From assembly GCF_016593255.1 (NCBI RefSeq), contig NZ_AP023212.1, forward strand, positions 2,148,001 to 2,212,000: a DNA stretch of 64,000 nucleotides, written 5' to 3'. The position numbers and the translations under genes are program-made. The stretch comes from Hydrogenimonas urashimensis (GTDB lineage Bacteria; Campylobacterota; Campylobacteria; Campylobacterales; Hydrogenimonadaceae). Below, piece after piece: positions 1 to 64,000 of the stretch (position 1 is the first letter of the stretch; the number at the start of each line of letters is the position of its first letter). The notes under the pieces were generated by a model, which did not search any database, was not told where the DNA came from, and saw only the letters and a program-made list of their open reading frames with translations.

Positions 1-2643
1 TCTCCAACTCTTCCATTCTTCCTTCTCCTCGTTGAAAAGTGGAAATATGTGCCCATCTTCGACAACGGGGCCGGGATTGTCCGGTACCGCCATGCCGATA
101 CCTCCGGAAATCATCGTCTTCAGGGTTTCCGTGCGTATTTTCACACCCAGAAGACTCACATCCATACCGAACGCGCCGGCCATATAGAATTTGCTATTTT
201 TACGAACGAGATGCGCGTATCGAGGTTCAATGAAGAGTGTGATGTCCACATGGGTGGCATCGTCGCTGAGTACCCATGACTCCACCTTTCCGATGGGAAC
301 CTGTCGGTAATAGAGAGGAGAACCGACATCGAGGCTGCTGCGCCGGTCGCCTTCTACTATGATGCGCAACCCGGTTTTCCCGTAGGTTGGGGGAGGGGCG
401 GTTTCGGAAAGGATGAACGATGCCGACCGGTCGTTCGCCACTCCGGGCGTCAATGCAAGAGCCGGGCCTGAAACGGCGCTGCCGATATTGCTCACTCCGT
501 TGAGGTCCATTTGGAATGTTTTGAGCCAGATGACCGAATCACTACGGAGAAGATGGGAATAGCCTTTTTCTATGAGCACTTCGGCCTTGATCATATTGTT
601 TTTGAGTGTCAGCCGATCCACCTTGCCGATCGGAAAATTTTTGTAGAGCAGCTGTGTGCCCGGCTTGATGTCGTGTGTATCCGAAAGCCAAAGTTCGAAA
701 GTGTCGTAACGCTCTTTTTTCAGAACCGTTTCGTCGAAAAGCCGGAAACGGTGACCGCTTTTTACCGGGGAGGCTTTCGGATCGGGTGTCTCGAAACACA
801 GCCCGCCCGTAAGCACCGTTTCCATGGAAGCGGTTTTCAGTTTTATCTCCGGGAAATCGACTTTCAGTTCGATGCCGCTGACATTCCTGAAACGGGTCGA
901 GGCGTTGATTCGGGTCCTGAACTGCTTTTGTATGAAAATCAGCACATCGATCATATCCGATTCCGGCAGGTATCTGTAGGAGATGATCTCACCCGCTTTG
1001 AATTTCCGGTATAGAATCGGCGAACCTTTCGACAGTGAGCCGAGTTCTTTCATCAAAATATGGTATTCGGCGCCGCCCAATTTGAGATAACGCGCTTTGT
1101 GGAAACTTTTGTAGTCTTTGAAGATAAAGAAGTGGTCTCTGGTCTGCGGGGCTTTACGATCGAGTGTGACCATCGCCACACCGCCAAGCACAAGAGTTTC
1201 CAAAGAAGCGCTTTCGATGTGTATATCAGTCAGTGACATCTCCACCTCGACGCCGCTTTTGACGTAGAACATGGAGGAGTCGTTGAGAAAACTGGCATAT
1301 TTTTCGAAAATGATCGCTTCGATATCGAGTTTTTTCCTCTCAGGCTGCAGGCTTACTTTATTGATCTGACCGATAGGTATATCCTTGTACAGAATCGCAG
1401 TGCCGCTCTTGAGGGATTCTGCATGAATCGCCGAGAGATGGATGATTTTTCCTTTCAACGGAATCGGGTTGTCGTGCAGCACAAACTTTTTTTTGGGCGA
1501 TGCGTTGATATCGAGGGTGTCAAAAGCGATGTAGGGACCACTCAAAATGGCATTGAGTCCCTTGACTTCCCGGATTCCGACAATGGGACGCACGATCCAG
1601 AACCATGCCTTCTCATTGGCCAGATGACTGAATTTTTTACTCAGTCTGATCTTGAAGACGGTCTGGGATTTTTTCGTATCGTAATGAAGACTGATGATTT
1701 TTCCGACCTTGAATCCCTTGTACATGACACTGGAGAAGTTGGGGTCGACATTGTAGGCCTTGTCGGCCACGACGGTAATGATGTTCTCGTCGAGATGGGT
1801 GTCGAGTTTGGAGTTGTAAAGGGTATAAAGATCTTTGGGCTTCGAAGAGAAGTTCCCTTCAGGCGTTTCGAATGCCACTCCACCCGCAAGAAGTGTCGCA
1901 AGCGAATCCATCTTGATCTTGACGCCGGCGAGATTGGCTTGAAGTTCGGCACCGCTGACTTTCCAGAATCGGGTTCCACTGTTGATGAGATTTGCGTACC
2001 GGTCCTCGATAAAGACTGTATAGAGCACATCGTCGTTCTCAAGCCTTTTGTCGATGACTTTGCCCACGATGAAGCTTTTGAAAAGCACTGGCGCATTGAG
2101 CCTGACAGCGGCTTTGGGTGCTTTCAGGGTGAGGTAGAGACCCTTTTCGTACCGTTTGGGCGGGTAGCGGTCGAGTCCGTTGAAGTGAAATTGCCGCGGC
2201 TTTGCCAGTATCTCATTTTTCGAACGCCCCGCAGGATAGAGGTCGATGTAGACACCGCTAAGAATCGTATCAAGCCCCGTCACTTCGGTCAAAGAGATTT
2301 TCGGCTCCACTTTGATGAATTTGGTACCCTTGCGTGTGACATATTTTTCGGCACGCGGGTCGACGGTAATCGTGGCTTTCACTTTATAAAGATCGTTGGC
2401 GTCGATGTTGATATCGGTGACGGTTCCGATTTTTATACCCTGATAAACAAGAGGGGTCTTGTCGACTTCAAGACCCTTGCCGCTGTCGAAGACGACGATG
2501 ATGTTCACCCCCTTCTGGGTGTAATGTTTGTACACGAGCCAGCCGGCCATCAAAAGAGCCACGATGGGGATGAGCCAGACGAGCCAGAGTGTGCCGCGCC
2601 CTTTTTCGACGGCACGGTGCCCGTGATGGTGCGTGTCAGCCAT
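1..2643 (-). CDS. letB: LetB/YebT-like MCE protein with seven MCE repeats (3' end outside window)
   Basis: Inner-membrane-anchored periplasmic tunnel protein expected to move lipids between inner and outer membranes with LetA. The frame is open for 881 codons from the ATG at 2643 and has no stop before position 1, so the C-terminus is missing. A hydrophobic anchor lies near residues 15-35. Seven MCE-type motifs of the form xxLYxxxxxGxV recur every 105-125 residues, near residues 59, 184, 303, 414, 540, 664 and 773. Seven repeats is the LetB (YebT) count; PqiB has three and MlaD one. Length also matches E. coli LetB (about 880 residues). The start overlaps the end of the LetA C-half gene by 8 bases and has a GAAGGA site. 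Family assignment is confident; the LetB label rests on repeat count and LetA neighbours. Confidence 0.88.
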   Translation of the reverse strand, partial: MADTHHHGHRAVEKGRGTLWLVWLIPIVALLMAGWLVYKHYTQKGVNIIVVFDSGKGLEVDKTPLVYQGIKIGTVTDINIDANDLYKVKATITVDPRAEKYVTRKGTKFIKVEPKISLTEVTGLDTILSGVYIDLYPAGRSKNEILAKPRQFHFNGLDRYPPKRYEKGLYLTLKAPKAAVRLNAPVLFKSFIVGKVIDKRLENDDVLYTVFIEDRYANLINSGTRFWKVSGAELQANLAGVKIKMDSLATLLAGGVAFETPEGNFSSKPKDLYTLYNSKLDTHLDENIITVVADKAYNVDPNFSSVMYKGFKVGKIISLHYDTKKSQTVFKIRLSKKFSHLANEKAWFWIVRPIVGIREVKGLNAILSGPYIAFDTLDINASPKKKFVLHDNPIPLKGKIIHLSAIHAESLKSGTAILYKDIPIGQINKVSLQPERKKLDIEAIIFEKYASFLNDSSMFYVKSGVEVEMSLTDIHIESASLETLVLGGVAMVTLDRKAPQTRDHFFIFKDYKSFHKARYLKLGGAEYHILMKELGSLSKGSPILYRKFKAGEIISYRYLPESDMIDVLIFIQKQFRTRINASTRFRNVSGIELKVDFPEIKLKTASMETVLTGGLCFETPDPKASPVKSGHRFRLFDETVLKKERYDTFELWLSDTHDIKPGTQLLYKNFPIGKVDRLTLKNNMIKAEVLIEKGYSHLLRSDSVIWLKTFQMDLNGVSNIGSAVSGPALALTPGVANDRSASFILSETAPPPTYGKTGLRIIVEGDRRSSLDVGSPLYYRQVPIGKVESWVLSDDATHVDITLFIEPRYAHLVRKNSKFYMAGAFGMDVSLLGVKIRTETLKTMISGGIGMAVPDNPGPVVEDGHIFPLFNEEKEEWKSWR

Positions 2644-3289
2644 GATCTATTCCTTCGTGTTGTTTGGTTTCGGGTTTTTTTGAAATCTCTTTGTCGAACA
2701 TCAGCCTGGGATCGAAATGTTCCGTGGCGAACATCGTCATCAGCACGGCCAGCATAAATGCGATGGCTGCCGGTCCCGTGACGATGGTGGCGAGGTTTTT
2801 GAACTGGACGATGCCGACCATCAGCGCGACGACGAAGATATCGAGCATCGACCATTTGCCGATGAAGTGGATGATGCGGTAGAGTTTCAGGCCGAAAAGC
2901 GCCCTTCTGCGCCATCCGAAATGGACGATCAGCAGCAGATAGAAGAGTACGGTGAGTTTGAAAAACGGGACGAATATGCTGGCCGTAAAAATGACGATGC
3001 CGATTCCTGCTTCGCCGTGTTCGAGAAAATAGATGACACCGTCCATGATGGTTCCCGCATCTTCTCCCGCGATTGATTTGACGATCATCATCGGCAGCAG
3101 GTTGGCGGGAACAAGGAAAATGATGGCGGCGACCGTGAGGCTCCATGTGACGGGAATGGAATGGGGAATTCTCTGATGGACAGGCTCACCGCATCTATCG
3201 CAGACTCGGACTGTAAGAGGGTGGAGTTTTCTGCAGTGCAGGCAGAGTTGTCTGTCTGCTTCGATGTCAGTAATCCATCGCATCTTCAT
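2636..3289 (-). CDS. letA: LetA/PqiA-family membrane protein, C-terminal half
   Basis: Inner-membrane partner of the MCE protein encoded next to it. The 217-residue protein begins with a zinc-ribbon-like pair CLHC (near residues 16-19) and CDRC (near 30-33), then has about four hydrophobic segments, the PqiA-domain layout. E. coli LetA and PqiA carry two such domains in one chain; here each domain is a separate gene. It overlaps the upstream half by 23 bases and letB by 8 bases, so all three are surely cotranscribed and probably translationally coupled. The start at 3289 was chosen because it keeps the zinc-ribbon region; an in-frame ATG two codons later is equally possible. The charged tail (about 20 residues) after the last membrane segment is cytoplasmic by inference. 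Confidence 0.85.
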   Translation of the reverse strand: MKMRWITDIEADRQLCLHCRKLHPLTVRVCDRCGEPVHQRIPHSIPVTWSLTVAAIIFLVPANLLPMMIVKSIAGEDAGTIMDGVIYFLEHGEAGIGIVIFTASIFVPFFKLTVLFYLLLIVHFGWRRRALFGLKLYRIIHFIGKWSMLDIFVVALMVGIVQFKNLATIVTGPAAIAFMLAVLMTMFATEHFDPRLMFDKEISKKPETKQHEGIDHG

Positions 3290-3878
3290 ACCAGATATCT
3301 TCGGGATTGAACCAGACGGTGGTAATGTAGAATGTCAGAAAAAAGAAGATGAAGAGTACAAAACCCGGGCCGATATGCAGCGTACCCATTCCCAGCAGTT
3401 TGATGATGGCGACAATGACGGCGATGAGGTAGACTTCCGCCATGCCCCATTCGCGCATCTTTTCGTAGAGGCGGAACCACAGGGCGACCCCCCGGGGTCT
3501 GTACCCGAAATGAAGAGGTACGAGCATCAGCAGAAGCAGCACCATCATAATGACCGGTATCAGCAGGCCGGTCATCATGGAGACAAAGGCGATCAGATAG
3601 TAGCCGTCTTTGTAAACCATCCACAGTGCTTCAAAAAGTGTGGATTGGGCTTTGAGACCCATAATGTCGAGGTCAAGAATAGGCAGGAATGTCAGAGGAA
3701 CAAAAAGAGCCAGTGTCGTAACGGCCATGACGATGATGTACCTAAAAGGCTGCCCCCGGCGATAGAGCAGGGCATGGCATCTTGGACACCGGTACTGCGA
3801 AGAGGTGGGGTGCAGGGGCAGGGCAACCACTACACCGCAATCCTTGCATGCTGTATTTTTATGGTCCGCTCTATTCAC
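3267..3878 (-). CDS. letA: LetA/PqiA-family membrane protein, N-terminal half
   Basis: First gene of the letA-letA-letB operon. The protein (about 203 residues) opens with a zinc ribbon of two Cys pairs, CKDC and CPRC, about 20 residues apart, followed by four hydrophobic segments: one PqiA domain. The frame extends up to a TTG at 3953, but a TACAAT -10 box sits at 3941-3936, downstream of that codon. Translation therefore more plausibly starts at the GTG at 3878, ten residues before the first Cys pair. The start is inferred, not certain. The two-gene arrangement means the LetA complex here would be assembled from two single-domain subunits. The fold and membrane location follow the PqiA family; the transported lipid is unknown. 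Confidence 0.82.
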   Translation of the reverse strand: MNRADHKNTACKDCGVVVALPLHPTSSQYRCPRCHALLYRRGQPFRYIIVMAVTTLALFVPLTFLPILDLDIMGLKAQSTLFEALWMVYKDGYYLIAFVSMMTGLLIPVIMMVLLLLMLVPLHFGYRPRGVALWFRLYEKMREWGMAEVYLIAVIVAIIKLLGMGTLHIGPGFVLFIFFFLTFYITTVWFNPEDIWYEDAMDY

Positions 3879-3935
3879 TCTCTCTGCTTTTGCTCTGGAT
3901 ATTTGAACACGTATTTTACAAACCGATGTTACAAA

Positions 3936-3941
3936 ATTGTA
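3936..3941 (-). promoter_or_regulatory. -10 box of the letA-letA-letB operon
   Basis: TACAAT read on the minus strand, about 58 bases before the GTG chosen as start of the first LetA gene. No recognisable -35 box. It helps rule out the far-upstream TTG at 3953. Confidence 0.5.
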
Positions 3942-4067
3942 TAAGTGGTCCAATTTTATTCAAAACTGACTTTTAGAGAGTTGAAACATGAATTAACGGA
4001 TTTTGAGCTGACACATTATGGATTGAATGGATGTACGCATAAAATCTTTGAAAACAGAAGAAACAAG

Positions 4068-4158
4068 TGGCGGACAGGGAGGGATTCGAACCCTCGGTAC
4101 CCGGAAAGGTACGCACCCTTAGCAGGGGTGTGGTTTCAGCCAGCTCACCCACCTGTCC
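4068..4158 (-). tRNA. tRNA-Ser(GCT)
   Basis: Full cloverleaf with a long variable arm typical of serine tRNAs. The acceptor stem is GGACAGG paired with CCTGTCC, the discriminator is G and CCA is encoded. The anticodon stem-loop is CACCC-CTGCTAA-GGGTG, giving anticodon GCT (reads AGC and AGU). The TTCGAAT T-loop is intact. It stands alone between the letAB operon and a small membrane peptide gene. Confidence 0.97.
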
Positions 4159-4306
4159 TAAGAAGTGGGTGAAATTATAGCGGGTGATTGTTAATATAAT
4201 CCTTAAAGTTTTGTTATACGATCATCTGCCGTCCGCTTCTCTGTATTGGAGATTAAAAGAAAGATCGCTCCGTGATGTTCCCCGCCTTTTTTCATCGTTT
4301 GTTGGC

Positions 4307-4312
4307 TACAAT
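4307..4312 (+). promoter_or_regulatory. -10 box upstream of the 34-residue membrane peptide gene
   Basis: TACAAT, 33 bases before the ATG at 4346 and followed by a good AGGAG ribosome site. This supports the small gene being expressed. Confidence 0.45.
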
Positions 4313-4345
4313 GGCACAATTTGAAAAACACTATCAGGAGTCATA

Positions 4346-4450
4346 ATGTTTCAAAAGTATGCGCCGCTCATTTTTGTCATACTCTTCGCGCTGTTTGTCG
4401 GATGGATGATCTGGGGGATGGAGACGGCGGTACCGCAGGGAAACTGGTAA
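4346..4450 (+). CDS. 34-residue single-span membrane peptide of unknown function
   Basis: A short reading frame of 34 codons with clear expression signals: AGGAG at 4336-4340, five bases before the ATG, and a TACAAT -10 box further upstream. The product has a basic N-terminus (MFQKY), one hydrophobic span of about 22 residues (near 7-28) and a short polar tail ending QGNW, so it should insert in the inner membrane with its C-terminus outside. No family is recognised. The length and single span resemble small accessory subunits of respiratory complexes or membrane regulators, but no neighbour supports a specific partner. Next comes a run of short GTCGTTG direct repeats (near 4452-4471) and the pyrF terminator. 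I judge it real on signals and hydrophobicity, not homology. Confidence 0.6.
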   Translation: MFQKYAPLIFVILFALFVGWMIWGMETAVPQGNW

Positions 4451-4510
4451 GTAGTCGTTGGTCGTTGGTCGTTTGAACGGGACGTTGTCCCTTTTGAGTG
4501 ATTGGGGGGT

Positions 4511-4546
4511 AAAAAGAGAGGGAAAGGAATGAGTCTCTCCCTTTCC
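4511..4546 (-). terminator. Rho-independent terminator of pyrF
   Basis: On the minus strand, just after the pyrF stop, GGAAAGG and CCTTTCC form a 7-bp stem around a 12-base loop (4546-4521), followed by CTCTTTTT. The loop is large, so confidence is moderate. Confidence 0.5.
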
Positions 4547-4551
4547 TTCCT

Positions 4552-5238
4552 TTACGATAATTTTTCGAGGATTTTTTCGACGGTTTCGGCGGGGTTGTCG
4601 GCTTGGTAGACGGGCCGGCCTACGACGATGATGTCGACCAACTCCTCTTTGGCTTTGTCGATGTCCGCCACTCGTTTCTGGTCGTCGCTCCCTTCGCCAA
4701 AGGGACGGATGCCGGGTGTGAGGGTTAGGAATTTCCGATCGGTTTCGTGCTTGATCATCCGGCTTTCATAGACGCTGCAGACGACGCCGTCGAGTCCGGC
4801 CTGGTAACTCTGCAGTGCGAACTGTTTCACTTTTTCCTCGATATCCGAGCCGTAGATCTCCTTGAAACTGTGATAGTCGAAAGAGGTGAGTGCCGTCACG
4901 GCGAGAACAAGGGGTCTCTTTTTGAATGTTTCAAGCCTTCGCATCACCGTCTGCATCGCTTTTTTTCCGGCGCTTGCATGGATGTTGAACATATCAATCT
5001 CCATTTTCGCGATCTCTTCGGCAGCATCGGCCATCGTGTTGGGAATATCGTAGAGTTTGAGATCGAGAAAGAGTCGGAAAGAGGGATTGATTGTCTTGAG
5101 CTCTTCAAGAAACGGGCGTCCGTCGCGTATGAAAGTACGGAATCCGACTTTCAGCCAGATATCGAAAGATTTCAGACTTTCTGCCAGCGAAACATTTTCC
5201 TCTCTTGAGGGCAGATCAAGCGCCACACAGAGTTGCAT
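4552..5238 (-). CDS. pyrF: Orotidine 5'-phosphate decarboxylase
   Basis: Converts OMP to UMP, the last step of pyrimidine synthesis. The 228-residue length is that of bacterial PyrF. The N-terminal strand reads VALDLPS with the substrate-contacting Asp, a Lys follows in WLKVGF, and the catalytic DxKxxD motif is present as [11 protein letters not shown] near residues 57-67. The phosphate-binding C-terminal segments TPGIRP and VGRPVYQA are also seen. An AAAGGA site precedes the ATG at 5238. It has its own TATAAT promoter (5264-5259) that overlaps the end of the upstream lipoprotein gene, so it can be expressed apart from acs. carB, in the same pathway, lies 13 kb away. Confidence 0.97.
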
Positions 5239-5258
5239 GGGTATATCCTTTTTGAAAA

Positions 5259-5264
5259 ATTATA
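5259..5264 (-). promoter_or_regulatory. -10 box of pyrF
   Basis: Perfect TATAAT on the minus strand, about 20 bases before the pyrF ATG and just after the stop of the upstream lipoprotein gene. No -35 box is visible. Confidence 0.55.
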
Positions 5265-5266
5265 TC

Positions 5267-5950
5267 CTAATCCAGCGGGAGAAGTTTGTATCGAAGTTTG
5301 TGAAGATCTCCTCCGACGGGTATCTTGAGCATGAAATCGGTTCGTCGGACAAAATTCTCTTTCGGCAGAAGAATCACGAGAAAACCGACGGTGGTGCTGT
5401 TGGGGGCCAGTGATGTATTATGGGGGAGCCTGACGAAACAGAGATCTTTTTTGATGCCGGTGTAGATATCGGCAAGGGCCTTTTCCGTTGGCTTAAGATC
5501 TTTGGAGTTTTTCACTTTCTCGCTGATGACACCGAATTTGAGAAGATCGTTTCTAAAGACGCTCGATCCGAGAATCGGCTTGGTGTGGTGTGGTTGGTGA
5601 AAGTAGTCGCAGACTTCGTCGATGGGAAGCATTTTGACGACGTTTTTCGGATTGAAAAACGAGATCTCTTCCCATTTCAGCGGCACGGTTTTTTGGGTCT
5701 TGTTGGCAATGGCGAGGGCGATGAGAGCCTCTCTGCCGCCCCGGATGGGGTTGTTGACCACCATGGCGGAGACAACAGAGCCCCCAAGATCCGAGGTGAA
5801 GACCTGCACGCCTTCGACGAAGTGGGTCGCCTGCTGTTGCACAGGATGGGCCTGGAGGACCGAAAAATAGAGCTTCTCTTTGGGCCGTTGCTGTTGCGTG
5901 CAACCGGTGAGTATCAGCAGTGTCAGGAAAAAAAAGCCCCACCGTTTCAT
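5267..5950 (-). CDS. Predicted outer-envelope lipoprotein encoded behind acs
   Basis: 227 residues starting MKRWGFFFLTLLILTGC: a lipoprotein signal peptide with lipobox LTGC and acylated Cys at residue 17. The mature part has no motif I recognise. It is mixed alpha/beta in appearance, with short Gly-rich stretches (PIRGGREAL) and a hydrophobic C-terminal strand. The ATG follows the acs stop by 3 bases and has an AGGA site overlapping that stop, so it is cotranscribed with acetyl-CoA synthetase. Residue +2 after the Cys is Thr, which argues against inner-membrane retention by the enterobacterial rule, though that rule is not established for this phylum. Function unknown; the operon link to acetate activation is positional only. 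Confidence 0.75.
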   Translation of the reverse strand: MKRWGFFFLTLLILTGCTQQQRPKEKLYFSVLQAHPVQQQATHFVEGVQVFTSDLGGSVVSAMVVNNPIRGGREALIALAIANKTQKTVPLKWEEISFFNPKNVVKMLPIDEVCDYFHQPHHTKPILGSSVFRNDLLKFGVISEKVKNSKDLKPTEKALADIYTGIKKDLCFVRLPHNTSLAPNSTTVGFLVILLPKENFVRRTDFMLKIPVGGDLHKLRYKLLPLD

Positions 5951-5953
5951 CCG

Positions 5954-7915
<1,962 letters not shown>

Positions 7916-8065
7916 CCGTCTCTCTCCTCTGTCAAATTTTGAATTATTGTGCCGTTTTTTGCACATGCCGTAGCGTACAAGAGACAATTAGTTGATTATA
8001 TAAAGTAATACCTAAAACTTTGTTTGTCCTGCCGGAGTATGCCGCTGCGCCTCTTTGCTTCCGGA

Positions 8066-9244
8066 TCATTTCCGGACTTTATAGCCGGCATTGACCCGTA
8101 GGCTTATGCCAAGATAGTAGATGAGCGTGACGATGCGTTTGAGGTAGTAAACGCCGATGCCGCTGAATCGCACGCCGAAGAGTTCCGCTGCGCCGTAACG
8201 GCCGCCGAGTGCGATGAAAAGGCCGTCCATTTTGGCGGCAAACGGGGCGGTTTCAACGTTTCTCAATCGGTTCGAGATCGATTTCGCCACATATTCGGCA
8301 CTTTTTTCCGCAATCTGTGCGGTGGGCGGGAGCGGGTTGCCCTCTGAATCGGTGATTTCGGCCACATCTCCGATGGCGTAGATGTCGGTATGCCCTTTCA
8401 CTCTCAGATGGGGTGTCACTTTCAACTGTTCCAGCCGGTTTTTTTCGAACGTTTCGGGAACGAAATCGCTGACTCCTTGGATGCCGCCGGTGAAGATGAT
8501 GAAGGTATAAGGAATTCGATCGCCGTCTTTGAAGTGAAGCCGCCGGTCGTCGACCGAGGCGATGAAGGCCGAGGTTCTGACTATGACACCCAGGTTCTCC
8601 AACCGCTTCAGTGCGCTTTGAATCAGACGGGGATGCATGCCCGGAAGGATCGTGTCGCAGGCATCCACGAGGGTAATGCGAATCTCACGCTCTCTCTTTC
8701 CGATCATCTTTCTGTAGCGTCGGAGCATATAGGCCATTTCGGCGGCCACTTCGACACCGGAGAGTCCGGCGCCAGCGACGACGATGTTGATGATTTCGTC
8801 GTCTCCCTCGAGCTTTCGCTCCACCATATGCTGAAACCTGTGGTGGAAGCCGAAGGCACGATCGAGGCGTTTGACACCGTAACTGTGGGCTCTGAGCCCT
8901 TCGATGAAAGGCGGGAAATTGGTTTTTGCGCCTGTGGCGATGATCAGGGAGTCGTAGGGGATCGACTTGCCGTCGAGGCGAACGGTGCAGTTTTCGGTGT
9001 CGATTCCCTTTACCTCAGCTCGGACAAAGCGTACCGGCTTATCGAATCCCTCGCACCACGCTTCCAGATCGATCGCGAGTTCGTCGATATCTTTGGTGCC
9101 GGCGATATAGCCGTAAACTTCGGTCTGCATATAGTGATAGCCGTTACGGTCGATCAGCGTGATCTCCGTATGGGGAGTATGCACCAGCTTTTCGATGGCG
9201 CGCAATCCGCCATACCCTCCGCCCAGCACGACGATTCGATGCAT
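8066..9244 (-). CDS. ndh: Type II NADH:quinone oxidoreductase (NDH-2 family)
   Basis: Membrane-associated flavoprotein passing electrons from NAD(P)H to quinone without proton pumping. The 392-residue chain begins with the FAD dinucleotide fold VVLGGGYGGLRA, has a second Rossmann motif VVAGAGLSGVEVA near residues 160-172 for NADH, and the FAD-site AIGDVAE near residue 300. It also carries PPTAQIAEKSA, matching the quinone-site AQxAxxx motif of NDH-2. The Cys pair expected of sulfide:quinone reductases is not apparent, so NDH-2 is preferred. The C-terminal 60 residues are hydrophobic and basic, fitting membrane attachment. The start at 9244 has an AGGAA site and a TGCTATAAT promoter. It is divergent from the small HTH regulator gene, a possible controller. 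Confidence 0.85.
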   Translation of the reverse strand: MHRIVVLGGGYGGLRAIEKLVHTPHTEITLIDRNGYHYMQTEVYGYIAGTKDIDELAIDLEAWCEGFDKPVRFVRAEVKGIDTENCTVRLDGKSIPYDSLIIATGAKTNFPPFIEGLRAHSYGVKRLDRAFGFHHRFQHMVERKLEGDDEIINIVVAGAGLSGVEVAAEMAYMLRRYRKMIGKREREIRITLVDACDTILPGMHPRLIQSALKRLENLGVIVRTSAFIASVDDRRLHFKDGDRIPYTFIIFTGGIQGVSDFVPETFEKNRLEQLKVTPHLRVKGHTDIYAIGDVAEITDSEGNPLPPTAQIAEKSAEYVAKSISNRLRNVETAPFAAKMDGLFIALGGRYGAAELFGVRFSGIGVYYLKRIVTLIYYLGISLRVNAGYKVRK

Positions 9245-9275
9245 AAAAATTCCTTCCTATGGCTCTGCGGTAACC

Positions 9276-9284
9276 ATTATAGCA
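9276..9284 (-). promoter_or_regulatory. Extended -10 promoter of ndh
   Basis: TGCTATAAT on the minus strand, a perfect extended -10, about 31 bases before the ndh ATG. The 9245-9443 intergenic region is very AT-rich (9295-9415) and shared with the divergent HTH gene. Confidence 0.6.
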
Positions 9285-9431
9285 AATATGCGTTACCCAC
9301 GATTTGGAATAAATGCACAGAAAACTGTATGAAAATAGTAATAAAATATCTAAAAATAGTATATAAATAGATAAACATAGAAAAAAACTGTAAAAAAAAT
9401 ACATATTAATGTCTATAACAGCTTTGACGAG

Positions 9432-9437
9432 TATAAT
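9432..9437 (+). promoter_or_regulatory. -10 box placing the start site on the HTH gene ATG
   Basis: Perfect TATAAT followed by exactly six bases and then the ATG at 9444. Standard spacing puts the transcription start at the A of ATG, with no ribosome site, so a leaderless transcript is predicted. Confidence 0.6.
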
Positions 9438-9443
9438 TTTGTG

Positions 9444-9698
9444 ATGAAAGTCAGCGACATTTTCAATATTGTCCACAACGCCCTGGAAGCCAAGAACAAC
9501 GGGAAAAAAATTTCGCAGAGAGCGATGGCGGAAGAGTTGGGTGTTTCGATGCGGACATACCAGGATTGGCGTACGGGCAAGGCACAGCCGATCGCTGCGC
9601 GGGCGCTCATGCAGATGCTCGGTGAACTGGACGATGATGAAATTGTACGCGTAGTAAAAAAGATAAGGTCGTTAAATGAGCAATCTGACGCAAAGTGA
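9444..9698 (+). CDS. Small helix-turn-helix DNA-binding protein
   Basis: 84 residues. Residues about 18-60 form a classic HTH: ISQRAMAEELGVSMRTYQDWRTGKAQP, resembling the XRE/Cro type with the second helix reading SMRTYQDW. The remaining C-terminal 25 residues are charged and probably helical (dimerisation, inferred). There is no ribosome site; the TATAAT at 9432-9437 ends six bases before the ATG, so the mRNA is likely leaderless. A GTG one codon upstream is an alternative start. It is divergent from ndh across an AT-rich 199-base region and overlaps by 23 bases a 47-residue gene. A role in controlling ndh or itself is plausible from position only. Antitoxin function was considered, but the downstream peptide does not resemble a known toxin. 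Confidence 0.75.
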   Translation: MKVSDIFNIVHNALEAKNNGKKISQRAMAEELGVSMRTYQDWRTGKAQPIAARALMQMLGELDDDEIVRVVKKIRSLNEQSDAK

Positions 9699-9819
9699 AC
9701 GAGAAGGCCTCAATGAACTCTTCTGCCAGCTGCAATTGGCGAACATTCCTCTGCACAAAAGGATTCTTCTGCGATTGAATCACCTCCTTGTCCTGATCAA
9801 AACCCATCTGATGCGTTGA
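9676..9819 (+). CDS. 47-residue protein overlapping the HTH gene
   Basis: A 47-codon frame whose ATG lies 23 bases inside the 3' end of the HTH gene. The product is helical-looking: a polar start (MSNLTQSEREGLNELFCQLQ), then a Leu-rich basic amphipathic stretch ending KTHLMR. The overlap suggests translational coupling with the regulator. It ends just before the extended -10 promoter of the cyclophilin gene, as expected for the last gene of a two-gene unit. No family recognised. A small protein modulating the regulator is one option; a fortuitous frame is the alternative. Confidence is moderate because the only support is coupling geometry and amphipathic composition. Confidence 0.5.
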   Translation: MSNLTQSEREGLNELFCQLQLANIPLHKRILLRLNHLLVLIKTHLMR

Positions 9820-9822
9820 GAA

Positions 9823-9831
9823 TGGTATAAT
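9823..9831 (+). promoter_or_regulatory. Extended -10 promoter of the cyclophilin gene
   Basis: TGGTATAAT, a perfect extended -10, four bases after the stop of the 47-residue gene and 32 bases before the cyclophilin ATG. Confidence 0.65.
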
Positions 9832-9862
9832 CCCCCTCAAAACAATATTTCAAGGATCGACC

Positions 9863-10390
9863 ATGTTCGGAAAAAAACTCAAAACCTACGATTATGACCA
9901 GGAGACGCTGAACCGCTTTCAGTACGCGAAGATCAAAACGAACAAAGGCGACATCTGGTTGAAGCTCTATGTCGACGAAGTGCCCAATACGGTGGCCAAT
10001 TTCGCGACACTGGCGAACCAAGGTTTTTACGACAATCTCAAATTCCACCGTGTCATAAAAGGTTTCATGGCCCAGGGAGGCTGCCCCCACAGCGGTCCCG
10101 GCGGCAATCCGGCGCGCGTGGGAACCGGCGGACCGGACTGGGCCATCGCCTGCGAAACCGACAAAAATGTCCACAGGCATGTGAAGGGGACCCTTTCGAT
10201 GGCCCACGCCGGCAAAGATACGGGCGGCAGCCAGTTTTTCATCTGTTTCGCTCCCTGCCCCCATCTTGATGGCGTCCATACCGTTTTTGGAGGAATTGAA
10301 GAGGATGACGCAGACAGCATGCTGGTTCTTGACAGCATCGATCAGAACGATACGATCGAAACGATCGAAATTCACGCTTCGAGGCAATAA
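9863..10390 (+). CDS. ppiB: Cyclophilin-type peptidyl-prolyl cis-trans isomerase, cytosolic
   Basis: 175 residues with the cyclophilin core: NTVANFATLANQGFYD, the active-site FHRVIKGFMAQGG with catalytic Arg, GTLSMAHAG, and SQFFICFAPCPHLDG with the substrate-pocket Phe and His. There is no signal peptide, so it is cytosolic (PpiB-like). It has an unusually Cys-rich set near the active site (GGCPHSGPGG and CFAPCPH). The gene is transcribed alone from TGGTATAAT at 9823-9831 and has an AAGGA site. About 330 gene-free bases follow. Confidence 0.95.
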   Translation: MFGKKLKTYDYDQETLNRFQYAKIKTNKGDIWLKLYVDEVPNTVANFATLANQGFYDNLKFHRVIKGFMAQGGCPHSGPGGNPARVGTGGPDWAIACETDKNVHRHVKGTLSMAHAGKDTGGSQFFICFAPCPHLDGVHTVFGGIEEDDADSMLVLDSIDQNDTIETIEIHASRQ

Positions 10391-10717
10391 CCCTCTTTTA
10401 AAGATGCGTGCCTCGATACGGTTTCCTCTCTTCTCTTTGGCCGCATAAGGCGCCCGGCCGTCTCACTTCAGCAAGTCTATGCGCGGCGCCGTCGCAAATT
10501 TGAAAACGCATCGACGTTGAAACATTTCCGGTTGGCGGTGCCGCCCGTCTTCTGAAACATTTCGGGTGGATTGGGTGCGACCCTGCCGGTCGATTTTCGG
10601 ATTTAAATTTCGTTTATGTTAAAATAGGTATGAATTTATAAAGCTATTAAAAGAGCAAAAAAGGGCGGAAAAGTCTTTTTTTATTGAGAAGTGATATCCC
10701 AAGGCCAAAGGGAGAAG
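10391..10717 (+). other. Gene-free interval with a short direct repeat
   Basis: 327 bases between the cyclophilin and nadE genes without a supportable reading frame. It holds a partial direct repeat: TGAAACATTTCCGG at 10518-10531 and TGAAACATTTCGGG at 10553-10566, about 35 bases apart, with a GGCGGTGCCGCC inverted repeat between them (near 10534-10545). A TTAAAATAGG -10-like element near 10619 may serve nadE. No tRNA, riboswitch or strong terminator seen. Confidence 0.4.
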
Positions 10718-12625
10718 ATGTACGGATTTTGCAGAGTGGCCGCGGCTGTTCCGAAAGTAAGGGTCGCGAAAGTCGGATTCAATGTCGATCACATGATCGA
10801 TCTGTGGAAAATAGCGGCGGAACAGAATGCCGCCATCATTCTTTTTCCCGAACTTTCGGTGTCGGGCTACAGCTGCGGCGATCTTTTTTACCAGCAGGCG
10901 CTGCACATAGCGGTGGGCAGAGGGCTCGAAAAACTGCTGAAAGCGTCGCAGTCGTGTGCCACGGCGGCGGTCGTCGGGGCGCCTGTGTGGCACTTGGGAC
11001 GCCTCTACAACTGCGCGCTTCTCCTGCAGGAGGGGAAGATACTGGGTGTTGTGCCCAAAACCTACGTTCCGGAACATAAAGAGTATTACGAAAAGCGCTG
11101 GTTTGTCAGCGGCGGCTCTGTTACGAACGAAACCGTGACACTCATGGGAGAGGAGGTTCCCTTCGGCACCGATCTTCTCTTCTGTGGCAAAGAGGGTGTC
11201 AAATTCGGAATCGAAATCTGCGAAGACCTCTGGACCGTGGTGCCGCCCAGTTCCTACCAGGCCCTTGCCGGCGCGACAATCCTTCTGAACCTCTCAGCCA
11301 GCGACGAGATCGTCGGAAAGAGCGAATATCGGGCCTCGCTGGTGGGTACGCAGAGCGCCCGGTGCATGGCGGGCTATGCCTATGCCTCCTGCGGCATGGG
11401 GGAGTCCAGTACCGACGTGGTTTTCGGCGGAGATGTGATGATCGCAGAGAATGGTGCGATGTTGGAGCGGGGCGAGCGTTTTCTGGACGAATCGCAGGTG
11501 ATTTTCGCCGATATCGACGTTCAAAGGCTGGAGACGATGCGACTGAGCGAGGGAAGTTTCGCGGATGGCGAGATCCGTCCATACCGTCATGTTCGGCTTT
11601 TCGATCTTCCCGAAATAAAACAGCTCAACCGATTCGTCGATCCCCACCCCTTCGTACCGTCGAAAAAGAGCGAACGGACGAAACGGTGTCGGGAGATTTT
11701 CGCCATACAGGCGGCGGCGCTTCAGAAGCGGCTTGAGCATATCGGGTCGAAAGTATGCGTGCTCGGCATATCGGGTGGACTCGACTCGACGCTGGCGCTG
11801 TTGGCGACCTACCGGACCTTCGAAATCATGCGGAGGGACCCGAAGGATATCGTCTGCGTCACGATGCCCGGCTTCGGAACGACGGAACGGACACTTGAGA
11901 ATGCCGTGAAACTGTGCGAAGGGCTGGGTGTTACCCTGCGGCGCATCGACATTACCGAGGCGTGCATGGAACATTTCAGGCAAATCGGACACGATCCGAA
12001 GGAGCACACGATCGTCTACGAAAACGTCCAGGCCCGGGAGAGGACGCAGATTCTGATGGATTTGGCCAACAAGCTCGGCGGTATCGTCGTCGGAACCGGC
12101 GATTTGAGCGAATCGGCCCTGGGATGGAGCACCTACAACGGCGATCACATGTCGATGTACGCGATCAACGTCGGCATTCCCAAAACGCTGATACGCTATC
12201 TTGTGGCCTGGACGGCGGAAGTCTATCCCGAAATTTCCGATGTCCTTCACGATATACTCGCCACGCCCGTCAGTCCGGAACTGCTGCCTCCGAAAGAAGA
12301 CAAGATCGTCCAGAAGACGGAGGAGGAGGTGGGACCCTACGAACTGCACGATTTTTTTCTCTACCATATGATCAAAAGCGGTGCCCGTCCGGGCAAGATT
12401 CTCTTTCTCGCCCAGAGTGCCTTCGGTGGGAAATACGACCGCGAAACGATAAAAGGGTGGCTGAAGGTCTTTCTGCGCCGCTTTTTCTCCCAGCAGTTCA
12501 AGCGCAGCTGCATGCCGGACGGGCCGAAGGTGGGCACCATCGCCCTCTCGCCCCGGGGAGACTGGCGAATGCCCAGCGACGCGGAGGTCGAGGAGTGGAT
12601 CAAAGAATTGGAGGAGAGTGAATGA
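10718..12625 (+). CDS. nadE: Glutamine-dependent NAD+ synthetase
   Basis: Last step of NAD synthesis: deamido-NAD + ATP + glutamine. 635 residues in two domains. The N-terminal nitrilase-type glutaminase (about 1-280) has the triad Glu45 (FPELSV), Lys114 (VPKTYV) and Cys168 (IEICEDLW). The C-terminal synthetase has the PP-loop ISGGLDST near residue 350 and GTGDLSE later. The frame opens at a GTG at 10691, but the GGGAGA site lies just before the ATG at 10718, so that start is used. The glutamine-dependent fused form is ordinary in many bacteria, although several Campylobacterota use the short ammonia-dependent NadE. It overlaps the next gene by ATGA. Confidence 0.96.
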   Translation: MYGFCRVAAAVPKVRVAKVGFNVDHMIDLWKIAAEQNAAIILFPELSVSGYSCGDLFYQQALHIAVGRGLEKLLKASQSCATAAVVGAPVWHLGRLYNCALLLQEGKILGVVPKTYVPEHKEYYEKRWFVSGGSVTNETVTLMGEEVPFGTDLLFCGKEGVKFGIEICEDLWTVVPPSSYQALAGATILLNLSASDEIVGKSEYRASLVGTQSARCMAGYAYASCGMGESSTDVVFGGDVMIAENGAMLERGERFLDESQVIFADIDVQRLETMRLSEGSFADGEIRPYRHVRLFDLPEIKQLNRFVDPHPFVPSKKSERTKRCREIFAIQAAALQKRLEHIGSKVCVLGISGGLDSTLALLATYRTFEIMRRDPKDIVCVTMPGFGTTERTLENAVKLCEGLGVTLRRIDITEACMEHFRQIGHDPKEHTIVYENVQARERTQILMDLANKLGGIVVGTGDLSESALGWSTYNGDHMSMYAINVGIPKTLIRYLVAWTAEVYPEISDVLHDILATPVSPELLPPKEDKIVQKTEEEVGPYELHDFFLYHMIKSGARPGKILFLAQSAFGGKYDRETIKGWLKVFLRRFFSQQFKRSCMPDGPKVGTIALSPRGDWRMPSDAEVEEWIKELEESE

Positions 12626-13074
12626 AAAGAGTGTGGATGGTGTGGCTGATTCTCTTTTCGATCGCGGCGGCAGAAAACGGGGTAGTGACCTACAAAAGCC
12701 GCTATAGTGTGGACGAGACAACAAAACGGCTCGTCGCGATAGTTCGGGAGAAGGGACTCACCCTGTTCAAAGTGATCGACCATGCCGAAGGCGCGCGAAG
12801 AGCAGGGAAAAAACTGCGCCCCATGAAACTCGTCATCTTCGGAAATCCGAAAATGGGAACACCGTTTATCCAGTGTTCCGAAACGATGGGGCTCGATCTG
12901 CCGCAAAAAATGCTCATCTATGAAAACAGTGCGGGCAAGACGATGGTGGCTTACAACGCGCCGGGCTACCTTTTTGGGCGCCACAATGTCGGCTCCGATT
13001 GTGCGCGGAAACTTCAGGAGAAAATGGCAAACGCTCTGAAAAAATTCGCCAAACAGGCAGCGGGTGTCAAATAG
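12622..13074 (+). CDS. Exported DUF302-domain protein
   Basis: 150 residues. Residues 1-18 form a signal peptide (KRVWMVWLILFSIAAA). The mature part matches the DUF302 fold: YSVDETTKRLVAIVREKGLTLF near the start, then VIFGNPKMGTPFI, and the conserved hydrophobic strand with LPQKMLIYE followed by YNAPGYL. DUF302 proteins are small alpha/beta proteins of unknown function, often secreted or fused to envelope proteins. The ATGA overlap with nadE and the 3-base gap to queH put it in that operon. No catalytic residues can be named. Confidence 0.85.
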   Translation: MKRVWMVWLILFSIAAAENGVVTYKSRYSVDETTKRLVAIVREKGLTLFKVIDHAEGARRAGKKLRPMKLVIFGNPKMGTPFIQCSETMGLDLPQKMLIYENSAGKTMVAYNAPGYLFGRHNVGSDCARKLQEKMANALKKFAKQAAGVK

Positions 13075-13077
13075 CGG

Positions 13078-14157
13078 ATGCTGGTGCATATCTGCTGCAG
13101 TGTCGACAGCCACTTTTTTCTCCAGAAGCTGAGGGAGGATTTTCCCGAAGAGAGGCTGGTCGGCTTTTTCTACGATCCCAACATCCACCCCTACAGCGAA
13201 TACAGACTCCGGCTTCTGGATGTGCAGCGAAGCTGCGCGAGGCTCGGCATCGAGCTGATCGAAGGCCCCTACGACTACGAAGCGTGGCTCAATGCGGTCA
13301 GGGGACATGAGAACGATCCGGAAAAGGGTGCCCGATGTGAAATCTGTTTCGACCGCCGTTTCGAGATGAGCGCCCGAAAGGCCCGCGAGATCGGCGAAAA
13401 AAGGATGACGACGACCCTGCTTGTCAGCCCGAAGAAATCCCAGGAGCAGCTCGTACGCACCGGTGAGCGGTTCGCCCGAAGCCACGGCGTGGAGTTCGTC
13501 TATGTCGATTACCGCAGCGGCGGGGGCACGCAGCTTCAGCAGCAGGTGAGCAAAAAGGAGAGGCTCTACCGGCAGGATTACTGCGGCTGCATGTTCGGAC
13601 TGACGATCCAGCGAAATCAGCAGCATAAGCTTGCCGACGAACTCTTTTCGCCTGTCGACGGCAGTGTGCTGCCCGGTTCGATCGAAGAGCGCCTCGCCAT
13701 GTATGAGGAACGGCTGAAGATCGAAGAGGAGGGAAAAGAGTACCGTATCGTCCGGCAGAAGTTTCTCAACTACCGTCTCAAATACGGTTGGGTCAAACGG
13801 AAAAAAGAGACGATTCCCTCCTATATTCTTCCCTATTCGGTCATGAAGCGGCGCTATACCAGCGGAAAGATCGAAACAAAACTCGACAGCCTCTACTGCT
13901 TCAACCGGGAAGAGATCCGTTTTGTCCGGCTTCAGGATTTCAACCGTCTGGCGGAGAGATTTTGGCACTCCGTTGCCGAGCTGGTGTACGATCCTCCCTC
14001 TTTCACGGAGGCGCTTCATATCCGGGAAAAGCTCGGGCTGGGGCTTTGGGATCTGTCGCCGATGATCGTCCTGGAGGAGATTCCCGCGGGAAAACTCGAA
14101 ATTCTGATCGAGAGTGAGCAGTATCAGGATGTCAGAGAAATATTAGTCACAATATGA
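13078..14157 (+). CDS. queH: Epoxyqueuosine reductase QueH with C-terminal extension
   Basis: Reduces epoxyqueuosine to queuosine in tRNA, the last step of queuosine synthesis, replacing the cobalamin enzyme QueG. QueH hallmarks are near the N-terminus: HICCSVDS (adjacent Cys pair), FYDPNIHPYSEY, RCEICFDRR, and DYCGCMFGL near residue 165. Together these supply the Cys ligands for its metal/Fe-S site. Typical QueH has about 200 residues; this one has 359. The extra 160 residues (about 200-359) are basic in the middle and carry no motif I know; tRNA binding would be a reasonable guess. The ATG follows the DUF302 stop after 3 bases, and the stop overlaps the fabZ promoter. Confidence 0.93.
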   Translation: MLVHICCSVDSHFFLQKLREDFPEERLVGFFYDPNIHPYSEYRLRLLDVQRSCARLGIELIEGPYDYEAWLNAVRGHENDPEKGARCEICFDRRFEMSARKAREIGEKRMTTTLLVSPKKSQEQLVRTGERFARSHGVEFVYVDYRSGGGTQLQQQVSKKERLYRQDYCGCMFGLTIQRNQQHKLADELFSPVDGSVLPGSIEERLAMYEERLKIEEEGKEYRIVRQKFLNYRLKYGWVKRKKETIPSYILPYSVMKRRYTSGKIETKLDSLYCFNREEIRFVRLQDFNRLAERFWHSVAELVYDPPSFTEALHIREKLGLGLWDLSPMIVLEEIPAGKLEILIESEQYQDVREILVTI

Positions 14158-14163
14158 TAGAAT
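14155..14163 (+). promoter_or_regulatory. Extended -10 promoter of the fabZ-lpxA-clpX-mreBC run
   Basis: TGATAGAAT spanning the queH stop codon, 31 bases before the fabZ ATG. No -35 match. Confidence 0.6.
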
Positions 14164-14194
14164 GATCGAATTTTAAATCGAGGTGATATTAACG

Positions 14195-14641
14195 ATGATG
14201 GACGTTGTAGCGATTCAGAAAATCCTGCCCCACAGGTACCCTTTTTTGCTGGTGGACCGTGTCGTTTCGTGTGAGATAGGCGAAGCGATCGAAGCCTACA
14301 AGAACGTGTCGATCAGCGAACCGGTCTTCGAAGGACACTTTCCCGGCCACCCGATCTATCCCGGTGTCATGATCATCGAGGGGATGGCGCAGGCGGGCGG
14401 CATTCTTGCCTTCGAGAGCATGAGCGGCGACGAACAGGAGAACACGCAAAACAAGGTGGTCTATTTCATGAGCATCGACAAGTGCAAATTCAGACACCCC
14501 GTCCGACCGGGCGACAGGCTGATTTACAGACTCAGCGTCCTCAAACACAAAGGAGCGATCTGGGTACTGGACGGCAAAGCCTACGTCGATGACAAACTGG
14601 TGGCGGAGGCCGAGCTCAAAGCCATGATCGTGGACAAGTGA
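14195..14641 (+). CDS. fabZ: (3R)-hydroxyacyl-ACP dehydratase
   Basis: Fatty acid elongation: dehydrates hydroxyacyl-ACP. About 148 residues of hot-dog fold. It carries [14 protein letters not shown] with the usual His near the N-terminus and [22 protein letters not shown] with the catalytic His and Glu. The ATG at 14195 lies nine bases after GAGGTG; a GTG at 14183 in the same frame overlaps that ribosome site and is rejected. It is followed at once by lpxA (TGATG, 1-base overlap), the conserved fabZ-lpxA pairing that links fatty acid supply to lipid A. Promoter TGATAGAAT lies upstream. Confidence 0.97.
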
Positions 14642-15432
14642 TGACGAAAATATCTCCTCTGGCAGTTGTCGAAGAGGGTGCCAAGATCGGTGAAAACGTT
14701 ATCGTGGAGCCTTTCGCCTATATCTCTTCAAAGGCCAAAATCGGCGACGGGACGACGATCGGCCAGTGCGCCCGTATCGATGGTGACACGACGATCGGCA
14801 GGGAGTGCCGTATCTTTTCCCACGCCGTCGTGGGCTCCATTCCACAGGATCTCAAGTATCACGGCGAGGATGTACAGCTTGTCATCGGGGACCGCAATAC
14901 GATTCGCGAGTTTACGCTGATCAATCCCGGTACCGAAAGTGGCGGCGGCATCACGAAGATCGGCAGCGACAACCTTTTCATGGGATATGTCCACGTGGCG
15001 CACGACTGTATCATCGGCAACCGCTGCATCTTCGCCAACGCCGCGACACTGGCGGGCCATGTGGAGATCGGCGACGGGGTGGTGGTCGGAGGATTGACAC
15101 CGATCCACCAATTCGTCAAGATCGGAGACCTGGCGATGATCGCGGGGGCGTCAGCTCTGAGCCAGGATGTCCCGCCCTACTGCCTGGCCGAGGGGAACCG
15201 TGCCGTTCTCAGGGGGCTCAATCTCACGGGGCTGCGCCGGAATCTCTCCAGGGATGCCATCGATCCCATCCGGGTCGCCTACAAAGAGCTTTTCGAGCGC
15301 GGCAAACCGCTGAAAGAGACGGCCCAAAAGCTGCTTGAAACAACCGAAAGCGAAGAAGTGAAAAAAATGTGCCGTTTCGTTCTGGAGACCAGACGCGGCA
15401 TTCCATTCGAGAGGAAAATCAATGACAAATAG
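14641..15432 (+). CDS. lpxA: UDP-N-acetylglucosamine acyltransferase
   Basis: First step of lipid A synthesis: moves a hydroxyacyl chain from ACP to UDP-GlcNAc in the cytosol. 263 residues. The N-terminal two thirds is a left-handed beta-helix with many hexapeptide repeats ([30 protein letters not shown]). The catalytic His lies in [12 protein letters not shown] near residue 122. The C-terminal helical part contains LNLTGLRR. The start overlaps the fabZ stop by one base (TGATG), and the end overlaps clpX by 11 bases. Confidence 0.97.
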
Positions 15433-16642
15433 AAGTTGCAGTTTCTGTGGCGCACACGAAAGCGTGGAAAATCCGCTGCTGGCCGGAAACAATGTCTATA
15501 TCTGTAAAAACTGTGTCGTATCGGCCTACAAGATTCTCTTCGGCGAAGTCGAAGAGGAGGGAGAGACCGTCGACCGGGAACTTTTGACACCCAAAGAGCT
15601 CAAAGCGGCGCTTGATCAATATGTCATCGGCCAGGAACGGGCGAAACGTATTCTCTCCGTGGCGGTCTATAACCATTACAAGCGGATATTCAAGCAAAAC
15701 CTCCTGGAGGACGACGATACGGAGATCGCAAAATCCAACGTTCTTCTGATCGGACCCACCGGCAGCGGAAAGACGCTGATGGCGCAGTCGATCGCCAAAT
15801 TTCTCGATGTGCCGATCGCGATCGCCGATGCGACGAGCCTGACGGAAGCGGGGTACGTCGGGGAGGATGTGGAAAACATCCTGACGCGTCTGCTCCAGGC
15901 GGCGGACGGTGACGTGAAAAAGGCGGAGCAGGGGATCGTCTTCATCGACGAAGTGGACAAGATCTCCCGCCTCAGCGAAAACCGGTCCATCACCCGGGAC
16001 GTCTCCGGCGAAGGAGTGCAGCAGGCCCTTTTGAAAATCATCGAAGGGAGTGTCGTCAACATTCCGCCAAAAGGGGGCCGCAAACATCCCAACCAGGATT
16101 TCATACAGATCGATACGTCGAACATCCTCTTCATCTGCGGCGGAGCCTTCGATGGCCTCGCGGAGATCATCAAACGCCGTCTGGGCGGCAACGTGCTGGG
16201 CTTCAACCAGGAGAAACGCTCCAAACAGGAGGACGAGGCGGTACTCAGTTACGTGGAGGCGGACGACCTGGTGGCCTACGGTCTCATTCCGGAGCTGATC
16301 GGACGTCTGCACGTCCTGGCCACACTGAACGAGATCACGAAAGAGGATATGGTGCGCATTCTGACCGAGCCGAAAAACGCGCTGGTCAAGCAGTACAAAA
16401 AACTCTTCGCCATCGACAATGTGGAGCTTACGTTCGAACCGGCCGCGCTGGAGGCGATCGCGGAGCTCGCCATTCAGAGGAAGACAGGCGCACGCGGTCT
16501 GCGGTCCATCATCGAAGAGATCATGGTGGATATCATGTACGATCTGCCGGAGTTCGAAGGATACGAAATCATCGTGACCGAAGATGTCGTCAAAAACGGT
16601 GCCGAGCCGCTTCGCATCAAAAAAAGCAAAAAGAGCGCGTAA
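15422..16642 (+). CDS. clpX: ATP-dependent Clp protease ATP-binding subunit ClpX
   Basis: AAA+ unfoldase that feeds ClpP. 406 residues. The N-terminal zinc-binding domain has CSFCG and CKNC. Walker A is GPTGSGKT near residue 114 and Walker B is [11 protein letters not shown] near 175. The pore-loop region and the [17 protein letters not shown] helix are intact, and sensor-2 lies in TGARGLRSI near the C-terminus. The start is 11 bases inside lpxA, and mreB begins directly after the stop. clpP is not in this window. Linking clpX to lpxA and mreB is typical for Campylobacterota. Confidence 0.98.
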
Positions 16643-17677
16643 ATGTTTCTTGACAAACTGATCGGTATTTTTTCGAACGACATGGCCATCGACCTTGGGA
16701 CAGCCAACACGCTGGTTCTCGTGAAAGGGGAGGGTATCATCATCAACGAACCCTCCGTCGTCGCGATCCAGAGCGACAAGACAGGGCACGAAAAAGTGCT
16801 TGCCGTCGGCCATGAAGCGAAAGAGATGGTGGGCAAGACCCCCGGCAACATCCGTGCCGTACGGCCGATGAAAGACGGCGTCATCGCCGATTTCGACATT
16901 ACGGAGAAGATGATACGCTATTTCATCGAAAAAGCGCATCACCGATCCACATTCATACGGCCCCGTATCATCGTATGCGTTCCCTTCGGACTGACGCAGG
17001 TGGAGCGCAAAGCGGTGCGCGAGTCGGCCCTCAGCGCCGGCGCCCGTGAAGTTTTCCTGATCGAAGAACCGATGGCGGCGGCGATCGGCGCGGGATTGCC
17101 GGTCAAAGAGCCTCACGGCAACCTGGTCGTCGATATCGGGGGCGGAACGACGGAGATCGGCGTCGTCTCTCTCGGAGGACTCGTCATCAGCAAATCGATC
17201 CGGACGGCGGGGGACAAGATCGACCAGGCGATCGCCGACTACGTCAAGCGCAAGTACAACCTGCTGATCGGTGACCGTGTCGCCGAAGAGATCAAGATCG
17301 AAGTGGGAAGCGCCCTGCCGCTGCCCGAGGAGCGGACAATGATGATCAACGGGCGCGACCAGGTCAGCGGGCTGCTCAACTCCATCGAGCTGACGAGTGA
17401 AGATGCCAGGGAGGCGATGAAAGAGCCTCTGCGGGAGATCGGCGACGCGCTGAAGGATATTCTGGAACAGACGCCGCCGGATCTGGCGGGGGATATCGTC
17501 GAAAACGGCATCGTCCTCACGGGCGGCGGTGCCCTGATCCGCATGCTGGACAAATATCTCTCCGACATCGTCAAACTCCCCGTCTATGTGGCGGAGGAGC
17601 CTCTGCTTGCCGTAGCGAAAGGAACCGGACGCGCACTGGAAGAGATCAATCTGCTCCAGCAACTCTCGTATGAATAG
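16643..17677 (+). CDS. mreB: Rod shape-determining protein MreB
   Basis: Actin-like filament protein guiding cell wall elongation on the inner face of the membrane. 344 residues with actin-fold signatures: [12 protein letters not shown] (phosphate 1), [18 protein letters not shown] (phosphate 2), and [14 protein letters not shown] (adenosine site). An N-terminal amphipathic stretch [10 protein letters not shown] suits membrane binding. The ATG directly follows the clpX stop, and mreC overlaps by 8 bases. This implies a rod-shaped or curved cell. mreD, rodA and pbp2 are not adjacent. Confidence 0.98.
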
Positions 17678-18431
17678 ATTTCACGGGAAAATCCATCTTT
17701 TTCTCATTGCGGCGGCCGTAGCGGGACTGATTTTTTACAGCCCCGCCGTCCGAAACTTTTTCACCGCATTTTCTTCCACCGTGCAATCCACCTATTTCGA
17801 TACCAAAAAAGAGATCGAAGATGCGATCGCGCGCCATCTGATGCAGGCCGCCACGATCGAATCGCTTCAGACAAAAGAGAAAAATCTCGAAAAAGAGTTG
17901 ATCCTCTGCCGCAGCGACGCCCGGAAATTTCATGCCATCAGCGAATCTTTGCACCTAAGACCCGACACCAATCTCTCCATCATGGCAGTGCGGGCGAAGG
18001 GGTATGCGCTGCTCGGAAATTTCCAGCAGCTCTGGCTGGAGGATTTCCCCGAATACAATCCGATGAAAAACTATGGTGTCATCCGTGCCGGATTCGCCAT
18101 TGGCATCGTGGTCGAGGAGAAACGGCGCCCGCTGATGATTCTCGCCGGCGACAAAGCGTGCAATTTCGCCGTCTATATCGGCAAGAACAGGGCGCCCGGA
18201 ATCGCCATGGGCAAAGATGCGAAACATATGGTCGTCAAATACATTCCCGAATGGATGAAGCTCAATATCGGAGACAGGGTCTACACGAGCGGGCTCGACC
18301 AGATTTTTCCCATCGGCGTGCCTGTGGGCAGGGTGCTTTCGGTTCGGAACATGCAGGGGTTCAAGAACGCCGAAATTCTCCTTTTCGGCGACACCCTTCA
18401 CCCCGATTATGTCTGGGTGGTTGCCCGGTAA
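17670..18431 (+). CDS. mreC: Rod shape-determining protein MreC
   Basis: Periplasmic elongasome scaffold linking MreB to PBP2. 253 residues: a short cytosolic N-terminus, a membrane anchor at about residues 8-27, a coiled-coil region at about 45-85 ([19 protein letters not shown]), then the two beta-barrel domains. It is at the short end for MreC. The family-typical [20 protein letters not shown] is clear near residue 205. It overlaps mreB by 8 bases and ends 55 bases before carB. Confidence 0.94.
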
Positions 18432-18486
18432 ACTTTTAAGAGCTTTTTTTGTAAAATAACAAAATTTCAAGGAGGAGAGCCTCTTC

Positions 18487-21400
18487 ATGCCAAAACGTGA
18501 CGACATTGCCACCATTCTGCTGATCGGATCCGGCCCTATCGTGATCGGCCAAGCCTGTGAATTCGACTATTCGGGTACCCAGGCCGCCAAGACCCTCAAA
18601 GAGCTCGGATACCGTGTCGTTTTGATCAATTCCAATCCCGCCACCATCATGACCGATCCGGAGTTCGCCGACCGTACCTATATCGAACCGATATCCGAAG
18701 AGGTGATCGCCCAGATCATCGAAAAAGAGAAAGTCGACGCGATTTTGCCGACAATGGGCGGACAGACAGCGCTCAATGTCGCCATGAGCATGCATGAAAA
18801 AGGGATGCTCGAGGGCATCGAATTCCTGGGTGCCAACCCCGAGGCGATCAAGAAGGGGGAGGACCGACAGGCGTTCAAGGAGGCGATGATCAAAATCGGC
18901 ATGGACCTGCCCAAAAGCCAATACGCCTATTCGATGGAGGAGGCGTTGGATGCGGCCGAAAATATCGGCTTTCCCCTCATAATCCGTGCCTCTTACACCC
19001 TGGCCGGTGGCGGAAGCGGTGTCGCCTACAACATCGACGAATTCAAGCAGCTTGCCGCCGCGGGTCTTGAAGCGAGCCCGATCACGGAGATTCTGATCGA
19101 GGAGTCGCTGCTGGGATGGAAAGAGTACGAGATGGAGGTCATTCGCGACCGTGCCGACAACTGCATCATTGTCTGTTCCATCGAAAACCTCGATCCGATG
19201 GGGGTCCATACGGGTGACTCCATCACCGTCGCTCCGGCTCTGACACTGACTGATAAGGAGTATCAGCGCATGCGCGACGCCAGTTTCGCCATACTTCGCG
19301 AAATCGGTGTCGATACGGGCGGATCGAACGTTCAGTTCTCTGTCAATCCCGAAACGGGCCGGATGATCGTCATCGAGATGAACCCGAGGGTCTCCCGCTC
19401 TTCGGCGCTGGCCTCCAAGGCGACAGGCTACCCCATCGCCAAAGTGGCGACGCTGCTGGCGGTGGGGTTTACTTTGGACGAGATCAAAAACGATATCACC
19501 GGCACGCCGGCGAGTTTCGAACCGGTGATCGACTACATCGTGACGAAAATTCCCCGGTTTACTTTCGAGAAATTTCCCCAGGCCGATTCGACGCTGACCA
19601 CCTCGATGAAGTCGGTGGGCGAAGTGATGGCGATTGGCCGGACTTTCAAAGAATCGGTGCAAAAAGCGCTCTGTTCGCTGGAAACAGGTCTTGTGGGGTT
19701 CGATCCTCTCGTGTGCGACGACGAGACTCTCCGGCGCGAAATCCGCCGGCCAAACGAAAAGCGGCTTCTTTATGTCGCACAGGCTTTCAGAAAAGGGTAC
19801 ACCACCGAGGAGATTTTCGAGCTGAGCAAAATCGATCCCTGGTTTTTGCGTCAGATCGGGCAGATCGTTTCTCTCGAAAAAGAGATCGACATCGAGACGC
19901 TGCATGATCCTGAGATTCTGCGCCGAATCAAAGCCGACGGTTTCAGCGACGCGATGATCGCGAAAATCATCAACGCGAAAGAGAACATGGACCTGGGTGA
20001 AAACGATGTCTACGCCGCCAGAAAGAAGCTTGGCATCGATCTGGAATACCACGAAGTGGATACCTGCGCTGCCGAGTTCAAGGCGCTTACGCCCTACCTT
20101 TATTCCTCGACCAACATCATCTCTCTTCCCGAGTCAAGAATTCCGGTTTCCGAAAATGCCGAAAACCGAAAGAGAGTGCTTATCATCGGAGGTGGACCCA
20201 ATCGGATCGGGCAGGGGATCGAATTCGACTACTGCTGTGTCCACGCCTCTTTCGCACTGGAGGATATGGGGATCACCTCCATCATGTACAACTGCAACCC
20301 CGAAACGGTTTCGACCGACTACGATACCAGCGACATTCTCTATTTCGATCCGATCGATTTCGAGCATGTCCGCAACGTCATCGAGACGGAGAATCCCGAC
20401 GGCATCATCGTCCATTTCGGCGGCCAGACGCCTCTTAAACTGGCCAAGAAGATCGCAGCCATCGGCGGAAAGATCATCGGTACCAGTGCCAAAGTGATCG
20501 ACGAAGCGGAGGACAGGGAGAAGTTTTCGGCTTTCATCCAGGAACTCGGTCTCAAACAACCGGAAAACGGGACAGCTTTCACGAAGGAAGAGGCGTTCGC
20601 CATCGCTTCGCGCATCGGCTATCCGGTGCTGGTGCGGCCAAGTTACGTGCTCGGAGGACGGGCGATGCGAACTGTGTATAATGAGGATGAACTTCGGGAG
20701 TACATGGACGAAGCGGTCAGTGTCAGCAACGAGTCGCCGGTTCTGATCGACAAGTTTCTCGATCACGCCATCGAGCTGGATGTCGATGCGATTTCCGATG
20801 GCAAAGAGGTCTACATCGGCTCCATCATGCAGCATATCGAGGAGGCGGGTATCCACTCCGGCGACAGTGCCTGTTCCCTGCCCACCGTCACCATTTCGGA
20901 GAAACTGGTCAAAGATGTGGAGAACCAGACCAAAGCGATCGCATTGGGGCTGGGGGTCAAGGGGCTTCTCAACATCCAGTACGCCATTTTCCAGGATGAA
21001 GTCTACCTGATCGAGGTCAACCCCCGGGCGAGCCGTACCGTCCCTTTTGTTTCCAAGGCGACCGGTGTGCCCCTGGCCAAAGTGGCCACCCGCGTCATGG
21101 TAAAAGGCGACCTTCGCGAGGCGCTGAACTATTACGACACGTTCAACGTTGTGACAGACGACGGCAACGTTCTCAAACCGAAGCTCAAAAACCATGTGGC
21201 GGTCAAGGAGGCGGTCTTTCCGTTCAACAAGCTGACAGGTTCGGACCTGATTCTCGGGCCCGAAATGAAATCGACCGGGGAGGTGATGGGCATCAGCAGG
21301 ACTTTTGGCATCTCCTTCGCCAAAAGCCAGTTCGCTTCGAAAAACCGTATTCCCACATCCGGAACGCTCTTTATGTCCCTGACCGACCACGACAAAGGGG

Positions 21401-21759
21401 AGGCGGCGGAGATCGGACGCCTCTTTACGGCCCTTGGTTTCAAGATTGTCGCGACTTCGGGAACGCACAGAGTACTGCAGGAAGCCGGAGTCGCTTCCAA
21501 GATCGTTCTGAAGATTTCCGAAGGGCGTCCCAACGTCGAAGACCTGCTGAAAAACAGCGAGATCGACATGGTGCTCAATACCTCCGACAACAAGGCGAGC
21601 AAGGACGATGCGAAACGGATCCGTCAGGCCGTTCTTCGATTCAACATACCCTACTTCACGACCATCGCCGCCGCTCGGGCCACGGCTGCCGCGATTCGGG
21701 AGATCAGGGAAAAAGAGTCGCTTGAGCCCAAGGCGCTGCAGGACTATCTGAGCGAGTGA
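18487..21759 (+). CDS. carB: Carbamoyl-phosphate synthase large subunit
   Basis: Makes carbamoyl phosphate from bicarbonate, ammonia and two ATP for arginine and pyrimidine synthesis. 1090 residues, close to the usual 1070. The internal duplication is plain: both halves open with [18 protein letters not shown] / [17 protein letters not shown] motifs and each carries an ATP-grasp domain with NPRxSR. A C-terminal MGS-like allosteric domain begins near residue 950 ([18 protein letters not shown]). AAGGAGGAG at 18470-18478 precedes the ATG. The stop overlaps the ATG of the YrdC-fold gene. carA is not nearby. Confidence 0.98.
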
Positions 21760-22196
21760 TGCGGCGCGATTTCGTCTATCTCGTCCAGACCGATACGACG
21801 GTGGGCTTTCTCTCCTGTTCTGCCCACAGACTTGCCGCCATCAAACAAAGACCGCCTGAAAAACATTTTCTCAAAGCGATAAACCGGTTTTCCGATATGG
21901 CAGGGATAGGGCGGGTTCCCGCCGCCCATCGAAAGTTCGTAAGGCGCGCGCGAAAGCGCTCTTTCATACTCCCCAATGGGCAATCGTTCAGGGTTGTGCA
22001 GGGAAAACATCGCGATTTCATCGCAAAATTCGGCTGGTGCTACTCCACCTCCGCCAATCTCCACGGCCGACCCTTCGACGAAGCCTTTGCAAAAAGTGTA
22101 TGCGATGTTGTGGTAGAATCTAAAGAAGGGTTCTCCGACAAGACGCCGTCGCAGATATGGCATCTTCACAGAACCGGAAAGGTGAAGATACGATGA
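21759..22196 (+). CDS. Short YrdC/Sua5-fold protein
   Basis: 145 residues, shorter than the 185-210 of TsaC/Sua5. It retains key nucleotide- and RNA-binding motifs of the YrdC fold: YLVQTDTTVGFLS (usual form PTDTVYGLG), AAIKQRPPEKHF (usual IKxRPxxKPL) and YSTSANLHGRPFD (usual PSANxSGxP). This suggests either a compact threonylcarbamoyl-AMP synthase for t6A in tRNA, or a YciO-like relative. The missing length is in the middle of the fold. The ATG overlaps the carB stop by one base, so translation is coupled. Whether another full-length tsaC exists elsewhere would decide its role. Confidence 0.75.
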   Translation: MRRDFVYLVQTDTTVGFLSCSAHRLAAIKQRPPEKHFLKAINRFSDMAGIGRVPAAHRKFVRRARKRSFILPNGQSFRVVQGKHRDFIAKFGWCYSTSANLHGRPFDEAFAKSVCDVVVESKEGFSDKTPSQIWHLHRTGKVKIR

Positions 22197-22645
22197 TGGT
22201 CCGAATCTTTACGATACTCTTTTTCGGTACACTTTTCTGGCTGGCATTCGATTTTCTTTTTTATGCAGGCCTTTTCGTCAACTATATCGAAGCCCACTCG
22301 ATCCCGATCTTCTACAACGAGTTTTTTACCGATTCCCAGTTCTGGTGGCTCTGGATTCCGGGTATATTTCTTTACGGCACCGTTTTTCTTGTGGAGAAAA
22401 AGACAAAAGAGAAGGTTGCTTTCTATCTTCTCTCTTTTTTGATCGCATTCATTCCGTGGATACCGAGTTTCGGAGAGCAGATCGGGCGTGCTCTCTTTTC
22501 CAAAGGGAGTATGGACTATCAGTTCAAGAAGATTCTGGTGAAGGATGCCACGATCTTGTACAGCGGAAGGGGATACGACTATGTCATCGTTCCGGGCCGA
22601 AAGATCACCCTCCGCTATCCGGTCAAAAGGCGGGTGAAAAAGTGA
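22193..22645 (+). CDS. Membrane protein of unknown function
   Basis: 150 residues from the ATG at 22193, which overlaps the previous stop (ATGATG) and has an AAGGTGA site. About three hydrophobic segments are visible, near residues 3-30, 52-72 and 80-100. A hydrophilic 45-residue tail rich in Lys, Arg and Tyr follows, ending PVKRRVKK. No family recognised. It is the last gene of the run that starts at carB. The frame also opens 36 bases earlier inside the YrdC gene, but that start lacks a ribosome site. Confidence 0.7.
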   Translation: MMVRIFTILFFGTLFWLAFDFLFYAGLFVNYIEAHSIPIFYNEFFTDSQFWWLWIPGIFLYGTVFLVEKKTKEKVAFYLLSFLIAFIPWIPSFGEQIGRALFSKGSMDYQFKKILVKDATILYSGRGYDYVIVPGRKITLRYPVKRRVKK

Positions 22646-22654
22646 CGGCGCCTT

Positions 22655-23107
22655 TTATTTCTCTTCTTCGAGCATCGCTCTGTAATCTTTCTCGACCGTT
22701 TTGATCATGTGGCGGTCGGGCACTTTCCGGCCGGCGATGTAGCCGACGATATTGCCGTCGTTGTCGAATTTCGGTTTGATCCAGACGATGACCCAGTAGT
22801 ATTTGCCGTCTTTGCGCATGTTTTTGACATACCCTTCCCACATTTCGCCCCGTTTGATCGTCTCCCACATTTTGGCGAAAGCCGCTTTGGGCATATCGGG
22901 ATGGCGGTTGATGTTGTGGGGAGATCCGATGAGCTCCTCTTTCGTGTAGCCGGTCATCTCCCGAAATTTCCGGTTGGCATAGACGATAATGCCGGCCGTA
23001 TCAGTTTCAGTGATCATGACGCCGCCGTCGAAAAGGACCTCCTGGTTGACCGGGTCGGGTTTCGTAATCGTCTGCCCGGTTTTCATGTTTTTTATCGTTT
23101 TTCCCAT
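22655..23107 (-). CDS. Stand-alone PAS-domain protein, CetB/Aer-like redox sensor
   Basis: 150 residues, essentially one PAS domain. It shows GVMITETDTAGIIVYANRKFREMTGYTKEELIG, then NINRHPDMPKAAFAKMWETI, then WEGYVKNMRKDGKYYWV, the Aer-type FAD-PAS pattern (Trp in the WEGxVKNxRKDG segment). In Campylobacter jejuni, CetB is a PAS-only cytosolic protein that pairs with the membrane transducer CetA for energy taxis. No CetA-like gene is adjacent here, so the partner must be elsewhere or it may be the NIT chemoreceptor 10 kb away (speculative). The start at 23107 follows an AAGG site; a TTG seven codons upstream is less likely. It is convergent with the preceding membrane protein. Confidence 0.82.
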   Translation of the reverse strand: MGKTIKNMKTGQTITKPDPVNQEVLFDGGVMITETDTAGIIVYANRKFREMTGYTKEELIGSPHNINRHPDMPKAAFAKMWETIKRGEMWEGYVKNMRKDGKYYWVIVWIKPKFDNDGNIVGYIAGRKVPDRHMIKTVEKDYRAMLEEEK

Positions 23108-23245
23108 CTTGGTAACCTTAATCAGCAAAGATTATTCAAATCATAGCAACCAAACTGTAGAATATAGACGCAGTCGCAAACGTCTTCAATCTGGCAAATG
23201 ACGTTTTAAATATCGGCAGAACTCCAAAATTTTTGAGGATGGGAA

Positions 23246-26200
23246 GTGTCCACCAATTATAAGATAACTGAATTAATGCAGAAAAAAATAGTAATCATCG
23301 ACGGGGCGATGGGAACCCAGATCCAGTCGATGGAGATACCCGACGAAGCGTGGAAGGGGAAGGAGGGGTGCAACGAGCTTCTCAACGCCACGGCCCCCGG
23401 CCTTATTCGCAAAATCCACGAGCGATACGCCATGGCGGGCGCCGATCTGATCAAGAGCAACACATTCGGCTCGATGGACTGGGTGCTCGACGAATACGGC
23501 ATCGGCGACCGCGCTTACGAGCTGAGCAAAAAAGGGTGCGAGCTGGTCAAATCGGTGTGTGAGCAGTATGCCACACCCGAAAAGCCCCGATTCGTGCTTG
23601 GATCGATCGGTCCGGGTACCAAACTGCCCTCCCTGGGACACATCGAATACGACGAAATGTACGCGGGCTACAAGGTCATGGCCAAAGGGATGATTGACGG
23701 CGGCGTCGACATTTTCTTGCTTGAAACCTGCCAGGACCCGCTGCAGATCAAGGCGGCGCTGCACGCCTGTGAGGATGCGGCCCATGAAAAAGGGGTGGAA
23801 ATTCCCGTCATGGTTTCGGTTACCATCGAACTGAGCGGCTCGATGCTCATCGGGACCGATGCGGCGACGATCGCGACGATCATGGAGCCGTTTAACATAC
23901 TGTCGTTGGGATTTAATTGTGGCACGGGTCCCGAACAGGTGGAGAAACATGTCAAAACCCTCTCGAAGTTGTGGCACAAGCCCATCTCTGTCCACGCCAA
24001 CGCCGGGCTGCCCCAAAACCGCGGCGGCTACACCTACTATCCGATGGGTCCCGAAGAGTTCGCCAGGCTGCAGAAAGGATTCACGAAGTATGACGGGGTG
24101 GCGTTTTTGGGTGGTTGCTGCGGGACGACGCCCCAGCATATCAAGGCCCTCTGCGATGCGGTGGAAGGGGTAGAGCAGCGCCCCGCCTCCGGAAGCCACC
24201 CCGCCTCTTTGGCCTCTTTGTTCAACACAGTGCCGCTGATGCAGGAACCCCCGCCGCTGCTGATCGGCGAACGCGCCAACGCCACCGGCTCCAAGGCATT
24301 CCGGGAACTTCTGCTAGCAAGCGATTACGAAGGGACACTCACGGTGGGCCAGCAGCAGGTCAGGGCGGGTGCCCACGTTCTGGATGTCTCGGTCGGTTTC
24401 GCGGGACGGGACGAGACAAAGGACATGCACGAGGTGATCAGCCTTTACGCCCAGAAAATTCCCCTGCCGCTAATGCCCGATTCGACCCAGGTCAGGGGGC
24501 TGGAGACGGCGCTGAAGTGTATCGGCGGCAAACCGATCCTCAACTCGGTCAACCTGGAAGACGGCATCGAGAAGTTCGACGCGGTGTGCGGGTTGGCCAA
24601 GCGCTACGGCGCGTCGCTGGTCTGCCTCGCGATCGACGAGAAGGGGATGGCCAAAACCGTCGAGCGGAAGCTTGAAGTGGCGGAGCGCATCTACGAGCTT
24701 GCCACGAAGAAGCACGGCATCAGGGCGGAGGATCTCGTATTCGACGTGCTCACCTTCACCGTCGGATCGGGAGACGAGGAGTATCGCGACGCCGCGATCC
24801 AGACCATCGAAGCGATCCGCGAACTGCGCCGCCGCCACCCCGAAGTCGGTACGACCCTGGGGCTTTCGAACATCTCCTTCGGCCTGGACAAAGATGCCCG
24901 CCCCTATCTCAACTCCGTTTTCCTCCACCATTGCCTCGAGGCCGGACTCACCAGCGTCATCATCAACGTCAAGCACATCATTCCGATGAACAAAATCTCC
25001 GAAGAGGACCGCAAAGTGTGCGAGGACCTCCTCTTCGATCGAAGGGAAGAGGGGGACCCGCTCTTTCGCTTCATCGAACACTTCGGCAAGAAAGAGAAGG
25101 TGGATGAGGCGGCGGAGGATGAGGCCTTTATGAAGATGAGCGACGAGGAGAAGATCCACAAGCTGCTTCTTGATGGCGACAAGGAGCGGATGATTCCGCT
25201 GGTGGAGGAGGTGCGCCACCGCATACCGCCTGAGGCCATCGTCAACGAAATTCTCATCGAGGCGATGAAGGTGGTGGGCGAGCTTTTCGGAAGCGGGCAG
25301 ATGCAGCTTCCCTTCGTGCTGCAGAGCGCCGAGACGATGAAGGCGGCGGTGGATTATCTCAATCCCTATCTTCCCAAAAAAGAGAAAGCGAGCGACACGA
25401 CCCTGGTGCTGGGAACGGTCAAAGGGGATGTGCACGACGTGGGCAAGAACCTGGTGGACATTATCCTCACCAACAACGGTTTCAAGGTGATCAACCTGGG
25501 TATCAAAGTGGAGTTGGAGGAGTTTTTGCAAGCGGCGAAAGAGCACGATGCCGACGCCATCGGTTTTTCGGGGCTGCTGGTGAAATCGACCCAGGTGATG
25601 AAGGAGAACCTGGAAACGATGGCCGAGCGGGGGCTCGACATTCCGGTTCTTATGGGCGGGGCAGCCCTGACCAAGGGATTCGTGGACGACTATTGCCGCC
25701 CCATTTACGACGGCCCCATCTTCTACTGCCGGGACGCGTTTGACGGTGTCGTGGCGATGGGCCGGATCGAAGCGGGGAATTTCGATACCAGGCTCGCCGG
25801 CGACATGGGGGGCGACGAAGAGAAAAAAGCGGCCGCCAAAAGGAAAAAGGAGACCGTGATACCGCCTTTGGAGAAGATTCCGATGCCTTCACGCGACGTG
25901 CCGGTGCCTGTACCGCCTTTCTGGGGCCGCCGCGTCATGACCGAAAAGGATTTCGACCCGGCCATTGCCTTCGAGTGGCTCAACCACCGGATGCTCTTCA
26001 AACAGCGGTGGGGGTATCGCAGCAAGGGGATGAGCAAGGAGGTGTACGAAAAGCAGCTCGAGGAAGTGGTGTGGCCTGCCTACGAACGGCTCAAGCGACA
26101 GTTTCTGGAGGAGGGGCTTTTCGAGCCGACGATCATCTACGGCTACTATCCGTGTCGCAGCGACGATACGACGCTGCTGATTTTCGACGAGAGCGAAGGA

Positions 26201-26743
26201 TGGCACCGAGACGAAGATGCCGACCGCGAGCCTTTGGAGTATGTCATGGGGCGGGCCAAGGAGCAGATGACCTTCCCGAGGCAGCACAAAAAACCGTGGC
26301 GCTGCCTGGCCGACTATTTTCACCGCGACCGCCACGACGTCGTGGCTTTCACAACGGTGAGTGCCGGGAGCAGAATCAGCGAATACGAGCGCAGGCTCTA
26401 CGATGAAGGGAAGTTCCACGAATACTACCTGGTTCACGGTTTGGGGGTGGAGCTGGCCGAAGCGCTGGCGGAGGTGGCCCACAAACAGATACGCCTCGAC
26501 CTTGGCATCGCCCATGACGAGGGGCATACGCTCAGAGACGTGGAGATGCGCAAATATCAGGGGGCGCGCTACTCTCCCGGCTATCCCGCCTGTCCCGACC
26601 TGGAGCTCAACGGTCCCATCTTTCATCTTCTCAGACCGGAGGATTACGGCATCGAACTCTCCGAAACGTGGCAGATTCATCCGGAGCAGTCGACGGCGGC
26701 CATCGTCGTCTACCATCCGGAAGCGATGTACTACAGTATTTAA
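23246..26743 (+). CDS. metH: Cobalamin-dependent methionine synthase
   Basis: Transfers methyl from methyltetrahydrofolate to homocysteine through methylcobalamin. 1165 residues in four modules. The homocysteine domain (about 1-310) opens IIDGAMGTQIQ and has the zinc-ligand GGCCGTTP near residue 290. The pterin domain carries IGERANATGSKAFRE. The B12 domain has GDVHDVGKNLV (DxHxxG) near residue 735, and the C-terminal AdoMet activation domain includes EGHTLRDVEMRKYQGARYSPGYPACPD as its clearest region. The GTG at 23246 lies seven bases after GAGG; an ATG eleven codons on is the alternative. No cobalamin or SAM riboswitch is visible in the 117-base leader. cobO lies 3 kb downstream. Confidence 0.97.
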   Translation: MSTNYKITELMQKKIVIIDGAMGTQIQSMEIPDEAWKGKEGCNELLNATAPGLIRKIHERYAMAGADLIKSNTFGSMDWVLDEYGIGDRAYELSKKGCELVKSVCEQYATPEKPRFVLGSIGPGTKLPSLGHIEYDEMYAGYKVMAKGMIDGGVDIFLLETCQDPLQIKAALHACEDAAHEKGVEIPVMVSVTIELSGSMLIGTDAATIATIMEPFNILSLGFNCGTGPEQVEKHVKTLSKLWHKPISVHANAGLPQNRGGYTYYPMGPEEFARLQKGFTKYDGVAFLGGCCGTTPQHIKALCDAVEGVEQRPASGSHPASLASLFNTVPLMQEPPPLLIGERANATGSKAFRELLLASDYEGTLTVGQQQVRAGAHVLDVSVGFAGRDETKDMHEVISLYAQKIPLPLMPDSTQVRGLETALKCIGGKPILNSVNLEDGIEKFDAVCGLAKRYGASLVCLAIDEKGMAKTVERKLEVAERIYELATKKHGIRAEDLVFDVLTFTVGSGDEEYRDAAIQTIEAIRELRRRHPEVGTTLGLSNISFGLDKDARPYLNSVFLHHCLEAGLTSVIINVKHIIPMNKISEEDRKVCEDLLFDRREEGDPLFRFIEHFGKKEKVDEAAEDEAFMKMSDEEKIHKLLLDGDKERMIPLVEEVRHRIPPEAIVNEILIEAMKVVGELFGSGQMQLPFVLQSAETMKAAVDYLNPYLPKKEKASDTTLVLGTVKGDVHDVGKNLVDIILTNNGFKVINLGIKVELEEFLQAAKEHDADAIGFSGLLVKSTQVMKENLETMAERGLDIPVLMGGAALTKGFVDDYCRPIYDGPIFYCRDAFDGVVAMGRIEAGNFDTRLAGDMGGDEEKKAAAKRKKETVIPPLEKIPMPSRDVPVPVPPFWGRRVMTEKDFDPAIAFEWLNHRMLFKQRWGYRSKGMSKEVYEKQLEEVVWPAYERLKRQFLEEGLFEPTIIYGYYPCRSDDTTLLIFDESEGWHRDEDADREPLEYVMGRAKEQMTFPRQHKKPWRCLADYFHRDRHDVVAFTTVSAGSRISEYERRLYDEGKFHEYYLVHGLGVELAEALAEVAHKQIRLDLGIAHDEGHTLRDVEMRKYQGARYSPGYPACPDLELNGPIFHLLRPEDYGIELSETWQIHPEQSTAAIVVYHPEAMYYSI

Positions 26744-26752
26744 GGAAAAAAA

Positions 26753-27343
26753 ATGGAACGTAAGTTTACCCCGCTTTTCAGGCTTTGGCACTGGCTGATG
26801 GCTTTTTCGGTTTTCGGTCTGCTTTTTACGGTCCTGCTCAGGGAGACTTTTTTGGACAAAAAGAGTGTGGCGGCGATCGTTCGGCAAAAACTCGAAACTT
26901 TCGGCATCGCAATCGACCCCGACCAGGCGATCGCCCTCGCCAAGGCGATCCGGGCGCCGATGTGGGAATGGCACTATATCTTTGCCGTCGTTCTGGGCGT
27001 CTCGATCGCTCTGCGCATCTGGCTGATGGTGTCGAAACAGGCGCAGCTTCCGGTTCTGAAAGTGCTGGAAGCCGAAAGCTTCCACGAAAAGATCAAAGCG
27101 ACAATCCATCTGCTTCTTTGCTTCACCATCGCGATGCTGGCGCTCAGTGGCGCCTTCTACTATTTTCACGAAGCACTCGGATTCGAAAAAGAGGCTATCC
27201 ACTGGGTCAAGGAAGTGCATGAGTTTTTACTCCAGCCACTCCTGCTGTTCGTGACACTCCATATCGCGGGTGTCGTGCGGCACGAAATGACGACAGAAGA
27301 AGCGATCGTTTCACGAATGATACACGGTGATACGGTACGATGA
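26753..27343 (+). CDS. Cytochrome b561-family membrane protein
   Basis: 196 residues with four hydrophobic segments (about 10-30, 73-92, 115-135, 155-178). Histidines suited to heme ligation sit in or at them: RLWHWLMAF, WEWHYIFAVV, KEVHEFLLQ and VTLHIAGVVRHE. This is the bacterial cytochrome b561 / hydrogenase b-type subunit layout, moving electrons between periplasmic donors and the quinone pool. It has an AAGG site and starts 9 bases after metH. The physiological partner is unknown. A DUF4139 protein follows. Confidence 0.85.
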   Translation: MERKFTPLFRLWHWLMAFSVFGLLFTVLLRETFLDKKSVAAIVRQKLETFGIAIDPDQAIALAKAIRAPMWEWHYIFAVVLGVSIALRIWLMVSKQAQLPVLKVLEAESFHEKIKATIHLLLCFTIAMLALSGAFYYFHEALGFEKEAIHWVKEVHEFLLQPLLLFVTLHIAGVVRHEMTTEEAIVSRMIHGDTVR

Positions 27344-27467
27344 TCGGGTATTGTTGTCTCTTTGCGCTGCCGGAAGCGTCTGCCGCGATGCCGAACGATC
27401 CGGGCACCGGATGGAAGGCGGCGCATCTTCGACTACACGGCCCGAAAGAGCCGACTAAGGAGTGATC

Positions 27468-28868
27468 ATGAAATATCTGGCTACGGTTTTGATGGCGGCT
27501 GGCATCGGCCTGGCCCTGGAAGCCTCGACGTTCGAACTCTACCGTGACGGTGCGATCTATACCTACCGTCCCCAGGGAAGTTTCGTGGGTTTCGCCCCAA
27601 AAGGAAGCGTCGCGGAGTGCGGTGGAAGCTCTTTCTCCCTCGTTCCGTCGAACGAATGCCCCAAAAAGAGTCGTCTTTGCAAAGAGAAGGCGGCGATCGA
27701 CCGTCTGGCCCTCGATGCCGCTTTCGCCGGACGCCAGATGAGCTATATCGATATGTTGATGAAGCGCGCGGAGATAAAGAGCGCCGATGCCAAGGCGATC
27801 GTTTCCATGGCGGAGGGGGCAGCCAGGAGATACTCCGCGATGCAGAAGAGAAAAGAGCTCGCCGAGAAGGAAGGGAAGTGGCGCAAAGAGGCGTTCATGA
27901 AGCAGGCACCTTCGTTCGAACCCCTCCATCTTCCAAAGCCCTGCGGGGGTGAAGTCAAAGTGACGCTTCCTGGAGGGTACATCTCTTTCGATATGCTTTA
28001 CGAAGCCGAGATTACCGGTGAAAAAAGCATCGGAGTGCACCAGAAGATCGGGCTTCGCAACCGAAGCGGCATCGACATCGAAGCCGACAAAGCGCTACTT
28101 TACTATCAGCCTCTCAATCGGACACTAAGGCCCCTGCGTTTTTCCCCGTGGGTCATCCGAGACAGACATGTGTCGAGGGAACGGGTTTTGCAAAAGCGGG
28201 CGATGCCGGCGGTCGGGGCCAATATGATGATGGCGGACGTGGCCTATGAGTCCGTTGAAAAGAGAGCGCCCAGAAGCTACCGGATCGATAATCTCACGCT
28301 TCCTTCCACCGGAGAGAGTGTCGAAATCGACATCGCATCGTGGCAAACGGAAGCGGAACGTTTCGAAACGGTCTACCCCTATCGCGACCTGCGTGCCTAC
28401 AACGTGCTGCGTTTCAAGCCCAAAGGCGTGATCGAGGCGAATCGGTGGCGTATTCGCAAAGGCAACAAACTGGTCGCTTCCAACCTTTACGGGGAATACC
28501 GCGGCGGCCTTTATACCCTCTTCGTCTCCGTCGACGAAGATCTGATCGTGCGGCGGGAAAAGATGATTTTGAAAGAGAAAGAGAGCTTTTTCGGGGGGAG
28601 TCTCCACAAAAAAGATGGCTATGTCATCCATCTGCTCAACCAGTCCCGAAAAAAGAAGCATCTGAAAATCGTCGAACGTATTCCCGTCGCGGTCCGGAGC
28701 GATATTAAAGTGAAACTTCTGCAAGTCAAGAGCGACAAGCCGATCCGCTACAGGGTGGCAGAGAAGGGACGACTCGATATCGAAATGACGCTTCCGCCCG
28801 AATCGAAAGCCGACCTTCGTGTTCTTTTCGAAGTAAGTTACGACAAGGAGAAGCCGATTATCTACTGA
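27468..28868 (+). CDS. Exported DUF4139-type protein
   Basis: 466 residues with a signal peptide at 1-18 (KYLATVLMAAGIGLALEA). The N-terminal part reads like the DUF4140/4139 family: FELYRDGAIYTYRPQGSF, and a charged helical stretch near residues 80-145. It is followed by a beta-rich region with ITGEKSIGVHQKIGLRNRSGIDIEADKALLYYQP, and a C-terminal fragment GSLHKKDGYVIHLLNQSRKKKHLKIVERIPV, which is characteristic of DUF4139. Function is unknown in bacteria. The ATG at 27468 has AAGGAG seven bases upstream; the GTG two codons earlier is less likely. It ends convergent with the EamA gene, overlapping 11 bases. Confidence 0.75.
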   Translation: MKYLATVLMAAGIGLALEASTFELYRDGAIYTYRPQGSFVGFAPKGSVAECGGSSFSLVPSNECPKKSRLCKEKAAIDRLALDAAFAGRQMSYIDMLMKRAEIKSADAKAIVSMAEGAARRYSAMQKRKELAEKEGKWRKEAFMKQAPSFEPLHLPKPCGGEVKVTLPGGYISFDMLYEAEITGEKSIGVHQKIGLRNRSGIDIEADKALLYYQPLNRTLRPLRFSPWVIRDRHVSRERVLQKRAMPAVGANMMMADVAYESVEKRAPRSYRIDNLTLPSTGESVEIDIASWQTEAERFETVYPYRDLRAYNVLRFKPKGVIEANRWRIRKGNKLVASNLYGEYRGGLYTLFVSVDEDLIVRREKMILKEKESFFGGSLHKKDGYVIHLLNQSRKKKHLKIVERIPVAVRSDIKVKLLQVKSDKPIRYRVAEKGRLDIEMTLPPESKADLRVLFEVSYDKEKPIIY

Positions 28869-29736
28869 GCCTCCGAAGCGGCCGGGTGATGAGAATGCCG
28901 CCAAGAAGGATGAAGGGCACGCCAAGCAGCTGCCGGCATGTCGGAACTTCTCCCAGAAACAGGTAAGCGAAAACCAGCGTAAAAAGGGGGATGAGTGCCG
29001 TCATGGCACTCAGTTTCGTGATAGAGATCCGATGGAGTGCTTCGACCCACAGAATTTTCGCCACACCCATGACCAGCAGTCCGCTCAGCACGATCCAGGG
29101 CAGGGCCGACCGGATTTGCGAAATCGTCGGCTCCGGTTCGAAAAGGTGGGCGAAGAGAAAGAGCAGAGGCAGAGCGAAAAGGTAGCGGAAAAGAAGCACC
29201 GTTTCGCTCGGAACCCGAAGACGCGCCCGCTGCTGGTAATAGTTGGCGATGGGTGCGATGGCGGCGGCGAGGAGAATGAGGCCGTCCCCGAGGTTGAAAC
29301 CGCCGAATTTTTCGGGAAAGAGGACGATCAGCGCACCGATGCCCATCGAAAACGCGCCGAGTGTATGCACCGGCACCATCTTCTCCTTCCCGAACACGTT
29401 GAAATAGAGATAGGCGAAAAAGAGCTGCAGGAAGATGATGAGCGACATATTGCCGGCGGTAGTGTAGCGCAGGCCGATATAGACGAAGAGAAAAAGCAGC
29501 GTGATGAAAAGGCCGGTGAGCAGAAGGTCCCTGCGCGCCTTTTTGTCCAGGAGCCTGCCCAGCGTTTTGCGTCTGTGGGAGAGAACGAGAAAGAAGAGTA
29601 TCGCCACGACGATCGCATAGGCGTATGTATGGATGGCACCGACATAGGCGATGGCCCAGATGGTCAGTATCGGAAACCAGCTCTCAAGAATGCTCAGCAG
29701 CAGCGCGTAGAGTTCGCCTTGTTGCTCTTTTGTCAC
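28858..29736 (-). CDS. EamA-family drug/metabolite transporter
   Basis: 292 residues from a GTG at 29736 that has AAAGGGA five bases upstream. The frame continues open far upstream on the strand opposite cobO, but that part is antisense noise. About ten hydrophobic segments form two EamA repeats. Repeat one has LRYTTAGNMSLIIFLQLFFAYLYF and repeat two has ALHRISITKLSAMTALIPLFTLVFAYLFLGE, the family's signature end. Such exporters move amino acids, nucleotides or drugs; the substrate here cannot be told. Divergent from cobO with only 39 bases between starts. Confidence 0.88.
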   Translation of the reverse strand: MTKEQQGELYALLLSILESWFPILTIWAIAYVGAIHTYAYAIVVAILFFLVLSHRRKTLGRLLDKKARRDLLLTGLFITLLFLFVYIGLRYTTAGNMSLIIFLQLFFAYLYFNVFGKEKMVPVHTLGAFSMGIGALIVLFPEKFGGFNLGDGLILLAAAIAPIANYYQQRARLRVPSETVLLFRYLFALPLLFLFAHLFEPEPTISQIRSALPWIVLSGLLVMGVAKILWVEALHRISITKLSAMTALIPLFTLVFAYLFLGEVPTCRQLLGVPFILLGGILITRPLRRLSR

Positions 29737-29763
29737 CTTATCCCTTTGGGAGGAGTTCTTCGA

Positions 29764-29769
29764 TAGAAT
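29764..29769 (+). promoter_or_regulatory. -10 box of cobO, predicting a leaderless mRNA
   Basis: TAGAAT followed by exactly six bases and then the cobO ATG. The nearest Shine-Dalgarno-like AGGAG (29751-29755) is 20 bases from the ATG and upstream of the box, so it would not be transcribed. Confidence 0.55.
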
Positions 29770-29775
29770 AGTAGC

Positions 29776-30297
29776 ATGAAAAAGGGTCAGATACAGTTGT
29801 ATACCGGCGACGGAAAGGGGAAAACGACAGCGGCCGTCGGCTTGACGCTCAGAGCGGTGGGCGAGGGAATGCGGGTGCTTTTCGTTCAGTTCATGAAGAG
29901 CGTTCCCAGCGGCGAGATAGAGATGCTGAAGCGCTGCGGCGGGTCCGATGTGGAGATTTTGCGAAATTGGGACGACAGTTTCATCATCGGAAAACCAAGC
30001 GCAAAGCAGATTGCGATGTGCCACGATCTTTGGAAAAGAGTGCGACGGAAAATCGACACCTTCAAACCCGATATCCTGGTTCTTGACGAAATAGCCGTGG
30101 CGATTTCCTATGGATTGGTCGATGAAGATACGGTTTTGGAGTTTTTGAAGAACCGGCCGCAGAGTCTTGAGGTCGTGATGACGGGACGGGATGCGTCCGA
30201 AAGGCTGATCGCCTCCAGTACGCTGGTGACCGAAATGCGTAAAATCAAACACTATTATGACCAGGGAGTCATGGCAAGAAAAGGGATCGAGTATTGA
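29776..30297 (+). CDS. cobO: Corrinoid adenosyltransferase (CobO/BtuR type)
   Basis: Adds the 5'-deoxyadenosyl group to cob(I)alamin. 173 residues: P-loop YTGDGKGKTTAAVG near residue 9, VLFVQFMKS, and PDILVLDEIAVAISYGLV near residue 96 as the Walker B region. The C-terminus has EVVMTGRDAS and EMRKIKHYYDQGVMARKGIEY, typical for CobO. No other corrin genes are nearby; metH, a cobalamin enzyme, is 3 kb upstream. The TAGAAT box six bases before the ATG suggests a leaderless transcript. Confidence 0.96.
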   Translation: MKKGQIQLYTGDGKGKTTAAVGLTLRAVGEGMRVLFVQFMKSVPSGEIEMLKRCGGSDVEILRNWDDSFIIGKPSAKQIAMCHDLWKRVRRKIDTFKPDILVLDEIAVAISYGLVDEDTVLEFLKNRPQSLEVVMTGRDASERLIASSTLVTEMRKIKHYYDQGVMARKGIEY

Positions 30298-30398
30298 AAG
30301 GTCACAGAATATGCCCGGTGCACATCTGCCGTAACGGGGCGAAGCGTTTGCTAACCGGTTGCCGGTCTCTTTTTTCCTGCCGTTTGACGGAGCGGTAA

Positions 30399-30977
30399 AT
30401 GAAGATTCTGCCCAGATGGTACATCCGTTACAAAGGGGTCAACTCCTTTTTCATGGGATTGACGGTCGGAGCGATTTTCACGATCTACGCGGTGCTTGAT
30501 CCGTCGATCTTTTCGGTGGGAGGCATCGTGCTGGCCGTCGGCATGCTTGTCGTGGCGAAGTTCTACGAAAAAATCCTCAATATGCGGAGTTTTTTCAAAA
30601 TATCCCTTTTCGTCGAACTGGTGATGCTGGTACTGGTAGGCTGGTATCTGGCGATGCCCTACGGGTTCGCCACGGCGCTTTTTGTCTATGCCGGGTATCA
30701 GTTGACTTTCATGTTCGGCAGCTATCTGGTGCGGGCGGAGACGATCTTTTTGAATCGCAAGCAGATACTCTCATGGCTCGATATGGCGAAGCAGGCGGGC
30801 TATCTGGCGGGAATGATGGTGTCGTGGCTTTTTTATCAGATTGTCTCGAAAGGCTTCGGCATCGAGGATCACGGCCGGCAGGTCTACGAACTGCACTGGC
30901 TACTGCTGGTCACCGAGGCCTGCATCATCTGGCTGCTTCTTCGTTCGTTTGAAAAGGTCAAAAAAAGAGCAACCTGA
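30399..30977 (+). CDS. Integral membrane protein of unknown function
   Basis: 192 residues, mostly hydrophobic, with about five membrane segments (near 15-33, 37-55, 67-90, 93-112, 165-185). It opens MKILPRWYIRYKGVNSFFMGL and has one longer polar loop with LVRAETIFLNRKQILSWLDMAKQAGY. This resembles half of a transporter of the MFS kind, but too little remains to name a family. The last 78 bases overlap a small membrane protein gene on the opposite strand. About 100 bases without a gene lie between it and cobO. Confidence 0.7.
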   Translation: MKILPRWYIRYKGVNSFFMGLTVGAIFTIYAVLDPSIFSVGGIVLAVGMLVVAKFYEKILNMRSFFKISLFVELVMLVLVGWYLAMPYGFATALFVYAGYQLTFMFGSYLVRAETIFLNRKQILSWLDMAKQAGYLAGMMVSWLFYQIVSKGFGIEDHGRQVYELHWLLLVTEACIIWLLLRSFEKVKKRAT

Positions 30978-31142
30978 CGCTTCGCACCTGCCTTTGTGTC
31001 TCAAAACGGCTTTGACGTTGTTCTGCAACAGCCAGATGAAAAAGAGGGCGATGAAGCCATAGAGGGCGGCGGAGGGCCACTCTCCTCGCAACAAAGCCTC
31101 AATGCCCAAAACCACGAAAACGACCGTCAGAATCAAACACAC
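30900..31142 (-). CDS. 80-residue membrane protein, antisense overlap with its neighbour
   Basis: Starts at a GTG (31142) that has a textbook AAGGAG six bases upstream, which is the main reason to accept it. Two hydrophobic segments, [18 protein letters not shown] and [18 protein letters not shown], make a hairpin, followed by a basic tail with two Cys ([19 protein letters not shown]). The last 26 codons run antisense to the end of the gene at 30399-30977. The tail may simply be an extension into that gene. Divergent from the DUF255 gene 28 bases away. No family recognised. Confidence 0.6.
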
Positions 31143-31170
31143 CCGTATCTCCTTACGCTATCATACCGTT

Positions 31171-33195
31171 ATGAAACGCTATTTTATCCTATTGATGACA
31201 CTGTTTGTTCCATTCATTTTCGCCACAGAAATTTTCACCAACCATCTGGAAGGCGAAAGCTCTCCCTATCTCAAACAGCATAGGCACAATCCGGTCGATT
31301 GGTACCCGTGGGGCGAGGAGGCATTCGAGAAAGCGAAACGGGAGCACAAGCCTATCTTTCTCTCCATCGGCTACAGCACCTGCCATTGGTGCCATGTGAT
31401 GGCCCATGAGAGTTTCGAAAATCCCCAGATCGCCGAACTGATCAACCGATGGTTCGTTCCTGTCAAAGTCGATCGGGAAGAGATGCCCGATCTGGACAGG
31501 CACTTCCAGCGCATCTATGCACTGATCCATCGGCGAAGCGGCGGATGGCCTCTGAGCGTCTTTCTTACCGAAGAGCTTCAACCCTTCTATGTCACCACCT
31601 ACATTCCGCCGGAGGACTCCTACGGGGTGCGGGGAATGCAGACGCTGATACCGCTGTTTGGAAAACTCTACAAAACCGACAGGGAGAAAATCCGGCGTCG
31701 GGCCCAGGCGATTGCCGCACTGGCGGAAAAATCGAACCGCATACCCCCAAAAAGGATCGATGCCGGGACCGAACTGGCGGAAAAAGCGGTGGAGAATATG
31801 TGGGAGTATTACGACGAGCGTTTCAAAGGGTTCTGGGAGAGGCCGAAATTCCCGGAAAGCTCTAGAATCCGCCTGCTTTTGGACATCTATCGCCTCATGG
31901 GCAGTGAAAAAGCCAGGAAGATGGCCATCGAGACGCTCGATGCGATGCAAAGTGGCGGTCTGTACGATCAGATTGGCGGTGCGTTTTTCCGTTACTGTGT
32001 CGACAGAGCCTGGATCATACCCCATTTTGAAAAGATGCTCTACACCAATGCCGAGCTGATTCCTCTTTACGTGGAAGCGTGGAAGATGACCCGCAAAAAG
32101 CGCTTCAAAACGGTGGTCATCGAGACAGTGGACGAGATCAACCGGCGTTTTGGAACCAAAGAGGGGCTCTTTTTCTCAGCTAGCGACGCCGACAGCGACC
32201 ATCAGGAGGGAGGTTACTACCTATACCGCTACGACGACGCCTACAATCGACTGAGAGAGTCGGGTTTCAGCGAAAAGGAAGCCAAAGAGATACTCGATTT
32301 TTTCGATATCAAAAAAGAGGGGAATTTCGACTCCGAACTCTCCCATGCCAGGCGCACATCGGGGCGTGAACCCAAAGGGTACGTCAAAGCAAAAATGGTG
32401 CTCAAAAAGATGCGGCAGAAGCGCACTTTTCCCTTTGTCGACCGAAAGATCATCACGGCGTGGAACGGCATGACGATCAAAGCCCTGGCCATCGCTTCGG
32501 ACCTAGAACCCCTCTATCTCGCCCAGGCGCAACGCTCCTACGAAGCTCTTGAAAAGTTGATGCAAAAAGAGGACGGAAGCCTCTATCATCAGGTGCTCTA
32601 TGGTCAAAAGCCCGAGCAGGCGGGACTTTTGGAAGATTATGCCTTCATGGCCGATGCCGCTTTGACGATGTATCAGGCTACTCTGCAGGAGCGTTACCTG
32701 CGCGATGCGAAACGGTGGTGCGACATCGCATTGAAACAGTTCTATGAAGGCGAGGGGAGGTGGCTGCTTGGAGATGGGGAGATCAAAAGCTACGCCGACA
32801 TCTCCGACAGCTACTACACCTCGCCCCTCTCCCGGATGCTCAACAATCTACTTGACATCGCCCTGCTTTCGGCCGAACCGGCCTACCTTTCGCCAGTCAA
32901 AAGGAGCCTCGAAGCCCAAGGGGCGTTTCTGCAGAGCCGCCCCGACGCCTACCCGGAAGCGTTGCGCGCCTTTCTGCGCTACAGTGAAGGTGTCATCGCG
33001 ATCAAGGCAAAACGGGATACCCTGCTGCGTTATCGTGTTGCCATCGAGAACATCGGCTATCCGTTTTTGGTGAAAGAGGCGGAGGAGATTGAGGGGTTTG
33101 TCGCCTGCGATATGCGGGCCTGTTTTGCCATGGGAAAAGCGTTCGAAACGATCAAAGAGGCGATAGAGGAGCGGGTGAGGGAAACCCACCGCTGA
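31171..33195 (+). CDS. DUF255 thioredoxin-fold / six-hairpin protein (YyaL family), probably exported
   Basis: 674 residues. It has the YyaL/SSP411 hallmark N-terminus: [29 protein letters not shown], then [14 protein letters not shown] with the CxxC pair of the thioredoxin-like domain, and [13 protein letters not shown]. The remaining 500 residues form the alpha/alpha six-hairpin part (e.g. [17 protein letters not shown] and [13 protein letters not shown]). The ATG at 31171 gives a hydrophobic N-terminal stretch ([17 protein letters not shown]) that looks like a signal peptide, whereas most family members start near the NHL motif without one. An earlier ATG at 31102 overlaps the opposite gene's ribosome site and is rejected. 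Biochemical function of the family is not established. Confidence 0.9.
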
Positions 33196-33196
33196 A

Positions 33197-35179
33197 TCAG
33201 ACTTTGAACTGACTGATTTGGCGCAGAACTTCGTCGGCGAGCTGGCCGATGCGCTTGACGTTTTCGTCGCTTTGGAAGATACTCTCTTTGTTGGTTTCGG
33301 AGAGCTTCTTGATTTCGGTCATCTTTTCGATGAAGGCTTCCATGATGCGTGCCGCTTCGTCGACGGCTCTGGCGGTTCCTTCGACGCTGTTGACCGCTTC
33401 CGTCATTTTGTTCGAGACATTGCCGATCTCCTGTTCGACCTGGGACGCGTCTTCGGTGAGGCGGTTGACGTTTTCGATGTTGTTGTTCATCGCCGTGGAG
33501 CTGTCCATGATCGCCTGGACGATGATGTTGATGGTGGCATTGATGTCGGCCAGGCTCTTTTGCGTACGCTCCGCGAGTTTACGCACCTCGTCGGCGACGA
33601 CGGCAAAACCGCGCCCGTGTTCGCCGGCGCGGGCGGCCTCGATGGCGGCGTTGAGCGCCAGCAAGTTGGTCTGGTCGGCGATGTCGGAAATGACTGTCAG
33701 AACCTCTTTGACCTGCTCCGCGTCGTGGCTGAGCTGCTGCAGCCGCTGGGCCAGTTCGTTTTCGACGACGGCATTGTTTTCGATCTGCGTGATGGTGTTT
33801 TGAACCAGGCTGATGGTTTCCTGGAGGCTGTTGCTCGCTTCGAGCATGTTCTCTTTGGTCGACGAGGCCTCTTCGTTGCTGGCGAGCAGCTTGTTTTTGA
33901 GGTTCATCGCCTCCCTGGCCCCTTCGTCCACGATGGCGGCCTCTTTCGAAATGTTGTCCGTGATGAAATCGAAAGTACGGTCGAGCTGGTCGGAGACCCG
34001 TTTGTTTTCGTTGGCGCTTTGCTGCGCGTGGGACGAGAAATCGTGAAGCGCCTTCAGGAAATCCCGAAGAGCCGACCGGATGCTTCCGAATTCGTCGTTT
34101 TCGTAGATGCGTATCTCCGTCGTCAAATCCTTGCTTTCAGCGATGTTGGTGATAAGTGATTTGAGAGAGTTGAGACGCTTTTGGAGATCCTGGACCGAGA
34201 GTCCTGCGACGACGAGCATAATCAGAATGACGACAATACCGATCATCGTGTCGATGATCGCCGTATCGTGGAAGCTGTCGAGATCTTTTTCGATCTGCGC
34301 GGCGATCCGATCGTCGATCTTTTTGAGGACGTTGATTTTGCCGGTGATCGTGTCGAACCACTTTTCGGCATCGACATTGAATCCGCCGGTTGCGGCATGT
34401 TCGATGGCGATGTCACGCATTTTTTGAACTTCCAGAAAGGAAGGGTGGCGTATCGCCTCTTTGTAGAGTTTGACCATCGAATCCGGTGCGAAAGAGAGAA
34501 AGTCATCCATATAGGCATTCTGTTCCGCCATCAGTGTGATAAATTTCATATACATGCCCGGCGCGAATCTGTCAGCCCCAAATGTCGCACTGAGCACCGC
34601 CCTTTCGATACCGGCACGCTCTTTTGATTTCAAAAAAGATGTATAGGCGACCAGGTCTTTGGTAATGTGCTCATCGGGTGAAAGTTTGGAGGAGGTCGCG
34701 ACGATGTTGAGCATTTTGGCATTCATTTTCGTATAAAAACCGACCACCTCTTTGAGAGGAAGTGTCAGAGCAGAAACTTTCTGCCGAATCGCAGGGAGTT
34801 TTTCAATATCTTTGTTGAGAGCGGTGATTCTGTTTTTCAGCTCCGGAGGGAATTTGGACAGGTCGATATGCGATAGAGTTTCTTGATACTCTTTGATTCG
34901 TCCGTCGGTGAGTTTTCTCTGTTGTGGCAGCTTCGTAACGAATTTTGTGCCTTTGCTTCCTGTAAAACCTGCACTCGTTCCGCGTTCTTTTTGGGTTTCG
35001 TGTACAAGACGGCTGAGGCTTTCGCTCAGGTGCACGAGTATTTTGACTTTCTCGACTTTTTCCGTAAATTTGAAATGTTTTTCAAGCTCTGTGCCGGTGA
35101 AATAGATAAGAGCGAAAATGGGCAAAACGATCAGAAGGATCATCTTCTGTTTGATGGTGAGGCGCGACAGGGGATTCAT
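33197..35179 (-). CDS. Methyl-accepting chemotaxis protein with periplasmic NIT sensor domain
   Basis: 660 residues. Membrane span 1 is about 12-32. The periplasmic part (33-305) matches the nitrate/nitrite-sensing NIT domain: [22 protein letters not shown] followed by helices with [21 protein letters not shown]. Span 2 is about 305-328 ([20 protein letters not shown]). A HAMP-like linker follows, then the signalling coiled coil with the hairpin tip [25 protein letters not shown]. It is thus a transmembrane chemoreceptor for an anion such as nitrate by family analogy; the ligand is inferred. The ATG overlaps the stop of a mini-lipoprotein gene (TAATG) whose last codons supply its AAGGAG site. 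Convergent with the DUF255 gene, one base apart. Confidence 0.92.
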
Positions 35180-35373
35180 TACTCTCCTTTTTGCAACAAT
35201 TCGTCATAATCCACCAGGTTTTCGTCGCACTCGCAATGATAAATGCCTTCCGCATCGTAATACTCGACACAGTCTCTGTATTTTCTTGTGCCGATACCGT
35301 TATCATTGAAGTAGACGCATCCTTGCAGTGTAAACAATATCGGCAATATCAAAAAGTATTTCATCTTTTTCAT
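35179..35373 (-). CDS. Mini-lipoprotein (64 residues) coupled to the chemoreceptor
   Basis: Begins [19 protein letters not shown]: lipobox LQGC with acyl-Cys at residue 19. The mature part is only about 45 residues, acidic and Cys-containing (DCVEYYD...[16 protein letters not shown]), giving three more Cys that could form a disulfide or bind metal. A longer frame starts upstream, but a TAGAAT box at 35386-35381 ends seven bases before this ATG, so the signal-peptide start is preferred; an ATG three codons later is an alternative. Its stop overlaps the chemoreceptor ATG. The coupling suggests a periplasmic helper or unrelated passenger; no family known. Confidence 0.65.
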
Positions 35374-35380
35374 ACCTTCC

Positions 35381-35386
35381 ATTCTA
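35381..35386 (-). promoter_or_regulatory. -10 box of the mini-lipoprotein/chemoreceptor pair
   Basis: TAGAAT on the minus strand with seven bases to the ATG at 35373, so the transcript should begin at or one base before the start codon. It is 20 bases from the divergent pepD promoter. Confidence 0.5.
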
Positions 35387-35406
35387 CACTCTGTAAGTTT
35401 AATTTC

Positions 35407-35412
35407 TATAAT
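35407..35412 (+). promoter_or_regulatory. -10 box of pepD
   Basis: Perfect TATAAT, 43 bases before the pepD ATG. Confidence 0.5.
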
Positions 35413-35455
35413 ATTACTGTGAAAAACACGACCCAATTGAGGCAAGGATTGCTGA

Positions 35456-36754
35456 ATGGCTGACAAGTGCGTCATACATATTTTTTCCCAACTCTCGCGA
35501 ATACCTCATTGCAGCGGCGACACCGAAGCGATGCGGCACTTTTTGAAAAATTTTGCCGCATCGTGCGGCTATCGTGTCGAAATCGACCGTGCCGGCAACG
35601 TCATGGCCTATGGAAAAGGGAGCCGTGTCACTTTTCAGTCCCATTACGACATGGTATGTATCGCAAAAGCGCCCGCCATCGAACTGGTTGTGCAAAAGGG
35701 TTGGATGTCCGCGAAAGAGAGTTCACTCGGTGCCGATAACGGGATAGGGGTGGCGATAATGCTCTGCTTGATGAAAAAAGGGACGGGGGCGGATTTTCTT
35801 TTTACCAACGACGAAGAGATCGGATTGCTCGGAGCAAGAGATCTCGATTTGAGAATCAGAACACCCTATTTGCTCAATCTTGACAGCGAGGAATTTGGAA
35901 AGGTCTATATCGGATGTGCGGGAGGAGAGGATGTTTTCGTCAGAAAAGATGCCATGTTTCAAGAGGCGGAGGGGAGTGGAGCGTGGTTTGCCATAACGGC
36001 TGAAGCACCGGGAGGCCATTCGGGGGTCAATATAGCCGACAATCTTCCAAACGCGATTACGGAACTCGCCGGCGTTTTGACGAAAAATCATTTTCTGGAA
36101 ATTGCGAGTGTTGAGGGGGGAGAGCGGATCAACGCCATACCGCGGCACGCCAAAGCTATTGTGTGGTCGCCGGAGGGCATCCTGCCCGTAAGCGATTCGC
36201 CACACATCCGTATCGAAGAGACGGGAAAAGAGGCGGGCTCCGTGCTTGTCGATGGAAAAAGGCTTGCCGAAGCTCTTTTCGGATTCGCCCACGGTGTGCG
36301 CGCATGGAATCGGGAACTCTCTTTGCCGCAAAGCAGTATCAATCTCGCGAAGGTTTTTTTTGTCGGCGACGAGATCGAAATAGCTCTCTCTGCCCGATCC
36401 ATGGCGAACAAAGATCTCGAGCGCCTCGTCGAACAAAGCGTGGCCGGATGGGACGCGTTGGGATACAGCTGCAGACGGGAAGGAAAATACCCGGCCTGGG
36501 AGCCGGTGACCAATCCCTTCAGCGAAAAAGTGCTTGCTCTTTATCGAACCGTGGAACCCGATGCTTCTTATGCCGCGATTCATGCAGGACTGGAGTGCGC
36601 TCTGTTCGCACACGATTATCCGCACCTTAAAATCGCGTCCATCGGTCCGACCATTCTCGATCCCCATTCGGACAGAGAACGCGTAAAACTCTCGACCGTC
36701 GAAAAAGTCATGCATGTCGTTGAACGGATCGTCGCGGATTTATCATCGATTTAA
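35456..36754 (+). CDS. pepD: Aminoacyl-histidine dipeptidase (peptidase D, M20C)
   Basis: Cytosolic zinc dipeptidase cleaving Xaa-His and similar dipeptides. 432 residues, slightly under the usual 480. Metal and catalytic motifs of the M20C family are in order: IPHCSGDTEAM, FQSHYDMVC (His-x-Asp), LGADNGIGVA (bridging Asp), FTNDEEIGLLGA (Glu-Glu), and NLDSEEFG (Asp). The mid-region GGHSGVNI contains the His of the lid domain. AAGGA lies seven bases before the ATG. It is divergent from the mini-lipoprotein gene; the stop is 46 bases before the next start. Confidence 0.93.
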   Translation: MADKCVIHIFSQLSRIPHCSGDTEAMRHFLKNFAASCGYRVEIDRAGNVMAYGKGSRVTFQSHYDMVCIAKAPAIELVVQKGWMSAKESSLGADNGIGVAIMLCLMKKGTGADFLFTNDEEIGLLGARDLDLRIRTPYLLNLDSEEFGKVYIGCAGGEDVFVRKDAMFQEAEGSGAWFAITAEAPGGHSGVNIADNLPNAITELAGVLTKNHFLEIASVEGGERINAIPRHAKAIVWSPEGILPVSDSPHIRIEETGKEAGSVLVDGKRLAEALFGFAHGVRAWNRELSLPQSSINLAKVFFVGDEIEIALSARSMANKDLERLVEQSVAGWDALGYSCRREGKYPAWEPVTNPFSEKVLALYRTVEPDASYAAIHAGLECALFAHDYPHLKIASIGPTILDPHSDRERVKLSTVEKVMHVVERIVADLSSI

Positions 36755-36775
36755 TCAAGGAATGATACAATCTCG

Positions 36776-36781
36776 ACAAAT
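36776..36781 (+). promoter_or_regulatory. -10 box of the host-attachment family gene
   Basis: TACAAT, about 20 bases before the ATG at 36801, preceded by TGA as in TGATACAAT, an extended -10. Confidence 0.5.
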
Positions 36782-36800
36782 CAATCAGAGGAGAAAAGGA

Positions 36801-37289
36801 ATGAAAGTAGGAGATCTCGTTATCGTCGCCGACCTGGGCGAAATGAAAATCTACAAAGCGCAGCCGCGCGATTTGGAAGCGGAAGCGGGCCTGAAACCGG
36901 ACAATGTAAAGCTCGATCTCATCGATGCGAAAGACTATGTGGTTTCCCACTGGAAAGTACAGGATATCGTCACCGACGAGGCGGGCCAGTTCAAAGGGGG
37001 CAGCCAGGGAAGAGGCGAGTTCACCCAAGGCAGCGTCGGCGAGCGTCATGAACTCGTCAAGCGCGTGGAAGCGGAAGTGATCGAAGCGATCGCGAAAGAT
37101 ATTTCGGATGCGGTGGCGGCCAACAATCCTCCGAAATGGTATCTCGGACTGCCGGAAACGATTTTCGAGCGGGTCATGGAGAAGGTGTCACCGGCTGTGA
37201 AAGAGTCGCTTTTCATGAGTCTCAAAAAAGATCTCGTCAAAGAGAACAAAAACAATCTCGTAGAGCTCTTCCAGAAGAAAATCGCATAA
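36801..37289 (+). CDS. Host-attachment family protein
   Basis: 162 residues from the ATG at 36801 (GAGGAGAAAAGGA upstream). It matches the family named 'host attachment' in Pfam: opening VGDLVIVADLGEMKIYKA, a mid-section GSQGRGEFTQGSVGERHELVKR (the conserved Gly-rich/Glu segment) and KWYLGLPETIFERVMEKVSPAVKE near the end. The name comes from plant-associated bacteria; the fold is related to release-factor-like domains and the activity is unknown. In a Campylobacterote a housekeeping or stress role is more likely than plant attachment. Convergent with nth; a hairpin sits between them. Confidence 0.82.
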   Translation: MKVGDLVIVADLGEMKIYKAQPRDLEAEAGLKPDNVKLDLIDAKDYVVSHWKVQDIVTDEAGQFKGGSQGRGEFTQGSVGERHELVKRVEAEVIEAIAKDISDAVAANNPPKWYLGLPETIFERVMEKVSPAVKESLFMSLKKDLVKENKNNLVELFQKKIA

Positions 37290-37313
37290 AAACCCCGGGG
37301 GAAGTCTCTTCCC
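37288..37313 (-). terminator. Terminator of nth
   Basis: On the minus strand GGGGAAG-AGA-CTTCCCC forms a 7-bp stem right after the nth stop, followed by CCGGGG and TTTTT. Because the stem is symmetric it may also slow transcription from the plus strand, where no T-run follows. Confidence 0.5.
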
Positions 37314-37961
37314 CTATCTTGCTTTGAAACTCTCTTTGCTTTTGCAAAGATCTGTCAAAAAACATTCTGTTGCGCATTTGGGATTTTTCGCCGTACAGAT
37401 GTAACGTCCGAACAGGACCATCGCCTGGTGGATACGATGGAGGTCTGTTTTGAACTTTCTTACCAGATCTTTTTCCGTTCCCTCCACGGTTTTGGCGTCG
37501 GTGAGTCCGAGACGGTGCGCAACACGGAATACATGGGTGTCTACGGCCATCAGATTGGCATGGGTGTATTCGATCATGAAAACATGGGACGTTTTCTGGC
37601 CGACGCCGGGAAGTTTGACCAGATCCTTTTCATCCAGCGGTATTTCTCCATCGTATTTTTCCATGACCATCTGCGCCATTTTGATCAGGTTTTTCGCTTT
37701 GTTGTTAAAAAAAGAGCAGGTTTTTATCAACTCCTTGACATCGTCAAGGTCCGCGTTGGCGAGGCTGGGAATGTCGGGATACTTTTCAAAAAGCGCCGGG
37801 GTGATCATATTGACGCGTTTGTCGGTACACTGGGCTGACAGGATGATGGCGACCAATAGTTCATAGGCATTGCGATAATGCAGCTCGGTTTCCGCACTCG
37901 GATAGTGCTCCAGCAATCTTTTTTTGATCTCTTCGATCTCTTTTTGCGTGGCGAGTTTCAT
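37314..37961 (-). CDS. nth: Endonuclease III
   Basis: Base-excision DNA glycosylase/AP lyase for oxidised pyrimidines. 215 residues from the ATG at 37961 (GAAAGG site); a longer frame upstream lacks a ribosome site. ILSAQCTDKRVN carries the catalytic Lys, LPGVGQKTSHVF the helix-hairpin-helix, and MAVDTHVFRVAHRLG the catalytic Asp. The C-terminal Fe-S loop CTAKNPKCATECFLTDLC has spacing Cys-6-Cys-3-Cys-5-Cys; the canonical spacing is 6-2-5, so one residue is inserted. MutY in this window keeps the canonical spacing. Convergent with the host-attachment family gene. Confidence 0.96.
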   Translation of the reverse strand: MKLATQKEIEEIKKRLLEHYPSAETELHYRNAYELLVAIILSAQCTDKRVNMITPALFEKYPDIPSLANADLDDVKELIKTCSFFNNKAKNLIKMAQMVMEKYDGEIPLDEKDLVKLPGVGQKTSHVFMIEYTHANLMAVDTHVFRVAHRLGLTDAKTVEGTEKDLVRKFKTDLHRIHQAMVLFGRYICTAKNPKCATECFLTDLCKSKESFKAR

Positions 37962-38114
37962 GAGCAACCTTTCGGATGAGAAGGCAAGAGGGCAAGAGGT
38001 TGACCCAAAAGCAAAGCATTCCATTCACGCATTACCTTTTTCCCCTTTCTCACCGGCGCGCTGTCGCGATCAAGCCTTCTCACGTTTTTTATAGAAATTA
38101 TACCCGACGAAGAG

Positions 38115-38120
38115 TATAAT
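38115..38120 (+). promoter_or_regulatory. -10 box of yebC
   Basis: Perfect TATAAT, 33 bases before the yebC ATG; nth is divergent on the other side. Confidence 0.6.
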
Positions 38121-38153
38121 AAGCCCAAATTTCACCAAAAAAGAGGTTGATCA

Positions 38154-38867
38154 ATGGCAGGTCACAACAAATGGTCCAAAGTCAAACATATCAAAGCGAA
38201 GGAGGATGCCAAGAAGGGCAAACTCTTCACCAAAGCGGTGCGTGACATTACAACGGCCGCCAAGGCGGGGGGCGGCGATCCGGATACCAATGCGGCGCTG
38301 CGTCTTGCGATCGAGCGGGCGCGTGCCGTTTCGATGCCGGCCGAAAACATTCAGCGGGCTATCGACAAGGCGACGGGCAACCTCAAGGGTGTCAATTACG
38401 AAGAGGTGACCTACGAAGGGTATGGCCCCGGCGGTGTGGCGATCATGGTCGAGACGATGACGGACAATCGCAACCGGACGGTGGCCAACATCCGTCACGC
38501 TTTCAGCAAGGCGGGCGGAAGCCTGGGTACCAGTGGCAGCGTTTCGTGGATGTTCGAAAAAAAAGGGGTCATCACCGTTGAAAGGGGCGAGAAAGATGAC
38601 GAAGTGATGGAGGTTGCGCTGGATAATGGAGCTACGGATATCAAGGAGTTCGACGAAGTTCTGGTCATCGAGAGCGAGCCGGCCGATTTCGACACGCTGC
38701 TGCAGGCGATCGAAAAGACGGGGGTGAACATTCTGGAAAGCTCCGTCGGGCTTGTAGCGACGAACACGATCGATGTGGACGATGAAACGGCAGAAAAGGT
38801 GGAGAGGCTCATCGAGACCCTGGAAGAGGATGACGACGTCCAGAACGTCTACCACAACATGGAATAA
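38154..38867 (+). CDS. yebC: YebC/PmpR-family protein
   Basis: 237 residues, the standard size. The N-terminus [27 protein letters not shown] is the family signature, followed by [20 protein letters not shown] and [11 protein letters not shown]. Members act either as DNA-binding regulators or, as shown for related TACO1/YebC proteins, as translation factors that relieve ribosome stalling. GAGG lies seven bases before the ATG and a TATAAT box is upstream. The PEB4-like gene follows 70 bases later. Confidence 0.96.
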
Positions 38868-38937
38868 TTTTCAGTTTACCTTCATTAATCGGAATTTAAG
38901 TACAATGCCACCCATGAAATCGAATCAAAGGAACAGA

Positions 38938-39759
38938 ATGAAAAAACTTGTCATAGCAGGATTGAGCGCCGCGGCACTGGCACTCTCCCTTCCGGCAGCC
39001 GATGTGCTCGCCACGGTCAACGGCCACAAAATTACGAAAGCGGATATCCAGGACGTGATGAATGCCATGGGTGCACGCACCACCTACGACGCTCTTCCGG
39101 AGGATGTGAAGAAAAAGGTTCTCGACCAGGTGGTCGAACAGCAGCTGCTTCAGGAGAAGGCGATCAAAAGCGGCATAGAGAAAGACAAAGAGTACAAAGA
39201 GGCCCTGGCGAAACTGAAGAAGAAACTGGCACTCGATGTCTGGATGAAAAAGCAGCTCGACACCATCAAGGTGAGTGACGCCGAAGCGAAAAAGGCGTAC
39301 GAAGAGCACAAAAACGCATTCCAGCGTCCCGAAAGCGTCCATGCCCGCCATATCCTCGTCAAAACCGAGTCGGAGGCAAAGGCGATCATCGATACGTTGA
39401 ACAAAACGCCCAAAAGCAAACTCAAAGAGAAATTCATCGAACTGGCGAAGAGCAAATCGACCGGTCCCAGCGCATCCCGCGGCGGCGATCTTGGCAGATT
39501 CGGACGCAAACAGATGGTCAAACCGTTCAGTGATGCCGCCTTCTCGCTCAAGGCGGGCGAATATACGAAAACACCGGTCAAAACGCAGTTTGGCTACCAT
39601 GTCATCTATGTCGAAGAGAAACTGCCGGCACAGACGATTCCCTTCAGTGAAGTCAAAGAGCGGATCAAGCAGAATCTCAAGATGGAGAAATTCAAGAAGA
39701 AAATGCAGAAGATCGCTCAGGAGTTAAAAGCGAAAGCGAAAATCAAGTATAATCGGTAA
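38938..39759 (+). CDS. Periplasmic parvulin-type peptidyl-prolyl isomerase (PEB4-like)
   Basis: 273 residues. Signal peptide at 1-20 (KKLVIAGLSAAALALSLPAA), an N-terminal SurA-like chaperone region (TVNGHKITKADIQDVMNAMG), then the PpiC domain near residues 135-230 (ARHILVKTESEAKAI, GPSASRGGDLGRFGRKQMVKPFSDAAFSLKAGE broken by short loops, and FGYHVIYVEE). A Lys-rich tail ends the chain. This is the Campylobacter PEB4 (Cbf2) / Helicobacter HP0175 type, an outer-membrane protein chaperone. The ATG at 38938 has AAAGGA; a longer frame upstream overlaps yebC and is rejected. The fbaA promoter lies inside its last codons. Confidence 0.93.
   Translation: MKKLVIAGLSAAALALSLPAADVLATVNGHKITKADIQDVMNAMGARTTYDALPEDVKKKVLDQVVEQQLLQEKAIKSGIEKDKEYKEALAKLKKKLALDVWMKKQLDTIKVSDAEAKKAYEEHKNAFQRPESVHARHILVKTESEAKAIIDTLNKTPKSKLKEKFIELAKSKSTGPSASRGGDLGRFGRKQMVKPFSDAAFSLKAGEYTKTPVKTQFGYHVIYVEEKLPAQTIPFSEVKERIKQNLKMEKFKKKMQKIAQELKAKAKIKYNR
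39748..39753 (+). promoter_or_regulatory. -10 box of the aldolase gene inside the PEB4-like gene end
   Basis: Perfect TATAAT, 41 bases before the aldolase ATG and just before the preceding stop codon. The aldolase can thus be transcribed independently. Confidence 0.5.
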
Positions 39760-39794
39760 ACAACACTATTTCATCAATCCAAAGAGGAGTCGAG

Positions 39795-40865
39795 ATGTCA
39801 AGAATATCAGATTTTGTCCAGCCGGGTGTGGCCACAGGGGACGATGTCCAGAAAATCTTCGAAATCGCCAAAGCGAACGAGTTCGCCCTTCCCGCTGTCA
39901 ATGTCGTCGGAAGCAATTCGATGAACGCGGCGCTGGAAGCGGCGAAGAGTGTCAACTCTCCCATCATCGTGCAGTTCAGCCACGGCGGCGCTTCGTTTCT
40001 GGGAGGCAAAGGTCTCGACAGTGACAAAGCGGCGGTTCTCGGTGCGATCAGCGGGGCTCAGCACATCCATACCGTCGCCGAAGCCTACGCCGTACCGGTG
40101 ATTTTGCATACCGACCATGCAGCCCGCAAGCTTCTTCCGTGGATCGATGCGCTGCTGGAGGCGAGCGAACAGCATTTCGCCAAAACGGGTCGGCCGCTTT
40201 TTAGCTCCCACATGATCGATTTGAGCGAGGAGCCCCTCGAACAGAATATCGAGACGTGCAAGGTCTATCTCGAACGCATGGACAAGATGGGCATGACGCT
40301 GGAGATCGAGCTTGGCATCACCGGCGGGGAAGAGGACGGCGTCGACAACACCGATGTGGACAACAAACTCCTCTACACCCAGCCCGAAGAGGTCGCCTAC
40401 GCCTACGAAGAGCTCAGCAAAATCAGCGACCGTTTCACGATCGCAGCCTCCTTCGGCAACGTCCACGGTGTCTACAAACCGGGCAACGTCGTGCTTCGAC
40501 CGGAGATTCTCGACAACTCCCAGAAATATATCGAAGAGAAGTACAAAACCGGGAAAAAACCTGTCAGTTTCGTCTTCCACGGCGGCAGCGGTTCCGAGCT
40601 GAAGGATATCCGCGACGCCATCAGCTACGGGGTGGTCAAGATGAACATCGACACCGATACCCAGTGGGCCTTCTGGGACGGCGTCAGGCAGTATGTCGCG
40701 ACGTATCACGACTATCTGCAGGGACAGATCGGCAACCCGGAAGGGGAAGAGAAGCCGAACAAGAAATACTACGATCCCCGCAAATGGCTGCGCGAAGGCG
40801 AAAAATCGATGGCTGCGCGCCTCAAAACAGCATTCGAAGATCTCAATTGCATTGACCGCTTCTAA
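39795..40865 (+). CDS. fbaA: Class II fructose-bisphosphate aldolase
   Basis: Zinc-dependent aldolase of glycolysis and gluconeogenesis. 356 residues, the long FbaA type. Zinc His residues are in ILHTDHAARKLL (near residue 110) and in SFGNVHGVYKPG and FVFHGGSGSELKDI further on; the catalytic Asp lies in HTDHA. Phosphate-binding GGSGS is present. In a chemolithoautotroph it would mainly run in the gluconeogenic direction (inference). GAGGAG precedes the ATG. Its last 14 bases overlap the proposed start of the next gene. Confidence 0.97.
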   Translation: MSRISDFVQPGVATGDDVQKIFEIAKANEFALPAVNVVGSNSMNAALEAAKSVNSPIIVQFSHGGASFLGGKGLDSDKAAVLGAISGAQHIHTVAEAYAVPVILHTDHAARKLLPWIDALLEASEQHFAKTGRPLFSSHMIDLSEEPLEQNIETCKVYLERMDKMGMTLEIELGITGGEEDGVDNTDVDNKLLYTQPEEVAYAYEELSKISDRFTIAASFGNVHGVYKPGNVVLRPEILDNSQKYIEEKYKTGKKPVSFVFHGGSGSELKDIRDAISYGVVKMNIDTDTQWAFWDGVRQYVATYHDYLQGQIGNPEGEEKPNKKYYDPRKWLREGEKSMAARLKTAFEDLNCIDRF

Positions 40866-41760
40866 AAGGGCCTATCCGCCCTCCCGGGTGGATAGATTGA
40901 CAATCGACGGCCGGCTCTTTTATGTCAAGCGCGACGATCTGACCGATCCGCGCTACAGCGGAAACAAACTCCGAAAACTCTCCGCTTTGTTGACACTCTC
41001 CCCCAAACGCTACACCACCATCGTCAGTTACGGCGGCGCCCAGAGCAACGCCATGCTCTCGATCGCCTATCTGGCACAGGCGAAGGGCTGGGATTTCCAT
41101 TATTACTGCAAGATGCTGCCATCCTGGCTGAGGTCCCGTCCCACCGGCAATCTGGCGGCGGCACTGGCCCTTGGTATGCAACTGCACGAAGTGCAGACAC
41201 AGCGGTTTTACCCCCTCGTTTCGGATGTGGCGAGAGCCTGCGGCGAAGATGCGCTCTTCATCCCCCAGGGCGGCGCCGATCCGATCGCAGAAGAGGGGAT
41301 CGCGACACTCGCCCGGGAGATACGGGCATGGAAGGATGAGACGAAACTGCCGCGGCTGACCGTGGCGACACCCAGCGGTACGGGAACGACGGCACTCTAT
41401 CTGCGCAAAAACCTCCCTCCCGACATCGATGTGGTGACGGTTCCGGTGGTGGGGGATGCAGAGGTCCTTCGGGCGCAGTGGAGAGAGCTCGAACCGGATA
41501 TGAGCGCCTATCCCTCCGTATTGGACAGGAGGGGCAAGTGGCCTTTCGCGAAGCCGAACAGAGCGTACTATGCGATATGGCAACGACTCGGCAAAGCGGG
41601 TGTGGAATTCGATCTGATCTATGCCCCGAAAACATGGCTCGAACTGCTTGATGCCTACGAAAACCTGACGCAGCCGATTCTCTATATCCACAGCGGAGGA
41701 GTCAGCGGCAATGTGAGCCAGCTCGAAAACTACCGGCACAAGGGGATGCTGGATGGGTAA
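40852..41760 (+). CDS. PLP-dependent ACC deaminase / D-cysteine desulfhydrase-like enzyme
   Basis: About 302 residues from a TTG at 40852 (weak GAAGA site, 14-base overlap with fbaA); a GTG at 40888 is an alternative start. Family motifs: LFYVKRDDLTDPRYSGNKLRKL with the PLP Lys in SGNK, VSYGGAQSNAMLSIAYLA (phosphate/carboxylate site), and IPQGGADPIAEEGI. C-terminal TPSGTGTTALYLRKNL binds the cofactor phosphate. Such enzymes deaminate 1-aminocyclopropane-1-carboxylate or split D-cysteine; sequence alone does not decide, and D-cysteine or a related amino acid is more likely outside plant-associated bacteria. lutA overlaps its end by 8 bases. Confidence 0.83.
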   Translation: MTASKRAYPPSRVDRLTIDGRLFYVKRDDLTDPRYSGNKLRKLSALLTLSPKRYTTIVSYGGAQSNAMLSIAYLAQAKGWDFHYYCKMLPSWLRSRPTGNLAAALALGMQLHEVQTQRFYPLVSDVARACGEDALFIPQGGADPIAEEGIATLAREIRAWKDETKLPRLTVATPSGTGTTALYLRKNLPPDIDVVTVPVVGDAEVLRAQWRELEPDMSAYPSVLDRRGKWPFAKPNRAYYAIWQRLGKAGVEFDLIYAPKTWLELLDAYENLTQPILYIHSGGVSGNVSQLENYRHKGMLDG

Positions 41761-42499
41761 GAGGGTCGGACTTTTCGTTCCATGCTATGTCAACGACTTC
41801 TATCCCGAGGCGGCGTTTTCGACGTTGGAGGTGCTGGAGTCGCTGGGGTTTGACGTGGTATATCCCGAAAACCAGAGCTGCTGCGGCCAGCCCTTTTTGA
41901 ACAACGGCATGGTTTATGATGCCCGGAAACTGGCGGAGAGATTCGTCGATATTTTTGCCGACTTCGATTTTGTCGTCGCACCGAGCAGCAGCTGTATCGG
42001 AGCGGTCAAACATCGCTACGACGGGATCGTGAAAGATGCCCGCTACCCTCTTCTTAGGCAAAGGGTCTACGAGCTCTGCGAATTTCTCCACGACGTGGTC
42101 GGAATCGAAAATCTCCGGTTTCAAACCCCTTTTCGGGGGCGTGTGGGTCTGCACAACAGTTGCCACGCCCTTCGGGAGCTGGGTCTGGCCGCTCCGAGCG
42201 AACTGCATATTCCTCCCTTCAGCAAGGTCAGAGCGGTACTGTCGAAAATCGAGGGGCTGGAGGTGGTGGAGCCCTCCCGGGACGAGTGCTGCGGTTTCGG
42301 CGGAACGTTCAGTATCCAGGAGAGTGCGGTATCGGCGATGATGGGACGTGACCGCATTGCCGACCACCGGACCAACGGGGTCGATATCGTGGCAGGGGTC
42401 GATATGTCGTGCCTTATGCACATGGAGGGACTTGCGAAGCGGGACGGCATACCGGTGCGTTTTGTGCATGTGGCCCAACTCATGACCGGGAGGGTGTGA
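41753..42499 (+). CDS. lutA: L-lactate oxidation complex subunit LutA (CCG-domain Fe-S protein)
   Basis: 248 residues with two CCG domains: NQSCCGQPFLNNG near residue 43 and RDECCGFGGTFSIQE near residue 180, plus Cys in VPCYVN, PSSSCIG, LHNSCHAL and DMSCLMH that complete two cysteine clusters. This matches LutA/YkgE, one of three subunits (LutABC) oxidising L-lactate to pyruvate. It overlaps the upstream PLP enzyme by 8 bases, and its stop overlaps the lutB ATG by one base. No lactate permease or regulator is adjacent. Confidence 0.92.
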   Translation: MGKRVGLFVPCYVNDFYPEAAFSTLEVLESLGFDVVYPENQSCCGQPFLNNGMVYDARKLAERFVDIFADFDFVVAPSSSCIGAVKHRYDGIVKDARYPLLRQRVYELCEFLHDVVGIENLRFQTPFRGRVGLHNSCHALRELGLAAPSELHIPPFSKVRAVLSKIEGLEVVEPSRDECCGFGGTFSIQESAVSAMMGRDRIADHRTNGVDIVAGVDMSCLMHMEGLAKRDGIPVRFVHVAQLMTGRV

Positions 42500-43866
42500 T
42501 GGTCGATCATGCAAGAAACGCCGCCGCGTTCGTATCCGATATCGAAAGAACCCGCTGGCACGACCAAGCACTCTGGTTCGTCCGTCAAAAGCGTGATCGC
42601 GCCGCCCGTTCGGTGCCGGAATGGGAGAAGCTGAGGGAGAGTGCACAAAAGGTGAAATCCCACACGCTTGCCCATCTGGGTCATTATCTCGAGCGGTTCG
42701 AGGCCAACGCCCGGGCCAACGGTATCGACGTACGCTGGGCAGCAGACGGTGCGGCACTCCGCCGTATCGTGGCGGAGATTCTAAAAGAACACGGCGCGGT
42801 ACGGGTGGTCAAAAGCAAGTCGATGTTGACGGAAGAGTGTGGTCTCAACCCCCATCTGCAGAGCCTGGGCATCGAAGTGACCGACACCGATCTGGGGGAA
42901 CGGATCGTGCAGTTGGCCGGCGACCATCCCAGTCACATCGTCCTTCCGGCGATCCACATGAAAAAAGAGGATGTGGCCGCACTCTTTTCGAAGCATCTGC
43001 ATACCGACCCCGGCAACGCCGATGCCCACTATCTCACACGCGCGGCACGCGAGCATCTGCGGCAGAAATTTCTGGAAGCCGACGCCGCGATCACGGGTGT
43101 CAATTTCGCCCTGGCGGAAGAGGGCGGTTTCGTCGTCTGTACCAATGAAGGCAATGCCGACCTCGGCACCGCGCTTCCTAATCTGCATATCGCCTGCATG
43201 GGACTGGAAAAAGTGATTCCTTCAGCCAAGCAACTGGGTGTTTTCACCCGTCTTCTCGCACGCAGTGCCACGGGGCAGGCGATCACCACCTATACCTCCC
43301 ACTTCATGCGCCCCAAACCGGGCGGACGCCTTGTGGTAGTCATTGTCGACAACGGACGGAGTCGACTCTTAAAAGGCCGGCAGGCCGGGGCGCTTTCGTG
43401 CATCCGGTGCGGTGCCTGCATGAACACCTGTCCTGTTTACCGGCGCAGCGGTGGCCACAGCTACGGCACCGTGGTTCCCGGGCCCATCGGTTCGGTACTG
43501 GCGGGAGCGTCGGATGTGGAAAAATTTGCTTCGCTCCCCTTTGCCTGCTCGCTTTGCGCTTCCTGTGACAATGTCTGTCCCGTGCGCATCGATCTGCACG
43601 CCCGACTTTGTGACGAGAGAGAAGAGGCGATTGCGGTACCCGACTACGCCGGCAAAAGAGCGGGCCTGAAAATGGCGGCCTTCCTGCTTCGTCATCCGAA
43701 ACTCTACGAGATGCTTATGGGGCTGGCAAGAGCGGTGCTTCCGAGACTTCCAAGAGGTCTGCTTTATAACCGCTTCAACCTCTGGGGAAGGGAGCGGGAG
43801 ATGCCGATACCCGCCAAAAAGGCGTTCAGAGAACTCTACAGGGAGAGACGATGTCGGAGAAGATGA
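42499..43866 (+). CDS. lutB: L-lactate oxidation complex subunit LutB
   Basis: 455 residues. The N-terminal LUD domain includes VVKSKSMLTEECGLN, ITGVNFALAEEGGFVVCTNEGN and the conserved PNLHIACMGLEKV. Two 4Fe-4S motifs follow: CIRCGACMNTCPVY near residue 302 and CSLCASCDNVCPVRIDLH near residue 353. The C-terminal helices read GLKMAAFLLRHPKLYEMLMG. Start at the ATG overlapping the lutA stop; an earlier in-frame ATG lies inside lutA. lutC begins 16 bases before its end. Confidence 0.95.
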   Translation: MVDHARNAAAFVSDIERTRWHDQALWFVRQKRDRAARSVPEWEKLRESAQKVKSHTLAHLGHYLERFEANARANGIDVRWAADGAALRRIVAEILKEHGAVRVVKSKSMLTEECGLNPHLQSLGIEVTDTDLGERIVQLAGDHPSHIVLPAIHMKKEDVAALFSKHLHTDPGNADAHYLTRAAREHLRQKFLEADAAITGVNFALAEEGGFVVCTNEGNADLGTALPNLHIACMGLEKVIPSAKQLGVFTRLLARSATGQAITTYTSHFMRPKPGGRLVVVIVDNGRSRLLKGRQAGALSCIRCGACMNTCPVYRRSGGHSYGTVVPGPIGSVLAGASDVEKFASLPFACSLCASCDNVCPVRIDLHARLCDEREEAIAVPDYAGKRAGLKMAAFLLRHPKLYEMLMGLARAVLPRLPRGLLYNRFNLWGREREMPIPAKKAFRELYRERRCRRR

Positions 43867-44399
43867 AAATTTTCGCGAATCTGAAAGATCGCTGCGACGA
43901 GCCCGAAGCCCCACCCGCTTTTGACTTTGCGGCAATGCGTTTTGACGACCCCATAGAGGCTTTCAAAAACGCGCTGAAAGCGGCCGGTGGTGATGCGACG
44001 GAAGTTCGTGGCGATTTGAAAGAGGCGATTTCAGCCGCTTTTGCCGATGCGACGATTGCAGTGGATACACGCCTCGATCCGGTGGTTGTTCCTGAAAAGC
44101 TCTCAACGGTCGGGCTCGCCATAGTGGAAGCTTCGTTTGGCGTGGCGGAAAACGGGGCGGTCTGGATCGATCCTCGGGACCGCTATCCCAGAGAGCTTCT
44201 GACGCTGGCTGAAAATCTGGCCGTCCTGCTTCCGGCCGAGCGCATCGTCGCCACGATGCACGAAGCCTATGAGCGGATCGATCTGAGCGAGACCGGATAC
44301 GCTCTTTTTCTCTGCGGCCCCTCCAAAACCGCCGACATCGAACAGGCTCTTGTTATCGGCGCCCACGGCGCCATAGCGCTCAGGGTGTTTTTAACCTGA
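43851..44399 (+). CDS. lutC: L-lactate oxidation complex subunit LutC
   Basis: 182 residues of LUD fold: SFGVAENGAVWIDP (Glu/Asn motif corresponding to the LutB EEGG site), PAERIVATMHEAYERI, and CGPSKTADIEQALVIGAHGAIALRVFL, the typical LutC C-terminus. Starts 16 bases inside lutB. Ends one base from the convergent lhgO gene. The lutABC order and overlaps are those of the lactate operon elsewhere. Confidence 0.93.
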   Translation: MSEKMKIFANLKDRCDEPEAPPAFDFAAMRFDDPIEAFKNALKAAGGDATEVRGDLKEAISAAFADATIAVDTRLDPVVVPEKLSTVGLAIVEASFGVAENGAVWIDPRDRYPRELLTLAENLAVLLPAERIVATMHEAYERIDLSETGYALFLCGPSKTADIEQALVIGAHGAIALRVFLT

Positions 44400-44400
44400 G

Positions 44401-45615
44401 TCAAAGACTCCTCGCCGCTTCTTTTTCTGCGACATACTTTTCAACGACCCATTCGGCGAAGGGAAGGCTGCAGGTAAAGGCGGGTGAGACGGCGTTGAGG
44501 ATGTGGATGGAGTTTTCGTCTCCCTCCACGACGAAATCCTGAACCAGTTCCAGAGTTTCGGTATCGAGCAGCTGGGCACGAATGCCGGGGACACTCCATG
44601 TGTCGAATTTTTTCTCATCGATCGATTTGACCATGTCGCGGGCGAGGGCGGCGAGATGCTTTTTGGAGTATTTTTTGAACTCCTCGAACGCAAGGGAGCG
44701 GAAATTGAAGCGGTTGGTGACGAAAAGCTTCGTTTCGTACCACAGAATCTCCATCATCTCGTCGAAGCTGAAGCGGCTGAAGCCTTCGTAGTTTTCTCGC
44801 CAGAAGGCGGGGATGGCCGTGGGTCCTATTTTGATCGTGCCGTCGACGGTGACAGTGTAGTGCACGCCCAGAAAGGGGTTTTTCAGATTCGGGACGGGGT
44901 AGATATTGGTAACGATGGGAGTGTCGCCACCGCTGTATTTGAGGTAGATGCCTTTGAAGGGAACAATGGTGAATCTGTCGCCGAAACCGAACTGTTTGGC
45001 GATCCTGTCGGCATAGAGCCCGGCGCAATTGATGATGACGTCCGCTTCGAAAGCGCTCCGATCGGTTTTGATCCGGTTGAGCCCGGTGCGGTAGAGGTAG
45101 CGGGTATTGAGATGGAGTTTGGCCCCGTTTTCGATAACGACATCCCTCAGTTTTCTGACGACCGCTTTCGGATTGACGGTAGCGGTGGTAGGGCTGTAGA
45201 GGGCGTAACCGAATGTATTGGCGTTGGGATCGATCTTTTCGAGCTCTTTTTCGTCGATGATGCGTACGTCAACCCCGTTGGCGCGCCCCCGGTTTTCCAG
45301 CTCATGGAGCGTCTGTACCTCCGCTTCGTTCCGGGCGATCACCACTTTTTTGCAGGCGTTTATCGGCAGACCGTAATCTTGGCAGAAGGCTTTGAGGCGG
45401 GCATTGCCCTCGCGAGTGAAGCGCGCTTTGAGCGAATCGGCGGTGTAGTAGAAACCGGCGTGAAGTACACCGCTGTTGCGGCCGCTCGCATGCATTGCCA
45501 CATCTCTTTCTTTCTCGATGATGCTGATCGATTTTGTGGGAAATCTCTCCTGCAGCGCCCTGGCGACACTCAATCCGACGATACCGGCACCGATAATGAG
45601 AAAATCCGTTTTCAA
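44401..45615 (-). CDS. lhgO: L-2-hydroxyglutarate oxidase
   Basis: FAD enzyme oxidising L-2-hydroxyglutarate to 2-oxoglutarate and passing electrons to the membrane quinone pool. 404 residues: FAD fold DFLIIGAGIVGLSVARAL at the N-terminus, HASGRNSGVLHAGFYY (near residue 43), and the LhgO-type C-terminus DEKKFDTWSVPGIRAQL and VSPAFTCSLPFAEWV. Translation begins at a TTG with GGAGG seven bases upstream. It has its own TATAAT promoter. The gene faces lutABC, so two 2-hydroxyacid oxidases are clustered. In a 2-oxoglutarate-centred reverse TCA organism this could repair side products (inference). Confidence 0.93.
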   Translation of the reverse strand: MKTDFLIIGAGIVGLSVARALQERFPTKSISIIEKERDVAMHASGRNSGVLHAGFYYTADSLKARFTREGNARLKAFCQDYGLPINACKKVVIARNEAEVQTLHELENRGRANGVDVRIIDEKELEKIDPNANTFGYALYSPTTATVNPKAVVRKLRDVVIENGAKLHLNTRYLYRTGLNRIKTDRSAFEADVIINCAGLYADRIAKQFGFGDRFTIVPFKGIYLKYSGGDTPIVTNIYPVPNLKNPFLGVHYTVTVDGTIKIGPTAIPAFWRENYEGFSRFSFDEMMEILWYETKLFVTNRFNFRSLAFEEFKKYSKKHLAALARDMVKSIDEKKFDTWSVPGIRAQLLDTETLELVQDFVVEGDENSIHILNAVSPAFTCSLPFAEWVVEKYVAEKEAARSL

Positions 45616-45645
45616 AGCAGACCCTCCGAGCGTTTGGGGTTTTCA

Positions 45646-45651
45646 ATTATA
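45646..45651 (-). promoter_or_regulatory. -10 box of lhgO
   Basis: Perfect TATAAT on the minus strand, about 30 bases before the TTG start. Confidence 0.55.
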
Positions 45652-45845
45652 ACTAATATTACGCCGTCGTAACTCCCTATGTTCCAACCAGCACGCACAT
45701 AATGCGAGGCGCAGCCAAAGCTACGCCGATGCCTTCGCAACGCAAAGACGGTACGGCGATGGTGCCTTGGATGATGGTGACTGCTGCGTTGCATTCGGTT
45801 ATAACAAATGGGCAACGAGAGAATGGGCATGAAGCCGATATGCGG

Positions 45846-45851
45846 TATAAT
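45846..45851 (+). promoter_or_regulatory. -10 box of the dodecin gene
   Basis: Perfect TATAAT, 30 bases before the dodecin ATG, followed by an AAGGAGAG site. Confidence 0.6.
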
Positions 45852-45881
45852 GACACATATTCCGTTTGAAAAGGAGAGAAA

Positions 45882-46097
45882 ATGTCGAGTGTTGTCAAAG
45901 TGATCGAAGTGATCGCGCAGTCCAAAAAAAGCTGGGAAGACGCCGCCGCCAACGCGGTCAAAGAGGCTGCAAAAAGTGTCGAAAACATCAAATCCATCTA
46001 TATCAAAGATATGAGTGCAAAAGTGGAGAAAGGCAAGATCGTTCTGTATCGGGTGAACGCCAACATTTCATTCGTAGTCGGCAAAAAGAAAAAATGA
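45882..46097 (+). CDS. Dodecin flavoprotein
   Basis: 71 residues. Dodecins form hollow dodecamers that bind FMN/riboflavin and buffer free flavin. Family pattern: VVKVIEVIAQSKKSWEDAAANAVKEAAKSVENI, then the strand SIYIKDMSAKVEKGKIVLYRVNANISFVV. The flavin-stacking Trp is in KSWEDA. The C-terminus ends GKKKK, more basic than usual. It is monocistronic, with a good promoter, ribosome site and a hairpin after the stop. Confidence 0.93.
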   Translation: MSSVVKVIEVIAQSKKSWEDAAANAVKEAAKSVENIKSIYIKDMSAKVEKGKIVLYRVNANISFVVGKKKK

Positions 46098-46103
46098 TTT
46101 TTC

Positions 46104-46137
46104 AAAGCGTGCCTTCGCCTGTGTGGAAAGGCGCTTT
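46104..46137 (+). terminator. Hairpin after the dodecin gene
   Basis: AAAGC and GCCTT pair with AAGGC and GCTTT around a 12-base loop, with a 2-base bulge. The following T-run is weak (ATCTTTG). Confidence 0.4.
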
Positions 46138-46442
46138 ATCTTTGCAGCGCGGTGGGAAAGAGAAGAGCAGGACTTTTTAATTTTGTGGAAACGACTGTTT
46201 TGCGGCTCTGTGCGAAAATTTCTACCGTGCGTGAATAGGTGACTTCTTCCTTTTACCCTTCCGAAGATCTTCACGTTCGCACCGCATCATAGATTCCAAT
46301 GACTGTTTCATTGTTTTGAAAAACAAAAAGATCGTATCTTTTTTTTGAGGATTTTACCCGGTTGTAGGATGGGTTATGCAATGGCACAGAAGGGCGGGAA
46401 GAAACGGAAGCCGGGGCGCAAGGCCCCGAGTGGAAAGAGGTA
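46138..46442. other. Gene-free interval between dodecin and malic enzyme
   Basis: About 300 bases with no supportable frame on either strand. It holds two possible stem-loops: CAATGA-CTGTT-TCATTG then TTTT (46297-46317, plus) and CGGGGC-GCAAG-GCCCCG (46412-46428), which lies just after the malic enzyme stop on the minus strand and may help end that transcript. Confidence 0.4.
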
Positions 46443-47744
46443 TCAGATCTTGCCGTCGAGGTGATCGGCAAGGCGCTGAAGTTTCGTTTTGTACTCTTCG
46501 ACATTGAAGGAAGCCGGATCGATGCGTGCGACACCGTCTTCGATCGCGGCCTGAGCGACAGCGGAAGCGACCCATACGAGAACGCGGCGATCGAACGGAG
46601 AAGGAATGATGTATTCGGGCCCGAACTCCATGTTTTCTCGGCCATGCGCTTTTTTGACATGCTCGGGAACCGGCTCTTTCGCCAGGGCTGCGAGCGCTTT
46701 GGCTGCCGCCATTTTCATCCCTTCGGTGATTTTCGTGGCACGAACGTCGAGCGCTCCGCGGAAAATCTGCGGGAATCCCAGAACGTTGTTGACCTGGTTC
46801 GGGAAGTCGCTTCGGCCTGTACCCATGATGACGTCGGGGCGTGCCTCTTTCGCCACCGGCGGCATAATTTCGGGAATCGGGTTGGCACAGGCGAAGATGA
46901 TGGGACTCTCCGCCATTGTCTTGACCTGTTCCGCGCTGATGAGGTCGGGGCCGCTGAGGCCAAGAACCATATCGGCACCCTTGATTGCGTCGTCAAGCGT
47001 TCTGTCCGGCGTATCGAAGGCGAATTCCTGCTTGTATTTGTTGAGGTCGGTGCGTCCGCTGTGGATGACACCTTTGGAGTCGAGCATCGTGATGTTTTTG
47101 ACACCGAGCTGCTTGTACATTTTGGCACAGGCAATACCGGAGGCACCGGCACCGATAACGACGACTTTGAGATCCTCGACCGGCTTGCCTGTCATCTCCA
47201 GAACGTTGATGAGACCCGCCGTGGTGATGACCGCCGTACCGTGCTGGTCGTCGTGGAAGACAGGAACGTCACAGATCTCTTTGAGTTTTTCTTCGATTTC
47301 GAAACATTTGGGTGCTTTGATGTCTTCGAGGTTGATTCCGCCGAAAGTATCCGCGATCGCCGCAACCGTTTCGATGATTTTCTCCGGCTCTTTGACATTG
47401 AGCTCGATATCGACGGCATCGACGTTGGCGAAGGTTTTGAAAAGGACCGCTTTTCCCTCCATAACGGGCTTGCCGGCGAGGTGACCGATATCTCCGAGCC
47501 CCAGAACCGCCGTGCCGTCGCTGATGACAGCGACCAGATTGCCTTTGTTGGTGTAGTCGTAGGCGGTATTGATATCCTTCTCGATTTCGAGACAGGGGTA
47601 TGCGACACCCGGGCTGTAGGCCATCGAAAGCTCTTTTTCCGTATCGCACGGTTTGGTGATGAGTGTTCCGATTTTACCATTGGTGTCGAATTCGTTGCGT
47701 GCTCTGTGGTACTGCAGTGACTCTTCTTTGAAATTGTCGCTCAT
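46443..47744 (-). CDS. NAD(P)-dependent malic enzyme
   Basis: Decarboxylates malate to pyruvate with reduction of NAD(P)+. 433 residues, the short bacterial form without the phosphotransacetylase domain of MaeB. Motifs: SMAYSPGVAYPCLEI, catalytic Lys in MEGKAVLFKTF, metal Asp/Glu in GINLEDIKAPKCFEIE, FHDDQHGTAVITTAGL, Rossmann VVIGAGASGIACAKM near residue 195, and ALDVRATKITEGMK. Which cofactor is used is not certain. AGGAG precedes the ATG. It is divergent from oadGAB, which handles oxaloacetate, so malate, oxaloacetate and pyruvate interconversion is encoded at one spot. Confidence 0.94.
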   Translation of the reverse strand: MSDNFKEESLQYHRARNEFDTNGKIGTLITKPCDTEKELSMAYSPGVAYPCLEIEKDINTAYDYTNKGNLVAVISDGTAVLGLGDIGHLAGKPVMEGKAVLFKTFANVDAVDIELNVKEPEKIIETVAAIADTFGGINLEDIKAPKCFEIEEKLKEICDVPVFHDDQHGTAVITTAGLINVLEMTGKPVEDLKVVVIGAGASGIACAKMYKQLGVKNITMLDSKGVIHSGRTDLNKYKQEFAFDTPDRTLDDAIKGADMVLGLSGPDLISAEQVKTMAESPIIFACANPIPEIMPPVAKEARPDVIMGTGRSDFPNQVNNVLGFPQIFRGALDVRATKITEGMKMAAAKALAALAKEPVPEHVKKAHGRENMEFGPEYIIPSPFDRRVLVWVASAVAQAAIEDGVARIDPASFNVEEYKTKLQRLADHLDGKI

Positions 47745-47777
47745 GTTACTCTCCTGTAGGAATTAAAAGGTATTACC

Positions 47778-47783
47778 ATTCTA
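47778..47783 (-). promoter_or_regulatory. -10 box of the malic enzyme gene
   Basis: TAGAAT on the minus strand, about 33 bases before the ATG. Confidence 0.5.
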
Positions 47784-47839
47784 CACTCTTTTTGCTGTAA
47801 GGGTGGATGGTTCGCACGTTTTGCTATCTTTTGAAGAAA

Positions 47840-47864
47840 CAAATGTAACATTTTTCTACATTTG
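47840..47864. promoter_or_regulatory. Operator-like inverted repeat between malic enzyme and oadGAB
   Basis: CAAATGTA, nine bases, TACATTTG: a perfect 8-bp inverted repeat with near two-turn centre spacing, typical of a dimeric regulator site. It lies about 57 bases upstream of the malic enzyme -10 box and 43 bases upstream of the oadG -10 box, so one protein could act on both. The regulator is unknown. Confidence 0.45.
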
Positions 47865-47906
47865 GTAAGAAAAGAGCGATTTACACTTTCGGAAGTATTT
47901 TTAGGT

Positions 47907-47912
47907 TAAAAT
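47907..47912 (+). promoter_or_regulatory. -10 box of oadGAB
   Basis: TAAAAT about 35 bases before the oadG ATG; TTTACA at 47880-47885 is too far (21 bases) for a normal -35 element. Confidence 0.4.
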
Positions 47913-47946
47913 GGTTTCAAATTTAAACATTGCGGGGAAATGCCTT

Positions 47947-48204
47947 ATGGAAGATATGGTCGCGGAGTCGACGAAATATACGGTTCTTGGAATGGGGATC
48001 GTCTTTTTGTTCCTCTATGTTCTTGTGCTCGTCTTAAGGCTGCAGAAAAATCTGATCACCCGCTACTTTATCGAAAACGAAAGCGCACCGGTGCCGCTTC
48101 GGCAGCCCGAAACGGTCCATGAGGATGAACGGGGGCGCAAACGAAAAGTGGCCGCGATGATTGCGGCCATTCACCACTACAAAAGAAGTAAGGAAACAAC
48201 GTGA
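47947..48204 (+). CDS. oadG: Oxaloacetate decarboxylase gamma subunit
   Basis: 85 residues. One membrane span near residues 10-32 (YTVLGMGIVFLFLYVLVLVLRL), followed by a polar tail with Pro (SAPVPLRQPE), the OadG layout; it joins OadA to the membrane subunit OadB. The ATG at 47947 has GGGGAA upstream, and the frame's earlier start at 47911 overlaps the promoter. It overlaps oadA by 4 bases. Gamma subunits diverge fast, so the assignment leans on the operon. Confidence 0.85.
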   Translation: MEDMVAESTKYTVLGMGIVFLFLYVLVLVLRLQKNLITRYFIENESAPVPLRQPETVHEDERGRKRKVAAMIAAIHHYKRSKETT

Positions 48205-50075
48205 AAAAGTTTATCGACATTATGGATACGACCTTCAGGGACGGCTTCCAGTCGGTTTTCGGCGGCCGGGTACTGATGGAGGATTTTCTTCCCGCCGTCG
48301 AAGCGGCAAGGGAGGCGGGTATCAGCCATTTCGAATTCGGCGGCGGCGCCCGTTTCCAAAGTCTATTCTTCTATCTGAGAGAGAACGCTTTCGAGATGAT
48401 GGACAGGTTTCGTGAAAAAGCGGGGCCCGATGCCAATCTCCAGACGCTTGCGCGTGGCATCAACACCGTCATGCTCGATACCGGCAGCCGCGAACTGATC
48501 GACCTTCATGCCAAACTCTTCAAAAAACACTCCACGACGACGATCCGCAACTTCGACGCTCTCAACGATGTGGACAATCTGGCCTTCAGCGCCAAATGCA
48601 TCCACAATCACGGATTGCGCCACGAAGTGGTCATCACGATTATGGATCTTCCTCCAGGATGCACCGGCGCCCACGATGCCGATTTTTACGAAAAGGTGCT
48701 GCGAAAGATTCTCGATTCGGACCTTCCTTTCGACAGTCTCTGTTTCAAAGACGCCAGCGGTACCTCCAACCCCAACAAGGTCTACGAAACCATCAGCCGG
48801 GCCAGGAAGCTGCTTCCCGAACACACCCACATCCGCCTGCATACCCACGAGACGGCGGGGGTGAGTGTCGCCTGCTATCTCGCGGCCCTCGAAGCGGGTG
48901 TCGACGGCATCGACCTGGCGGTCGCGCCGGTGAGCGGCGGAACGAGCCAGCCCGACATTCTCACTCTTTTGCACGCGGTCAAAGGGGGCGAATACGATCT
49001 TGGCGGACTCGAACTCGAGAAGGTGCTGCAGTATGAGGAGGTTCTCAACGACTGCCTGAGCGACTATTTCATCCCGCCGGAAGCGACGCAGGTTTCGCCC
49101 CTGATTCCCTTCTCTCCGATGCCGGGCGGCGCTTTGACGGCAAACACGCAGATGATGCGGGACAATGGCATTCTCGACAAATACTCCCTCGTGATCCGTG
49201 CCATGCGCGAAGTGGTCGAAAAGGGTGGATACGGCACGTCGGTGACGCCGGTTTCGCAGTTTTATTGGCAGCAGGCTTTCAACAATGTGATGTTCGGTCC
49301 CTGGAAAAAGATCGCGCCGGGGTACGGCCGTATGGTGCTTGGCTACTTCGGCAAAACGCCGGTCGAGCCCGATCCGGAGATCGTCAAAATAGCGGCCGAG
49401 CAGCTGGAGCTCGAGCCGACGACGGAGAATCCGCTCGATATCGCCGACCGGGACGAAAAGAAATCGATCGCCTACTGGAGAGGGGTTCTGGAAAAAGAAG
49501 GGATCGAGGCGACGGAAGAGAATATCTTCATCGCCGCATCCTGCCAGGAGAAGGGAATCGCCTTCCTCAAGGGCGAAAGCCCCCTGATGGTCCGCAAAAA
49601 GAGCATGACGACAGAACACAAAGAGGAACCTGCCGTCGCCAGCGAGCCCCGAACGCCGACCCCGGCACCCGCTCAGTCGGAATCTGCAGGCGGAATCTAC
49701 ACCGTCGTTGTGGACGGAGAGAAGTTCAATGTCGAAGTCATCGAAGGAGAGGGCGAAATCTCCGTCAAACGAATCGAGAGCGCTGCATTGGCACCTGAAA
49801 CTTCCAAGCCTCCGAGACCAGCACAGACAACGACACCGGGCCATGAGAAAGTCGACCACAATATGGTGGAAGTGATCGCGCAGATTCCGGGAACGGTCCT
49901 GCGGATTTTGAAAAAACCGGGGGAGAAGGTCCAGGAGGAGGAGGTCATCATGATCATTGAGGCGATGAAGATGGAGATCGAGATTCCGTCACCCAAAACC
50001 GGTGTTCTTGTCAAGGTCGATGTCCAGACGGGCGAGACGGTGAAGGAAGGGCAGGTGCTGGCGCATGTTCAGTAG
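48201..50075 (+). CDS. oadA: Oxaloacetate decarboxylase alpha subunit (biotin-containing)
   Basis: Carboxyltransferase that moves CO2 from oxaloacetate to biotin. 624 residues. TIM barrel N-terminus IMDTTFRDGFQSVFGGRV (usual DTTLRDAHQS), metal His pair in RLHTHETAGVS near residue 213, CFKDASGT with the Lys that would be carbamoylated, and the PYC_OADA domain to about 450. After a Pro/Ala linker comes a biotinyl domain with EAMKMEI near residue 588. With oadG and oadB in the operon it is a sodium pump subunit. In many Campylobacterota a similar protein (PycB) serves pyruvate carboxylase instead; the presence of beta and gamma genes favours Oad here. Confidence 0.95.
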   Translation: MKKFIDIMDTTFRDGFQSVFGGRVLMEDFLPAVEAAREAGISHFEFGGGARFQSLFFYLRENAFEMMDRFREKAGPDANLQTLARGINTVMLDTGSRELIDLHAKLFKKHSTTTIRNFDALNDVDNLAFSAKCIHNHGLRHEVVITIMDLPPGCTGAHDADFYEKVLRKILDSDLPFDSLCFKDASGTSNPNKVYETISRARKLLPEHTHIRLHTHETAGVSVACYLAALEAGVDGIDLAVAPVSGGTSQPDILTLLHAVKGGEYDLGGLELEKVLQYEEVLNDCLSDYFIPPEATQVSPLIPFSPMPGGALTANTQMMRDNGILDKYSLVIRAMREVVEKGGYGTSVTPVSQFYWQQAFNNVMFGPWKKIAPGYGRMVLGYFGKTPVEPDPEIVKIAAEQLELEPTTENPLDIADRDEKKSIAYWRGVLEKEGIEATEENIFIAASCQEKGIAFLKGESPLMVRKKSMTTEHKEEPAVASEPRTPTPAPAQSESAGGIYTVVVDGEKFNVEVIEGEGEISVKRIESAALAPETSKPPRPAQTTTPGHEKVDHNMVEVIAQIPGTVLRILKKPGEKVQEEEVIMIIEAMKMEIEIPSPKTGVLVKVDVQTGETVKEGQVLAHVQ

Positions 50076-50084
50076 AGGTGTCTC

Positions 50085-51419
50085 ATGAAAAAGGCTTTCG
50101 GTGCGATTTTGTTTCTGATGCTGTTTCTCGCCGGTACCCTGACGGCATCGCAACATACGGATCCTGCATACGTGACCAAGGGTGCGGATGATACATCTCC
50201 TGTCACAACACACGACAAATCGATCATCGATCTTCTCAAGTCATTTTACGAAACTACCGGTATCTATGCGCTGACCACACCTAAAAAGGGTGTCAAAGAG
50301 GGCAACGGGGAGAAGATCGGCAGTTTTCACCAGACATGGGGACGCATCATCATGATCGGTGTGTCGATGATTCTGTTCTACCTTGCCATCGCCAAAGGGT
50401 TCGAACCGCTTCTTCTTCTGCCCATCGGTTTCGGGGGTCTGCTGGCGAATGTTCCGGTGGCCGACATGACAGGTCCCGACGGATTTTTGGGAATCATCTA
50501 CAATGCCGGTATCGCCAACGAGTTTTTCCCGCTTCTCATTTTCATGGGCGTGGGGGCGATGACCGATTTCGGACCGCTGCTGGCCAATCCCAAGACAGCG
50601 CTGTTGGGCGGCGCGGCGCAGTTTGGCATTTTCGCGACACTGATCGGTGCGGCGGCGCTTTCGCAGTATACGCCGCTCTTTGGTTTTTCGCTGCAAGACT
50701 GTGCCGCCATCTCGATCATCGGGGGGGCCGACGGACCCACCTCCATTTTCATCGCCGCCAAGCTCGCACCCGACCTGCTGGGGGCGATCGCCGTGGCCGC
50801 CTACTCCTACATGGCGCTGGTTCCGGTTATACAGCCGCCGATCATGCGGGCATTGACGACGAAAGAGGAGCGGGCGATCGTCATGAAACAGCAGCGCAGA
50901 GTGCATCGTCTCGAAAAGCTTTTTCTGCCGCTGATCATCCTCGTTTTGAGTATTCTCATCCTACCCCAATCGACGCCGCTGATCGGGGCTTTCACCTTCG
51001 GAAACTTCGCCAAAGAGTCGGGCGTGGTCAACCGTCTAAGCGACACGATGCAAAACTCCCTGATCAATATCGTAACCATTCTTCTTGGCCTGGGTGTCGG
51101 CTCCAAGCTGGCGGCGGAGAAGTTTCTGGTTCCCGATACGCTGGGTATCCTCTTTCTCGGCCTGATCGCTTTCGCCATCGGTACGGCAGCCGGTGTACTG
51201 ATGGGAAAACTGATGAACCTGATTTACAAAGAACCGATCAATCCGCTGATCGGTGCGGCCGGTGTTTCGGCCGTCCCGATGGCGGCGAGGGTCGTCAACA
51301 AAGTGGGACTTGAAGAGAATCACAGCAACATTCTAGTCATGCACGCAATGGGTCCGAACGTGGCGGGGGTTATCGGTTCGGCCGTGACGGCCGGTATACT
51401 TATCTCGATTTTTACATGA
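50085..51419 (+). CDS. oadB: Oxaloacetate decarboxylase beta subunit, sodium-translocating
   Basis: Integral membrane subunit that decarboxylates carboxybiotin and exports Na+. 444 residues, with an extra N-terminal 70 residues: a signal-like span [21 protein letters not shown] and a polar stretch before the core. The core begins [17 protein letters not shown], carries the Na+-site Asp in [17 protein letters not shown] near residue 210 and [17 protein letters not shown] near the end. At least nine spans. Nine bases after oadA. Together with oadGA it couples oxaloacetate decarboxylation to a Na+ gradient, or could run in reverse to carboxylate pyruvate (inference). Confidence 0.96.
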
Positions 51420-51434
51420 CGGGGGCATGAGATT

Positions 51435-52484
51435 TTGGCCGATTCCTCACCAGTGAACCGCATCGTCGTGACACTGGCTGCGCTTGTTGTCATCATCGCC
51501 GGATTGAAGGCGGCGGCATCCTTGGTGGTCCCTTTCATTCTTTCGCTCTTCATCACGATGCTGCTCTCGCCGCTGCTGCAGTGGCTGATGCGTCAAGGTG
51601 TGCCGAAAGTTCTTGCGTTTATCCTGGTCATCTTTTTCGTTTTTGTGCTCTTCGTCTCTCTGACCGGTCTTGTCACCTCCCATGTGGCCGACCTTTTCAC
51701 CCATGCGGAGGATTGGCAGGCGGCCATGACGGAAAATCTTCACCAGTGGATGCTCTACCTCGACAAGCGGGGATTCCACGTCGATCAGGAACTCTTCTTC
51801 TCCATGCTGCAGCCCCAGAAACTCTTTGTGTTCACTCTTTCGCTGGTAAAAAACACCTCCATGATGCTCTCCAACTCTCTGCTGATCTTTTTTACCGTCG
51901 TCTTCATGCTCATCGAGTCTTTCACGATCAAAAAGAAGATCCGCTATATCGAGACGTTCGGTGTGTCGGGGTTTTCGAAGAGGATCGATGCCTTTAGCGA
52001 ACGGATCAACCACTATTTTACGCTTAAAGCACTGACCAGCGCGGTGACAGGGATTTGGATCGTCGCGGTGCTCTACTGGTTCGATATTCCCTATCCGCTT
52101 TTATGGGGCATCGGAGGTTTTATCCTGAACTTCATACCGGTCATCGGATCGATCATCGCGGCGATTCCACCTGTTTTGCTGGCGCTGGCGACCCACGGTT
52201 TTTCCGATGCTTTCTGGGTCGCGGGGTGGTTTCTTGTCATCAACATCGCCATCGGCAATCTGCTCGAGCCCCGCATCATGGGAAAAGGGCTCGAACTTTC
52301 GGAACTGGTCGTTTTTCTTTCGCTGGTCTTCTGGGGATGGGTTTTCGGAAAAGTGGGTATGCTGCTGGCCGTTCCGCTTACGATGGTGGTCAAATTCGCC
52401 CTTGAGACGAACGAATCGACACGATGGATCGCGATCATGCTCTCGGACACCGCGACAACTGCCGGTAAAAGGATGGTGAAATGA
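51435..52484 (+). CDS. AI-2E family transporter (PerM/YdiK-like)
   Basis: 349 residues from a TTG at 51435, 15 bases after oadB. About eight hydrophobic segments: two strong ones at the start (RIVVTLAALVVIIAGLKAAASL, then PFILSLFITMLLSPLL), a soluble loop, then LTSAVTGIWIVAVLYWFDIPYPLLWG and the family signature FILNFIPVIGSIIAAIPPVLLAL. GNLLEPRIMGKGLELSELVVFLSLVFWGWVFG near the end is characteristic. Substrates of this family are mostly unknown; a few are Na+/H+ antiporters, which is of interest next to a sodium pump. Overlaps the Sel1 gene by ATGA. Confidence 0.88.
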   Translation: MADSSPVNRIVVTLAALVVIIAGLKAAASLVVPFILSLFITMLLSPLLQWLMRQGVPKVLAFILVIFFVFVLFVSLTGLVTSHVADLFTHAEDWQAAMTENLHQWMLYLDKRGFHVDQELFFSMLQPQKLFVFTLSLVKNTSMMLSNSLLIFFTVVFMLIESFTIKKKIRYIETFGVSGFSKRIDAFSERINHYFTLKALTSAVTGIWIVAVLYWFDIPYPLLWGIGGFILNFIPVIGSIIAAIPPVLLALATHGFSDAFWVAGWFLVINIAIGNLLEPRIMGKGLELSELVVFLSLVFWGWVFGKVGMLLAVPLTMVVKFALETNESTRWIAIMLSDTATTAGKRMVK

Positions 52485-53302
52485 AAAAAATCCTTGGTAT
52501 GGTTTTGGTATGTGCAGTGCTCCTGGCCTCGAATCTGCGGGAGGGGATTGAACGGTTCGAAAAAGGAGATTTCGCCCAAGCCCAGAAGATTTTCATTCCG
52601 TTGGCGAAAGCGGGCGATACCGAAGCGGCGTTTTACGTGGGGATGCTCTATTTTACCGGCGAAGGGGGAGAAAAGAACCTGCAAGAGGCCGGCAACTGGT
52701 TCGAACGTGTCATGAGAGAGCGCGATCCCAATGTGAAAGAGAAGGTTTTCAAAGGCATCAGCAAAGAGTATGACAGGGCGCTCTACTGGTTCAGGAAAAT
52801 TGCCCAAAGCGGCCATGTCAAGGCGCAATTCTACCTTGGCGTCATGTACGCGGCGGGACGGGATATCGATGTGGATTACAAAGAGTCGGCCCACTGGTTC
52901 AAAAAAGCGGCCCTGCAGGGGGACGAACTGGCACAGCTCAATATCGCAATGGACTACATCAACGGCCTAGGTGTCGGCAAAGATGTGAAAAAAGGGATGG
53001 CCTGGCTCGAAAAAGCGGCAAGGCAGGGGAATGTCAAAGCCCAGAACTATCTGGGGTATCTTTTTGCAAGCGGTGAATCGGTGTCCCAGAATTACGAAAA
53101 AGCGCGATACTGGTATCTGAAAGCGGCCAAACAGAACTATGCGACCGCCCAGTACAACCTCGCTCTGATGTACTGTCTTGCCAAAGGTGTCCAGAGAGAT
53201 CTGAAGCAGTGTGCCTACTGGACGAAGCAAGCCTATGAAAACGGGTTAAAAAAAGAGTCATCGCTGCTTTGGGAGAAATATCGGCTCTGGAAGTACCAAT
53301 AG
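52481..53302 (+). CDS. Exported Sel1-repeat protein
   Basis: 273 residues. A signal peptide of about 17 residues (KKILGMVLVCAVLLAS), then at least five Sel1-like TPR repeats of about 36 residues, each ending in AQFYLGVMYAAGRDI-type segments: AAFYVGMLYFTGEG, AQFYLGVMYAAG, AQLNIAMDYINGLG, AQNYLGYLFASGES, AQYNLALMYCLAKG. Likely a periplasmic protein-interaction scaffold. Similar proteins are abundant in Helicobacter and Campylobacter (Hcp beta-lactamase-like family), though those have paired Cys in each repeat; here the repeats lack them. ATGA overlap with the upstream transporter. Partner unknown. Confidence 0.9.
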   Translation: MKKILGMVLVCAVLLASNLREGIERFEKGDFAQAQKIFIPLAKAGDTEAAFYVGMLYFTGEGGEKNLQEAGNWFERVMRERDPNVKEKVFKGISKEYDRALYWFRKIAQSGHVKAQFYLGVMYAAGRDIDVDYKESAHWFKKAALQGDELAQLNIAMDYINGLGVGKDVKKGMAWLEKAARQGNVKAQNYLGYLFASGESVSQNYEKARYWYLKAAKQNYATAQYNLALMYCLAKGVQRDLKQCAYWTKQAYENGLKKESSLLWEKYRLWKYQ

Positions 53303-53393
53303 GGCGGATTCTTTTTGTATCAGCGTCGATGCCGGTTGAGGGAGAAAACAGGTAGCAGATAACGTGTAGATGATGAATCGAAGCCTGAGAGAA

Positions 53394-53480
53394 TGGTGCG
53401 GCTGAGAGGACTTGAACCTCCACGGGCTAATGCCCACTAGAACCTGAATCTAGCGCGTCTACCAATTCCGCCACAGCCGC
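53394..53480 (-). tRNA. tRNA-Leu(CAG)
   Basis: Full cloverleaf with long variable arm. Acceptor GCGGCTG/CAGCCGC, discriminator A, encoded CCA. Anticodon stem-loop CTAGA-TTCAGGT-TCTAG gives CAG (reads CUG). The D-arm has GGTAGACGC and the T-loop TTCAAGT. Confidence 0.97.
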
Positions 53481-53566
53481 GTCGAATTGGAATGCAAGTA
53501 TACAAAAGCATACTTAAATAAAAGTTTAAATAAAATAATCACATTGAATATCTGCAAGGAATGAGC

Positions 53567-54856
53567 ATGCTTTTGATTCGTACAACCGATAAAAATTTTG
53601 ACGAGAAATTCGAAGAACTGCTGGGCAGGGGAGCGATGGATATGGAGCATGTTGCCTCCATCGTCTCCGGCATCATCCGAGAGATTCGTACCGAAGGCAA
53701 TGAAGCCCTGAAGCGGCACATTGAAAAATTCGACCGCTGGCAAGTGAAAAAAGAATCCGATCTGATGGTCGACCCGCTGGCGATGAAAAAGGCTTACGAA
53801 GCTCTGGATGACGAACTTCGCGATGCTCTTCATCTGGCTTTTGAGCGTATCAGAAGCTATCATGAGAAGCAGATGCCCAAAAGTTGGATCGATTTCGACG
53901 AGGCGGGCAACACCCTGGGGCAGAAGGTGACACCGGTGGATAGGGCGGGACTATATATTCCCGGCGGCAAAGCGGCGTATCCGAGTTCGCTTTTGATGAA
54001 TGCCATTCCCGCCATCGTGGCGGGAGTCGGAGAGATTGTCGTGGCGACACCGACACCGGAGAATGAGATCAACCACCTGGTTCTGGCCGCCGCCCATCTG
54101 TGCGGTATAAAGAAGATGTTCAAAATGGGCGGGGCGAGTGCGATCGCGGCGATGGCCTACGGAACCGAAACCGTTCCGAAAGTCGATGTCATCACGGGCC
54201 CCGGCAACATATTCGTCGCGACGGCGAAGAAGCTGGTGTACGGGGATGTCAACATCGATATGATTGCCGGACCCAGCGAAATCGGCATTCTTGCCGACGG
54301 CACGGCGATTCCCGAGTATCTGGCGATCGATCTGCTCTCCCAGGCGGAGCACGACGAAATGGCCAGTTCCATTCTCGTTACCCCCGATGCCGAGCTGGCC
54401 GAAACGGTTAGAGAAACCCTCTATCTGGAACTGGGAAAACTGGAACGGGAGCTTATCGCCAGAAAATCGATCGAGGAGCGGGGTGCCATCATCGTAACCG
54501 AAACGATGGAAGAGGCGATCGGGCTGATGAACCGCATCGCCCCCGAACATCTGGAGGTGATGACGGCCAACCCGTTCGACATTCTGCCGAAAATAAGACA
54601 TGCGGGTGCCATCTTCATGGGACATTTTACGCCCGAACCGATCGGAGACTACATCGCAGGTCCCAACCATACCCTGCCCACCGGCGGCACCGCGAAATTC
54701 TACTCGCCACTCAATGTCGAGAATTTCCTGAAAAAATCCTCGATCATCGCCATGAGCGAGGAGGGAATCAACGCCATTGGCGAAGCGTGCGCACTGCTGG
54801 CCCGAACCGAAGGACTCACGGCCCATGAGAAATCGGTTCTTGTGCGCTTGAAGTAG
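53567..54856 (+). CDS. hisD: Histidinol dehydrogenase
   Basis: Last two oxidations of histidine synthesis (histidinol to histidine, NAD+-dependent, zinc enzyme). About 429 residues. GLYIPGGKAAYPSSLLMN, VDVITGPGNIFVATAKKLVYG (NAD site), GPSEIGILADGTA and EHDEMASSILVT are all present; GPNHTLPTGGTAKFYSPL ends the catalytic part with the His. The ATG at 53567 lies six bases after AAGGA; the ATG at 53561 is directly at that site and less likely. No other his genes are adjacent. Confidence 0.97.
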   Translation: MLLIRTTDKNFDEKFEELLGRGAMDMEHVASIVSGIIREIRTEGNEALKRHIEKFDRWQVKKESDLMVDPLAMKKAYEALDDELRDALHLAFERIRSYHEKQMPKSWIDFDEAGNTLGQKVTPVDRAGLYIPGGKAAYPSSLLMNAIPAIVAGVGEIVVATPTPENEINHLVLAAAHLCGIKKMFKMGGASAIAAMAYGTETVPKVDVITGPGNIFVATAKKLVYGDVNIDMIAGPSEIGILADGTAIPEYLAIDLLSQAEHDEMASSILVTPDAELAETVRETLYLELGKLERELIARKSIEERGAIIVTETMEEAIGLMNRIAPEHLEVMTANPFDILPKIRHAGAIFMGHFTPEPIGDYIAGPNHTLPTGGTAKFYSPLNVENFLKKSSIIAMSEEGINAIGEACALLARTEGLTAHEKSVLVRLK

Positions 54857-54879
54857 AAAACGGTCAACGAGACTGAGTG

Positions 54880-55830
54880 CTACTGTTTGAGTTTTTTGAA
54901 GATTTTTCTTTCAAGGCTCGAAATGGCGATGTTCTCCAGTTCGCCGTAATCGAGCCATTCTCCTTCGATCTGTTCCGTGTCTGCCGATATGTAAATCTCC
55001 GCGATGCGGCGAAAATGGGAGTAGTCGTGCACAATTTCCGCTATTTTTTCACTTTTGGGTGGTGGGGATTCGACGGAAGGAAGTTCCCACAGGCCGCCTA
55101 GCATATCCCCTTCGCGTTTTCGCATCAGTATCTTTCCCTCTTTTTCTATCCAGAGATAGGCCTGATGGTGCAAAGGTCTCGTTTTTTTTCTTGCCGGTTG
55201 CGGGTAATGGAGGGGCTTTTCCCTGCCCAGGCATCGGGAAGCCAGTGGGCAGAGGTCGCATCGGGGAGCTTTGGGGAGGCAGACCGTGGCGCCGATATCC
55301 ATCATCGCCTGATTGTAAATGTAAGGGTTTTCGCAATCGAGCAGCTTTTCGGCAAGCGTCCACAGCCTCTTCTCTTTTCGCTCTTTTTCGGCGAAAAAAC
55401 GGTGCAGAACACGCTTGACATTGGCATCGAGAACGGCGACGGGGAGGTGGGTGCTGAAGGCAGCGATGGCATGGGCCGTGCTTTTGCCGATACCCGGAAG
55501 TTTCACGAGCTCAGCAGGATCGGTGGGCAATCGGGGAGCCGAGACCTGCGCCGTCTGATGAATGTAGCGTGCGCGCCGGTAGTACCCCAGTCCCTGCCAG
55601 GCAAGAAGAAGATCGTCGACAGAGGCTTCCTTGATGCTCTGCAGCGTGGGAAAACGCTCAATAAAAGGGAAGAAAAAACGCTTCAAAACCGTTTTGACCT
55701 GCGTCTGCTGAAGCATCATTTCACTGATATAGATGAGATAGGGATCGTCGGTCTGCCGCCATGGAAGATCGTGTCGGCCGTGGATGCCGTACCATTTTCC
55801 TATTGCGGCGTGAATATCGCTATAATTCAT
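54880..55830 (-). CDS. mutY: Adenine DNA glycosylase
   Basis: Removes A mispaired with 8-oxoguanine. 316 residues. ISEMMLQQTQVKTVLKRF (catalytic Glu), WQGLGYYRRARYIH, LPGIGKSTAHAIAAF (HhH) and VAVLDANVKRVLHRFF (catalytic Asp). The Fe-S loop CLPKAPRCDLCPLASRC has canonical 6-2-5 spacing. The C-terminal third is the NUDIX-like 8-oxoG recognition domain (MLGGLWELPSVE). There is no ribosome site: a TGGTATAAT box ends six bases before the ATG, so a leaderless mRNA is predicted. Convergent with hisD, 23 bases apart. Confidence 0.96.
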   Translation of the reverse strand: MNYSDIHAAIGKWYGIHGRHDLPWRQTDDPYLIYISEMMLQQTQVKTVLKRFFFPFIERFPTLQSIKEASVDDLLLAWQGLGYYRRARYIHQTAQVSAPRLPTDPAELVKLPGIGKSTAHAIAAFSTHLPVAVLDANVKRVLHRFFAEKERKEKRLWTLAEKLLDCENPYIYNQAMMDIGATVCLPKAPRCDLCPLASRCLGREKPLHYPQPARKKTRPLHHQAYLWIEKEGKILMRKREGDMLGGLWELPSVESPPPKSEKIAEIVHDYSHFRRIAEIYISADTEQIEGEWLDYGELENIAISSLERKIFKKLKQ

Positions 55831-55836
55831 GAAGCG

Positions 55837-55845
55837 ATTATACCA
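55837..55845 (-). promoter_or_regulatory. Extended -10 promoter of mutY, predicting a leaderless mRNA
   Basis: Perfect TGGTATAAT on the minus strand; the hexamer ends exactly six bases before the ATG at 55830, placing +1 at the A of ATG. No Shine-Dalgarno sequence. Confidence 0.65.
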
Positions 55846-55883
55846 TCCGAATCGATTATCGGTCGCAGGAAAGGAACGGTTGT

Positions 55884-57944
55884 TTGAAACAGTGGAATTA
55901 CAGATACACAGACAGAGAGTCGTTTGAGGCCTACATCAAAGAAAAAGGAGTTGAAAAAAGCGATTCTTTGCTGATTCAAATCACCACGGGAGAAGCGGAT
56001 GCCGAACGCGTCGATACGATTCGCGACGAGATCCTGCGGGTGCTCCCCTTTGCGGTTATCATCGGCATGGGAAGCGCATTGCAGCTATGCGAGGGCGATT
56101 TTTCCCTCAAAGAAACGGTGCTGACGCTGACTCTGTTTGAAAAGAGCCATCTGTCCGAATGGAGTTTTGTGCTCCCTCCCGATGAAGAGTGTGATGCCGA
56201 CAGAGTGGCACAATTGCTCGCTTCGCATGTCACCGATGATACGAAGGGGATTCTTCTTTTTACCAACGCGGTCTCTGCGGATATCGAAAGCCTTTTCATC
56301 GCGTGCCGCTCCTATATCTCCATACCTGTTTTCGGCGGTCTCGCCAGCTCCTTTGATCCGGACAACCCCTCCCCGTTCGTCATCTCCACGGAGAAGGTCT
56401 TTTGTGAAGATGCGGCGGTTGCCGTTCTTTTGAAAGGGGAGGCACTTTCTATCCATTTCAGTCGACTCTTCGCATGGGAGTCCATTGGAAAAGAGTTTAC
56501 GGTGACACGGGCAGAAGGGCGCAGACTCTACGAACTTGATGGCAAGAACATCATGGATGTCTATTCGAAATATTTCGGCCCTCTGACGAGAGAGAGGCTT
56601 CTGTATCTCTCTTTGGCCCACCCCTTTATCCGCCATTCGAAGGAGTTCGGCGAAGTTTCCAGGGTTTTGCTCCAGTATGACGGTGAGTGCGGCATCTATA
56701 CGGGCAGGTTCGAAGAGGGGGAGAAGGTTCAAATCGGTTTTGGCAACTACAAAAAGATGGTCGACTGCACGGATCGAAGCCGGGAGCTTTTCAGCCAGAT
56801 ACCCATGGAAGCTTTCTGGGGATTTGCCTGTATCTCCTATATGCGGGGTTATACCGATCTTCTGAAAAAATCTCTGCTTCCCTACCGAAAAAATTTCCCG
56901 TCGATCCACTTTGCCATCACTTTCGGGGAGTTTGGATGGATCGATGGGATCAATTCGTTCATGAACAATACCATCGTCAGGGTCTCACTCAGCGAAGATC
57001 CCGAAGCACGCTTCGTCATTGAGGATGTGGATATTGACCTGGATGAAAAGGACAGGCTGCTTGAGACGCTCTCTACGCTGGTGACATCGAGCAGCCGTGA
57101 AATCATCGAATTGAACCGCTATCTGGAAGAGGAGGTAAAAAAACGGACACAGGAACTGGCGGATCTCAACGCTTCGCTGGCTAGGCGCATTGAACAGGAG
57201 GTTCAGCGAAACCGTGAGAAGGACAAGATGCTCTATCACCAGTCCAAACTGGCGGCGATGGGGGAGATGATCAACAATATCGCCCACCAGTGGCGCCAGC
57301 CTCTCAATATCATCGCGCTGGTGATGCAGGATCTTTCACTCAAATCGAAGTTGGGAAATCTCACGCCGGAGATGGTTGTACTGGCGGAAAAAAAGATCAA
57401 CGACACACTCAAGTATCTCTCCGATACGATTGACGATTTTCGAAGTTTCGCTTCGGAAAGAGAAGAGTCCTCGCGACCGGGACGGTTTGAAGCGGGAAAG
57501 ATGATAAAAGATGCCATACGGCTTATTTCGGTCGTTTTGGAGGATGTCCATATCCGGCTCAGGTTGGAACTTCCCGAAATCGATTGCGAAGTGAACGGTC
57601 GGGCAAACGATCTCAAGCAGGTGATTTTGAATCTTGTCTACAACGCCATCGATATTCTAAAAGAGAGAGAAATCGAAAATCCGGAAATCACCATCGGCAT
57701 GCGGTGTGACGGAAAAGTGATCCTTTATGTCCATGACAACGGGGGAGGCATCGAAAAAGAGTTGCTCGACAAGATTTTCGAACCCTATTTCACGACGAAA
57801 TACCAATCAAGAGGGAGCGGACTGGGTCTTTATATGTCCAAAATGATCGTCGAAAAACGCTTTAAAGGAGAGATCGAAGTGAAAAACTGTCCTGAAGGCG
57901 CCTGTTTCGAGATCAAAATACCGGTAGCGGCGGTCGTCGCATGA
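55884..57944 (+). CDS. Soluble FIST-domain sensor histidine kinase (copy 1)
   Basis: 686 residues, no membrane segment or signal peptide, so cytosolic. N-terminal FIST domain (about 1-220: DDTKGILLFTNAVSADIE, ISIPVFGGLASSFD) and FIST_C (about 225-385: GKEFTVTRAEGRRLYELDGKNIMDVY, AFWGFACISYMRGY). A coiled coil at about 395-445 leads to the kinase core: H-box MINNIAHQWRQPLN with phospho-His near residue 468, N-box LKQVILNLVYNAID near 577, G1 HDNGGGI near 616, F/G2 EPYFTTK and GSGLGLYMSKM. FIST domains are proposed to sense small molecules such as amino acids. TTG start with AAAGGA eight bases upstream. Overlaps copy 2 by ATGA. Confidence 0.92.
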   Translation: MKQWNYRYTDRESFEAYIKEKGVEKSDSLLIQITTGEADAERVDTIRDEILRVLPFAVIIGMGSALQLCEGDFSLKETVLTLTLFEKSHLSEWSFVLPPDEECDADRVAQLLASHVTDDTKGILLFTNAVSADIESLFIACRSYISIPVFGGLASSFDPDNPSPFVISTEKVFCEDAAVAVLLKGEALSIHFSRLFAWESIGKEFTVTRAEGRRLYELDGKNIMDVYSKYFGPLTRERLLYLSLAHPFIRHSKEFGEVSRVLLQYDGECGIYTGRFEEGEKVQIGFGNYKKMVDCTDRSRELFSQIPMEAFWGFACISYMRGYTDLLKKSLLPYRKNFPSIHFAITFGEFGWIDGINSFMNNTIVRVSLSEDPEARFVIEDVDIDLDEKDRLLETLSTLVTSSSREIIELNRYLEEEVKKRTQELADLNASLARRIEQEVQRNREKDKMLYHQSKLAAMGEMINNIAHQWRQPLNIIALVMQDLSLKSKLGNLTPEMVVLAEKKINDTLKYLSDTIDDFRSFASEREESSRPGRFEAGKMIKDAIRLISVVLEDVHIRLRLELPEIDCEVNGRANDLKQVILNLVYNAIDILKEREIENPEITIGMRCDGKVILYVHDNGGGIEKELLDKIFEPYFTTKYQSRGSGLGLYMSKMIVEKRFKGEIEVKNCPEGACFEIKIPVAAVVA
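57192..57334 (+). repeat. Near-identical segment shared with the second FIST kinase gene (copy 1)
   Basis: 143 bases covering the coiled-coil end and H-box. By my count they differ from 59246-59388 at two positions only, both silent, although the FIST domains of the two genes are widely diverged. A second shared block of 62 bases lies at 57393-57454. Confidence 0.85.
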
Positions 57945-59992
57945 AACAGTGGGCCCACGATTATGTCGACAAAGCGGGATTGGCGAAATTTGTCGCCGAG
58001 GAGGGCATCGGTTCTTACGATGTTCTGCTCGTGCAGGTCAACACGAGCGCGGTCGATCCCCAGCACATTGAAGAGGTCCGTTCTGCCATTACCCAGGTTC
58101 TGCCCAATGCCGTGATCGCCGGGGCGAGCAGCATGCTGCAGTTTGCCAGATCGAAACTGATGAAGCATCATATCGTTCTGGGTATCACGGCGTTTGAAAA
58201 AAGCAGACTGACACTTTTTGAATATATTTTCCCCACCCGGAAAGAGTGTGACTACACGGCTGTTGTTAGGAATCTGGAGGGGCTGCTGCAGGAGGATACC
58301 AAAGGGATACTGCTGCTGACCAATACCATCCATTTCGATATCGAAGCGCTGATAAAAGAGAGCAACAGATTTTTTCCGCACATTCCCATATTCGGGGGGA
58401 TCTCATCAAGCGATGAACCCTTCGACAATTTCATCATTTTCACACAGAACCGGATTTTTTCGGAAGAGGGGATTGTTGCCGTTTTGATGCACGGAAGCGC
58501 CCTTGATGTCTCGTGCAACTATTTTTTCGACTGGGAACCGATTGGACGGGAGTTTACGGTTACCCGTGCGGATGGACGGTATCTTTATGAACTGGACGGA
58601 GAGCGCATCATCGATGTCTATGAAAAATATTTCGGTCCGTTGGATACGAAAAAGCTCCTCAAGCTCGCTTTGGCCCATCCTCTTATCAAATACTCCAAAG
58701 AGTTCGGTCCCGTAGCCAGGGCACTTCTGGAAATCGACAACGAAAAAGGTCTCTTTACGGGCAAGTTTGTCGAAGGCGAAAAGGTTCAGATAGGCTTTGG
58801 CCATTACAAACGGATGATGAGCCGGTACGAAATCATTCCGGAAGTCTATCGGGATGTTCCTTCCCAGGCGCTCTGGTTTTATATATGCATCTCCTATCAG
58901 TACGGATATCTCGGGATTTTGAATGCATCCTCAACGTTCTACAAAGAGTGGGAAAAGATCTATGCGCTTTTGACTTTCGGGGAGTTCAGCCACAAAGCGG
59001 AACGGAACCGTTTTCTCAATTTCACGCTGACTAGAGTGGCATTGAGCGAGGAGAGCGACGCGAGAATCAAACTCAATCTGACGGAGGTCAAACACGATCC
59101 GAGGGATGAACTTCTAGCGACACTCTCGACACTGGTCGCTTCGAGCAGCAGTGAGATCATGGATCTCAACAGACATCTGGAAAAGGAGGTGGAAAAGCGG
59201 ACAAAGGAGCTGGCCGAACTCAACGCCTCTTTGGAGAAGCGCATCGAACAGGAGGTTCAGCGAAACCGCGAGAAGGACAAGATGCTCTATCACCAGTCCA
59301 AACTGGCGGCGATGGGAGAGATGATCAACAATATCGCCCACCAGTGGCGCCAGCCTCTCAATATCATCGCGCTGGTGATGCAGGATCTCTCCCTGAAGGC
59401 GCACATCGGCCATCTCTCCCCGTCGGCAATTGCCGTCGCCGAAAAGAAGATCAACGACACACTCAAATATCTCTCCGATACGATCGACGATTTTCGAAGT
59501 TTCGCTTCCGGCGGAGAGGCCTATACCCACCCGGGGACACTGGAGGTGTGCAAAACGGTGCGCGAAACCGTGCGACTGGTTTCGATCGTTCTCGAGGATG
59601 AAAAGATCGGTCTCAAACTCTCCCTGCAGGAAAAAGAGGTTGTCGTGAAGGGAAACCCCAACGATCTGAAACAGGTGCTTTTGAATCTCGTCTACAATGC
59701 CATCGACGTTCTCAAAGAACGACAGATAGAGGAGCCGGTCATCAAAATCGAGGTGAAAACCATCAAAAACAGGGTGGCGATCGTCGTGCGTGACAATGGC
59801 GGGGGGATCGATCCCCGGATCATCGACAAGATTTTCGAACCCTATTTCACGACAAAATACAAAGCTCGGGGCACGGGACTGGGGCTTTACATGTCAAAAA
59901 TGATCGTTGAAAAACGTCTGGGAGGAAAAATCAGCGCCCGCAACACACGAAGCGGGGCTGCATTCTGGATGGAGTTGCCGATCAGGGCTTGA
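57941..59992 (+). CDS. Soluble FIST-domain sensor histidine kinase (copy 2)
   Basis: 683 residues, a tandem paralogue of the preceding gene with the same layout: FIST (about 1-220: EDTKGILLLTNTIHFDIE, HIPIFGGISSSD), FIST_C (to about 385: GREFTVTRADGRYLYELDGERIIDVY), coiled coil, H-box MINNIAHQWRQPLN (His near 467), N-box LKQVLLNLVYNAIDV, G1 VRDNGGGI, and GTGLGLYMSKM. The sensor halves are clearly diverged while the kinase halves are almost the same, so the two probably read different ligands but act on the same regulator. ATGA overlap with copy 1. Its 3' end overlaps the convergent response regulator gene by 11 bases. Confidence 0.92.
   Translation: MKQWAHDYVDKAGLAKFVAEEGIGSYDVLLVQVNTSAVDPQHIEEVRSAITQVLPNAVIAGASSMLQFARSKLMKHHIVLGITAFEKSRLTLFEYIFPTRKECDYTAVVRNLEGLLQEDTKGILLLTNTIHFDIEALIKESNRFFPHIPIFGGISSSDEPFDNFIIFTQNRIFSEEGIVAVLMHGSALDVSCNYFFDWEPIGREFTVTRADGRYLYELDGERIIDVYEKYFGPLDTKKLLKLALAHPLIKYSKEFGPVARALLEIDNEKGLFTGKFVEGEKVQIGFGHYKRMMSRYEIIPEVYRDVPSQALWFYICISYQYGYLGILNASSTFYKEWEKIYALLTFGEFSHKAERNRFLNFTLTRVALSEESDARIKLNLTEVKHDPRDELLATLSTLVASSSSEIMDLNRHLEKEVEKRTKELAELNASLEKRIEQEVQRNREKDKMLYHQSKLAAMGEMINNIAHQWRQPLNIIALVMQDLSLKAHIGHLSPSAIAVAEKKINDTLKYLSDTIDDFRSFASGGEAYTHPGTLEVCKTVRETVRLVSIVLEDEKIGLKLSLQEKEVVVKGNPNDLKQVLLNLVYNAIDVLKERQIEEPVIKIEVKTIKNRVAIVVRDNGGGIDPRIIDKIFEPYFTTKYKARGTGLGLYMSKMIVEKRLGGKISARNTRSGAAFWMELPIRA
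59246..59388 (+). repeat. Near-identical segment shared with the first FIST kinase gene (copy 2)
   Basis: Partner of 57192-57334. A second shared block of 62 bases, with two differences, lies at 59447-59508. Confidence 0.85.
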
Positions 59993-60536
59993 TGTTGTAG
60001 AACGATTTCAGCGCGCGGATGATCATCGCGTTTTTGGAGATGCGCTCGGTTTTCGCATCGCTGTGGACGCGATCGTAAAGGTCCATCGGAAGCGTGATCG
60101 AGAAGGTCTTCGTTTCGATCTTTTTGCGTTTGGCGATTGTTTGGTTGATGTTTTTAAGCAGATCGATGATCTTGTTGGAGTCGATCGGCTTTTGTATGAA
60201 ACTGTCGACGCCGATCTTGATCGCTTCGGAGATCTTGCTCATATCGTTGCTGGCCGAAATGATCACGATGATCTGATCCGGATTGATTTCACGGATTTTC
60301 CTCGCAAGTTCCAACCCGTCCATGCCAGGCAGTATAATGTCGATGAAAATGACGTCGGGTTTTTTCTTTTTGTAAATTTCCAGAGCCTCTTCCGCGTTCA
60401 TTGCGGAATCGACCGAATTGAAGAAATTTCCGAAGGTTGAAACCATCAATTCGTTCGCCTCTTTCTCGTCTTCTACCACCAATGCATTCAGTTTTTTGGT
60501 TTCGTTGGCGATTTTGATAATGTCGTTGTCGATCAT
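59982..60536 (-). CDS. Response regulator: receiver domain with ribbon-helix-helix-like C-terminus
   Basis: 184 residues from the ATG at 60536 (AAGGAG seven bases upstream); a longer frame to 60605 crosses the promoter. Residues about 18-130 are a receiver domain: LVVEDEKEAN (acidic pair), VIFIDIILPGMDG (phospho-Asp), IISASND (Ser) and FIQKPID (Lys). After a short helical linker, the last 42 residues (KTFSITLPMDLYDRVHSDAK, then ISKNAMIIRALKSFYN) have the strand-helix-helix pattern of CopG/Arc DNA-binding domains. Usual outputs are winged helix, LuxR or Fis. It is transcribed toward the two FIST kinases and overlaps the second by 11 bases, so it is their likely partner. The DNA-binding role is inferred from the RHH pattern. 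Confidence 0.85.
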   Translation of the reverse strand: MIDNDIIKIANETKKLNALVVEDEKEANELMVSTFGNFFNSVDSAMNAEEALEIYKKKKPDVIFIDIILPGMDGLELARKIREINPDQIIVIISASNDMSKISEAIKIGVDSFIQKPIDSNKIIDLLKNINQTIAKRKKIETKTFSITLPMDLYDRVHSDAKTERISKNAMIIRALKSFYNIKP

Positions 60537-60566
60537 GTTGTTTCTCCTTGTGGTTGTTTTTTTGGA

Positions 60567-60575
60567 AGTATAACA
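60567..60575 (-). promoter_or_regulatory. Extended -10 promoter of the response regulator gene
   Basis: TGTTATACT on the minus strand, about 31 bases before the ATG at 60536. Confidence 0.5.
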
Positions 60576-60698
60576 GCAAAGAACAAAAAGAAAATTTAAC
60601 ATCATGAATTATGTTTGTCACAGAAATGTCACAGAAAATCAATGAATGAAGTTTGAAATGTAAAGTGCTGTATCCTGGGTTTTGGATGGAGGGGCGTG

Positions 60699-60720
60699 AA
60701 AAAAACGCCAACGTCGGGCG
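60699..60720 (-). terminator. Terminator of the four-tRNA operon
   Basis: On the minus strand CGCC-CGACGTT-GGCG is followed by seven T, 55 bases after tRNA-Asp. The stem is short but the T-run is good. Confidence 0.5.
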
Positions 60721-60774
60721 AAGCGGGTGGATATTTTTGATATGGAAATTTAGGGAAATTGTGTTTCGCAGTTA

Positions 60775-60851
60775 TGGCGCGGTGGACGGGACTCGAACCC
60801 GCGACCTCCGCCGTGACAGGGCGGCATTCTAACCAACTGAACTACCACCGC
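60775..60851 (-). tRNA. tRNA-Asp(GTC)
   Basis: Acceptor GCGGTGG/CCACCGC, discriminator G, encoded CCA. The anticodon loop CTGTCAC gives GTC. Last gene of the Lys-Glu-Val-Asp tRNA operon. Confidence 0.97.
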
Positions 60852-60879
60852 ACCGATAATATAAAATAAGGAAGAAAAG

Positions 60880-60955
60880 TGGTGGTCGCTAGTGGACTCG
60901 AACCACTGGCATCCACCTTGTAAGGGTGGCGCTCTACCAACTGAGCTAAGCGACC
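60880..60955 (-). tRNA. tRNA-Val(TAC)
   Basis: Acceptor GGTCGCT/AGCGACC, discriminator A, encoded CCA. Anticodon stem-loop CCACC-CTTACAA-GGTGG gives TAC. Third gene in the tRNA operon. Confidence 0.97.
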
Positions 60956-60965
60956 GTGAAATGTA

Positions 60966-61041
60966 TGGCGACCCCTAGAGGATTTGAACCTCTGTGTCCA
61001 CCTTGAAAAGATGGCATCCTTGGCCACTAGATGAAGGGGTC
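60966..61041 (-). tRNA. tRNA-Glu(TTC)
   Basis: Acceptor GACCCCT/AGGGGTC, discriminator G, encoded CCA. Anticodon stem-loop CCATC-TTTTCAA-GGTGG (one T-G pair) gives TTC. Second gene in the tRNA operon. Confidence 0.97.
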
Positions 61042-61063
61042 TTTTCGACCCTTACAACACAAG

Positions 61064-61139
<76 letters not shown>

Positions 61140-61173
61140 ATTTTCGCTGCATTCAGATGCAAACGTGAGCGAA

Positions 61174-61202
61174 ATTATAGAGAAAAAGATTGCCGATGTC
61201 AA
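61174..61202 (-). promoter_or_regulatory. Consensus sigma70 promoter of the tRNA operon
   Basis: TTGACA (61202-61197), exactly 17 bases, then TATAAT (61179-61174) on the minus strand, ending 34 bases before tRNA-Lys. This is the only promoter I found in the window with both consensus boxes at ideal spacing. It sits just after the cinA stop. Confidence 0.85.
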
Positions 61203-61214
61203 GAGAAAAAGGCG

Positions 61215-62306
61215 CTATCTCTCAAAAAGATCCTCCGAGGCGACCTGTATAAGCAATTTGTAGGCATAGAGCATACTCTGTTTCTGGATATAGTTGCGGT
61301 CGCCGTCGAAGAGGAGCTTTTCCACCACGGTATGGGAGTCGCTTTTAGCCCCGATGTAGACGGTTCCCACCGGTTTTTGGGGCGTTCCACCGCCCGGCCC
61401 CGCGATACCGCTGACGGCCAGTGCGTAGTCGGCGTGAGCGATCTCTTTTGCACCTGCTAGCATCTGTTCCACGCACTGCTCGCTGACGGCGCCGTAGGTT
61501 TCAAGTGCCTCCTTTTCGACTCCGAGCCATCCTGCTTTGAGTGTATTGGAGTAGGTGACGAGCGACCCTCTGAATATGGTGGAAGAACCCGGTTCGCTCG
61601 TCAGCTGCGCCGCGATCAGACCGCCCGTGCAGCTCTCGGCGAACGTCACCGTTTTGCCACGCTGGGAGAGCCGGTGGATGAGGTAGGCGAATATGTTTGT
61701 CGTCTCGATGACCCTGCCTTTGAGAAGCTGGTTGACGCTTTTGAGAAAATTTCCAAGCTGGCCATATCTTTTGCTGGTGCATTCGACCTGCTGCCATCCC
61801 GGTGTCAGTGTTGTCACCACGATATCGATCTCCTGGGTTCTGGCGAGAGGTTCAATAAGGACGGTGGCGCTCTCTTCATCCATGTTGAAGATATGGAGGG
61901 TTCCCTCCTTTTCACGGTGCTCCACAAGAAACATCGGCAGTGCCTCACCGGGTTCTGCCATCGTGACGTTGATGGTGCATCCGCCGTATTGGACCAGAAA
62001 ACTGTTGTCGTCGTAGATTTCGCTTTTGGAAGGAATCAGCATACTCTCTTTGAGTATGAGTGTGTCGTCGATCATTGTGGCGAGCAGCTTGCTGACGGGT
62101 GTGAAAGCGTTTTTGTTGGTAATAAGGATCAGGTTTCCGCCTCTATCGATCTGCTGCTGCAGAAGCGTGACGATATCGCTGCTCGTTTCGGGTATTTTCG
62201 TGATCTGCTCCAGAAAGCCAAGATGTTCCAGATCTCGTTCGATGTATTCCATGAAAGGGGGATTGAGATAGAGGTTCTGTCCGATGATGACGACACGGTT
62301 TTTCAT
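61215..62306 (-). CDS. CinA-family protein with nicotinamide-nucleotide amidase domain and divergent N-terminus
   Basis: 363 residues. The C-terminal 150 residues are a PncC-type amidase: VTFAESCTGGLIAAQLTSEPGSS with the catalytic Ser, GSLVTYSNTLKAGWLGV, and YALAVSGIAGPGGGTPQKPVGTVYIG. It deamidates NMN in the pyridine nucleotide cycle. The N-terminal 200 residues sit where CinA has its MoaB-like pyrophosphatase domain but lack the usual GDELL motif; they begin VVIIGQNLYLNPPFMEYIE, so that activity is doubtful. AAGGAG precedes the ATG, with a TATAAT box at 62350-62345. Divergent from ileS; tRNA genes follow. Confidence 0.85.
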   Translation of the reverse strand: MKNRVVIIGQNLYLNPPFMEYIERDLEHLGFLEQITKIPETSSDIVTLLQQQIDRGGNLILITNKNAFTPVSKLLATMIDDTLILKESMLIPSKSEIYDDNSFLVQYGGCTINVTMAEPGEALPMFLVEHREKEGTLHIFNMDEESATVLIEPLARTQEIDIVVTTLTPGWQQVECTSKRYGQLGNFLKSVNQLLKGRVIETTNIFAYLIHRLSQRGKTVTFAESCTGGLIAAQLTSEPGSSTIFRGSLVTYSNTLKAGWLGVEKEALETYGAVSEQCVEQMLAGAKEIAHADYALAVSGIAGPGGGTPQKPVGTVYIGAKSDSHTVVEKLLFDGDRNYIQKQSMLYAYKLLIQVASEDLFER

Positions 62307-62344
62307 AGGGTCCGATCTCTCCTTCTGCCTGCCTGTTTGGCTCT

Positions 62345-62350
62345 ATTATA
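62345..62350 (-). promoter_or_regulatory. -10 box of the CinA-family gene
   Basis: Perfect TATAAT on the minus strand, 38 bases before the ATG. Confidence 0.55.
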
Positions 62351-62382
62351 TCGAAATCAGCACATTTTAATTCCCTATTCAA

Positions 62383-62388
62383 TATAAT
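62383..62388 (+). promoter_or_regulatory. -10 box of ileS
   Basis: Perfect TATAAT, 26 bases before the ileS ATG. No T-box or attenuator-like structure fits in the short leader. Confidence 0.55.
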
Positions 62389-62414
62389 AATCCAATTTTT
62401 ATCCGGAGCGATGA

Positions 62415-64000
62415 ATGGACTACAAGTCGACGTTGAATCTTCCCAAGACAGATTTTCCGATGCGGGGAAATCTTCCCCAGAACGAACCCAAACGCTACAG
62501 CCGCTGGTTTGCGCAGAAGGTCTATGACCGTATGAAAGCCAATCGGGAGGGGGCGGAGCTCTTTACCCTGCACGACGGCCCTCCCTACGCCAACGGTAAA
62601 ATCCATATCGGCCATGCCCTGAACAAGATACTTAAGGATATCATCGTCAAGGACAACTACTTCCAGGGACGGGCGGTCCGTTTCACGCCCGGTTGGGACT
62701 GTCACGGACTCCCGATCGAACAGCAGGTCGAAAAGAAATTGGGAAAAGCAAAAAAAGAGCAGCTTCCAAAGACGAAAATCCGCCAGCTTTGCCGTGAGCA
62801 CGCCGCGAAATTCGTGGAGGTGCAGAAAGAGGGGTTCAAGGCGCTCGGTGTTATCGCCGACTGGGAGAGACCCTACATCACGATGGATTACCGCTTCGAA
62901 GCCAACATCTACCGGACCCTATGCCATGTGGCGGCCAAAGGGCTTCTTGTGGAGCGCAACAAACCGGTCTACTGGAGCTGGGCGGAGCGGACCGCCCTGG
63001 CGGAAGCGGAAGTGGAGTACGAAGAGAAAGAGGACTACTCCATCTACGTGGCCTTCGAACTGGGCGACAAAGCCAAGCAGAAGCTCGGTCATCCGGAGGC
63101 GGCGGCGCTGGTCATCTGGACCACCACACCGTGGACACTCCCTGCCAATGTCGGCATCAGCCTCCATCCGGAGGAGATGTACGTATTGACGAAAGACGGC
63201 TACATCGTCGCCGAAAAACTTTTCGACAATCTGGCCGAAAGCGGTGTCGTCGAAGGACCTGTCGAAATGCGCATTCCGGCACGTGACCTCGAAGGGATGA
63301 TCGCCATCAACCCGCTCAACGGACGCCCTTCCCGTATCGTGCTGGGAGAGCATGTTCTGATGGACAACGGTACCGGTGCGGTACACACGGCACCGGGGCA
63401 TGGTGAGGAGGATTATCGTGTCGGTCTGGTAAGCGATCTGGATGTTGTCATGCCGGTTGATGAAGAGGGAAAATATGACGAGACTGTCGTGCGTCTTGGT
63501 CTGCTGCCTGAGCCCGAAAAGTTCGTGGGGATGCACATTTTCGAAGCCAACGAAGCGATCATCGGACTGCTGGGAAAAGCGGTGCTGAAAGTCGAAAAAT
63601 TCACCCACAGCTATCCCCACTGCTGGCGCAGCCACACGCCTCTCATTTTCCGTGCCACAAAGCAGTGGTTCATCAGTGTTGACGGGACACCCGAAGGTGC
63701 CGAAAAGAGTCTGCGCGAAATCGCCCTCGAAGAGATAGGGCGCACATCCTTCTACCCGGAGTGGGGGCGCAACCGCCTGACCTCCATGGTGGAAGGGCGG
63801 CCAGACTGGTGTATCAGCCGTCAGCGCGACTGGGGCGTACCCATCGCCTTTTTCCGCAACAAGAAGACGGGTGAAGTGATCCTGGACGAAAAAGTCCTCA
63901 ATTTCGTCGCGATGATTTTCGAAATGAAGGGGTGCGACGCCTGGTATGAGATGCCGATCGAAGAGCTGCTCTATCCCGGCAGCGGTTACGACCCGAAAGA
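62415..64000 (+). CDS. ileS: Isoleucyl-tRNA synthetase (3' end outside window)
   Basis: Class I aminoacyl-tRNA synthetase; 528 codons are visible and no stop occurs before the right edge, of about 900-930 expected. HIGH motif in [21 protein letters not shown] near residue 60. The editing (CP1) domain contains [16 protein letters not shown] and the conserved [16 protein letters not shown]. The catalytic domain resumes with [19 protein letters not shown] and [17 protein letters not shown]. The KMSKS loop lies beyond the window. The ATG at 62415 is six bases after GGAG; an ATG at 62411 is out of frame. Confidence 0.98.

Follow-up and report, generated by a model that had tools for sequence, protein, structure and literature searches.

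The window analyzed here is a stretch of 64,000 nucleotides, positions 2148001 to 2212000 of a 2.30-Mb single-contig genome, and it carries two tandem genes for cytosolic FIST histidine kinases that face a gene for a response regulator. The first kinase, K1 (55884 to 57944, + strand; 686 amino acids, TTG start), is a tandem paralog of the second, K2 (57941 to 59992, + strand; 683 amino acids, ATG start), and the two genes overlap at an ATGA junction. The regulator gene (59982 to 60536, − strand; 184 amino acids) is convergent to K2 with an overlap of 11 bases, and its product is composed of a receiver (REC) domain at approximately residues 17 to 128, with D66 as the phospho-acceptor, a long helix, and a predicted C-terminal ribbon-helix-helix (RHH) domain. 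The coordinates, the ATGA junction, and the convergent overlap given in a first-pass annotation of this DNA agree exactly with the open reading frame listing and the sequence. The arrangement is not due to chance, since it recurs in 17 of the 18 genomes of the genus Hydrogenimonas.

Pfam profiles identified FIST_N above the cut-off in both kinases (84 and 104 bits) and HATPase_c at 79 and 83 bits, with HisKA slightly below the cut-off in each. The catalytic set is intact, comprising a phospho-accepting histidine in the DHp domain (His468 in K1 and His467 in K2) and the N, G1, F, and G2 boxes expected of a histidine kinase. FIST_C gave no Pfam match in full-length K1 or K2, and K2 residues 219 to 393 alone scored below the cut-off (20.7 bits, E = 4.8e-4; cut-off, 28.5). 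Homologs aligned across this region carry a bona fide, full FIST_C, and a divergent FIST_C is likely present in both proteins. The FIST, FIST_C, and kinase architecture proposed initially was thus recovered for FIST_N and the kinase core, with FIST_C in a divergent form under the Pfam threshold. No membrane segment was evident in either kinase, the highest 19-residue hydropathy means being 1.8 (K1) and 1.3 (K2), in agreement with their earlier description as soluble.

A search of the FIST region against PDB sequences returned only weak matches to glutamate-1-semialdehyde aminomutase and no close FIST structure by sequence. His246 (K2 numbering; window positions 58676 to 58678) is invariant in all 18 Hydrogenimonas FIST kinases compared, whereas the equivalent residue is Phe or Ile in the six remaining FIST proteins from Campylobacterota in the comparison, which makes this histidine a candidate for ligand binding. 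Two further positions distinguish the paralogs, as C192 and H288 are found in 15 of 15 K2 proteins and are replaced by F/I/P and N, respectively, in all three K1 proteins.

K1 and K2 are full-length paralogs that arose by tandem duplication, with 54% identity from end to end. The two different sensors of the first-pass annotation are thus duplicates and not unrelated proteins. K1 was found in 3 of 15 informative Hydrogenimonas genomes, and its absence from the 12 others, all with sufficient flanking sequence, indicates loss or patchy gain. The K1 copies form their own clade in the tree, which places the duplication before the divergence of the three species with both kinases. At the nucleotide level, identity between K1 and K2 is 53% in the FIST region and 94% in DHp helix 1. 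The near-identical segments span 57184 to 57356 in K1 and 59238 to 59410 in K2 (both + strand), the latter holding His467, with about three mismatches, read off the mismatch map, in the 173 bp around His468/467. In a second species, the K1/K2 pair shares a different DHp variant, with RK and S in place of QR and N. The near-identical segment is present in two of the three tandem-copy genomes, with a variant that differs between species, and this concerted pattern points to probable gene conversion, which can arise simply because the DHp segment is the most conserved stretch. The DHp segment sets partner choice and kinase dimerization, and its homogenization within a species is as expected if K1 and K2 must both fit one receiver.

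The receiver of the regulator matches Response_reg with 94 bits, and E22, D23, D66, S94, and K116 are invariant in 38 regulators, so that the acidic pair, the phospho-accepting aspartate, the Thr/Ser position, and the lysine are all present. The AlphaFold model of the regulator shows a REC fold, matching the receivers of NtrX, Spo0F, and KdpE, and, C-terminal to it, a long helix that leads into an extended strand and a pair of helices. The nearest regulator paralog in the same genome is of the OmpR type, with a receiver that is 37% identical, and the kinase beside it is, after K1, the closest to K2 (41% identity). Because these two paralogs adjoin each other, the receiver and kinase lineages run parallel. 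This pair of a PAS kinase and an OmpR-type regulator (genome positions 820166 to 821369) is the nearest paralogous system, and it suggests a swap of output domains between the OmpR and RHH types.

The output domain comprises regulator residues 142 to 184 (59985 to 60113, − strand), with a TKTFSITLP ribbon followed by two helices. RHH_1 lies below the Pfam cut-off in this protein (17.8 versus 20.5 bits) and also at the equivalent place in orthologs, where the best listed score is 20.2 bits. A phmmer search of the C terminus against PDB sequences gave no match, and NCBIfam returned no specific family for it. A model of the isolated 57-residue tail reached a pLDDT of 93 to 97 in residues 21 to 50, and nearly all of its top PDB matches in Foldseek are RHH proteins. 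The best chains of CopG align with a TM score (target) of about 0.8 and a root mean square deviation of 1.1 to 1.3 Å over 39 to 40 columns; other RHH matches include AmrZ, Arc, MatP, CdbA, ParG, and RHH antitoxins. The E values of the leading matches are modest (0.1 to 1) because the domain is tiny. Profile-profile comparison with 22 Campylobacterota RHH proteins (RHH_1) gave a full-length, in-register alignment (E = 3.2e-5, one against one). The first-pass annotation had described this C terminus as RHH-like and had named a different predicted fold as the outcome that would overturn the idea; structure prediction and profile comparison both returned RHH, and the assignment is confirmed at the level of a predicted fold. 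From Hydrogenimonas to Sulfurimonas, there is almost no variation in the ribbon (TKTFSI[TS]LP) or at the start of helix 2 (ISKNA). A plasmid search for the RHH output domain found none.

Upstream of the regulator gene lie two TGTTA sites (60571 to 60601, − strand), which read on the + strand as TAACAG (60571 to 60576) and TAACA (60597 to 60601), and one of them overlaps a −10-like TATACT. In the Sulfurimonas group, TGTTA/TAACA occurs upstream of the regulator in 32 of 36 cases compared with 81 of 219 control upstream regions, with a mean per 110 bp of 1.97 versus 0.52, and GTTA elements spaced by 10 bp occur in 7 of 36 and 1 of 219 of these regions, respectively. The Hydrogenimonas regulator upstream regions likewise share TGTTA. 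The sites and their enrichment in relatives suggest that the regulator may control its own gene through a candidate TGTTA/TAACA operator. Part of the enrichment may reflect extended −10 elements and the lower GC content of these regions (0.23 versus 0.31), and these factors, with the shared ancestry of the sequences, weaken the case. A Pho-box-like direct repeat, TGTCA-N6-TGTCA (60616 to 60631), is also located upstream of the regulator gene, and similar TGTCA repeats precede it in several other Hydrogenimonas genomes; matches to the pattern occur in the window no more often than expected by chance, and the repeat was rejected as a signal.

The single Hydrogenimonas genome in which the regulator was not found is an incomplete, fragmented metagenome-assembled genome. 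The 17 regulator-bearing genomes all have a K2-type FIST kinase gene convergent to the regulator gene, with syntenic flanks of hisD/(mutY) on one side and cinA on the other, and the pairing of K2-type kinase and regulator is evolutionarily stable in the genus. Named relatives of the regulator at 90 to 97% identity are mostly from Hydrogenimonas. Among 397 sampled genomes of the phylum Campylobacterota, 51 contain the regulator, and almost all of these belong to Hydrogenimonas or to one other family, with Sulfurimonas, Sulfuricurvum, and relatives as its named members. A second search, within the class, found the regulator as a single copy in every positive genome. Outside Hydrogenimonas it occurs mostly in the Sulfurimonas group, usually with no adjacent kinase, and it belongs to a wider Campylobacterota family that mostly occurs with no FIST kinase. 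The neighborhood survey proposed at the outset therefore supports the pairing across Hydrogenimonas, with the tandem copy limited to the three genomes noted above and the regulator elsewhere mostly on its own.

Outside Hydrogenimonas, a kinase of the HQWRQP type is arranged tail to tail with the regulator in 13 of 68 loci, a count in which most kinases are confirmed by the HQWRQP motif and some lie at contig ends, and the sampled neighbors of this type form one clade (support, 100/98). This recurrence of the convergent geometry in a second kinase clade was counted in favor of a partnership between kinase and regulator. Most adjacent kinases outside the genus carry PAS sensors according to Pfam; at locus L092, the neighboring kinase has no Pfam sensor domain. 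In several of the PAS kinases, the first 60 or so residues show homology to the N terminus of the FIST kinases (hhalign E = 8.7e-11). A profile of this segment searched against 1,257 open reading frames at E ≤ 1 retrieved only FIST kinases and six PAS kinases, which lie beside the regulator at L127, L131, L149, L159, L167, and L169. By homology, the segment preceding the PAS domains appears to be a FIST remnant, a putative trace of sensor swapping, from FIST to PAS, in front of one and the same regulator. The kinase-domain tree neither recovered nor rejected a shared origin for the FIST kinases of Hydrogenimonas and the PAS kinases (AU, P = 0.35).

We favor, with a probability of roughly 0.7, a cytosolic two-component system in which two paralogous FIST inputs serve one RHH DNA-binding output; its ligand, phosphotransfer, DNA binding, operator, and targets are inferred. 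K1 and K2 would each detect an intracellular small molecule through the FIST sensor, and by analogy with characterized FIST proteins, the best ligand lead is heme or nitric oxide (PMC12570481, PMC8846402). Ligand binding would alter autophosphorylation at His468 or His467, and both kinases would phosphorylate one receiver at D66. This modification may then shift the dimer state of the receiver and with it the pairing or spacing of the C-terminal RHH units, which would bind repeated TGTTA-type sites, including those in front of the regulator's own gene. Other kinases may phosphorylate the regulator as well, given that most Sulfurimonas-group orthologs are without an adjacent kinase. Counting against this system, the characterized FIST systems NosP/NosK and CdpA signal to c-di-GMP enzymes and not to DNA-binding regulators.

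The true partner of the regulator could instead be K2, or the ancestral kinase, only, with K1 a redundant or decaying duplicate that has no separate input. The scarcity of K1 fits this, as do its non-ATG start codons in all three cases (TTG, GTG, and TTG), but its own clade shows a copy kept since before the species split, its kinase boxes are all intact, and its sensor differs consistently from that of K2 at C192 and H288, and we regard this alternative as unlikely. The RHH tail might, for its part, be mainly a module for dimerization or protein interaction in a regulator with no specific DNA binding. RHH domains do also serve as dimerization cores; against such a role here stand the near-invariance of the ribbon and helix-2 start and the repeated TGTTA sites 5′ of the regulator gene in both Hydrogenimonas and Sulfurimonas, which leave it improbable. 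Poorer still are the prospects of kinases and regulator being mere neighbors, with K1 and K2 acting on another receiver. The genome does contain about 20 other receiver-domain matches, and outside Hydrogenimonas the regulator mostly stands by itself, but the pairing is kept in 17 species, the same geometry recurs in a second kinase clade, and the paralogies of receiver and kinase are parallel. Turning from these alternatives to the favored two-input system, a bolder form of it can be imagined, in which K1/K2 heterodimers formed through the homogenized DHp helices integrate the signals of two FIST ligand sites that have diverged, while REC-RHH constitutes a distinct Campylobacterota response regulator class in which phosphorylation tunes how far apart the ribbon dimers sit on TGTTA repeats; we consider this speculative and rather unlikely.

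Each component has precedents: FIST kinases, tandem kinases, and RHH repressors belong to known kinds. The system resembles NosP/NosK/NosR (NahK type), in which FIST, as a cytosolic sensor, controls histidine kinase autophosphorylation (PMC12570481). The regulator gene lies in the same operon in NosP systems and is a convergent neighbor here; NosP systems have FIST on its own polypeptide and a c-di-GMP enzyme as output (PMC12570481), whereas in K1 and K2 the FIST domain and the kinase form one protein, which has been duplicated, and the predicted output is RHH. As in OmpR/PhoB-type regulators, to which the nearest paralog in the genome belongs, the receiver precedes a DNA-binding C terminus, with an RHH ribbon in place of the winged helix. 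The C-terminal 43 residues share the predicted fold and sequence pattern of CopG/Arc/MetJ repressors, including AmrZ and NikR, but are tied to a phosphorylatable receiver; NikR joins RHH to a metal-sensing domain. RHH is also combined with two-component domains in Arc-type RHH-HisKA-REC proteins of Lokiarchaeum (PMC5847659), where it precedes a kinase-REC fusion, whereas here it is the output at the C terminus of a regulator that is a protein by itself. This archaeal protein is the sole related mention in the openly searchable literature, which yielded no description of RHH as the output of a response regulator. Judged from that literature and general knowledge, REC-RHH is an unusual response regulator output and not a proven new class.

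An RHH output would extend the few ways in which response regulators bind DNA, and it would do so through a single-copy gene conserved in Hydrogenimonas and the Sulfurimonas group, lineages that include chemolithotrophs of hydrothermal vents. The locus is also a natural example of duplicated kinases whose sensors have diverged while the partner-recognition segment stayed near-identical, apparently by gene conversion, and its relatives exemplify sensor swapping, from FIST to PAS, before one regulator. At one locus outside the genus (L100, genome G423), the regulator directly adjoins hisD, which also flanks the Hydrogenimonas locus, and has no kinase, suggesting either kinase loss or a later insertion. 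The genome that contains the window additionally encodes a stand-alone FIST_N+FIST_C protein of 389 amino acids (1166389 to 1166967) that is NosP-like in domain content.
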